Below are positions 1 through 34,775 of a stretch of DNA of 34,775 nucleotides, in pieces. Where the stretch lies: contig WFTL01000110.1 of assembly GCA_015485495.1 (NCBI GenBank), positions 1 through 34,775 on the forward strand, written 5' to 3'. The position numbers were made by a program, and so were the translations under genes. The stretch's first letter is position 1. Every line of letters begins with the position of its first letter. Source of the DNA: Planctomycetaceae bacterium (lineage in GTDB: Bacteria > Planctomycetota > Planctomycetia > Planctomycetales > Planctomycetaceae). The notes beneath the pieces were generated by a model, which worked only from the letters and a program-made list of their open reading frames with translations, made no database searches and was not told where the DNA came from.

Positions 1-85
1 ACGTCACACCATGGTCGTGAAACGTGCGAAAGCAGGATGCGGAGGGACCGGGCAGCGGACAGACCTTTCGAAAAGGGAGGGAACA

Positions 86-748
86 TCAGCCAGGCCGGAC
101 GGCACTGTACAGCACCATGGTGCCAAACATCGTACTGAACGACTGTCGCTGCTGCACCTGGTCGAATCCGGCCTGCTGAAACAGAGGAATCAGACGTCCT
201 GTGACGTTGTCACGTGTATTCCGGAAGCCATCAAGCATCTGGATGGACAGAAACAGCCCCCGCATCAGAAGGCTGCCGGCAGGTCCCCAGTCGGCGACAT
301 GCAGTTCGGCACCGGGGCTGAGAACGCGAAACAGTTCTCTGGCGGTTCGCTGTTTGTCTTCCCAGGACAGGTGATGAAAAAACAGGCTCGACACCGCCCG
401 GTCGAACAGACCGTCTGGATATGGCAGATCGAACGACAGTGCCTGGTCGAACTGAGCCGTCACACCGGCACGGCGGGCCTTGCGCGCGGCCAGGGCCAGC
501 ACGGCCGGATCCCCGTCCACTCCCGTGATGTCAGCTTCAGGATGACGGCGACCGATCCACATGGCCAGTGTTCCTGTTCCACAGGCCAGATCGAGAACCC
601 GGTGATTCGGCCGGATGTCGGCCTGATGAATGAGTGCCTGTTTGAAGGTGCGTTCACGCGTGGTGGCACCGATCACCACATCGTAAAACGGAGTCAGCCA
701 GTGATATCCGAGAGCCGGGACGTAATCGGTCGTTGGAGGCTGTTTCAT
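86..748 (-). CDS. class I SAM-dependent methyltransferase
   Basis: A 220-residue cytosolic protein with the Rossmann-type methyltransferase signature. Motif I is VLDLACGTGTLA at about residues 45-56, followed by the acidic end of strand 2 (ITGVDGDP) that would bind the SAM ribose. A post-motif segment FDRAVSSLFFHHL and a LSPGAELHVADWG strand follow, as in the Methyltransf_11/25 groups. The start was chosen at 746-748 because this ATG overlaps the dapF stop as ATGA and the preceding frame has no conserved content; the open frame continues upstream only as a dapF shadow. It is the last gene of the minus-strand run. The substrate cannot be told from sequence: ubiquinone/menaquinone-type C-methyltransferases and small-molecule methyltransferases share this fold. 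The coupling to dapF suggests co-expression rather than a role in lysine synthesis. Confidence 0.85.
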   Translation of the reverse strand: MKQPPTTDYVPALGYHWLTPFYDVVIGATTRERTFKQALIHQADIRPNHRVLDLACGTGTLAMWIGRRHPEADITGVDGDPAVLALAARKARRAGVTAQFDQALSFDLPYPDGLFDRAVSSLFFHHLSWEDKQRTARELFRVLSPGAELHVADWGPAGSLLMRGLFLSIQMLDGFRNTRDNVTGRLIPLFQQAGFDQVQQRQSFSTMFGTMVLYSAVRPG

Positions 749-1644
749 GGGGATTTCACGGTCTGCTGCGAGAGTGTCTGATGCGGTGATGATGGTGTGC
801 CTGCGGGCAAACTGTCCGGCGGGACGGCGAACTGTCCCGTGAAGCAGACATCGGCCGGTCCGGTCAGATGCACGTTTCCGGATGATTTCTGTTCGACGGA
901 AAGCGTCCCGCCGGCGAATTCGATGTGCCAGGTTTCTTCCGGCCGGGCGATGCCGCTGCGGATGGCGGCTGCCAGCACGGCACAGGCACCGGACCCGCAT
1001 GACGGGGTTTCTCCACATCCGCGTTCCCGGACGCGCACCCGGATGCGGCCGGGAGCCGTGGGAACAGCCAGTTCCACGTTCGTGTCTGTCCGGGCGTCGC
1101 TGCTGTCCGACAGAGCGGATGTTATGAACGACACGGTTGAATTCGACAGGTCGTCGACAAACACGACCGTGTGGAGGTTTCCTGTGTCCACGTTCCACAC
1201 GGAACGGACCTGTCCGTCGGGAAATCGTCGCGAGGCGCCGCGTTCATCGGTCAGCACCTGAGCGGGACCCATATTCACAGTGGCGTGCCCACCGGTTTCC
1301 GTGAGCCCGATCGGTGCGGCCTGGACGATGCGGTCGGAGAATCGCATGCGGCAGGAATCCGTGATGTGGCGGCTGCGGTGCATCCACACGGCGACGCAGC
1401 GGGCGCCGTTGCCGCACATGGCGGCTGCCGAACCGTCTGCATTGCGAATTTCCACGTCCACGTCTGCAGCGGCATCTGCCGGAGGACGCAGAAACAGGAC
1501 TCCATCGGCACCGATGTGTCGGCGGCGGCAGCAGATGCGCGACGCCAGGTCGGCCGAACTGGCGGGCAGAGACGCGGAGAAGCCGTCCAGCAGAATGAAA
1601 TCATTCTGTGTGGCGTGCATCTTGATGAACGGGTGAAGCGCCAC
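745..1644 (-). CDS. dapF: diaminopimelate epimerase
   Basis: Interconverts LL- and meso-diaminopimelate, the step giving the meso-DAP used for lysine and, where present, peptidoglycan. The 299-residue protein shows both halves of the DapF fold. The first catalytic cysteine is Cys77 in AAMCGNGARC and the second is Cys216 in ETPSCGSGACA. The entry HATQNDFILLDG corresponds to the family's MHGLGNDFVVID start, and GNLHTVVFVDD to the usual GNPHAVLFVDD. The start codon is GTG at 1642-1644, supported by a CAGGAG ribosome site 9 nt upstream; an ATG eight codons further in (MHATQ) is less likely. It lies 24 nt after the sigma-54 activator gene and overlaps the methyltransferase start (ATGA), so it is probably translated from the same mRNA. 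Confidence 0.95.
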   Translation of the reverse strand: MALHPFIKMHATQNDFILLDGFSASLPASSADLASRICCRRRHIGADGVLFLRPPADAAADVDVEIRNADGSAAAMCGNGARCVAVWMHRSRHITDSCRMRFSDRIVQAAPIGLTETGGHATVNMGPAQVLTDERGASRRFPDGQVRSVWNVDTGNLHTVVFVDDLSNSTVSFITSALSDSSDARTDTNVELAVPTAPGRIRVRVRERGCGETPSCGSGACAVLAAAIRSGIARPEETWHIEFAGGTLSVEQKSSGNVHLTGPADVCFTGQFAVPPDSLPAGTPSSPHQTLSQQTVKSP

Positions 1645-1668
1645 GCTGAGGAACTCCTGAAGCCGGCA

Positions 1669-3084
1669 TCATTTCAGACCGTATTCCTTGATCTTCCGGT
1701 AGATGGTTCGTTCTCCTTTTCCCAGGAGGCGGGCGGCTTCTTCCCGGTTGCCGTCTGTCAGATCCAGCGCCCGCTGAATGTAATATTTTTCGACTTCGTC
1801 CAGTGGTCGGCCGATGAGGGAGTCGGCTCCGGCCGGTCCCCGGTCCGTTCCGTCGCTGCCTTCGCCGGTGACCAGTCGGGCGATCTCCGGAGGCAGTCCG
1901 TCGACATCCAGCAGTCCGTCCGTGTCTGTCACCAGCATGCTTTCGATGGTATTGCGGAGCTGGCGGATGTTGCCCGGCCAGTGGTAGCTGAGCATGGCGC
2001 GGCGGGCGGCGCGGGAAAAGCCCTGGACTTCGCGTCCGGTCTGCCGGGACAGCACCTTCAGGAAATGATCCATCAGCAGCGGGATGTCGCCGGGGCGTTC
2101 CCGCAGCGGCGGCAGTTCGATATTGACGACATTCAGCCGGTAGTAGAGATCTTCGCGGAAACTGCCTTCCTCGACCATTTTTTTCAGATTGGCATTGGTG
2201 GCGGCCACCAGCCGGACGTTGATATCGAATTCCTCGTTGGCTCCCAGCCGTGTGACCCGCCGTTCTTCCAGGACGCGCAGCAGTTTGATCTGGGTTTCCA
2301 TGGGCATTTCGCCGACTTCATCCAGAAACAGTGTGCCTCCATTGGCATGTTCGAACTTGCCGATTCGGCGGCCGACGGCCCCTGTGAAGGCTCCCTGTTC
2401 GTGCCCGAACAGTTCGCTTTCCAGGATGCTGGCAGGCAGGGCGGAGATGTTGAGCGGTACGAAGGGTTTGGATTTTCGCGGGCTGTTCTGATGCAGCGCC
2501 CGGGCGACCAGTTCTTTTCCGGTGCCGTTTTCTCCCTGAATGAGCACGGTGCTGTCGGTGGGAGCCACGTTTTTCAGGATTTCGATGATGCGGTGCATCT
2601 GCGGGCTGTTGCCGATGACGCCTTCGAACCCGAATCGTTCTTCCAGAGACCGGCGGAGTTCCGCGTTGCGGCGAATGAGCCGCAGCCGGGCGGATGCCTT
2701 TTCGACGGCGGAGCGGAGTTCGGTGATGTCCAGCGGTTTGGTCAGATACGTATAGGCTCCGTGCTGCATGGCCGTGACGGCGGATGCGATCGATCCGTGT
2801 CCGGTGAGCACAATGACTTCCGCATCCGGGAGTTCTTCCCGGGCCAGCCGCAGAATTTCCAGACCGTCAACCGTTCCCATCCGCAGGTCCGTGACAATCA
2901 CATCCCAGGATTCACTGGAAATGAGGGCCAGGCCGCGTTCGCCGGAGGAGGCCACCTGGCATTCGCAGTTGATTCGGCTGAGGCTTTCCGCGACCGCCTG
3001 GGCATGACTTTCGTCGTCATCGACGACCAGAACACGGACAGGGACGGTCGTCAGGTCCGGAGGTTCAGGAGATTCGCTGCTCAT
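1669..3084 (-). CDS. NtrC-type sigma-54-dependent response regulator
   Basis: A 471-residue transcription activator with three domains in the usual order. The receiver domain (about 16-130) has acidic residues DDD at 22-24, phospho-acceptor Asp66 (VIVTDLRMG) and Lys116 (TKPLD). The AAA+ domain (about 155-390) carries Walker A GENGTGKE at 184-191, the sigma-54 contact loop GAFTGA at 231-236 and Walker [11 protein letters not shown] near 251-260. A Fis-type helix-turn-helix (about 428-471) reads [23 protein letters not shown]. The intact GAFTGA loop predicts activation of sigma-54 promoters after phosphorylation. It follows the histidine kinase gene by 77 nt and the two are very likely a pair. 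The regulated genes are not visible here. The degenerate Shine-Dalgarno is typical of this genome. Confidence 0.93.
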
Positions 3085-3161
3085 AAAGATCGCTTGTCCG
3101 CTCGGACAGACAGTGCAGGGATCCGGTCGACCGCCGGTCCGGAACGCCGGCGGAAGGTCGG

Positions 3162-3881
3162 TCAGAGGTTATCCGGAGGCAGGGCCACTGTGAACCGCGT
3201 TCCTCTTCCCGGTGCGCTGTCGCATGAGATGGTTCCGTTGTGAGCTTCGATGATACGTCTCACGGTCGGCAATCCCAGTCCGCTGCCTTCGGAACGCGTG
3301 GAAAAAAACGCCTGGAACATCCGTTCGGTGGTGGGGGCATCCATGCCGTGACCGGTGTCGATGACTTCCAGAATCACCTGGCCGTCCCGCTGCGTCGTGA
3401 TGAATTCCAGTGTTCCGCCGTCCGGCATGGCCTGCAGGGCGTTGCGACCCAGATTGGTGAGGACCTGCCGAAACAGGGCTTCATCAAGCCGCACATCCGG
3501 GAGATTGGCGTCCAGATGGGGGCTGACCTGAACATTCTGTTCCGAAGCGGCCGGTTCGATGAATTCCACGTAGCTGCGAACGGTGTCGTTGAGGCTGTGC
3601 CGTTCGAGCCGGGGTTCTCCGGCCCTGGCGAACTGCAGGAACGCGTTCAGGATTTCTTCAAGCTGATGGCATTCTTTCTGAAGCTGCCGGACGCGGGCCA
3701 GCATTCGCCCGGCCCGCGCCGACTCTTCTTCCGCAAGATCTTCTCCCAGCAGTTCCAGATGCATTCCGATCGTCGAGAGCGGGTTGCGGATTTCATGGGC
3801 CAGTCCGCCGGCCAGAGTGGCCAGTTCGGTGTTCTGAGCCTGCAGCCGCTGCCGTTCTGATCCTGCCAGGTCGGATTCCAT
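3162..3881 (-). CDS. sensor-less NtrB-like histidine kinase
   Basis: A compact 239-residue kinase that begins almost at the HisKA domain. The phospho-acceptor is His29 in [12 protein letters not shown]. The ATP-binding domain follows, with N box [11 protein letters not shown]1 box DTGHGM, F box [13 protein letters not shown] and the terminal [10 protein letters not shown] strand. No membrane segment or PAS/GAF input domain is present. The N-terminal 25 residues are a probable coiled coil ([18 protein letters not shown]), so the signal must come from a partner protein or the cytosol. The start ATG lies 3 nt downstream of the pnp stop and has no recognisable ribosome site, which suggests translational coupling to pnp. 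The NtrC-like regulator immediately downstream is the likely phosphotransfer partner. Confidence 0.9.
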
Positions 3882-3884
3882 CGG

Positions 3885-6011
3885 TCAGAATCCGACATCT
3901 TCGTCATCGTCGTCGGTGCCTCCCTGAGCGAGGACGGCCTTGCGGGACAGTTTGACGCGGTTCTGGTCATCCACGGCGATGACCTTCACATCCATGACAT
4001 CGCCGATGCTGCACACGTCGTTGACGTTCTTGACGAATCCGTCGGACAGTTCGCTGATATGGCACAGTCCGTCCTTGCCGGGAGCGATCTCAATGAAGGC
4101 TCCAAAATCCTTGATCGACGTGACGCGGCCGTTGTACACCCGTCCGACCTGGATTTCTTCGGTGAGCGCTTCGACCCGGGCCAGCGCTGCATCGGCGGCG
4201 GCCGCATTGTCGCCTGAGATCGTGACTGTTCCGTCTTCGGCGATGTCGATCTGCGCACCGGTTTCTTCCTGGATGGCACGAATCGTTTTGCCGCCCGGAC
4301 CGATCAGCAGGCCGATCTTTTCGGGGTTGATCGAGGTCTGGACCAGTCGCGGCGCGGTGGCGGAAATCTCCGGACGGGGCCGGCGAATCGTTCGCAGCAT
4401 CGTTTTCAGAAGGGATTTCCGGGCGATCAGAGCCTGCTGAAGCGTTTCCCGGATGATCTGTTCGCTGATCCCGTCGTTTTTCAGGTCGAGCTGAATTCCG
4501 GTGACGCCGCGTCCTGTCCCGGCCACCTTGAAGTCCATTTCACCGAAATGGTCTTCGTCTCCCATGATGTCGGTGAGCAGAATATGTCGGTCGCCGTCCT
4601 GGACCAGTCCGATGGAGATTCCGGCCACCGGCTGACGGATGGGGACTCCGGCATCCATCAGCGACAGCGTCGCACTGCAGACCGATGCCATGGAACTGCT
4701 GCCGTTCGATTCGAGAATGTCGGAAATCACGCGAATCGTGTAGGGGAATTTTTCTTCTGCCGGAATCACGGGCTGCAGGGATCGCTGCGCCAGGCAGCCG
4801 TGACCGATTTCCCGGCGTCCGGGGCCGCGGATCGGCCGGCATTCCCCGACGGAAAACGATGGGAAGTAATAATGCAGCATGAACCGATCGGACGTTTCTC
4901 CGAACAGACTGTCGCTGCGCTGCTGATCGCGTGTCGTGCCCAGGGCCACGGTGGCCAGAGACTGCGTTTCGCCTCGTGTGAACACGGCCGAACCGTGCAC
5001 CTTTGGAATTCGGGACACTTCGCAGCTCACCGGACGCAGTTCATCGGGAGCCCGCCCGTCGAGTCGCTGGCCGTTCAGAAGAAGATCGCGGACAACCTTC
5101 GCTTCCAGATGATAGAACGCGTCGCCGAACTGAGCCCGCGTGAGTCCGTCACTTGTTTCTTCGGCGTCATCAGGAAAGTATTTTTCCAGCAGTTCGGCCC
5201 GCAGCGCCCGGACCGCTTCGGCTCGTTCGGCCTTCTGGCCGGCCGTCTTGGCCTGCCGGAGCGCATCCCAGGCTTCTTTCTCAAGCAGGGCATCGAACGG
5301 GTTTTCCGGCGGTGGTTCCGGTTCCGGACGTTCGATACCGCGCTGACGGACCAGTTCGTCCTGGAGTTCGCACAGGGTGCGGACATGTTCGTGGCCGAAC
5401 ATGATGGCATCGGCCATTTCTTCTTCGGGGAGCTGATCGGCGAATCCTTCGATCATCAGCACGGCCTCTTTGGAACCGGCCACGATCAGGTCCAGACTGC
5501 TTGCCGCCTGCTGCTGCACGGTCGGCATGAGAATCAGTTCGCCGTCGATCAGTCCGACCCGCACGGCGGCGATCGGACCGCGAAACGGCATGCCGGAAAC
5601 CATCAAAGCCGCACTGGCCCCGGTGATGCTCAGCACGTCCGGATCGTTTTCTCCGTCCACGGACATCACGTTCGACATCACCTGGACTTCGTCGCGAAAT
5701 CCGTCGGGGAACAGAGGCCGGATGGGCCGGTCCGTCAGGCGGCAGGTGAGGATTTCCCGGGTGGTCGGACGGCCTTCCCGTTTCAGATACCCGCCCGCAA
5801 ACTTTCCGGCGGCTGCGAACCGTTCCCGGTAATCCACCGTCAGCGGAAAGAAGTTCGTTCCTGGCCGCGACGGGCCTGTCTGAGCGGCCACAAAAACGCT
5901 CGTTTCCCCAAACTGAATCATCACAGCTCCGCTGGCCTGTCTGGCCAGCTGGCCGGAGTTCAGTGAGAGCGTTCGTCCTCCGAATTCACAGTCGACAGTG
6001 ACACTTTTCAC
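3885..6011 (-). CDS. pnp: polyribonucleotide nucleotidyltransferase (PNPase)
   Basis: Phosphorolytic 3'-5' exoribonuclease of mRNA decay; 708 residues, full length for the family. Domains in order: RNase PH-like 1 (about 12-145, with PLTVDYRERFAAAGKFAGGY and LTDRPIRPLFP), an all-helical linker with a Pro/Glu- and Lys/Arg-rich stretch (about 150-310), RNase PH-like 2 (about 320-480, catalytic segment LLTDIMGDEDHFGEMDFKVA), KH domain (GPGGKTIRAI near 565-575) and S1 domain (RVYNGRVTSIKDFGAFIEI, about 620-690). It ends in an acidic tail (DDDDED). The start is GTG at 6009-6011 with AAGGA about 7 nt upstream. It lies downstream of rpsO in the classical rpsO-pnp order and is followed after 3 nt by a histidine kinase gene, an unusual partner. 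Confidence 0.97.
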   Translation of the reverse strand: MKSVTVDCEFGGRTLSLNSGQLARQASGAVMIQFGETSVFVAAQTGPSRPGTNFFPLTVDYRERFAAAGKFAGGYLKREGRPTTREILTCRLTDRPIRPLFPDGFRDEVQVMSNVMSVDGENDPDVLSITGASAALMVSGMPFRGPIAAVRVGLIDGELILMPTVQQQAASSLDLIVAGSKEAVLMIEGFADQLPEEEMADAIMFGHEHVRTLCELQDELVRQRGIERPEPEPPPENPFDALLEKEAWDALRQAKTAGQKAERAEAVRALRAELLEKYFPDDAEETSDGLTRAQFGDAFYHLEAKVVRDLLLNGQRLDGRAPDELRPVSCEVSRIPKVHGSAVFTRGETQSLATVALGTTRDQQRSDSLFGETSDRFMLHYYFPSFSVGECRPIRGPGRREIGHGCLAQRSLQPVIPAEEKFPYTIRVISDILESNGSSSMASVCSATLSLMDAGVPIRQPVAGISIGLVQDGDRHILLTDIMGDEDHFGEMDFKVAGTGRGVTGIQLDLKNDGISEQIIRETLQQALIARKSLLKTMLRTIRRPRPEISATAPRLVQTSINPEKIGLLIGPGGKTIRAIQEETGAQIDIAEDGTVTISGDNAAAADAALARVEALTEEIQVGRVYNGRVTSIKDFGAFIEIAPGKDGLCHISELSDGFVKNVNDVCSIGDVMDVKVIAVDDQNRVKLSRKAVLAQGGTDDDDEDVGF

Positions 6012-6484
6012 GATCAGTTCCTTACCCGGCCCGGCCGGATCAAAGACTGCCTGATCGCAGAACTTCTGTTACACGGTGTGTCGCACGCAAAGCAACTTTA
6101 CGGCATCAGGATCGCAAGCCATGCACCGCTCGGGGGGCATTCAGGACGTGAACGCACACGTCCGGTCCGCAGCATGGTGTTCCGGCAGAAAGCCGCACCG
6201 GCTGAAGCCGTTTCCACTGCGTCAGCAGCAACGCCTGCAATTTCCGACAACTCCAAAGTCGCCCCAGGCGGCGGCACTCCGCGACAGACCTGCGGCAGCA
6301 GTCAGCAACAAAAAAACACAACCTGTTCAGATACCCGTTCCCGGACCAGCAGCCAGGTCGTCATCTGCTGACGACACCCGTCAGGCTGCTGACGGAGTCC
6401 GGAGATTCCCGACCGCACACGCGGTCCGCGAAATCAATGAATCAGGGCGCCGCAGAATTCCTGACAGCCGCGACGCCCCTGTTT
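6012..6484. other. rpsO-pnp intergenic spacer, no gene
   Basis: This 473-nt spacer has short frames on both strands but none with a recognisable domain, so I treat it as non-coding. Read on the minus strand (the transcribed direction of rpsO and pnp), it contains two tandem hairpins at 6357-6395, a run of seven T at 6316-6310, and then the pnp leader with an AAGGA ribosome site. I found no convincing independent pnp promoter, though a weak one cannot be excluded. Confidence 0.6.
6357..6395 (-). promoter_or_regulatory. tandem hairpins in the rpsO-pnp spacer
   Basis: On the minus strand, arm A (CCGTCAG, 6395-6389) pairs perfectly with arm B (CTGACGG, 6384-6378) over a 4-nt loop. Two nucleotides later arm C (GTCGTCA, 6375-6369) pairs perfectly with arm D (TGACGAC, 6363-6357) over a 5-nt loop. 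Arms B and C can instead pair with each other (CTGACG with CGTCAG, 5-nt loop). The first hairpin could act as an rpsO terminator. In E. coli the equivalent spacer carries a terminator and an RNase III-cleaved stem used in PNPase autoregulation. A similar role here is inference. Confidence 0.5.
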
Positions 6485-6754
6485 CTACTTTCGAATTCCC
6501 AGCCGGCCGATAATGTCCAGATACTGTTCCGGAGCCCGGGACTTCAGATAGTCCAGCAGCCGCCGGCGGCGACTGACCATGGCCAGCAGTCCGCGACGGC
6601 TGGAATGGTCCTTCCGGTGAACTTTCAGATGTTCCGTCAGACTCTGAATCTGATGCGTCAGGACAGCAATCTGTACCTGGGGCGATCCCGTATCCGTTTC
6701 GCTTTGCCCGTACTCTTTGATCAGACGCTGTTTGGTTTCTGCTGAAATCGCCAT
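6485..6754 (-). CDS. rpsO: 30S ribosomal protein S15
   Basis: 89 residues, exactly the family length. It binds 16S rRNA early in assembly of the small-subunit platform. The conserved run is easily read: [20 protein letters not shown] near residues 14-33, [18 protein letters not shown] near 38-55, and the closing [28 protein letters not shown]. The ATG at 6752-6754 gives the canonical N terminus [12 protein letters not shown]. Only a weak ribosome site (GGAT) precedes it. It heads the run rpsO-pnp-kinase-regulator-dapF and has a well-formed promoter about 190 nt upstream, leaving a leader long enough for the S15 autoregulation known in other bacteria, though the binding fold cannot be judged by eye. 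Confidence 0.97.
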
Positions 6755-7363
6755 CAGACTGGATCCATCGGTTTCTGCGGGGTGAACGATGGCTCGACTG
6801 TGCGAACCTTCGAGGCCCTGAAACGCAGAAAAGACCGTGTTTTCGAACTGGAGCCGCAGGAAGGAAGATTCCCGGGCCGCCGCACCTGCCTTTTCAGCAG
6901 GCCGCCATTTTGCATCCCATTGCTTTCAGGAATTCGCGGGATTGTATCGCTGATTGCCGGCAGATCAATCCCCATCGGTCGCGATGTCGGTCTTTCTCAC
7001 AGCCGACAGTGGCGGCCGGCAGCCGGAAAGGCGGGTGTCGCGGCGCACGGCGGGCAGCCGGCAGCAGTTCCCGACAGACCGGACATGGTCGACCGCCGGG
7101 ATGAATGCGTTCCTGTCGTTTTCCGAAACAGGGGGCTGGCTGTGGCAGAATCGGTTTTCTGGCGGATTCGACGTTCGTTTTGCAGAGCGGCTTCGCGATG
7201 CGGATGGGACGGGTATGAGAGAGTTCCCGACAGCGGCCGTTCGGCGTTGATTTTGAACTTTCTGAGCGATAGGGTCGGACAGACGGATCCGGGGGACTGC
7301 AGAGGCCTGATGGGGATTTCAGGACGTTTTTCGCCGCAGTTCGATGTGCGTTCTTGAGAGTTC
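6755..7363. other. divergent rpsO / MMPL intergenic region
   Basis: A 609-nt non-coding stretch between divergently transcribed genes. The minus-strand half holds the rpsO promoter (6941-6968) and its leader. Open frames on both strands (for example one spanning 6782-7357) have no recognisable domain and an amino-acid make-up expected of random GC-rich DNA. I could not find a convincing promoter for the MMPL gene and no tRNA-like sequence is visible. Confidence 0.55.
6941..6968 (-). promoter_or_regulatory. sigma-70-type promoter for rpsO
   Basis: On the minus strand a -35 element TTGATC (6968-6963) and a -10 element TACAAT (6946-6941) are separated by 16 nt. Matches are 4/6 and 5/6 to the consensus. 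Transcription would start near 6934, giving a leader of about 180 nt before the rpsO ATG. No competing promoter of equal quality is visible closer to the gene. Confidence 0.55.
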
Positions 7364-9835
7364 ATGTTTCAGTTTTTCGGGCGACTTTCTTCGCGCCACG
7401 CCGGGGCCGTGGTGGCTGTGTGGATCGCTGTTCTGGCCGGTGCCGCCTGGGTTGCTCCCCGATGGGATGACGTAGCGGAAAACGGCGAGCTGGCGTTTCT
7501 GCCGCCCGATGCGCCCAGCCGAAAGGCGGAAGAGGAGTTCCGCCGCGTCTTCGATGACACGCTGGCCAGCAACATCGTTCTTGTGGTTCGTCGGGAGACG
7601 TCGTCCGACGGTCTGACTCCGACGGACCGGACCTTCATCCGGGACGTGCTTGTGCCCCGGATTCGGAAGGTGGCCGGTCTGCCTCCGGGCGAGGATGTTC
7701 GTGAGGAAGACGACCCGAACCCGGAACACATCGTCACGCGTCTGCACTGGTCGGGAACCCGAGGGACAGGAGATCTGTTCGACAGCCAGGACGGGCAGGC
7801 GTCTCTGATCGTCCTGCAGCTGGCGACCGAGTTTCTGGATCAGGGGAATGCCCGGCTGATCGCGGACGTGGAACAGATGCTGGCGGATCTGCGGCTCCGG
7901 CCCGCTCAGGACCCGGAAGCGATTCCTCTGGGACTGGACATTTCGTTCAGCGGGTCGGCCACATTCGGCCGCGACATGATTCGGGAATCGCGCAACAGTG
8001 CCCGGTCCACGGAACGATGGACCGTTGTCATGGTGGTGGCGCTGCTCATCATCATCTACCGGGCCCCGCTTCTGGCCCTCATTCCTCTGACGACCGTGGT
8101 CGTGTCCACGGTGATGTCGCTGTCGCTTCTGGCGATTGCCGCCGAGCATGGCTGGACATCGCTGTTCAACGGCATCGAAACGTATGTGACGGTGCTGCTG
8201 TACGGTGCCGGCGTCGATTACTGCCTGTTTCTGATCGCCCGCTACCGTGAAGAACTGGACGCCGGCCTGACGATCGAGGAGGCCGTGGCCAGAACGCTGG
8301 AACGCGTCGGCGCGGCGCTCACAGCCAGTGCGGGAACCGTCATGTGCGGCATCGGCATGATGGTGTTTGCGGAATTCGGCAAGTTTCGGCAGGCCGGTGT
8401 GGCCATCACGTTCGGTCTGGCCGTCTGTCTGCTGGCCGCACTGACACTGACTCCCGCTTTGCTGCGGCTGTTCGGACGGTGGGCCTTCTGGCCCAGTGTG
8501 GCCCGGCAGCACTTCACCGGTCCCACTGGCTGGATCGCCGCGTCCGATGTCCCGGCCCGCATCGCCCGCGCCCGTCTGCTGCAGCGCGGGTGGACGCTGG
8601 TGAGCGAACTGCTGAAGCAGCGGCCGCTGACGTTCTGGCTGAGCAGTGTTGCCGTTCTGGTCCCGTTCGCCGTCGTGGGCGTGCTTCGTTTCGGCGATCT
8701 GAGTTACGGGCTGCTGGCCGAGCTGCCGGAAACCGCTCCCAGCGTGTCAGGTGCCCGGGCGCTGACTGCCCATTTTCCGGCCGGTGAAAGCGGAATGCTC
8801 AGTGTCCTGATCCGACACGATGACATCGACTTTCATTCCCGGCGCAGTCTGAAGGGCAACCGGTTCATTCGGGAGCTGACAAAGAACCTCATGGCCGACC
8901 ACGAGCGGCTGGGACTGCACACGGTGCGGTCGATGGCCTTCCCGCTGGGCTGGGATCGTCGCCACGCGCTGTCTGCTGCGGGGCGGGTGGCCGCGCGGGC
9001 AGCCGGACGGCGGCTGTACACCAGCGACACGGATCCTTCCGTCACGTATCTGGATCTGGTGTTCCTGTCGGATCCGTTTTCCCGCAACAGCATCGACGAG
9101 TTCCGTCGTTTTCGGGATCAGTTTCCCAGGTATCTTCCGGAGGAATTCGCCGACGCTCAGTTCGCCTTTCTGGGTGTCACACCGGGGCTGAGTGATCTGA
9201 AGGACGTGACGGACCGGGATCAGATTCGCATCGACACGCTGGTTCTGCTGGGCGTGTTTCTGATTCTGGTGGTCCTGCTGCGCCGTCCGGGAGTCTGTGC
9301 CTATCTGATGTTCAGCGTGTTTCTCAGCTACCTGGCGACTCTGGGAATCACCTTCATCACCTTCGAATGGCTCGATCCCCAGGGATTCGCCGGGCTCGAC
9401 TGGAAGGTGCCTCTGTTCCTGTTCACGATCCTGATCGCCGTGGGAGAAGACTACAACATCTTTCTCATGACACGGATTCAGGAAGAGTCCGTCCGCCACG
9501 GACCGGTGGAAGGAATCACCACGGCGCTGCAGAAGACCGGCAGCATCATCAGCAGCTGCGGCATCATCATGGCGGGAACGTTTGCGTCTCTGCTGGCCGG
9601 AAGTCTGGTGGGAATGGATCAGCTTGGTTTCGCGCTGGCAGTCGGGGTGCTGCTGGACACGTTTCTGGTGCGCCCCGTGATGGTTCCCGCTTTTCTCATT
9701 CTGCTGGCGCGCGGCCGCCTGGGGATTTTCAGTCGTCTGGCCGGGTACGGGCCGGCCGGTTCATCAGAAGTCGATCCGGAATCGATGCGGAACGATCCGC
9801 TCGCGGATCCTTCGGCACCGCAGAGCCTTCCGTAG
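7364..9835 (+). CDS. MMPL/RND-family exporter
   Basis: An 823-residue inner-membrane transporter of the RND superfamily, MMPL branch, expected to use the proton gradient to export lipids or other hydrophobic compounds. It shows the two-fold repeat of the family: a first membrane helix at about 14-31, a periplasmic loop (about 33-215), then a block of five or six helices (about 219-370), followed by a second copy of the same layout (helix near 425, loop, helix block about 625-800). Each block carries the proton-relay motif: GAGVDYCLFLIARYREEL with Asp285-Tyr286, and VGEDYNIFLMTRIQEE with Asp696-Tyr697. The C terminus is a short hydrophilic tail. There is no adjacent membrane-fusion or outer-membrane partner, so the substrate is unknown. 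It converges with csrA. Confidence 0.9.
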   Translation: MFQFFGRLSSRHAGAVVAVWIAVLAGAAWVAPRWDDVAENGELAFLPPDAPSRKAEEEFRRVFDDTLASNIVLVVRRETSSDGLTPTDRTFIRDVLVPRIRKVAGLPPGEDVREEDDPNPEHIVTRLHWSGTRGTGDLFDSQDGQASLIVLQLATEFLDQGNARLIADVEQMLADLRLRPAQDPEAIPLGLDISFSGSATFGRDMIRESRNSARSTERWTVVMVVALLIIIYRAPLLALIPLTTVVVSTVMSLSLLAIAAEHGWTSLFNGIETYVTVLLYGAGVDYCLFLIARYREELDAGLTIEEAVARTLERVGAALTASAGTVMCGIGMMVFAEFGKFRQAGVAITFGLAVCLLAALTLTPALLRLFGRWAFWPSVARQHFTGPTGWIAASDVPARIARARLLQRGWTLVSELLKQRPLTFWLSSVAVLVPFAVVGVLRFGDLSYGLLAELPETAPSVSGARALTAHFPAGESGMLSVLIRHDDIDFHSRRSLKGNRFIRELTKNLMADHERLGLHTVRSMAFPLGWDRRHALSAAGRVAARAAGRRLYTSDTDPSVTYLDLVFLSDPFSRNSIDEFRRFRDQFPRYLPEEFADAQFAFLGVTPGLSDLKDVTDRDQIRIDTLVLLGVFLILVVLLRRPGVCAYLMFSVFLSYLATLGITFITFEWLDPQGFAGLDWKVPLFLFTILIAVGEDYNIFLMTRIQEESVRHGPVEGITTALQKTGSIISSCGIIMAGTFASLLAGSLVGMDQLGFALAVGVLLDTFLVRPVMVPAFLILLARGRLGIFSRLAGYGPAGSSEVDPESMRNDPLADPSAPQSLP

Positions 9836-9892
9836 AGAGTCTTTCGAGCAGGAACGCGGATGTCGGCACGGCGGCCCGGAATCGGAGTGCCT

Positions 9893-9924
9893 CGTTCCGG
9901 CCGGAGCCGGAGCGTCCCGGAACG
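9893..9924. terminator. inverted repeat between convergent MMPL gene and csrA
   Basis: A perfect 8-bp stem, CGTTCCGG (9893-9900) with CCGGAACG (9917-9924), closes a GC-rich 16-nt loop. On the plus strand it is followed by TTCTGCTGT. It sits between two converging genes, so it could end transcription from either side. There is no strong T-run, so efficiency is uncertain. Confidence 0.4.
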
Positions 9925-9953
9925 TTCTGCTGTCGGGAGGCTGTCGGAAATCT

Positions 9954-10148
9954 TCAGTCGGCGGAATCGGCCTGCTGTTCGCGGGTTTCCCGGCGGATCG
10001 CTTCGTAGACTTCTTCACGGTGGACGGCAACGTCCCGTGGTGCATCGATTCCCAGACGCACCTTGTCGCCTCGGATTTCAATGACCATCAGCGTGATCGA
10101 ATCACCGATGACGATCTTTTCGTCTTTTTTTCTGCTGAGCACAAGCAT
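9954..10148 (-). CDS. csrA: carbon storage regulator CsrA
   Basis: A 64-residue RNA-binding translational regulator. It opens with the near-invariant [20 protein letters not shown], has the central [20 protein letters not shown], and ends in a short charged tail. Arg44-equivalent and the [10 protein letters not shown] segment that contact GGA-containing RNA hairpins are present. It normally works as a dimer that blocks ribosome binding or alters mRNA stability; in many bacteria FliW antagonises it, but no fliW lies in this window. The ATG at 10146-10148 is preceded by a GGA 9-11 nt upstream that serves as ribosome site and also looks like a CsrA target, so autorepression is possible. It is monocistronic here, convergent with the MMPL gene. 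Confidence 0.96.
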
Positions 10149-10679
10149 GTCGTGGTTCCGGTCAATCTTTCATCGTGATTGATCACACCGCCCGTCCCGT
10201 TTGTGTCGTCTGCCACCGGCAGATTCCTGGGGCAAGCCTTTGCCTGAAAACGCAATGTCCCAATGCGGACGCATTCCGTCTGTCACACGGACCCTAATTC
10301 AGCTTTTCGTCAGATGATGCACAATTCCTGCGGAAATTGCGGAACGGCAACAGTCATGAAAGCCGAATCTGCCGGTTTGTGAGACCAGGACCATTTGTTC
10401 GGGGCCGGCTGTATCGGTGACTCGCAATATGACGGCTGGGCCCGGAGTTTCGGTTTGCCGCCGGGATCTGCTTCGGGCTGCGAAAAAACGTTCGCGATTC
10501 GTGGCCGGCAGTCCGGATGCCGGCAGCCGGGGACAGGGGCCTTCCGGCGGACTTCAATGTCTGCCGGCAGGTTCCTATCATCGCCGCCCGCCGGATGGCC
10601 GGTGCCGCAGTCGGATCGTGCATGCAGCCGGTTCCGCCGGCGTGATCGGTTCATCGCTTTTCGCTGCAGAAGGGATCTC
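10149..10679. other. divergent csrA / pyrE intergenic region
   Basis: A 531-nt stretch between divergent genes. Three small dyads lie on the csrA side: GTGAT-TG-ATCAC at 10175-10186, GGCAA-GCCT-TTGCC at 10231-10244 and AATGCG-GA-CGCATT at 10262-10275. The pyrE half is very GC-rich with an open frame continuous with pyrE from 10395, but it shows no conserved residues and is better read as leader. No tRNA-like fold was seen. Confidence 0.5.
10262..10275. promoter_or_regulatory. 14-bp inverted repeat upstream of csrA
   Basis: The perfect dyad AATGCG-GA-CGCATT lies about 115 nt upstream of the csrA start, with a second, 12-bp dyad (GTGAT-TG-ATCAC) at 10175-10186. The symmetry and position would suit a dimeric repressor site. 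No regulator can be named, and short dyads also occur by chance. Confidence 0.25.
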
Positions 10680-11237
10680 ATGTACAGCCGTGAACGACTT
10701 GGGGAACTCATTCGCCGGCACGCGCTGAAGTTCGGCGATTTCACCCTGGTGTCCGGAAAAAAATCGACTTACTACCTGGATGGCAAGCAGGTCACACTCA
10801 GCGCAGAAGGACTGCTGCAGATATCTTACGGGCTGCTGGAGCTGCTGTCGGACGTGGAGTTTTCGGCGTTCGGCGGAATGTCGATCGGGGCGGACCCGAT
10901 CGTGGGAGGCGTTCTGACCGCGGCGGCGACTCAGCAGCGGCCGCTGCGGGGATTTCTGGTACGCAAGGAAGCCAAGGGGCACGGGACCCGGCAGTTTGTG
11001 GAAGGTCCTGTGGAACCCGGCGAGCGGGTTGTCATTGTGGACGATGTCGTGACGACCGGCGGCAGTGCGCTGCTGGCCGCAGAACGCCTGCAGGAATTCG
11101 GCTGCCAGGTGGTTCATGCCGTGGGGATCGTCGATCGTCTTCAGGGCGGGCAGGAGGCATTCGCGGCACGCGGTATCCCGCTGTCCACTTTGTTCACCGT
11201 TCGAGACTTCGGAATCGACGAAACCGCCGGCGCGTAA
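10680..11237 (+). CDS. pyrE: orotate phosphoribosyltransferase
   Basis: Transfers phosphoribose from PRPP to orotate, making OMP in pyrimidine synthesis. The 185-residue protein has the type I PRTase loop VVIVDDVVTTGGSAL (PRPP-binding DDVVTTG) and the catalytic mobile-loop segment VRKEAKGHGT, with FTLVSGKKSTYYLDGKQVTL at the N terminus matching the OPRTase FxLxSGxxSxYYxD pattern. ATG 10680 was chosen because AAGGG sits about 6 nt upstream and the family begins here; the frame continues 95 codons upstream without homology. The length is short of E. coli PyrE (213) but normal for this subgroup. The flanking genes are unrelated, so it appears to be a single-gene unit. Confidence 0.95.
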   Translation: MYSRERLGELIRRHALKFGDFTLVSGKKSTYYLDGKQVTLSAEGLLQISYGLLELLSDVEFSAFGGMSIGADPIVGGVLTAAATQQRPLRGFLVRKEAKGHGTRQFVEGPVEPGERVVIVDDVVTTGGSALLAAERLQEFGCQVVHAVGIVDRLQGGQEAFAARGIPLSTLFTVRDFGIDETAGA

Positions 11238-11267
11238 GCAGAGCGGGGTGGTGATTCGGTTTTTTTC
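11221..11267 (+). terminator. possible pyrE terminator
   Basis: AAACCG at the end of pyrE (11221-11226) can pair with CGGTTT at 11257-11262, and the second arm merges into a run of seven T (11260-11266). The long 30-nt loop makes the hairpin weak, so this is only a candidate; the T-run is the best part of the evidence. Confidence 0.3.
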
Positions 11268-11326
11268 GTACCGCTGGTCGAGGCGGCATCGATCAGCGCA
11301 GCGACGACACCGGCGATGACTGCCGT

Positions 11327-12790
11327 TCAGGCCAGAATCGCTTCGATGCGGTGTCCGTGCACGTCGGTCAGGCGCCGGTCCAGCCCGTTGTGGTACCAGG
11401 TCAGCCGCGTGTGATCGAACCCCAGAAGGTGCAGCACCGTGGCATAGAAATCCCACACGGTGGTCACGTCCTGTTCTGCGCGGCGGCCGAATGCATCCGT
11501 GGCCCCGTAACTGGTTCCACCTCGGATTCCGGCTCCCATCATCCAGCAGGTGAAGCCATCCGGGTTGTGATCCCGTCCGGTGGTGCCTTCCTGGCGGGTG
11601 GGCATGCGGCCGAACTCCGTGGTCCACAACACGAGCGTGTCTTCCAGCAGTCCGGAACGCTTCAGATCTGTCAGCAAAGCGGCTGTGGGCTGGTCGAAGA
11701 CCGGACAGTGGCGTTCGTAGTCCGATTTGAGCGTTTTGTGGGCGTCCCAGTTGAGCAGACCGTCGACGCCGGATGCCCGCGAGGCACAGTACAGATTCAC
11801 ATAACGCACGCCGCGTTCCAGGAGACGGCGGGCCAGCAGGCAGTTGCGGGCATAGGCGGCCTTCAGCCGGTTCGGATCATCCGTGCCGTACATGCGATGA
11901 ATGCTGTCCGATTCGGCCGACAGATCGGACACTTCCGGAGCCGACATCTGCATGCGGGCGGCCAGTTCACAGGCGGCGATGCGGGCGGCCAGTTCGGTAT
12001 TTCCGGGATTCTGCTGAGCGTGACGGGTGTTGAGAAATGTCAGGAGGTCGCGGGCGCGCGCGTCTTCGTCGGCCGACACGGACCTCGGTCGGGCCAGATT
12101 GCGGATCGGCTGCTGAGAACTCATGGTGACTGCCTGGTGACGGGCCGGCAGAAAACCGTTGCTCCAGTTGGCCTTGCCGTTGGGCGGTTCTCCCCGGATA
12201 TCCGGAATGGCCACATAAGTCGGCAGGTTGTCATTGGCGCTGCCCAGCGCGTAACTGACCCAGGATCCCGCCGACGGAAATCCTTCCGTCACGTGGCCGG
12301 TGTTCATGAACACGCAGCCGGGACCATGCGTGTTGGTTCGCGATGTCATCGAATGGATGAACGCGATGTCGTCCACATGGCGGCTCATGTGGGGCAGCAT
12401 GGAGGACATCTTTTTTCCGGATTCCCCCGCCGGAACGAACGGCCAGGGGCTCTTCATGAGCGGCCCGTTTTTCCCCTGGAAACTGACGAACTGTTCTTCT
12501 CCCGGAAGCGGCCGTCCGTCCAGCTTTTCCAGTTCCGGTTTGTGTTCCCACAGATCGATGTGCGACGCCGCTCCGGGACAGAAGATCTGCAGCACGCGGG
12601 CGGCTTTGGCGGGATAGTGAGTGCGGCCGGATCCGGAAGACGGCGCGGAGGAAGCGGCTGCTGCCCGGGACAGTCCCGCATCGGCTGAGAAAAGGTGGGT
12701 CAGGCCGATGCCGGCCAGAGCCGTATAGACGCTGTCGAAGAAACCGCGGCGGGTGTCCGGAGTGGCCAGGCGGTCCAGGTTCGGTGTCAT
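11327..12790 (-). CDS. DUF1501 protein, partner of PSCyt1 protein (left module)
   Basis: A 487-residue DUF1501 protein, a sulfatase-fold-like family greatly expanded in Planctomycetota and nearly always found next to PSCyt1/PSD1 proteins. The N terminus DTRRGFFDSVYTALAGIGL resembles a degenerate Tat signal (twin Arg plus hydrophobic stretch), so export in a folded state is plausible. Family landmarks include QIFCPGAASHIDLWEHKP, HGPGCVFMNTGH, LVLWTTEFGRMPTRQ, RDHNPDGFTCWMMGAG and the closing LTDVHGHRIEAIL. Conserved Asp/His residues in these segments are candidates for metal binding. The ATG is preceded by AAGGG at 8 nt. It follows the discoidin-bearing PSCyt1 gene by 159 nt and is probably co-transcribed. 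The biochemical activity of the family is not established. Confidence 0.92.
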   Translation of the reverse strand: MTPNLDRLATPDTRRGFFDSVYTALAGIGLTHLFSADAGLSRAAAASSAPSSGSGRTHYPAKAARVLQIFCPGAASHIDLWEHKPELEKLDGRPLPGEEQFVSFQGKNGPLMKSPWPFVPAGESGKKMSSMLPHMSRHVDDIAFIHSMTSRTNTHGPGCVFMNTGHVTEGFPSAGSWVSYALGSANDNLPTYVAIPDIRGEPPNGKANWSNGFLPARHQAVTMSSQQPIRNLARPRSVSADEDARARDLLTFLNTRHAQQNPGNTELAARIAACELAARMQMSAPEVSDLSAESDSIHRMYGTDDPNRLKAAYARNCLLARRLLERGVRYVNLYCASRASGVDGLLNWDAHKTLKSDYERHCPVFDQPTAALLTDLKRSGLLEDTLVLWTTEFGRMPTRQEGTTGRDHNPDGFTCWMMGAGIRGGTSYGATDAFGRRAEQDVTTVWDFYATVLHLLGFDHTRLTWYHNGLDRRLTDVHGHRIEAILA

Positions 12791-12836
12791 GACAGGCGCC
12801 CTTCGGAAGACCGGGAAGAGAAAAACGGGGAAGACA

Positions 12837-12893
12837 TTCCGACGGCAGTCGGAAGGCGTGCGGCCGGTTGCTTTCCGGGCGGCAGACCGGCCG
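12837..12893 (-). promoter_or_regulatory. two hairpins between the PSCyt1 and DUF1501 genes
   Basis: In the 159-nt gap, CGGCCGGT (12861-12868) pairs with ACCGGCCG (12886-12893), and TTCCGAC (12837-12843) pairs with GTCGGAA (12848-12854) over the loop GGCA; both stems are perfect. On the minus strand the second hairpin is followed by TGTCTTCCCCGTTTTTCTC, a pyrimidine/T-rich tract. The pair could lower read-through into the DUF1501 gene or protect the upstream mRNA end. Function is inferred from shape only. Confidence 0.4.
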
Positions 12894-12949
12894 TTCTGTC
12901 GGATGACGGCTGCGGCTGCCGGAATCCGGGCAGCCGGCCCGGCAGCATG

Positions 12950-15900
12950 TCAGTGGATGAAAAGGAATTCATTGGTGTTCAGCAGCACCCGGCACAGGGC
13001 CGGCAGACCGTACTTTTCCAGCAGACTGCGGCAGGCATCTGTTTCTTCGGTTGTTGGCGGCCGGCCGTAACACAGTTTCCACAGCCGGTCCATCTGCGCG
13101 GCCTGCACATTGTCAGGATCGGCAACGGTGTCCGCCGGAACGGCGGCTTCCTGGACGACGCGTTCGGCCAGAGCGGCCGCCATGTCGAGTGTGAACTGGT
13201 GGTTCATCATGGTCAGCACCTGCAGCGGAGTTGTCGTGGTGCTGCGCCGGGGCGCGGCGAACGCGCAGTCGGGAGCGTCGAATTCCGTCATCAGGTCCAC
13301 GCGGGCTGCCCGGGCGTTCTGATGATAGACGGCCCGGCGGTACGTGTCCGGACCGTGTGTGTCCAGGGGAATGTATGTGGCGACGTTGTCCTCGAGATAT
13401 TGGTACAGCCGGAATCCGGGACCTCCTGCCCGCAGATCGAGTTTTCCGGAAACCGCCAGCATGGTGTCTCGGATTTCTTCGGCAGAAAGTCGGCGCGGGG
13501 GGAACCGCCACAGCAGGCGGCTGTCCGCGTCGATGCGGGCCGCGTCCGGCCGCCACGCAGCCGATTGCCGCCAGGTCTGAGACGTGACGATCAGCCGGTG
13601 CAGAGGTTTCAGACGCCAGTTGTGCCGATGCACCTGGCGAGCCAGCCAGTCGAGCAGTTTCGGGTGGGTGGGGCGGCTGCCCATGAATCCGAAATCACTG
13701 GGAGTGTCGACGATTCCGGTACCGAAGTGATAATGCCACAGGCGGTTGGCCAGGACGCGGGCTGTCAGAGGGTTTTCGGGGGATGTGATCCAGCGGGCCA
13801 GAGTCAGCCGGCGTTCTGAGTCGGCGGCATCGGCTTTCAGGCGGTACGGTTTTGTGGTGTCGGAAAAGGCCGACAGACTGGCGGGCACCACGGGGGCACC
13901 TGGTCGCTGCGGGTCGCCTCCCAGGAACACACGAAACGGACCCGGTTCCGTGCGAAACGTCCCGGCCTGGACGGTGGGCAGTTTCGCCACGGCGGCGATC
14001 TGTCGGTCGATGTCGGCCAGTTTTCGATCCATCTGCTGCAGACGCTGCCGTTCTTCTTTCTGAATCGTGAGATTGAACAGGCGTTTTTGTCGGTGGGCGT
14101 CGCTGACCGGTCGGCGGTCGTCTGAGGTGGCCACGGTGGTCCAGCGGCGGCCGTCTTCAGACACGTCGATGCGGTAATCGGCAACGAAAGCGGCCACGGA
14201 ATGCCGGCCGGCCTGACCGGTGCGGTCACTGGAAAACACGACCCGGTTCACGACGGATGGTTCCGCCAGTTCGATCGTCAGAGACGGTTCGGCAGCGATC
14301 CAGGCAGCGCCGAACTGTCCGTCGATCGTCAGCCGGGCGCTGTAGGCGTCGGCGAAGTCGCGGGCCACCCGGCTGGCGCCCCGCGCGACGGCTCCCCGGT
14401 CCGCCCGGGCGACGTTCTGAGGTTCCGTTTCGGCTGTCCACACTTCGAATTCGTCGATCCGGTATCCGGTCGCGGCGTTCGGGTGGGTGTCGCGGGCCAG
14501 GCAGGTGAGACGGACGAACCGAACGCGCTGCGGCGGGAACTGTTCGACGGTTCCCGTCCGCGACGGAGCCTCACGCGTCCAGCGCGCTTCGAACTGCCGG
14601 GCCTGCTGTTCGGCGCGGGCCGTGATGTCCTGTTCCAGTTCTTCGCGGGCTTTCTGCAGCCGGGCCCGGTCCTGTTTCAGCGGCCGCAGCACCCTGTCGC
14701 GCTGACGTCGCTGATCGTCCGTGGCCAGTTCGCGGCTGCCGTGACGAACGCCGGCAAAGGTGGCGTACCAGGCGTAATAGTCTTCCTGAGTGACCGGATC
14801 GAACTTGTGGTTGTGACACCGTCCGCAGCCGATTGTCAGACCCAGAAACGCTTCGCCCGTGGTGCGGATGATTTCATCGATCGTGTCGGCTCGAATGCGG
14901 GCCGCCTGGACGGGATCCTGGTTGCCGACGTTGTCGTACGGGCCGCATACCAGAAACGCAGTTCCTGTTTCCACCCGAGGGTTGCCGGGGGCAAGGACGT
15001 CGCCGGCGAGCTGTTCCTGGATGAATCGGTCGAACGGTTTGTCTTCATTCAGCGATCGAATGACGTAGTCGCGATAAGGCCAGGCATTGTTGATGAGGAC
15101 GTTGCGTTCGAATCCCGTGCTTTCGCCGAATCGCGCCACATCCAGCCAGTGCCGTCCCCAGTGGGCGCCGTACTGCGGAGAATTCAGAAGAGAATCGACA
15201 AGCCGTCTGTAGGACTGTTCGGCATCCGTTTCATTCGATCGGGACAGCCGCGGGATCCAGAAAGCGAGATCTTCCGGCGACGGCGGCAGTCCGGTCAGGT
15301 CGAACCAGAGGCGGCGAACAAGATCGCCGGGAGCGGCCGGAGGTCCCGGTTCGAGTCCGTTTTCAGACAGTTTCGCATAGACGAACCGGTCGATCGGATG
15401 CTCGGTCCAGAGATCCGGGATTCCGTCGGGAGAAGGAGGTGCGGATGAGGACAGCGGCTGCAGAGACCACCAGTCGTAACCGGCGCGGTAGTCGGTGGTG
15501 ACGGCCAGCGGGTCGAGCGGTTCGTCCGGAAACCAGGCTCCCTGTTCGATCCACCGGCGCAGCACGGCCGTTTCTTCGGCTGTCAGCGGCGTGTCCGGAG
15601 GCATCTGTTCGGAGGCCACGTATTCGAACAGCAGACTGTCTTCTGCCTGACCCGGCTGCAGGGCCGGCCCGCTTTCGCCACCCCGCAGTGCCGTGGTTCC
15701 GGTGCGCAGGTCGAGACCGCCCCGGCGTTCCGATCCGTGGCATTCCAGACAGCGGCCGATCAGAATCGGCTTCACGTGTTCGTGAAAGAAGGCGGCCGGA
15801 TCGATCGGCGGCCGCCCGTCGGCCGCGGCGGCAGAACCGGGGCCTGTCGTACCGATGAACAGCACCAGAACCATGCAGATGGCCGGCATGAACAGGCTGT

Positions 15901-16012
15901 CCGAAGCGGCAGCGAAGAATTCTGCCGATGTGGAGTATCGGGAGGACCGGAATCGGGTATTCGGACAGGCCCGCATGACAGGATTGTGCGGATGGGGAGC
16001 CATGGCGGTCAT
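12950..16012 (-). CDS. PSCyt1-PSCyt2-PSD1 protein with discoidin-like insert
   Basis: About 1020 residues from the ATG at 16012. A hydrophobic segment (MPAICMVLVLFIG, about 42-54) followed by an Ala-rich stretch looks like a signal peptide. Next is the PSCyt1 domain with heme motif CLECH (Cys88-His92), then DUF1549/PSCyt2 (about 205-415) with a second CxxCH, CGRCHNHKFDP (Cys396-His400). A charged coiled coil (about 425-470) leads to an insert of about 150 residues resembling an F5/8C discoidin domain (FVRLTCLARDT...YRIDVSEDGRRWTTVATS), and the C terminus is DUF1553/PSD1 (about 735-1020). This predicts a secreted cytochrome-like protein with a possible glycan-binding part. The start is uncertain: an in-frame ATG exists at 16114 and later ones near the hydrophobic segment; none has a good ribosome site. 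Confidence 0.88.
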   Translation of the reverse strand: MTAMAPHPHNPVMRACPNTRFRSSRYSTSAEFFAAASDSLFMPAICMVLVLFIGTTGPGSAAAADGRPPIDPAAFFHEHVKPILIGRCLECHGSERRGGLDLRTGTTALRGGESGPALQPGQAEDSLLFEYVASEQMPPDTPLTAEETAVLRRWIEQGAWFPDEPLDPLAVTTDYRAGYDWWSLQPLSSSAPPSPDGIPDLWTEHPIDRFVYAKLSENGLEPGPPAAPGDLVRRLWFDLTGLPPSPEDLAFWIPRLSRSNETDAEQSYRRLVDSLLNSPQYGAHWGRHWLDVARFGESTGFERNVLINNAWPYRDYVIRSLNEDKPFDRFIQEQLAGDVLAPGNPRVETGTAFLVCGPYDNVGNQDPVQAARIRADTIDEIIRTTGEAFLGLTIGCGRCHNHKFDPVTQEDYYAWYATFAGVRHGSRELATDDQRRQRDRVLRPLKQDRARLQKAREELEQDITARAEQQARQFEARWTREAPSRTGTVEQFPPQRVRFVRLTCLARDTHPNAATGYRIDEFEVWTAETEPQNVARADRGAVARGASRVARDFADAYSARLTIDGQFGAAWIAAEPSLTIELAEPSVVNRVVFSSDRTGQAGRHSVAAFVADYRIDVSEDGRRWTTVATSDDRRPVSDAHRQKRLFNLTIQKEERQRLQQMDRKLADIDRQIAAVAKLPTVQAGTFRTEPGPFRVFLGGDPQRPGAPVVPASLSAFSDTTKPYRLKADAADSERRLTLARWITSPENPLTARVLANRLWHYHFGTGIVDTPSDFGFMGSRPTHPKLLDWLARQVHRHNWRLKPLHRLIVTSQTWRQSAAWRPDAARIDADSRLLWRFPPRRLSAEEIRDTMLAVSGKLDLRAGGPGFRLYQYLEDNVATYIPLDTHGPDTYRRAVYHQNARAARVDLMTEFDAPDCAFAAPRRSTTTTPLQVLTMMNHQFTLDMAAALAERVVQEAAVPADTVADPDNVQAAQMDRLWKLCYGRPPTTEETDACRSLLEKYGLPALCRVLLNTNEFLFIH

Positions 16013-16278
16013 TGTACGATGTGACCGACTCGGGAGAAATGTTCGGCTGTTCTGAAAAACGGAGGACAGGCCGTCGGGCGGATGCCGCGCGAACCGCGTT
16101 TCCGAAACCGTCATGCGGTTCCGGGTGTCCGCGGAGACATTCCCTGATGCACCTCATTCAGACGTTCCGGATGAGTGGTTTTCTGCGGGGCATCGATCCG
16201 ATACACTGCTTCGCTTCGCCTGCCGCTGAGCGGCGAGGCTGACTGTTTTCTGCACCCGAATTCCCCGCTGTCCGCATC

Positions 16279-18336
16279 ATGATCGTCAGTCTGCAGTGGC
16301 TTGCTGAATACGTCGCCCTTCCGGATTCCGTGGAACAGCTCACGGATCGGCTGACCATGTCCGGACTCAATCTGGAAGAGATTCGGCCGGTCGGCGACGA
16401 TGTGGCCATCGACCTGGAAGTGACCAGCAATCGCCCGGACTGTCTGGGCCATCTGGGGGTGGCGCGGGAAATTTCAGTGCTGTTCGATCGGCCGCTGTCG
16501 ATTCCGGCCGCGGACGTGTCGGAATGCGATCAGGCGTGCAGCGATCTGGTCTCTGTTCGGATCGACTGTCCGGAACAGTGTCATGAATACCACGCGCGGG
16601 TGGTTCGGGGTGTCCGCATCGGTCCCAGTCCGGACTGGCTGAAGCAGCGGCTGGACGCCGTGGGCATCAACAGTGTCAACAATGTGGTGGACGTGACGAA
16701 TTACGTCATGATGGAATGCGGTCAGCCGCTGCATGCGTTCGATCTGGATCGGCTGCACAGTCCTTCCGTGATCGTTCGCGAAGCGGCGGCCGGCGAAAAG
16801 ATCCGGGCCATTGATCAGAGAGACTACGAGCTGCCGGCGCGAACCTGTGTGATCGCGGACGAAGCCGGCCCGGTGGCCATTGCCGGCGTCATGGGCGGAC
16901 TCGATTCGGAAATCTCCGAAGCCACTGTGAATGTGCTGGTGGAAACGGCATCGTTCGATCCGGTCAGCGTGCGGACCACAGCCCGCGCTTTGAAGCTGCA
17001 CAGTCCGTCGTCATTTCGGTTCGAACGGCGGGTGGATCGTCGCCGCCTGGACTGGGCATCGCGGCGCTGCTGCGAACTGATTCAGCGTGTGGCGGGAGGC
17101 CAGGTGCTGGCCGGATCCGTCACCGCCGGCGATCGGCTGCCGGAAACCACCGATGTCGTGTCGCTGCGGTTCGCGCAGATTCCCCGGCTTCTGGGGATGA
17201 CGATCGCCGCCCAGGAATGCGTGTCCATTCTGGAACGTCTGGGGCTGGACTGTACGGAACGGTCCGACGACCGGGCATCCTTTCGCGTGCCATCGTGGCG
17301 TCCCGATCTGACTCGTGAATGCGATCTGATCGAAGAGGTGGCCCGCATTCATGGTTATGAGGAAATTCCGGACGATGCGACGCTGCCGGTCGTGGCCACA
17401 ACAGCCGGCGTGCGGGAACAGACCGGCGACCGGATCCGTGCCCGTCTGACGGCCTGCGGTTTTTATGAAGCGCTGACGCTGTCGTTCGTCAGTGAGGCCA
17501 CTCAGCGGCTGTTCCGCCCGCGCGGAGACATTCCGGTGGTGGCTGTGAACCATTCGACACGCAGCGTCGAAAATCAGCTGCGGCAGAGCCTGATTCCCAG
17601 TTTGCTGCAGTGCCGCAGGCAGAATGAACGGAATGGTGTCGCCGGAGCGGAACTGTTCGAAGTGGCGCGTGTCTATCTGTCGGCAGGAGAAGGCCGGCCC
17701 GAACGGGAAGCCGAACCGCTCATGGTCAGCCTGGTCAGCGGCCGGGACTTTCTGGACGTCAAAGGCATTGTGGAATCTCTGGTGCGAGATCTGGTTCCGG
17801 AAGCGCACATCGTCTGCCAGGCGGCTGATGACGTGCCCGGGTTCGCTGCGGGACGGGGGGCCCGCCTGTTTCTGAACGGCCGGCCGCTCGGCTGGATGGG
17901 AAATCTGGATGAATCGGTCACGGACGAACTGGACCTGCACAGTCCGGTGACGGTGGCCGAACTCGACGTGATGCTGCTGGAAGAGCTGTATGTTCCGACA
18001 CGGCATTACAGCCCTCCGCCGCGGTTCCCCGCCATGACCCGCGATCTGAATTTCGTCCTGGCAGAATCGGTCGAATGGGCGGATCTGGAGACCGTCGTGC
18101 GGGAAGGCGGCGGGCCGCTGCTGCAGGAGGTGGCCTTCGGCGGTCAGTATCGCGGCAGCCAGATCGATTCGGGGAAAAAATCGTATGTTCTGACGGTCCG
18201 TTTTCAGGCTCCCGACCGGACTCTCACGGCTGAAGAAGTGGATGCAGCCGTTGGGAACATCGTGTCCGCGTGCGAAGAAAAGCTTGATGCCCGGCTCCGG
18301 TCGTCCACAATGGCTGCTGAACACGCCGGCCGGTGA
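16279..18336 (+). CDS. pheT: phenylalanine--tRNA ligase beta subunit, short form
   Basis: The beta subunit of the (alpha-beta)2 enzyme that charges tRNA-Phe; 685 residues against about 795 in E. coli. The N-terminal [12 protein letters not shown], the B3/B4 editing region ([22 protein letters not shown], about 135-156), B5 ([13 protein letters not shown]), the catalytic-like core ([29 protein letters not shown]) and the C-terminal ferredoxin-like anticodon-binding domain ([15 protein letters not shown] to the end) are all present. What is missing is the EMAP/OB-fold tRNA-binding insertion that normally follows residue 40: here MSGLNLEEI runs straight into [20 protein letters not shown]. No pheS is adjacent. 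panD follows 91 nt downstream. Confidence 0.95.
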
Positions 18337-18427
18337 TGACCATGCTGTCACGTTTCACACAAACAGGACCACAGCCGGAAAAGACGGCTCCGTGCCATGC
18401 GCTTTCGGCTCCGCCCCTGAAGAACCC

Positions 18428-18781
18428 ATGATTCGCCGACTGCTCAAATCCAAGATTCACCGGGCCACGGTGACGGAAGCTGACCTGAATTACGAAGGCA
18501 GCATCACGATCGATGAACGGCTGATGCAGGCGGCCGGCATCGTCGAATACGAGCAGGTGGATGTCTACGACATCACCAACGGCAGCCGCCTGACAACCTA
18601 CGCCATTCGCGGTGAACCCGGTTCGGGCGTGATCTGCCTGAACGGCGCCGCTGCGCGGTGCGTGCATGTGGGCGATTTGATCATCATCGTCAGCTATGCG
18701 GATTTTCACGAGGATGAAGTTCCGCATCATTCTCCGGTGATCATTGTGGTGGACGAACACAACGTCCCGCGTTCCGGCTGA
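18428..18781 (+). CDS. panD: aspartate 1-decarboxylase (pyruvoyl type)
   Basis: Makes beta-alanine from aspartate for pantothenate and CoA. The 117-residue proenzyme carries the self-cleavage site Gly24-Ser25 in NYEGSITID; Ser25 would become the pyruvoyl group of the alpha chain. Other family landmarks are [12 protein letters not shown], Tyr in [12 protein letters not shown], and [23 protein letters not shown] 18428 gives the canonical [13 protein letters not shown] start; the frame is open 62 codons further upstream but without conserved residues. It lies 91 nt after pheT on the same strand. A panM/panZ maturation factor is not visible in the window. Confidence 0.95.
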
Positions 18782-18792
18782 TTCCGTTCCGC

Positions 18793-18830
18793 GGCCGCCC
18801 GTGCATTCGGAAAACCTCCGGCGGACGGCC
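18793..18830 (+). terminator. possible panD terminator hairpin
   Basis: GGCCGCCCG (18793-18801) pairs with CGGACGGCC (18822-18830) with one internal mismatch (8 of 9 pairs) over a 20-nt loop, starting 12 nt after the panD stop. There is no T-run afterwards, so it may be a Rho-type end or a stability element instead. Confidence 0.35.
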
Positions 18831-19056
18831 ACAGAAGCAGACAGCATTCTCTGAGTGTCCCTGCCGGTTTCATCCGGCCGATGCGATGCGTTTCGTGTGC
18901 GTCCTGGACCTGGACGCGCACAGGGGATCCGGTGTTCGACCTGACGGGCTTTTCGAAGCGGACCGGATGCCTGGCAGCGGTGGCCGGTTTCCGCTGCAGA
19001 AGGGTGCTGCGGACAGGAAAAACGCGGGACCGGGAGTCTCCAGGTGCAAAACCCTG

Positions 19057-19083
19057 TTGAATCGCCGGGGGCTGCGGTACAAT
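19057..19083 (+). promoter_or_regulatory. candidate promoter of the right PSCyt1 module
   Basis: TTGAAT (19057-19062) and TACAAT (19078-19083) are separated by 15 nt, slightly short for sigma-70. The -10 matches 5/6 and the -35 matches 4/6. Transcription from about 19090 would leave a leader of under 30 nt before the ATG at 19118. Confidence 0.4.
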
Positions 19084-19117
19084 CGCGGTTCCTTCCTCTG
19101 CCTGCGAGCTGTCCGTC

Positions 19118-22100
19118 ATGTGTCTGGTTCGTCCCGCCGTTTTCCTGCTTGTCGCGGCGGCATCCGTTTCGGCCGTCGCTGTCGACGTTCCCGATTTCAA
19201 CCGGGATGTGCGGCCCATTCTGTCCGACCGCTGTTTCGTGTGTCACGGTCCGGATGCGGAACAGCGGCAGGCCGATCTGCGTCTGGATGTGGAAGAATCG
19301 GCCACGGCCGAGGTCATCGTTCCCGGACATCCGGAAGACAGTGAACTGGTGGCGCGGATCCTTGCGGACGATCCGGATGTCAGAATGCCGCCTCCGGAAT
19401 TCGGTGTCTCCCTGTCGGAATCGGAACAAAACGTACTCATTGAATGGATCCGTTCCGGGGCTTCCTGGGATCAGCACTGGGCATTCGTGCCTTTGAAGCC
19501 TCAGCGCGTCCCGGAAGTCGGACATTCCGACTGGCCTGTCGGACCGATCGATCATTTCGTTCTGCGGCGGCTGCAGCAGGAAGGTCTGGAACCGGCGCCT
19601 CGTGCGTCCCGGGAAGTGCTTCTGCGGCGGGCGGCGTTCGATCTGACCGGGCTGCCTCCGTCGCCGGACGATCTGGACCGGTTTCTGAACGATGACGCTC
19701 CCGATGCCTGGTCGAAGGCCATCGACCGGCTGCTGGCGTCTCCCGCATTCGGAGAGCGGATGGCGTCCGTGTGGCTGGATCTGGCCCGTTACAGCGACAC
19801 GTACGGGTATCAGGTGGACCGCGATCGTTTCGTGTGGCCGTGGCGCGACTGGGTCATCCGGGCTTTCAACAGCAACATGCCGCACGACGAATTCATTGTG
19901 CGGCAGCTTGCCGGCGATCTGCTGCCGGATGCTTCCGAAGACGACATTCTGGCGACGACGTTCTGCCGTCTGCATCCTCAAAAAGCCGAAGGCGGCAGCG
20001 TGTCGGAAGAATTTCGGGTGGAATATGTGGCCGACCGCACGCAGACATTCGCCACGGCCTTTCTGGGCCTGACGATGGAATGCTGCCGCTGCCACGATCA
20101 CAAATACGATCCGCTGTCGCAGAAGGAGTACTACCAGCTTTCCGCGTACTTCGACAAAATCGACGAAGCCGGACTGTATTCTTACCACACATCGTCGACG
20201 CCCACGCCGACTCTGATGCTGCCGACGCCGTTGCAGCGGCAGCGCATGGATCGTGCCGCAGCGGCTGTGACCGCTGCGGAAGCCCGTCTGCAGGACGTTC
20301 TGGCGGCTGCGGCCGGCGACTTCGAACAATGGCTGTCCTCCGGCCGGACGGCTGCGGCAACCGACTCCGACGTGCTGATTCCCGGTCGGCTGCTGCACAG
20401 CGATTTCGAACAGCCGCCGGGCGGGGCCAGTCGGCAGGTGCCCGGAATTTCCGGACAGGCTGTGCAGTTCAGCGGAGACGATGCGGTGGATACAGGCACC
20501 GGCCGTTTTCGCCGTGATGATCCGTTCACGGTGGCTGTGTGGCTGCAGACACCGGATGTCAAAGAACGGGCTGTCATCTGGCACTGCAGCATGGGATGGA
20601 CCGATGCGGCCAGCCGAGGCTATCAACTGCTGATGAAGGACGGTCGGCTGCACGCATCGCTCATTCATTTCTGGCCGGGCAATGCGATCAGTGTGGCCAC
20701 GTCAGATCCTTTTCCGACGGGAGAATGGCACCATGTCGTCGTCCGTTACGACGGGTCGAGCCGGGCGGCGGGTCTGAACATTCTGATCGATGGACAGCCG
20801 ACAGACACGGTCGTGGTGCGCGACAGCCTGACGAAAACGATTTCCGGAGGAAAGCAGCATCTGGTTCTGGGGGCCCGGGATCGGGATCGCGGTTTTACGG
20901 GCGGACTGGCCGATGAACTGGATGTGTTCGACCGGTTTCTGACGGATCTGGAAGTCCGCCATCTGTTCGACGGCCACAGCCTCACGGACACCCTGCAGAT
21001 GCCTCCGGAGCGGCTGGATTCTGAACAGCGGCGACAGCTTTTCGACTACTACGCGGCCACGCGGCATGCGGAAGTTCGAAAACAGCGAAGCCTGCTGAAA
21101 CAGCGCCGTATCGAACGCAGCGAGGCGGTGGAGGGGGTGCCGGAAATCATGGTGATGAGGCAATCGGAGACTCCGCGTCAGACCTGGCTGCTGAACCGCG
21201 GCGCTTACGATGACCGGCGGGAACCCGTGCAGCCGGCCGTCCCGAAAGTTCTCAGCCGACCGCAGGATCCCGTTCCGGCCGACCGGCTGGAACTGGCCCG
21301 CTGGCTGACATCGCCCCAGCATCCGCTCACGGCCCGCGTGGCGGTGAACCGATTCTGGCAGATCATGTTCGGTCAGGGACTGGTGCGGACGCCGGAAGAT
21401 TTCGGGAGCCAGGGCCGTCCGCCGACTCATCCGGAACTGCTGGACTGGCTGGCTCTGGATTTCATGCAGCACGGCTGGGATGTCCGCCGGCTGCTGAAGC
21501 AGATCGCCCTGTCGTCGACCTGGTGCCAGTCGTCGGCGGCTTCAGAACAGACGCTGGCCAGGGACCCGGAGAATCTCTGGCTCAGTCGGTCACCGGCCTT
21601 TCGGCTGCCGGCGGAAATGCTGCGCGATCAGGCTCTGGCCGTCAGTGGTCTGCTGGTCCGGCAGGTGGGCGGGCCGCCTGCACGTCCGTACGAAGTGGCC
21701 GTGTCTTTCAAGCCGGTCCCGCGGGATACGGGAGACGGGCTGTATCGGCGCAGTGTTTACACGTACTGGAAACGCACGGGGCCGGCTCCGGCCATGATGG
21801 TGCTCGATGCCGTGAAACGCGATGTGTGCCGCGTCAGTCGGGAACGCACCGAGTCGCCTCTGGAAGCCTTCGTCCTGCTGAACGGACCTCAGTTCGTGGA
21901 AGCGTCCCGCGTTCTGGCCGAACGGCTGCTTCGGCAGCACGCGACAGCGTCGGCGGCGCTGCCCGATCTGTTCCGTCGACTCACCAGCCGCGAGGCATCT
22001 GATGACGAACGAGTCATTCTGCGGCGGCTGCTGGAACAGCAGCAGGCGTATTTTTCTGAAAATCCGGATCAGGCCCGACAGTTTCTGGCTGTTGGCGAAG

Positions 22101-22198
22101 CGACGGTCGATGCGGGGGCTGATCCGGTATCTGTTGCTGCTCTGGCCGCCGTGGCCGGTGCTCTGTTCAGTTACGACGAATGTGTGATTCGGCGATGA
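19118..22198 (+). CDS. PSCyt1-PSCyt2-PSD1 protein with LamG-like insert
   Basis: 1026 residues. A short signal peptide (about 1-22, [19 protein letters not shown]) precedes the PSCyt1 domain with heme motif CFVCH (Cys39-His43). DUF1549/PSCyt2 follows (about 140-345) with [11 protein letters not shown] (Cys322-His326). A coiled coil leads to a concanavalin-like LamG domain (about 420-620: [61 protein letters not shown]), and DUF1553/PSD1 forms the C terminus (about 740-1000). It is the same architecture as the left-module protein but with LamG in place of discoidin, which suggests a different ligand. The two CxxCH motifs would allow covalent heme; whether heme is attached is unknown. It heads a plus-strand unit with the DUF1501 and mqnB genes. 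Confidence 0.92.
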
Positions 22199-22247
22199 AG
22201 GCGCGCCGATTGGTGTTCCGCCATCCGACAGCGAGCAGGTGATCAGA

Positions 22248-23666
22248 ATGAGCGTCCGTTTTCATGGGGATCGTCGCGGCTGGCTGCAGTCGTTCGGTGG
22301 CGGCATCGGCATCTGGGCTCTGGCCGATCTTCTGTCCGGGCCGACGGCGCGGGCCGTCGACGGTTCATCGGGCATGCATTTCCCGGCCCGGGCCCGACGG
22401 GTGATCTGGCTGTTTCAGTCGGGAGGCCCCAGTCAGCTCGATCTGTTCGATCACAAACCGCTGCTGAATGAGAAACACGGAACGGAACTGCCGTCGGAAG
22501 TTCGCATGGGGCAGCGGCTGACGGCCATGTCCGGGAACCAGTCGAGTCTGCCGCTGGCGGGATCGCCGTTCGCCTTTCGTCCTCACGGCCGCTGCGGCAC
22601 GGTGCTCAGCGAACTGCTGCCGCACACCGGGGAAATCGCAGATGAACTGTGCGTTGTTCGGTCGCTGTACACGGAAGCCATCAATCACGGTCCGGGCGTG
22701 ACGTACATGCAGACGGGGTCTCAGTTTCCCGGACGTCCCAGCATGGGGGCCTGGCTGGACTACGGACTGGGCAGCGACAATCAGGAACTCCCGTCGTTCG
22801 TCGTCATGGTGACGAAAGACAAAGGGGGGCAGCCTCTGCTGTCACGCCTCTGGGGCAGCGGATTTCTGCCGTCCCGCCATCAGGGAGTCCGCTTTCGTTC
22901 GGGCAAAGATCCGGTTCTCTATCTGGGAAATCCCGACGGCATCAGCCGTGCCGGCCGCCGTTCCATGCTGACTGCCCTGAAAGAACTGCACGAACTGCGG
23001 CTCAGGGAGCACCCGGATCCGCTCATTGAAACCCGAATCGCTCAGCATGAACTGGCCTTCCGGATGCAGCGGGCGATTCCGGAAGCGGTGGATGTGTCGC
23101 AGGAACCGGAACACGTTTTCGACATGTACGGACCGGATTCCCGGACACCCGGCACCTATGCGGCCAACTGTCTTCTGGCGCGGCGTCTGGCGGAACGAGG
23201 AGTCCGTTTCATTCAGCTTTATCATCCGGGCTGGGATCAGCACGGCAGTCTGGTTTCCGGCATCAGAAGGCAGTGTCAGGAAACAGATCAGGCATCGGCC
23301 GCCCTGGTGAAGGACCTGCGTCAGCGCGGTCTGCTGGATGAGACTCTGGTCATCTGGGGCGGGGAATTCGGACGCACCAACTACTGCCAGGGACGGCTGA
23401 CGGCAGACAGCTTCGGACGCGATCATCACCCGCGGTGTTTTTCGATGTGGCTGGCCGGAGGCGGCATTCGTCCGGGAATGACCTGGGGAACCACGGATCC
23501 GTGGGGCTACAACATCGTGGAAAACGGTCTGCACATTCATGATCTGCACGCCACGCTGCTGCACCTGCTGGGCATTGATCACGAACGGCTGACCTATCGC
23601 TATCAGGGCCGCCGCTTTCGCCTCACCGATGTGCACGGTCAGGTGGTTTCGGACATTCTGGCGTGA
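22248..23666 (+). CDS. DUF1501 protein, partner of PSCyt1 protein (right module)
   Basis: 472 residues from ATG 22248 (a GTG three codons upstream at 22239 is possible; an AGG lies about 9 nt before the ATG). The N terminus DRRGWLQSFGGGIGIWALADLL is a weak Tat-like signal. Landmarks parallel those of the left copy: VIWLFQSGGPSQLDLFDHKP, NHGPGVTYMQTGSQFPGRPS, LVIWGGEFGRTNY, GRDHHPRCFSMWLAGGGI and the closing RLTDVHGQVVSDIL. It lies 49 nt after the LamG-bearing protein and overlaps the GTG of mqnB. It shares the same fold and motif order with the other DUF1501 copy but differs widely between motifs, so the two modules are not a recent duplication. The molecular role of the family is not established. 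Confidence 0.93.
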   Translation: MSVRFHGDRRGWLQSFGGGIGIWALADLLSGPTARAVDGSSGMHFPARARRVIWLFQSGGPSQLDLFDHKPLLNEKHGTELPSEVRMGQRLTAMSGNQSSLPLAGSPFAFRPHGRCGTVLSELLPHTGEIADELCVVRSLYTEAINHGPGVTYMQTGSQFPGRPSMGAWLDYGLGSDNQELPSFVVMVTKDKGGQPLLSRLWGSGFLPSRHQGVRFRSGKDPVLYLGNPDGISRAGRRSMLTALKELHELRLREHPDPLIETRIAQHELAFRMQRAIPEAVDVSQEPEHVFDMYGPDSRTPGTYAANCLLARRLAERGVRFIQLYHPGWDQHGSLVSGIRRQCQETDQASAALVKDLRQRGLLDETLVIWGGEFGRTNYCQGRLTADSFGRDHHPRCFSMWLAGGGIRPGMTWGTTDPWGYNIVENGLHIHDLHATLLHLLGIDHERLTYRYQGRRFRLTDVHGQVVSDILA

Positions 23667-24331
23667 AGATGCCCGGACGTCTCATTCTGATTCCCACTGC
23701 GCCGGAACGAGAAATTCTCGAACCGCTTCTGCAGCCGGATCTGCAGCCGGAGGACCGCGTGGAACTGTGCGGGTTCGGTCTGGCAGCGGCCGGCGTCCGG
23801 TCGGGAATGCTGCTGGAACGATACAGGCCGCGGGAAGTGCTTCTGGTCGGCATTGCCGGAACCTTCACAGACGCCCTTTCGGTCGGGACAGCCGGGTTTT
23901 TCGACGAAGTGGCCTGCCGGGGAATCGGTGTCGGGACGGGAAAGGAGCATCGGACTGTCGGCCGGCTGCAGTGGTCGCATCTGGGATCGCTGACGGCCGA
24001 CGGGGGACCGCGCGTGGGCGATACGATCTGCATCCGTCGCGAGGCTCCCGTCCAGACGCTGTCAGCGGCCGGACAACTGCTGTCCGTGACCGCCGCATCG
24101 GCCGATGCGGCCGATGCGGCCATCTGCCGGCAGCAGTTTCCGTCGGCTGTCGCCGAAGACATGGAAGGGTTTTCCGTCGCTCTGGCCTGCCGGCTTGCGG
24201 CCGTGCCGCTTGTGATCGTGCGAGGAATTTCCAACCGGGTCGGGGACAGAGATCGGTCGGCCTGGAAGATGTCCGAAGCGCTGGAATCGGCTGCCGCTCT
24301 GGCCCGGTCGTTTCTGCTTCCGGCCGGTTGA
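23663..24331 (+). CDS. mqnB: futalosine hydrolase
   Basis: Cleaves futalosine to dehypoxanthinylfutalosine in the futalosine route to menaquinone. The 222-residue nucleoside-phosphorylase-fold protein has the base- and ribose-binding segments LLVGIAGTF, the diagnostic EDMEGFSVALAC (about 166-177) and VRGISNRVGDRDRSAWKMSEALE (about 190-212). The last segment separates MqnB from MTA/SAH nucleosidases, which it resembles overall. Start: GTG 23663 overlaps the DUF1501 stop as GTGA; ATG 23669, two codons in, is the alternative and gives the more usual MPGRLILIP opening. Translational coupling to the DUF1501 gene is likely in either case. No other mqn gene is in the window. Confidence 0.9.
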   Translation: MKMPGRLILIPTAPEREILEPLLQPDLQPEDRVELCGFGLAAAGVRSGMLLERYRPREVLLVGIAGTFTDALSVGTAGFFDEVACRGIGVGTGKEHRTVGRLQWSHLGSLTADGGPRVGDTICIRREAPVQTLSAAGQLLSVTAASADAADAAICRQQFPSAVAEDMEGFSVALACRLAAVPLVIVRGISNRVGDRDRSAWKMSEALESAAALARSFLLPAG

Positions 24332-24342
24332 ACGACGCGCAA

Positions 24343-24400
24343 ACCGATTCTGCAAAGAAACAGGCGTCGATCGCGGCACACCGGCTGTCCGGGAATCGGT
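24343..24400. terminator. inverted repeat between convergent mqnB and protease-like gene
   Basis: ACCGATTC (24343-24350) and GAATCGGT (24393-24400) form a perfect 8-bp inverted repeat with a 42-nt loop, placed between two genes that converge (mqnB and the pseudoprotease gene). The long loop weakens the case; it may simply bring the two 3' ends together. Confidence 0.25.
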
Positions 24401-25458
24401 CAGGGAACGCGAATCGTGATCGGGATCAGGACATCGTCCCGCCGTACCATCATGGTGACCGGCAGGCCGCTGCGCAGACCGCCCAGATGGTGCCGCAGTT
24501 CCCGGCTGCTGCGAACCACCTGGTCGTTGATGAGGACGACCAGATCGCCTCGCCGCAGTCCCGCCCGGTCGGCGACGGAACCGGGGACGACCTGGTCGAT
24601 CCAGGCCGGTGTCTCCCGAAGAACATCGGGCAGCAGAGTCAGACCCCAGTCCGCGGTGAGCCGACGATCCGAAACGGGTGTGGCCTTTTCAGTCTGCTGC
24701 GTCGATTCGATCGTCCGCCCGGACAGAATCGCATCGATCACCGGGTTGAGAGTTTCGAAGGGCACGGCGTAATTCACCCAGGCTCCGGAATCGCGATGCC
24801 GCAGTTCCCGGCCGATCATGCCGACAGGACGACCGGCGGTGTCGGTGACCAGGCCGCCGGCCGCTCCGGAATTGTTGGTGATGGCATCCAGAATGAGCAC
24901 CGGAGATTTCAGAGGGAACTGCCAGCGTCCGAAGCCCGCCTGCAGACGGACATCTGCCGCGATGATTCCATGGATCACAGACACCGGTTCGTTTCCGGTC
25001 GCCACATGAAACATGTTGCTGAAGGCACGCACCTGAGTGCCGGGCGGCGGCCGCACGGCCGTGGTCCGGTCGATGTACGGAAACGTGTCGACCGGATCGG
25101 CCTGCAGCTTCAGAACGGCCAGATCGTGTTCGGCGCTGGTTCCTGTGACATCCGGCTGATAACGCCGTCCATCCGCCGTGACGGCTGTCAGATATCCGGT
25201 GTGAATCAGGTGGTTCCAGACGGTGATCATGTGGCCTTCCGGAGAAATCAGGATCCCGGTCCCATACGAATCCAGATTCCCAATGCCGGCTCCAAACAGC
25301 TTGACCACAGCCTGGCCGGGATCCGTGGTCACCGCTGCCGTGTCGGCAGCCGGGACCGGGCAAAGCATTCCCGACGAAAGCAGCCATCCGACGAATGCCG
25401 GACGCAGCCATCCGGCCGATGGCATGTCCTGTGATGCGGGCCGGGTCGGGACCATCAT
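24400..25458 (-). CDS. secreted trypsin-like PDZ protein with Ser-to-Ala active site (pseudoprotease)
   Basis: 352 residues. A signal-like hydrophobic stretch (about 20-37) precedes a trypsin/HtrA-type domain and a C-terminal PDZ domain (about 268-352, VPGSVADRAGLRRGDLVVLINDQVV). His83 (TVWNHLI) and Asp112 (EHDLAVLKL) of the triad are present. The serine motif, NPGNSGGPL in the upstream neighbour, reads NSGAAGGLV here: Ala200 (codon GCC, plus-strand 24859-24861) stands where the nucleophile should be, with the same spacing to the following Gly-Gly and to the GR(x)VGM strand. It is therefore probably not proteolytic and may act as a regulator or substrate-binding partner. Its ATG overlaps the stop of the active protease gene (ATGA). 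An in-frame ATG at codon 12 is an alternative start. Confidence 0.85.
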   Translation of the reverse strand: MMVPTRPASQDMPSAGWLRPAFVGWLLSSGMLCPVPAADTAAVTTDPGQAVVKLFGAGIGNLDSYGTGILISPEGHMITVWNHLIHTGYLTAVTADGRRYQPDVTGTSAEHDLAVLKLQADPVDTFPYIDRTTAVRPPPGTQVRAFSNMFHVATGNEPVSVIHGIIAADVRLQAGFGRWQFPLKSPVLILDAITNNSGAAGGLVTDTAGRPVGMIGRELRHRDSGAWVNYAVPFETLNPVIDAILSGRTIESTQQTEKATPVSDRRLTADWGLTLLPDVLRETPAWIDQVVPGSVADRAGLRRGDLVVLINDQVVRSSRELRHHLGGLRSGLPVTMMVRRDDVLIPITIRVP

Positions 25459-27275
25459 GGGCGCAGCTCCACCGCCTTCACCTGCAGCCAGCGAACGGTT
25501 CCTGTTTCCGGCATGATGACGCCGATGCGTCCCGGGACGGGGATGACCGAATCGACCGACCAGTCTTCGAACAGAAGGCGGGCTTCATCCAGTCCGATGC
25601 CCCGATCGACGTCCACGGCGCACGGCAGAGAATCATTGTTTTCGGGAAACAGCCAGCGGCAGCGGATCGCATCGTGCTGAGTCTGCAGAATCTCCACGGG
25701 CTGACCGGTTTCGAACTGCCGTTCCGTACCGATATAGACCACATCGTGCCAGGATTCTTCGGGTCCGCGAAACAGCCGGTGCCACTGGATGGCCGCGGTC
25801 AGCAGGCCGGGGAAATCGGGCGGTTCGGCGTCCGGCTGCAGGTCGGCCGCATTCTGGAACCATGGGGTGCTCTCCTGAGTCAGTCCGGCGCCGCGCTGTC
25901 CGACAGTCAGTTCTGCGGTCATTCGGGATTCGGCGTCTTCCAGAGTCAGCGTCCAGGTCGCGTTGCGGCGGTCATATTTCTGCAGCCGGGATTTCAGCGG
26001 CTCCAGCAGCCTCTGCTGATGCCGACGATTGAACGCGTAATTGGCGAAACCTTCCCGTTTCTCATACAGATGAACCCACTGCGGCGGCGGTTCGACGGGT
26101 ATCAGAATCTGCAGCCCGGACATCGGAGGACGGGGCGGCTCGGCGATCGCTGAGAATTCGTGCAGGGGGCGCAGGCGAATGGATGTGCGGACACGGCGGC
26201 CTGCGCTGACAAACACGAGCGACACGCGGGTGCCGGACGGAAAAATGCCCAGGATGTTCTTGAAATCGTTGGCACTGGTCAGAGCGCGTCCGGCGAAGAT
26301 TTCCACTTCGTCTCCCGGCCGCAGCGACCGCCGGGCAGCTTCCGATGATTCTTCCACTTCGGCCACCAGAACGCGCCCGGAGGCATCGGTTTTCAGGGAA
26401 AATCCGGCGGTGCCGTGATCCACCACGCGGCCCGATTTCAGATGGCTCAGAAACAACTGGACCTGCCGGCCGGAAATCGCATAGGCCGCACCCACATTCA
26501 CCCGGCCCCGCTGTTCGAACGATGCCCGTCCGTTGATTCCGATCCAGCGTCCCTGGATATCGAACAGCGGGCCTCCCGAATTGCCCGGATTGATGGCCGC
26601 GTCGATCTGAATGCAGTCCGTGTACTCCAGAAAGGTGCCCGCCGGATACTGATACCGATGGATACCGCTGACGATGCCGTATGTCACCGTCGGAGAAAAA
26701 TCCTGCGCCAGCAGAAACGGGTTGCCCAGAGCCAGGACTTCATCACCCGGCTGCACGGCATCACTGTTTCCCGGAACCGCAGCAGGAAAATCCGTCCGGC
26801 CGAGCAGGCGGATCAGAGCCAGGTCGCCGGTGGGATCGGTGCCCACAAGAACCGCATCGTACACGATTCCGTCGTTCAGACCGCATTTCAGGAAAGGTCC
26901 GCTGCCGGAAACCACATGGTAGTTGGTGACCGTGAACCCGTCGGCCGAAACGAGCACTCCGGAGCCGCCTCCCTGACCATCCGGCGGCATCACACAGACG
27001 GCTGTGGGGGCGATGCGGCGCAGCACATCGATGCGGGCCTGCTCACGCTGCCGCCAGGAAACAGCGGGGGCAGCGGCGGCAGGGGATCCGGAAGCCAGGG
27101 ACTCGGCGAACACTGTCCCGGCGAACACTGTCCCGGCGAACAGGGTGGCGGCGAACAGCGGCAGAACGCCCCGTACCGCGGCCGGGCCGGAAGCCGAACG
27201 GGGCCGTCGTCTGTTCGGTCGCCGCGGACTGTCCGCTGCTGTCTTCGGCGTGTGCCGTCCGGACCGCGCGTTCAT
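25455..27275 (-). CDS. secreted trypsin-like serine protease with PDZ and extra C-terminal domain
   Basis: 606 residues from ATG 27275. The N terminus is Arg-rich and followed by a hydrophobic, Ala-rich stretch (about 34-60), i.e. an unusually long signal or anchor. The HtrA-like protease domain (about 75-270) has the complete triad His120 (TVTNYHVV), Asp151 (TGDLALIRL) and Ser233 (NPGNSGGPLFD). A PDZ domain (about 283-370, LRPGDEVEIFAGRALT) follows, then about 230 residues without a family I recognise (Trp- and Glu-rich, e.g. WTLTLEDAESRMTAELTVGQ). The start was chosen because the stop of the NPCBM gene overlaps it by one base (TGATG); an upstream in-frame ATG at 27323 would overlap that gene by 49 nt. 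It is the middle gene of a coupled trio. Confidence 0.92.
   Translation of the reverse strand: MNARSGRHTPKTAADSPRRPNRRRPRSASGPAAVRGVLPLFAATLFAGTVFAGTVFAESLASGSPAAAAPAVSWRQREQARIDVLRRIAPTAVCVMPPDGQGGGSGVLVSADGFTVTNYHVVSGSGPFLKCGLNDGIVYDAVLVGTDPTGDLALIRLLGRTDFPAAVPGNSDAVQPGDEVLALGNPFLLAQDFSPTVTYGIVSGIHRYQYPAGTFLEYTDCIQIDAAINPGNSGGPLFDIQGRWIGINGRASFEQRGRVNVGAAYAISGRQVQLFLSHLKSGRVVDHGTAGFSLKTDASGRVLVAEVEESSEAARRSLRPGDEVEIFAGRALTSANDFKNILGIFPSGTRVSLVFVSAGRRVRTSIRLRPLHEFSAIAEPPRPPMSGLQILIPVEPPPQWVHLYEKREGFANYAFNRRHQQRLLEPLKSRLQKYDRRNATWTLTLEDAESRMTAELTVGQRGAGLTQESTPWFQNAADLQPDAEPPDFPGLLTAAIQWHRLFRGPEESWHDVVYIGTERQFETGQPVEILQTQHDAIRCRWLFPENNDSLPCAVDVDRGIGLDEARLLFEDWSVDSVIPVPGRIGVIMPETGTVRWLQVKAVELRP
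27106..27150 (-). repeat. 15-bp tandem repeat in the protease signal region
   Basis: GCGAACACTGTCCCG occurs twice in perfect tandem at 27106-27120 and 27121-27135, and a third, diverged copy (GCGAACAGGGTGGCG) follows at 27136-27150. On the coding strand the perfect copies give the repeated peptide FAGTV within the hydrophobic export signal. The unit keeps the reading frame, so copy-number change would lengthen or shorten the signal by five residues. Confidence 0.8.
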
Positions 27276-28534
27276 CAGGGAACCACCAGCAGGCGGGCAT
27301 CCGCCAGATCGAGAAAATCGCACGCACTGTCGCCATCCCCGAAGTCGACGATCAGCGACAGCGTCTGTCGGCCTTTCAGATCCAGATTCAGCGTCACCGG
27401 ATCGGCCGTTGCCTCGATATTCGCCTCCCAGATCTCGTCGCCGTCGGCCAGGATCGTCAGTTGAACGCGACTGGGCGTGCCGTCTTCCTGCACACAGTCG
27501 AAAGCCACTTCGTCATCCACACCGACAACCGCCAGCAGACGGGAGTACCGGCCGTCCAGGGCGTAGTCGATGCGGCAGGAGGGAAACAGCCACAGTCCTT
27601 TGCGGTAAGTGGTGCCGCGCAGCGTCAGGGGCAGCGGGCCGACCGATCCCATGGGAACCTGATCGCGGTGCATTTTCCACAGTTCCCAGGCCGCATCCCT
27701 CAGTTCACGATCGTCGCCGAACAGGTCATCCAGAACGGGTCCGTCCGGATGGATGCCGGAATAGGTTTCCCGGATCGGGTCCAGATCTGACAGATAATGA
27801 AAACGACCGGCGCTGAAATCGATCACCGATACGTTCGACAGCGGCAGTTCGACGGTTTCCTTCCAGGCCGTTTCCACCTGGAAGGATTCCCCGTTCAGCC
27901 GAACGGAAGCGGCTGCCAGGACGGATTCATCTGCCAGGACGATGCGTACGGGGACACGTTCTTCAGAAACGTCGTCCAGGGAGAAAATGAGGCCGTACAC
28001 GCGGTGCCGCGGGACGGGAATCGCATCGCCGTCCAGCACGAAGGCGATTTCGTCTTCCGTCGCTCCGCTGATGACGCCGCCGTAAAAGTCGAGTCCCGAA
28101 CCGTCGCGTTTTTTCAGAATCAGCAGATCTTCGTCGTTCTTCCGAGCCAGGAAACTGTGCCACTGTTCCGACCAGTCCGGATGTTCTTCCGCCAGACGCA
28201 CAGCCCGGATGCGTGAACGGGGCAGAGTCAGTTTTCCGGCGATCGATGCGACCTGGGCCGTGCGGGCATTCAGTGCCGTCAGGCCGGCCGTCAGCATGGT
28301 TTCGTCCGCAAACCGAATACGACCCTGATGTTCGGACGGCGGCTGTGTGGACACATCGGACAGCGTCACCCGGACAACGTCCGTCAGCGGTCGCTGCGAA
28401 GGTCCGTCGGCTGTGTCGACGGACAGTGCGGATTCGTCGAGTTCCGACAGAGTTCCGGTCAGAGTGTCGCCGCTGAGCAGTTCAACGCGCACGTCGACGG
28501 CAGCGATCAGCAGTCCTGCAAGAACCGGCAGCAT
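27275..28534 (-). CDS. NPCBM/NEW2-domain secreted protein
   Basis: 419 residues. A short hydrophobic N terminus (MLPVLAGLLIAAVD) suggests export. The first 270 residues look like repeated small beta domains with an L-x-G-DTLTGTLSELDESALSVDT pattern that recurs loosely further on (SGATEDEIAFVLDG, LADESVLAAASVRLNGESF). The last 150 residues fit an NPCBM/NEW2 carbohydrate-binding fold: YRKGLWLFPSCRIDYALDG, VVGVDDEVAFDCVQEDG, ILADGDEIWEANIEA, LSLIVDFGDGDSACDFLDLADARL. NPCBM is normally found beside glycoside hydrolases, but here it is on its own. It is the first gene of a three-gene unit (TGATG overlap with the protease gene) and is divergent from the SelA-like gene. A role in presenting a polysaccharide or surface target to the protease pair is inference. 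Confidence 0.85.
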   Translation of the reverse strand: MLPVLAGLLIAAVDVRVELLSGDTLTGTLSELDESALSVDTADGPSQRPLTDVVRVTLSDVSTQPPSEHQGRIRFADETMLTAGLTALNARTAQVASIAGKLTLPRSRIRAVRLAEEHPDWSEQWHSFLARKNDEDLLILKKRDGSGLDFYGGVISGATEDEIAFVLDGDAIPVPRHRVYGLIFSLDDVSEERVPVRIVLADESVLAAASVRLNGESFQVETAWKETVELPLSNVSVIDFSAGRFHYLSDLDPIRETYSGIHPDGPVLDDLFGDDRELRDAAWELWKMHRDQVPMGSVGPLPLTLRGTTYRKGLWLFPSCRIDYALDGRYSRLLAVVGVDDEVAFDCVQEDGTPSRVQLTILADGDEIWEANIEATADPVTLNLDLKGRQTLSLIVDFGDGDSACDFLDLADARLLVVP

Positions 28535-28585
28535 GAACGATCCACACGAAAACAGGCGGAAAATCGATCCGTCAGGTTATCAGAA

Positions 28586-28601
28586 TCCGGCCGGACCGGC
28601 C
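28586..28601. promoter_or_regulatory. overlapping palindromes in a divergent intergenic region
   Basis: TCCGGCCGGA (28586-28595) is a perfect palindrome, and GGCCGG-A-CCGGCC (28589-28601) is a second dyad overlapping it. They sit in the 155-nt gap between the divergent NPCBM gene and the SelA-like gene, where a shared operator would be expected. GC-rich palindromes are also common by chance here. Confidence 0.25.
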
Positions 28602-28689
28602 ACGATGATCCGTTCAGAAAGCCCGGGGAAATTCGCGTCCGGCCGGCGGGGCGGTTGTTTCCGTGATCCCGGCCTGGTAGTCGTGATGC

Positions 28690-29898
28690 ATGGACCGTTT
28701 TCTGAACGAACTGAGGGATGTTTCCGTCATCAATGCCTGCGGGCCGGTGACACGGCTGGGCGGATCGGTCATGCCGCCGGAAGTCCTGCAGGCATTCTGC
28801 GATGCGGCCGATCAGGCCGTGCTGCTGGACGACCTGCAGGCGGCTGCCAGCCGCCGCATCGCTGCTCTGACGGGAACGGAAGCGGGACTCGTCACGGCCG
28901 GAGCCTCGGCTGCGCTGACTCTGGGAGCGGCCGCGATTCTGTGCGGTCACGATACGGCCCGCATGGATCGGCTGCCCGACTGTGATGGATTCCCGTGTGA
29001 ATTTCTGGTCGCTCGTGATCAGCGGACCGGTTACGACCATGCCGTCCGCGCGACCGGAGCCCGACTGGTCGAGGTGGGAATCAACGAACAGATCAGCGGT
29101 GCAGGCGTTCGGCGGACGGAAATCCGCGACTATGAATCCGCCATCGGTCCGCAGACGGCCGGCATTCTGTACACACTGTCGACCGATTCGGCGCCGCCTC
29201 TGGAAGACGTGGCCGCCATGGCCCGGGAACAGAATCTGCATCTGCTGGTCGATGCGGCCGCGGAACTGCCGCCCCGTTCGCGGCTGCGGGAAATTCCCGC
29301 GTCCGGTGCCGATCTGGTGGCCTTCAGTGGAGGCAAAGCGATTTGCGGTCCGCAGTCCACCGGTCTTCTGTGCGGAAAACGGGAGCTGATTTCATCCGCC
29401 GCCCTGCAGATGCTCGACATGGACGACCATCCCGACCTCTGGACGCCTCCGCCGGACCTCATCGACGTGTCCCGGGTGACGGGCATGCCGCGGCACGGTA
29501 TTGGCCGCGCGATGAAGGTCTCCAAAGAAGAAATCGCGGCTCTCATGACGGCTCTGGAAATGCTGGTGTCCGGCCGGTTCGAACCACTGTGCTGCGAACA
29601 GAACGTGTGGATCCGCGATCTTGCTGCGGTCCTGGAAGAACGGTCCATTGCCTGCCGTGTGCGGGAACCGCTGTCGGATGAACAGCCGGCCGTTCTGGAA
29701 ATTCCCGTCGATCCGGCGACCGGCCGCACGGCCCGCGATGTCTGCCGGATGCTGAGACAGGGCCGTCCGTCCGTTCACGTCGGACACGCGGGTCTGTCGG
29801 AAGGACTGCTGCTGATTCGTCCGGAATGCCTGCAGGCTGCTCAGATGCCCGATCTGACGGACGCTTTGTGTCGGGTGCTGCAGCCGCCGGCGGAATGA
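28690..29898 (+). CDS. SelA-like PLP-dependent enzyme
   Basis: A 402-residue fold-type I PLP enzyme of the SelA/DgaE-like group. The N terminus VINACGPVTRLGGSVMPPEV matches the INATGxxxxxxGxxxxP opening of this group. The PLP-anchoring lysine is Lys216 in LVAFSGGKAICGPQSTGLLCG and the ring-nitrogen partner is Asp188 (LHLLVDAAAELPP). It is shorter than true selenocysteine synthase (about 460 residues), and no selB, selC or selD lies nearby, so Sec synthesis is unlikely. The related D-glucosaminate-6-phosphate ammonia-lyase family (DgaE) is the closest known relative by reading. The substrate cannot be fixed from sequence. The ATG has no clear ribosome site. It converges with the proline-catabolism gene. 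Confidence 0.82.
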   Translation: MDRFLNELRDVSVINACGPVTRLGGSVMPPEVLQAFCDAADQAVLLDDLQAAASRRIAALTGTEAGLVTAGASAALTLGAAAILCGHDTARMDRLPDCDGFPCEFLVARDQRTGYDHAVRATGARLVEVGINEQISGAGVRRTEIRDYESAIGPQTAGILYTLSTDSAPPLEDVAAMAREQNLHLLVDAAAELPPRSRLREIPASGADLVAFSGGKAICGPQSTGLLCGKRELISSAALQMLDMDDHPDLWTPPPDLIDVSRVTGMPRHGIGRAMKVSKEEIAALMTALEMLVSGRFEPLCCEQNVWIRDLAAVLEERSIACRVREPLSDEQPAVLEIPVDPATGRTARDVCRMLRQGRPSVHVGHAGLSEGLLLIRPECLQAAQMPDLTDALCRVLQPPAE

Positions 29899-29905
29899 TG
29901 CCGGA

Positions 29906-29953
29906 ACACCGGTTTCAGTGTGCCGTTCGGAAAGGACGATCCGGTCCCGGTGT
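29906..29953. terminator. inverted repeat between SelA-like gene and proline-catabolism gene
   Basis: ACACCGG (29906-29912) pairs with CCGGTGT (29947-29953) over a 34-nt, GC-rich loop, between convergent genes. There is no T-run on either side, so it is only a candidate bidirectional terminator. Confidence 0.3.
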
Positions 29954-29978
29954 GCCGACTGCCGGATACGGAAACTGT

Positions 29979-32972
29979 CTACGGATCGGCCACATCCGGT
30001 GCGAATCCGCTGCGCATCGTGTTTTCCGTGATGTTGACAGGAATCAGAAACTGCAGCAGGTAGTCGGGGCCTCCGGCCTTGCTGCCAATACCGCTCATGC
30101 GAAACCCGCCAAACGGATGACGCCGCACAAGGGCTCCGGTGATTTCCCGATTGAGGTACAGATTGCCCACGCGAAATTCCGTGCGGGCGCGGCGCAGAGC
30201 GGACGGGCTGCGGCTGTAGATGCCGCCGGTGAGGGCGTATCGGGAATTGTTGGCCACGGCGAATGCTTCGTCCAGACTGCGGACACGCAGCACCGGAAGC
30301 ACGGGACCGAACAGTTCTTCCTGTGCGAGAAAGGAATCCGGCTGGGTGCCCGTCAGGATGCGCGGTCCGACGAAGGTGCCCCGGTCGGCCAGATCGCCCA
30401 CATCGGCCGCCCACACGATGGTTCCGTCGACTTCGGGATCCAGTTCGTCGGTCGCCTGCGTGATGCGTTCCACGGCGTCCTGATCGATCAGCGGGCCGAT
30501 CTGTGTGCCGGGATCGTCGGCCGGACCGATGGCCATGCTTTTTGCGGCTTCCACCAGACGGCTGAGAAACGCGTCGTAAATCCCGTCCAGGACGATGACC
30601 CGTGAACAGGCGGAACATTTCTGCCCGGCGTATCCGAAGGCACTGTGCAGGACGCCCGGGACCGCTTCATCCAGATCGGCGTCGTCGTCGATGATGATGG
30701 CATTCTTGCCTCCCATTTCGGCGATCACGCGGCGAACGTTTTCCTGCCGCTCATCCGTATCGGCGGCCTGTCGGTTGATTTCCAGCCCCACGGTCTGCGA
30801 TCCGGTGAAGCAGACCAGGTCCACATCCGGACTGCGAACCAGTTCCGGACCGACGTCTTCTCCCACGCCCGGCAGCAGATTGACAACGCCGTCGGGAACG
30901 CCCGCATTCTGAAACACGTCCATCAGCTTCGCGGCGATCACGGACGACTGTTCGGCCGGCTTCATGACGACCGTGTTTCCGGTGACCAAAGCGGCCACGG
31001 TCATGCCGGTGAGAATGGCCAGAGGGAAGTTCCAGGGAGCGATGACGGCGGCCACGCCGCGGGGCCGGTAGGAATATTCGTTCGTTTCTCCCTTCAGACT
31101 GCAGTCCTGCGGCACACTCAGACGCCGCATTTGCTGCGCATAATACATGCAGAAATCGATGGCTTCGGACACTTCCGCATCGGCTTCGGTCCAGGGTTTG
31201 CCGACTTCCAGAATGATCCAGGCGGCCAGTTCGAATCGGCGGGTGCGCATTTCCGCGGCGATCAGCTCCAGACAGTCGGCACGCTGGTGAGCGTCCGTGG
31301 CGGCCCACTGAGGAAACGCGGCGGCTGCCGCCGCAACCGCATCGGCCGCCTGATCGGCACTCGCACTGGCGACGTGTCCGATGACTTCGGATGTGTCCGA
31401 TGGATTGCGGGACACCAGACTGCTGCGGCTGTCACACGACTTGCCGCCGATGATCAGCGGATATTCCCGGCCCAGTTCTCCCCGGACATCTTCCAGCGCC
31501 TGCTGCAGGGCAGTCCGGTTGTCTTCGATGCTGAAATCTGTCGGCGGTTCGTTGGAAAAACCGTCGGCCGATGCCGGTTCGGCAGACTGTTCGTCCACGG
31601 CGGATTCGGATGGTTTCATGAGCAGAGACTCCGGGCGGCGCTGGTCGGTCAGACTTTGCCGCAGAAACGAATCGTTGGATGTGTTTTCCAGAAGCCGCCG
31701 GACCAGATAGGACATTCCTGGAATGAGACGTCCGAAGGGGGTGTAGATGCGGACCCGGTATCCGCGTTCCGCCAGAATGCGGGCCTCTTCGTCACTCATG
31801 CCATACAGGAGCTGGATTTCCAGAGCCTGTTCCGGAACGCCGTACTCTTCGGCCCATGCCAGGCCGTGGGCGATGCTGCGCAGGTTGTGACTGCCCAGAG
31901 CCGGCCGCAGCCATTTCCGGTGTTTCATCAGAAAGCGGCAGTGGCGCTCGAAACTGGCGTCCGACTGCCATTTGCGCCGGAAAACCGGACACGGCCAGCC
32001 GCGCTGTTCGGCGACAATCGTTTCGTAGTCCCAGTAGGCTCCCTTGACCAGCCGCACGGTGATCGGCGTTTCCCGCCGTTTTACCCAGGACAGAAGATTC
32101 TTCAGATCGCTGTCCGAATCCTGCAGATAGGCCTGGACGACGATTCCGACATCCGCCATGTCGCGGAACTCGTCTTCCATGAGAACCTGGCGGAAAATGT
32201 CGTGCGTGAGTGCGCGGCGGTCCCGCTGTTCCATATCGATGTGCACGAATGCGTGGTGCTCGCGGGCGCATCTCAGAATCGGCCGCAGACGATGCAGCAC
32301 CCGTTCGGCGGTCCCGGATGCATCGACGGCGGAAAAACGGGGATCCAGAGCGGACAGTTTGAGCGAAATGTTCAGTCGGGGGATGGCTCCGGAATCATCC
32401 CGGTCAATCACGGCCACTTCGGACCAGGTCTCCACCTGGTCCGACAGATCGGCGATCAGATCCAGCCAGCTCTGCTGATACTGGTCGGCTTCGGAATCGC
32501 TGACGACCGATTCCCCCAGCAGGTCGAGTGAGAAGGCGAAGCCGCTGCGGCGCAGCCGGCGAACGGAACGCAGAACTTCATCGGCTGTTTCGCCCGCAAT
32601 GAAGCGATGCGCCATCCGCGTCACATTGGTGCGGGCATTCCAGGCCAGTGCCCGGCTGAGAATCGTGTTGCCGGTGGACAGATCCAGTCCCAGCCTCGCA
32701 GCCAGCGGCAGCCGTTCGCGCACCTCTTCGAAGTATTCTTCCAGGTGCTGAGCGATGGCCGCGTGATCCTTCAGCATCGGCAGCACATCGACGAAGCGAA
32801 ACATCTGGACCCGGATCGCTTCGTCATCCATGGCCCGCCGCAGCAGGCGGTCTTCCCACCAGCGCGGATGGAACATCGACGGAGCCCGATGCTGCAGCCG
32901 TTCGATCAGTTCCCGGCCGATCTGCACGGTGCGCTGTTCCACGCGTTCTTCGATGCGCTGGCGTCGGGCCAT
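29979..32972 (-). CDS. putA: bifunctional proline dehydrogenase / P5C dehydrogenase
   Basis: 997 residues, oxidising proline to glutamate through P5C. The N-terminal proline dehydrogenase barrel (about 90-420) has LNISLKLSALDPRF, TVRLVKGAYWDYE, and the substrate-binding end VRIYTPFG with YLVRRLLENTSN. The C-terminal aldehyde dehydrogenase (about 470-980) has PWNFPLAILTGMTVAAL, the nicotinamide-linked FTGSQTVG, catalytic Glu752 (EMGGKN) and nucleophile Cys786 (GQKCSACSR). There is no N-terminal ribbon-helix-helix DNA-binding domain, so it is the enzyme-only type; the start lies close to the barrel. ATG 32972 (MARRQRIEERVEQ) was chosen because the frame upstream, open to 33176, crosses the promoter at 33076 and has no conserved content. 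Regulation in the window is limited to this promoter. Confidence 0.95.
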   Translation of the reverse strand: MARRQRIEERVEQRTVQIGRELIERLQHRAPSMFHPRWWEDRLLRRAMDDEAIRVQMFRFVDVLPMLKDHAAIAQHLEEYFEEVRERLPLAARLGLDLSTGNTILSRALAWNARTNVTRMAHRFIAGETADEVLRSVRRLRRSGFAFSLDLLGESVVSDSEADQYQQSWLDLIADLSDQVETWSEVAVIDRDDSGAIPRLNISLKLSALDPRFSAVDASGTAERVLHRLRPILRCAREHHAFVHIDMEQRDRRALTHDIFRQVLMEDEFRDMADVGIVVQAYLQDSDSDLKNLLSWVKRRETPITVRLVKGAYWDYETIVAEQRGWPCPVFRRKWQSDASFERHCRFLMKHRKWLRPALGSHNLRSIAHGLAWAEEYGVPEQALEIQLLYGMSDEEARILAERGYRVRIYTPFGRLIPGMSYLVRRLLENTSNDSFLRQSLTDQRRPESLLMKPSESAVDEQSAEPASADGFSNEPPTDFSIEDNRTALQQALEDVRGELGREYPLIIGGKSCDSRSSLVSRNPSDTSEVIGHVASASADQAADAVAAAAAAFPQWAATDAHQRADCLELIAAEMRTRRFELAAWIILEVGKPWTEADAEVSEAIDFCMYYAQQMRRLSVPQDCSLKGETNEYSYRPRGVAAVIAPWNFPLAILTGMTVAALVTGNTVVMKPAEQSSVIAAKLMDVFQNAGVPDGVVNLLPGVGEDVGPELVRSPDVDLVCFTGSQTVGLEINRQAADTDERQENVRRVIAEMGGKNAIIIDDDADLDEAVPGVLHSAFGYAGQKCSACSRVIVLDGIYDAFLSRLVEAAKSMAIGPADDPGTQIGPLIDQDAVERITQATDELDPEVDGTIVWAADVGDLADRGTFVGPRILTGTQPDSFLAQEELFGPVLPVLRVRSLDEAFAVANNSRYALTGGIYSRSPSALRRARTEFRVGNLYLNREITGALVRRHPFGGFRMSGIGSKAGGPDYLLQFLIPVNITENTMRSGFAPDVADP

Positions 32973-33075
32973 GATGGTGACAGGAATTCCGGCGGACTGG
33001 TCCGCCTCAGGAAGAAAACAACGGGCGGGGAGTGTATCGGTTTCCGCCCGTGATTGAAGCAGTCCTTCGGAACCC

Positions 33076-33084
33076 ATTGTACCA
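33076..33084 (-). promoter_or_regulatory. extended -10 promoter for putA
   Basis: On the minus strand TGG-TACAAT is read from 33084 down to 33076, a TGn extended -10 with 5/6 match. No good -35 is present 17 nt upstream, as allowed for extended -10 promoters. The leader to the ATG at 32972 would be close to 100 nt. Confidence 0.35.
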
Positions 33085-33157
33085 GTTCTCCGATTCCGGG
33101 ATGTCCGCCGTCCGGACAGACAGCGGCTGCCGGCCGATTTTCCTGGTGTCCGCGAAC

Positions 33158-33166
33158 TGCTACGAT
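33158..33166 (+). promoter_or_regulatory. extended -10 promoter for the CDSGH-type gene
   Basis: TGC-TACGAT at about 33158-33166 is a TGn extended -10 with 4/6 match, roughly 47 nt before the ATG. It faces away from the putA promoter, leaving a compact divergent promoter region between the two genes. No clear -35 is seen. Confidence 0.3.
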
Positions 33167-33212
33167 GCGCCCACACATTGTTTTTTCAGGCTGAAACGGA
33201 GAAGTGCCCACG

Positions 33213-33422
33213 ATGTCCGAAACGAAAATCGTTGTCCGCGATCATGGTCCGCTGCTGGTGTCCGGAAAGGTCACGGTGGAAGACGCCGAAGGGAATGTTT
33301 TCGACACGGGCGGCAAAGAAACGATCGCTCTGTGCCGCTGCGGTGCATCGGCCCGGCGCCCGTTCTGCGACGGCGCCCACCGCGAATGCGGTTTCCAGTC
33401 GGCCGAACGAGCCGATGGGTGA
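33213..33422 (+). CDS. single-domain CDGSH iron-sulfur protein
   Basis: A 69-residue protein dominated by one CDGSH (mitoNEET-type) domain. The cluster ligands follow the exact pattern CRCGASARRPFCDGAH: Cys41, Cys43, Cys52 and His56, which would hold a [2Fe-2S] cluster by three Cys and one His. The N-terminal 35 residues form the small beta region (PLLVSGKVTVEDAEGNVFDT). ATG 33213 is taken with GGAG 11 nt upstream; a GTG at 33204, three codons earlier, is possible but too close to that site. There is no membrane segment, so it is cytosolic. The physiological partner is unknown for most bacterial members. Confidence 0.92.
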   Translation: MSETKIVVRDHGPLLVSGKVTVEDAEGNVFDTGGKETIALCRCGASARRPFCDGAHRECGFQSAERADG

Positions 33423-33451
33423 ACGGGCCGGCATCCGCCGGTCCGTCCGAC

Positions 33452-33479
33452 CGTCCTGAACGTCCCGGATTCCAGGACG
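33452..33479 (+). terminator. possible terminator after the CDGSH gene
   Basis: CGTCCTG (33452-33458) pairs perfectly with CAGGACG (33473-33479) over a 14-nt loop, 30 nt after the stop codon. No T-run follows, so the termination role is only a suggestion. Confidence 0.35.
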
Positions 33480-33544
33480 AAACACGCCTGCTGAAAAACC
33501 ACAGGACACAGGTGCACGGGCGCGAGTCCCTCCGGTAAGGAACG

Positions 33545-33566
33545 AGCAGCAGTTGTAAACTGCAGC
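33545..33566. repeat. stable short hairpin in the spacer before higBA
   Basis: GCAGTT and AACTGC form a 6-bp stem over the 3-nt loop GTA, extended past an A-A mismatch by two more GC pairs. It sits inside a 298-nt non-coding spacer (33423-33720), between two short related stretches (GAGTCCCTCCGGT near 33525 and GATTCCCTCCGCT near 33578). Whether this is a structured RNA or a remnant of an inserted element cannot be told. Confidence 0.4.
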
Positions 33567-33662
33567 GAAAGGACGGGATTCCCTCCGCTTTTCTCCGGCA
33601 GACCCGCATGTCAGCCCGGCACCGGGCGGCCAAAATCACAGTTCAGACGCAGATTTTCTCGG

Positions 33663-33691
33663 TTGACTATATACCAGATCCGATATACACT
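33663..33691 (+). promoter_or_regulatory. sigma-70 promoter of the higBA pair
   Basis: TTGACT (33663-33668, 5/6) and TACACT (33686-33691, 4/6) are separated by the ideal 17 nt. The AT-rich spacer contains the near-repeat TATATAC / GATATAC, which could be an operator for the HTH antitoxin, since such antitoxins usually bind over their own promoter. Transcription would begin near 33698. Confidence 0.6.
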
Positions 33692-33720
33692 TGCGCGGCC
33701 GATGCAGGAGTTGACGGAGC

Positions 33721-34113
33721 ATGGGCAGAGCGGGGAAAGGCGAGCAGGACGCACCATCGCGCAAGCCGGTGGTCTGGCTGCACGGGGAAGTCAGGACGCC
33801 TCCCTTCACGCCCGAGGGCCGGCAAGAGGCGGGGATGCTGCTGCGTCTGCTTCAGGAAGGGGAGCAGTTAGGAATGCCGCAGGCAGAGCCGTTGCCCGAT
33901 GTCGGTCGACGGTGCGGAGCCTTGCGGGTGCGGGACGCCGAGCACAATTGGCGGATCATGTACCGGATCGATTCCGACGCTGTTCTCGTCCTGGAGGTCT
34001 ATTCGAAGAAGACTCGCAGGATACCGGACAAAGTGATCGAGCGTTGCAGGAAGCGTCTCAAACAATACGACGCGACCGCGCGGGCAACGAAGAAGAAACA
34101 ATCGAGAAAGTGA
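33721..34113 (+). CDS. higB: RelE/HigB-like toxin
   Basis: 130 residues of the RelE/ParE superfamily, in the Gp49/HigB group, expected to inhibit growth by ribosome-dependent mRNA cleavage. The fold is visible from VVWLHGEVRTPPFTPEGRQEAGMLLRLLQEGE, through LPDVGRRCGALRVRDAEHNWRIMYRI, to the characteristic final strand VLVLEVYSKKTRRIPDKVIERCRKRL. The Arg/Lys-rich C-terminal third is typical of the RNA-facing side. The first 16 residues and the last 20 (Lys-rich) are extensions. AGGAG lies 10 nt before the ATG. The gene precedes its antitoxin by 10 nt, which is the higBA order. Its codon use (more AAG/AAA and ATC) differs from the neighbours, hinting at transfer. The symbol is by analogy. Confidence 0.85.
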   Translation: MGRAGKGEQDAPSRKPVVWLHGEVRTPPFTPEGRQEAGMLLRLLQEGEQLGMPQAEPLPDVGRRCGALRVRDAEHNWRIMYRIDSDAVLVLEVYSKKTRRIPDKVIERCRKRLKQYDATARATKKKQSRK

Positions 34114-34123
34114 GGGCACATCG

Positions 34124-34501
34124 ATGGAGGCGACAAAACGGAAAGCACTCGAAGCCGCCGGCTGGAAAGTTGGCGATGCCGCTGATTTCCTGGAGATGAG
34201 CGACGAAGAACGCCAGTTGCTCGATGCGCGGATGAGCATCGCTTTGGCGATCCGCCAGCAGCGCAAAGCCCTCAAACTGTCGCAGAAAGAACTGGGAGCC
34301 AGGTTGGGGACAAGCCAACCCCGCGTCGCCAGAATCGAACGCGCCGCTGCGGATGTCTCGATGGATCAGCTCGTCCGCGCGTTCACGGCCGCCGGCGGCA
34401 AGATCGCCGTCAAGTCGGCGAAGTCGAAATCAGCGAAGGGCAAGCCGGCCAAAGGGAAAAAAGCAGGCACCGTGGTCCTGGAAGTCATGACCTCGAAATA
34501 G
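34124..34501 (+). CDS. higA: XRE-family antitoxin (HigA-like)
   Basis: 125 residues. A Cro/C1-type helix-turn-helix spans about 42-90 (LAIRQQRKALKLSQKELGARLGTSQPRVARIERAAADVSMDQLVRA). A leader of about 35 residues (KALEAAGWKVGDAADFLEMSDEER) is typical of antitoxins paired with Gp49-type toxins. The tail is a low-complexity Lys/Ala run (KSAKSKSAKGKPAKGKKAG) and then VVLEVMTSK, an unusual addition. It would neutralise the upstream toxin and repress the shared promoter. AGGG lies 8 nt before the ATG, 10 nt after the toxin stop. Confidence 0.87.
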   Translation: MEATKRKALEAAGWKVGDAADFLEMSDEERQLLDARMSIALAIRQQRKALKLSQKELGARLGTSQPRVARIERAAADVSMDQLVRAFTAAGGKIAVKSAKSKSAKGKPAKGKKAGTVVLEVMTSK

Positions 34502-34631
34502 AAGGTTATCGTGTGGAGGCGTTTTGAACCCCGTTTCTTTCTCTGGGCGGATTTCCATCTGAAGTGCAACGCGTGTGAGAACAGCTCAGGTTCGGACAGA
34601 AGGGAGTCCGCCACCTTCCGCCCTTCACCGT

Positions 34632-34775
34632 CGTCCTGAGGCATGGGTGCGACTCGGCGAAGGGCACGTCAACGACCGGCTCTGCGTGGCAGTCGCGGCA
34701 TTCGATGCGGGGGACCTGGGCGAAGAGAGTGACCGAGCGGCGACCGATGGGCACGGTGACCCAGCTTCTGGGAAC
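34632..34775 (-). pseudogene. ISL3-like transposase fragment
   Basis: Read from the right edge on the minus strand, the peptide VTVPIGRRSVTLFAQVPR followed by IECRDCHAEP and VVDVPFAESHPCLRT resembles the N-terminal zinc-binding part of ISL3-family transposases, including the paired cysteines (C-x2-C). After CLRT, near 34632, the similarity stops and the frame runs into unrelated sequence (to a stop at 34506), so the gene is cut. The 5' end lies outside the window. No inverted terminal repeat or target duplication can be seen. Recognition is by eye. Confidence 0.55.

Follow-up and report, generated by a model that had tools for sequence, protein, structure and literature searches.

Organization of the rpsO-pnp locus

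We analyzed a 34.8-kb stretch of DNA (hereafter the window) from a genome of 4.67 Mb in 180 contigs. Within it, rpsO and pnp are separated by a spacer of 473 nt (6484-6012), which is transcribed as the minus strand because both genes lie on that strand. The features of the locus are listed in Table 1, where block A, block B and hairpin C denote the conserved parts of the spacer that are described below.

Table 1. Features of the rpsO-pnp locus in the window, in the direction of transcription.
Feature	Position	Strand	Basis or remark
rpsO, ribosomal protein S15	6485..6754	-	Pfam PF00312, E 4.6e-35
Hairpin directly 3′ of rpsO	6444..6479	-	Site of relatives' terminator-like hairpins; poor T tail GATTCATT
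Two 7-bp hairpins of the initial annotation (6395-6378 and 6375-6357)	6357..6395	-	Absent from relatives
U7 run	6310..6316	-	Within the stretch preceding block A, which is also G/U-rich in relatives; not preceded by a terminator stem
Block A, conserved RNA-like element, ~75 nt	6232..6306	-	P1′ 6305-6301/6248-6244; P2 6297-6289/6268-6260; apical stem 6282-6279/6274-6271
Block B, conserved TGATGYCGTRAAGTTRCT	6091..6108	-	91-99 nt upstream of the pnp start in 31/31 measurable loci
Hairpin C, CCGGC-CGG-GCCGG	6026..6038	-	Just upstream of the ribosome-binding site
Likely ribosome-binding site AAGGA	6019..6023	-	7 nt upstream of GTG; sequence, conserved in alignment
pnp, polynucleotide phosphorylase (PNPase) with KH and S1 domains, GTG start	3885..6011	-	Pfam

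A loose script, run with no shuffle control, called a terminator-like hairpin directly 3′ of rpsO in 29 of 32 loci (none was called in L007, L017 and L027, and L033 was left out as it has no rpsO). In the window, the tail of this hairpin at 6443-6436 (GATTCATT) is poor in T, whereas many relatives have T-rich tails; poor tails were seen in some of the loci, the window included. A stricter terminator scan of positions 5900-6900 returned no terminator-like site, the rpsO hairpin included, and a promoter search of the same interval found none, with no sigma-70-type promoter. In addition, no position in the 80 nt upstream of block A was occupied by one base in at least 75% of 33 aligned sequences. 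These 80 nt are G/U-rich, with mean T and G fractions of 0.39 and 0.31, respectively, in the 33 sequences.

The hairpin pair between rpsO and block A

The initial annotation described an attenuator-like fold in the spacer, and its elements are present as described. Specifically, the two perfect 7-bp hairpins, 2 nt apart, are exact on the minus (coding) strand (CCGTCAG-CAGC-CTGACGG for hairpin 1 and GTCGTCA-GCAGA-TGACGAC for hairpin 2), and both contain the direct repeat CGTCAGCAG on that strand. The second arm of hairpin 1 can alternatively pair with the first arm of hairpin 2 over 6 bp, the U7 run is found on the minus strand, and the weak ACCTG/CAGGT stem exists with a loop of 28 nt. When the spacer was shuffled 2000 times with dinucleotides preserved, 17.1% of the shuffles contained one or more perfect 7-bp hairpins and 3.9% two or more, and two within 5 nt of each other occurred in 0/2000. 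The window as a whole contains 40 perfect 7-bp hairpins (loop 3-8) versus 15-25 in five dinucleotide shuffles, indicating that the region is generally hairpin-rich, and the pair at 6395-6357 is the sole adjacent pair among them.

We then compared the predicted folds of this region. The calculated energies were -11.1 kcal/mol for hairpin 1, -10.0 kcal/mol for hairpin 2 and -21.1 kcal/mol for both, versus -7.7 kcal/mol for the alternative pairing, and the idea of two comparably stable, mutually exclusive folds was therefore rejected. Predicted folds vary with the fragment chosen. In a 100-nt piece (6400-6301), the arm of hairpin 2 was taken up by pairing with the 5′ end of block A, which left hairpin 2 almost unformed (mean pair probability 0.0001); in this fragment the ACCTG/CAGGT stem was nearly always present (0.997). 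A stem directly before the U run was likewise rejected, since the stem nearest to it is the one with the 28-nt loop and the scan had found no terminator-like site.

All 32 relatives examined, the two congeners among them, lack the hairpin pair, and only the window has CGTCAGCAG twice. The initial annotation had looked to compensatory changes in related species as the sequence sign of its four-arm fold, and the relatives show none. The spacer upstream of block A aligns poorly even within the genus, with the exception of the rpsO-adjacent hairpin, and the congeners carry other, imperfect stem-loops in the stretch before block A. The paired hairpins seem to have formed recently and to be private to this genome, as a cluster of stem-loops in the rapidly changing stretch that separates the rpsO hairpin from block A; in the window they stand just 3′ of the poor-tailed rpsO hairpin. 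That they switch between two folds and thereby decide termination at U7 is highly improbable: the hairpins are exact and beyond chance, and a stem before U7 is strongly predicted in one fragment, but all 32 relatives lack the hairpins, the alternative fold is about 13 kcal/mol weaker, and a terminator-like site was not found in 5900-6900. On the other hand, the broader suggestion that pnp is controlled from this spacer probably stands; it is the place and the mechanism that were wrong. The conserved, probably regulatory element, block A, begins ~50 nt downstream of the hairpin pair, at 6306.

Distribution, conservation and predicted fold of block A

When the spacer was used as a DNA query, 29 of 170 family genomes gave matches, mostly within 6317-6223, immediately 3′ of the region marked in the initial annotation. 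A covariance model of block A (R1) detected the element in 33/170 family genomes at E < 1e-14, with one copy each at this cutoff, and the next matches were weak (best E 2e-4). By genus, carriers were 3/3 in g1, 3/4 in g6, 8/8 in g7, 1/1 in g24 and 18/18 in g50; the g6 genome without the element is 66% complete and also gave no pnp match. A scan of 397 class genomes gave only weak matches beyond the family carriers (best E 2.2e-4), and five of these that were fetched (L065-L069) had neither rpsO nor pnp in their pieces. A scan with a core pattern of block A matched 31 contigs, 30 of them true, and no viral contig; L122, labelled Actinomycetota, was rejected as a chance match given its diverged flank and the lack of rpsO and pnp in its piece. 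Note that L108 and L114, which are titled Candidatus Kuenenia stuttgartiensis, contain rpsO, block A and pnp of the Planctomycetaceae type and are probably mislabelled bins.

Among the 33 carrier pieces fetched, block A lies between rpsO and pnp in 31 of the 31 that contain both genes (the piece of L010 stops short of pnp and that of L033 short of rpsO). Block A is 140-333 nt away from pnp (32 measurable loci) but 79-1077 nt away from rpsO (32 loci that include rpsO), indicating that it keeps company with pnp. In five loci (L022, L025, L030, L031 and L032), the gap between rpsO and block A is 654-1077 nt, and no convincing reading frame was seen in it by eye. In L033, the place upstream of block A where rpsO is expected is occupied by an open frame of 89 codons, opposite in strand and with no Pfam match.

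In a tree of PNPase N-termini, 32 carriers fell on one side of a single branch (support 99/91) and 20 non-carriers on the other; the latter were chosen by us, mostly near the top PNPase score, from 130 non-carriers with a pnp match. In all 20 non-carrier loci, pnp follows rpsO after a spacer of 45-764 nt and block A is missing (best E 1.3 with filters off), indicating that pnp has no general need for block A. Spacers in the sister genus g55 are 669-764 nt long and are without block A. In two of the three g55 genomes fetched (G156 and G161; spacers L133 and L135), they share conserved sequence that could fold into a GCGG..CCGC hairpin; this sequence was matched in only 2 of the 170 family genomes.

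We next quantified the conservation of block A against that of pnp. Over 496 pairs of 32 sequences, mean identity was 86% for block A and 39% for fourfold sites in the first 200 codons of pnp, and block A exceeded the fourfold sites in every one of the 496 pairs. The window and its congeners agree at only 32-34% of fourfold sites, but at 97-99% of the positions of block A. One congener, G001, is identical to Fuerstiella sp. ALOHA_ZT_14 over 180 nt around block A. Against 31 relatives, the window showed 84% identity in block A, 81% in the first 200 amino acid residues of PNPase and 35% at fourfold sites. Block A carries small indels of one to three bases, so that a kept reading frame is excluded; specifically, a 71-aa minus-strand frame cannot survive them.

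RNAalifold applied to 33 sequences predicted one interrupted hairpin with no junction. Its basal stem P1′ is mostly UUGAC/GUCGG, P2 is GCC-CAGG/CCUG-GGY, and the apical stem GCGG/CCGC closes a four-base loop, AUUG or AGUG. In 29 distinct sequences, 98.0% of the cells of this consensus are paired, and in 7 of the 17 pairs one partner has changed with pairing retained. Variation in P1′ affects all five pairs, always at a single side, and leaves 7/145 cells unpaired; the P1′ cells pair in 138/145 cases when read as sense RNA versus 85/145 as antisense, and the sense fold was more stable than the antisense fold in 24 of 24 distinct sequences. No two-sided compensatory change was found in block A, and pairing was not above that of column shuffles, so the fold is only moderately supported. 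Stability z-scores ran from +0.54 (the window) to -2.61, with one of eight sequences below -2 and ordinary stability in the other seven. The minimum-energy fold contained 29% of the consensus pairs in the window and two congeners, and 73% on average over 24 sequences. An earlier fold made with 23 sequences was a three-way junction. Candidate alternatives to the consensus stems are CUGC/GCAG, GACU/AGUU and GAC/GUC, with 92-97% of their cells paired. Taken together, the interrupted hairpin is the likely, not a proven, fold of block A.

Two further elements lie between block A and the pnp start. The position of block B given in Table 1 leaves aside L010, which ends too early, and L060, where the pattern was misplaced and the alignment shows a variant of block B. 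Nothing in block B was paired by RNAalifold. Block B was also considered as a possible regulon site. In eight genomes searched (G015-G018, G117, G133, G125 and G002), exact copies were found at pnp only, in six of the eight, and the other two had none; near copies with one or two mismatches numbered 39 over the eight genomes, about double the 17 for a reversed-pattern control. Hairpin C has an invariant CCGG/CCGG core (L011 aligns shifted), and at the fifth position 8 of 27 distinct sequences can pair (C-G, A-U or U-A) and the other 19 cannot. One pair of hairpin C has two-sided changes in 2 cells; two slid versions of the hairpin scored higher on covariation, so that the covariation support for hairpin C is weak. 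Up to 12 pairs can be drawn by eye between blocks A and B, and a switch between them is not supported, the duplex energies being on the whole no better than in controls: shuffled versions of block B paired as well in a fraction of 0.015 (the window) to 0.855 (200 shuffles, 33 sequences), other leader segments did so by duplex energies in a fraction of 0.058 to 0.955, and swaps of partners between species did so in 0.338 of 500.

Possible functions of the spacer

To place the spacer among known systems, we compared it with the pnp leaders of other bacteria. In E. coli, a Rho-independent terminator follows rpsO, pnp is transcribed from a promoter of its own, and its 5′ UTR contains an RNase III site (PMC2834685); PNPase expression is also subject to feedback by the enzyme itself (PMC3997798). 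The planctomycete locus shares the order of rpsO and pnp and an arrangement of the E. coli type, with a terminator-like hairpin after rpsO in 29/32 loci followed by conserved blocks A, B and C. However, there is no sequence kinship, and the E. coli leader forms a long duplex, whereas block A is predicted to be an interrupted hairpin with conserved loops; the remark of the initial annotation that the structure in this spacer is unlike that of E. coli was thus correct. Another pnp-associated RNA, Actino-pnp (RF01688), is placed before pnp by its name. It is listed as a structured, cis-regulatory RNA of Actinomycetales (PMC2864571). Actinobacteria are, however, a different phylum, and the Rfam covariance model of RF01688 gave no match in the window and nine relatives at the gathering score. 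When the limit was relaxed to E 10 for the spacer of the window and the leaders of two relatives, RF01688 was again not matched, and only chance-level matches to other Rfam families were returned. Block A thus matches no Rfam family in these scans.

Several roles other than control of pnp in cis by a leader RNA can be weighed for block A. Its very high conservation, in sequence rather than structure, would suit a small RNA that is processed from the rpsO-pnp transcript and acts in trans, or a site targeted by such an RNA; this is unlikely, given that the distance of block A to pnp is bounded and that the interval from block A to the start codon contains the conserved block B and hairpin C. Distinctly doubtful, too, is a small-molecule riboswitch aptamer controlling pnp. 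Conserved loops between short stems are typical of aptamers; block A has this layout, its internal and apical loops being conserved in sequence, and stands upstream of one gene only, but it matched no known riboswitch family, and an expression platform linked to it was not found, the switch between A and B being unsupported.

Conservation that is greater in sequence than in proven structure could also point to an element acting as DNA, that is, a promoter or operator of pnp. This we consider improbable, since P1′ shows a sense-strand bias through G-U pairing, no sigma-70-type promoter was found and 75 nt is long for a single site. A further candidate role for block A is that of an S15-binding site, through which pnp would be coupled to S15; rpsO adjoins the spacer. 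Known S15 sites on mRNA lie in the rpsO leader, whereas block A is downstream of rpsO. The features reported for S15 sites are a three-way junction with a GGC triple and a GU/GC motif one turn away (PMC4684408), and the three-way junction of the 23-sequence fold has the shape of the 16S rRNA site described there. The 33-sequence consensus is, however, an interrupted hairpin with no junction, and a GU/GC motif about 10 bp from the junction was not seen by eye; we therefore hold this coupling to be very improbable. For the S15 comparison, 16S rRNA was searched for in three genomes, with none in G000 and G016 and only part of it in G002.

The reading that we prefer, with a probability of roughly 0.55, is that the spacer is a pnp leader with block A as an uncatalogued, clade-specific cis-regulatory core, functionally analogous to the leader of E. 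coli. The spacer would form a long 5′ leader of the pnp mRNA, and its functional core would be block A, a sense-strand RNA of ~75 nt in one clade of the Planctomycetaceae, comprising Fuerstiella, a member of this family, and its relatives; block B and hairpin C, the latter beside the ribosome-binding site, would accompany it in the leader. Judging from the sequence comparison, the simplest function of such a leader is probably cis control of pnp, and block A stands before pnp in 31 of 31 pieces with both genes, the position expected of a cis-regulatory RNA. The conserved loops of block A suggest a specific partner that may recognize them in cis, and its binding may alter the translation or decay of the pnp mRNA. 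By analogy with E. coli, the likeliest partner would be PNPase itself, acting in autogenous control; PNPase as the ligand of block A is a guess.

A search of the literature, as far as the sources were accessible, returned no description of block A, which may nevertheless be identical with the Rhodopirellula-1 motif. More tentatively, and at somewhat less than even odds, block A may represent a regulatory RNA class that is new and missing from Rfam. Such an RNA would bind a single specific partner (PNPase, or a metabolite reporting on RNA turnover), would set PNPase synthesis in Fuerstiella-type planctomycetes and would have arisen independently of the pnp leaders of E. coli and actinobacteria. 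To our knowledge, the control of RNA decay in planctomycetes has been little studied. With higher conservation at the nucleotide level than the beginning of PNPase has at the amino acid level, block A offers a sharp target for the question of leader control, and it raises the question of whether such control of pnp has evolved more than once, in different forms.
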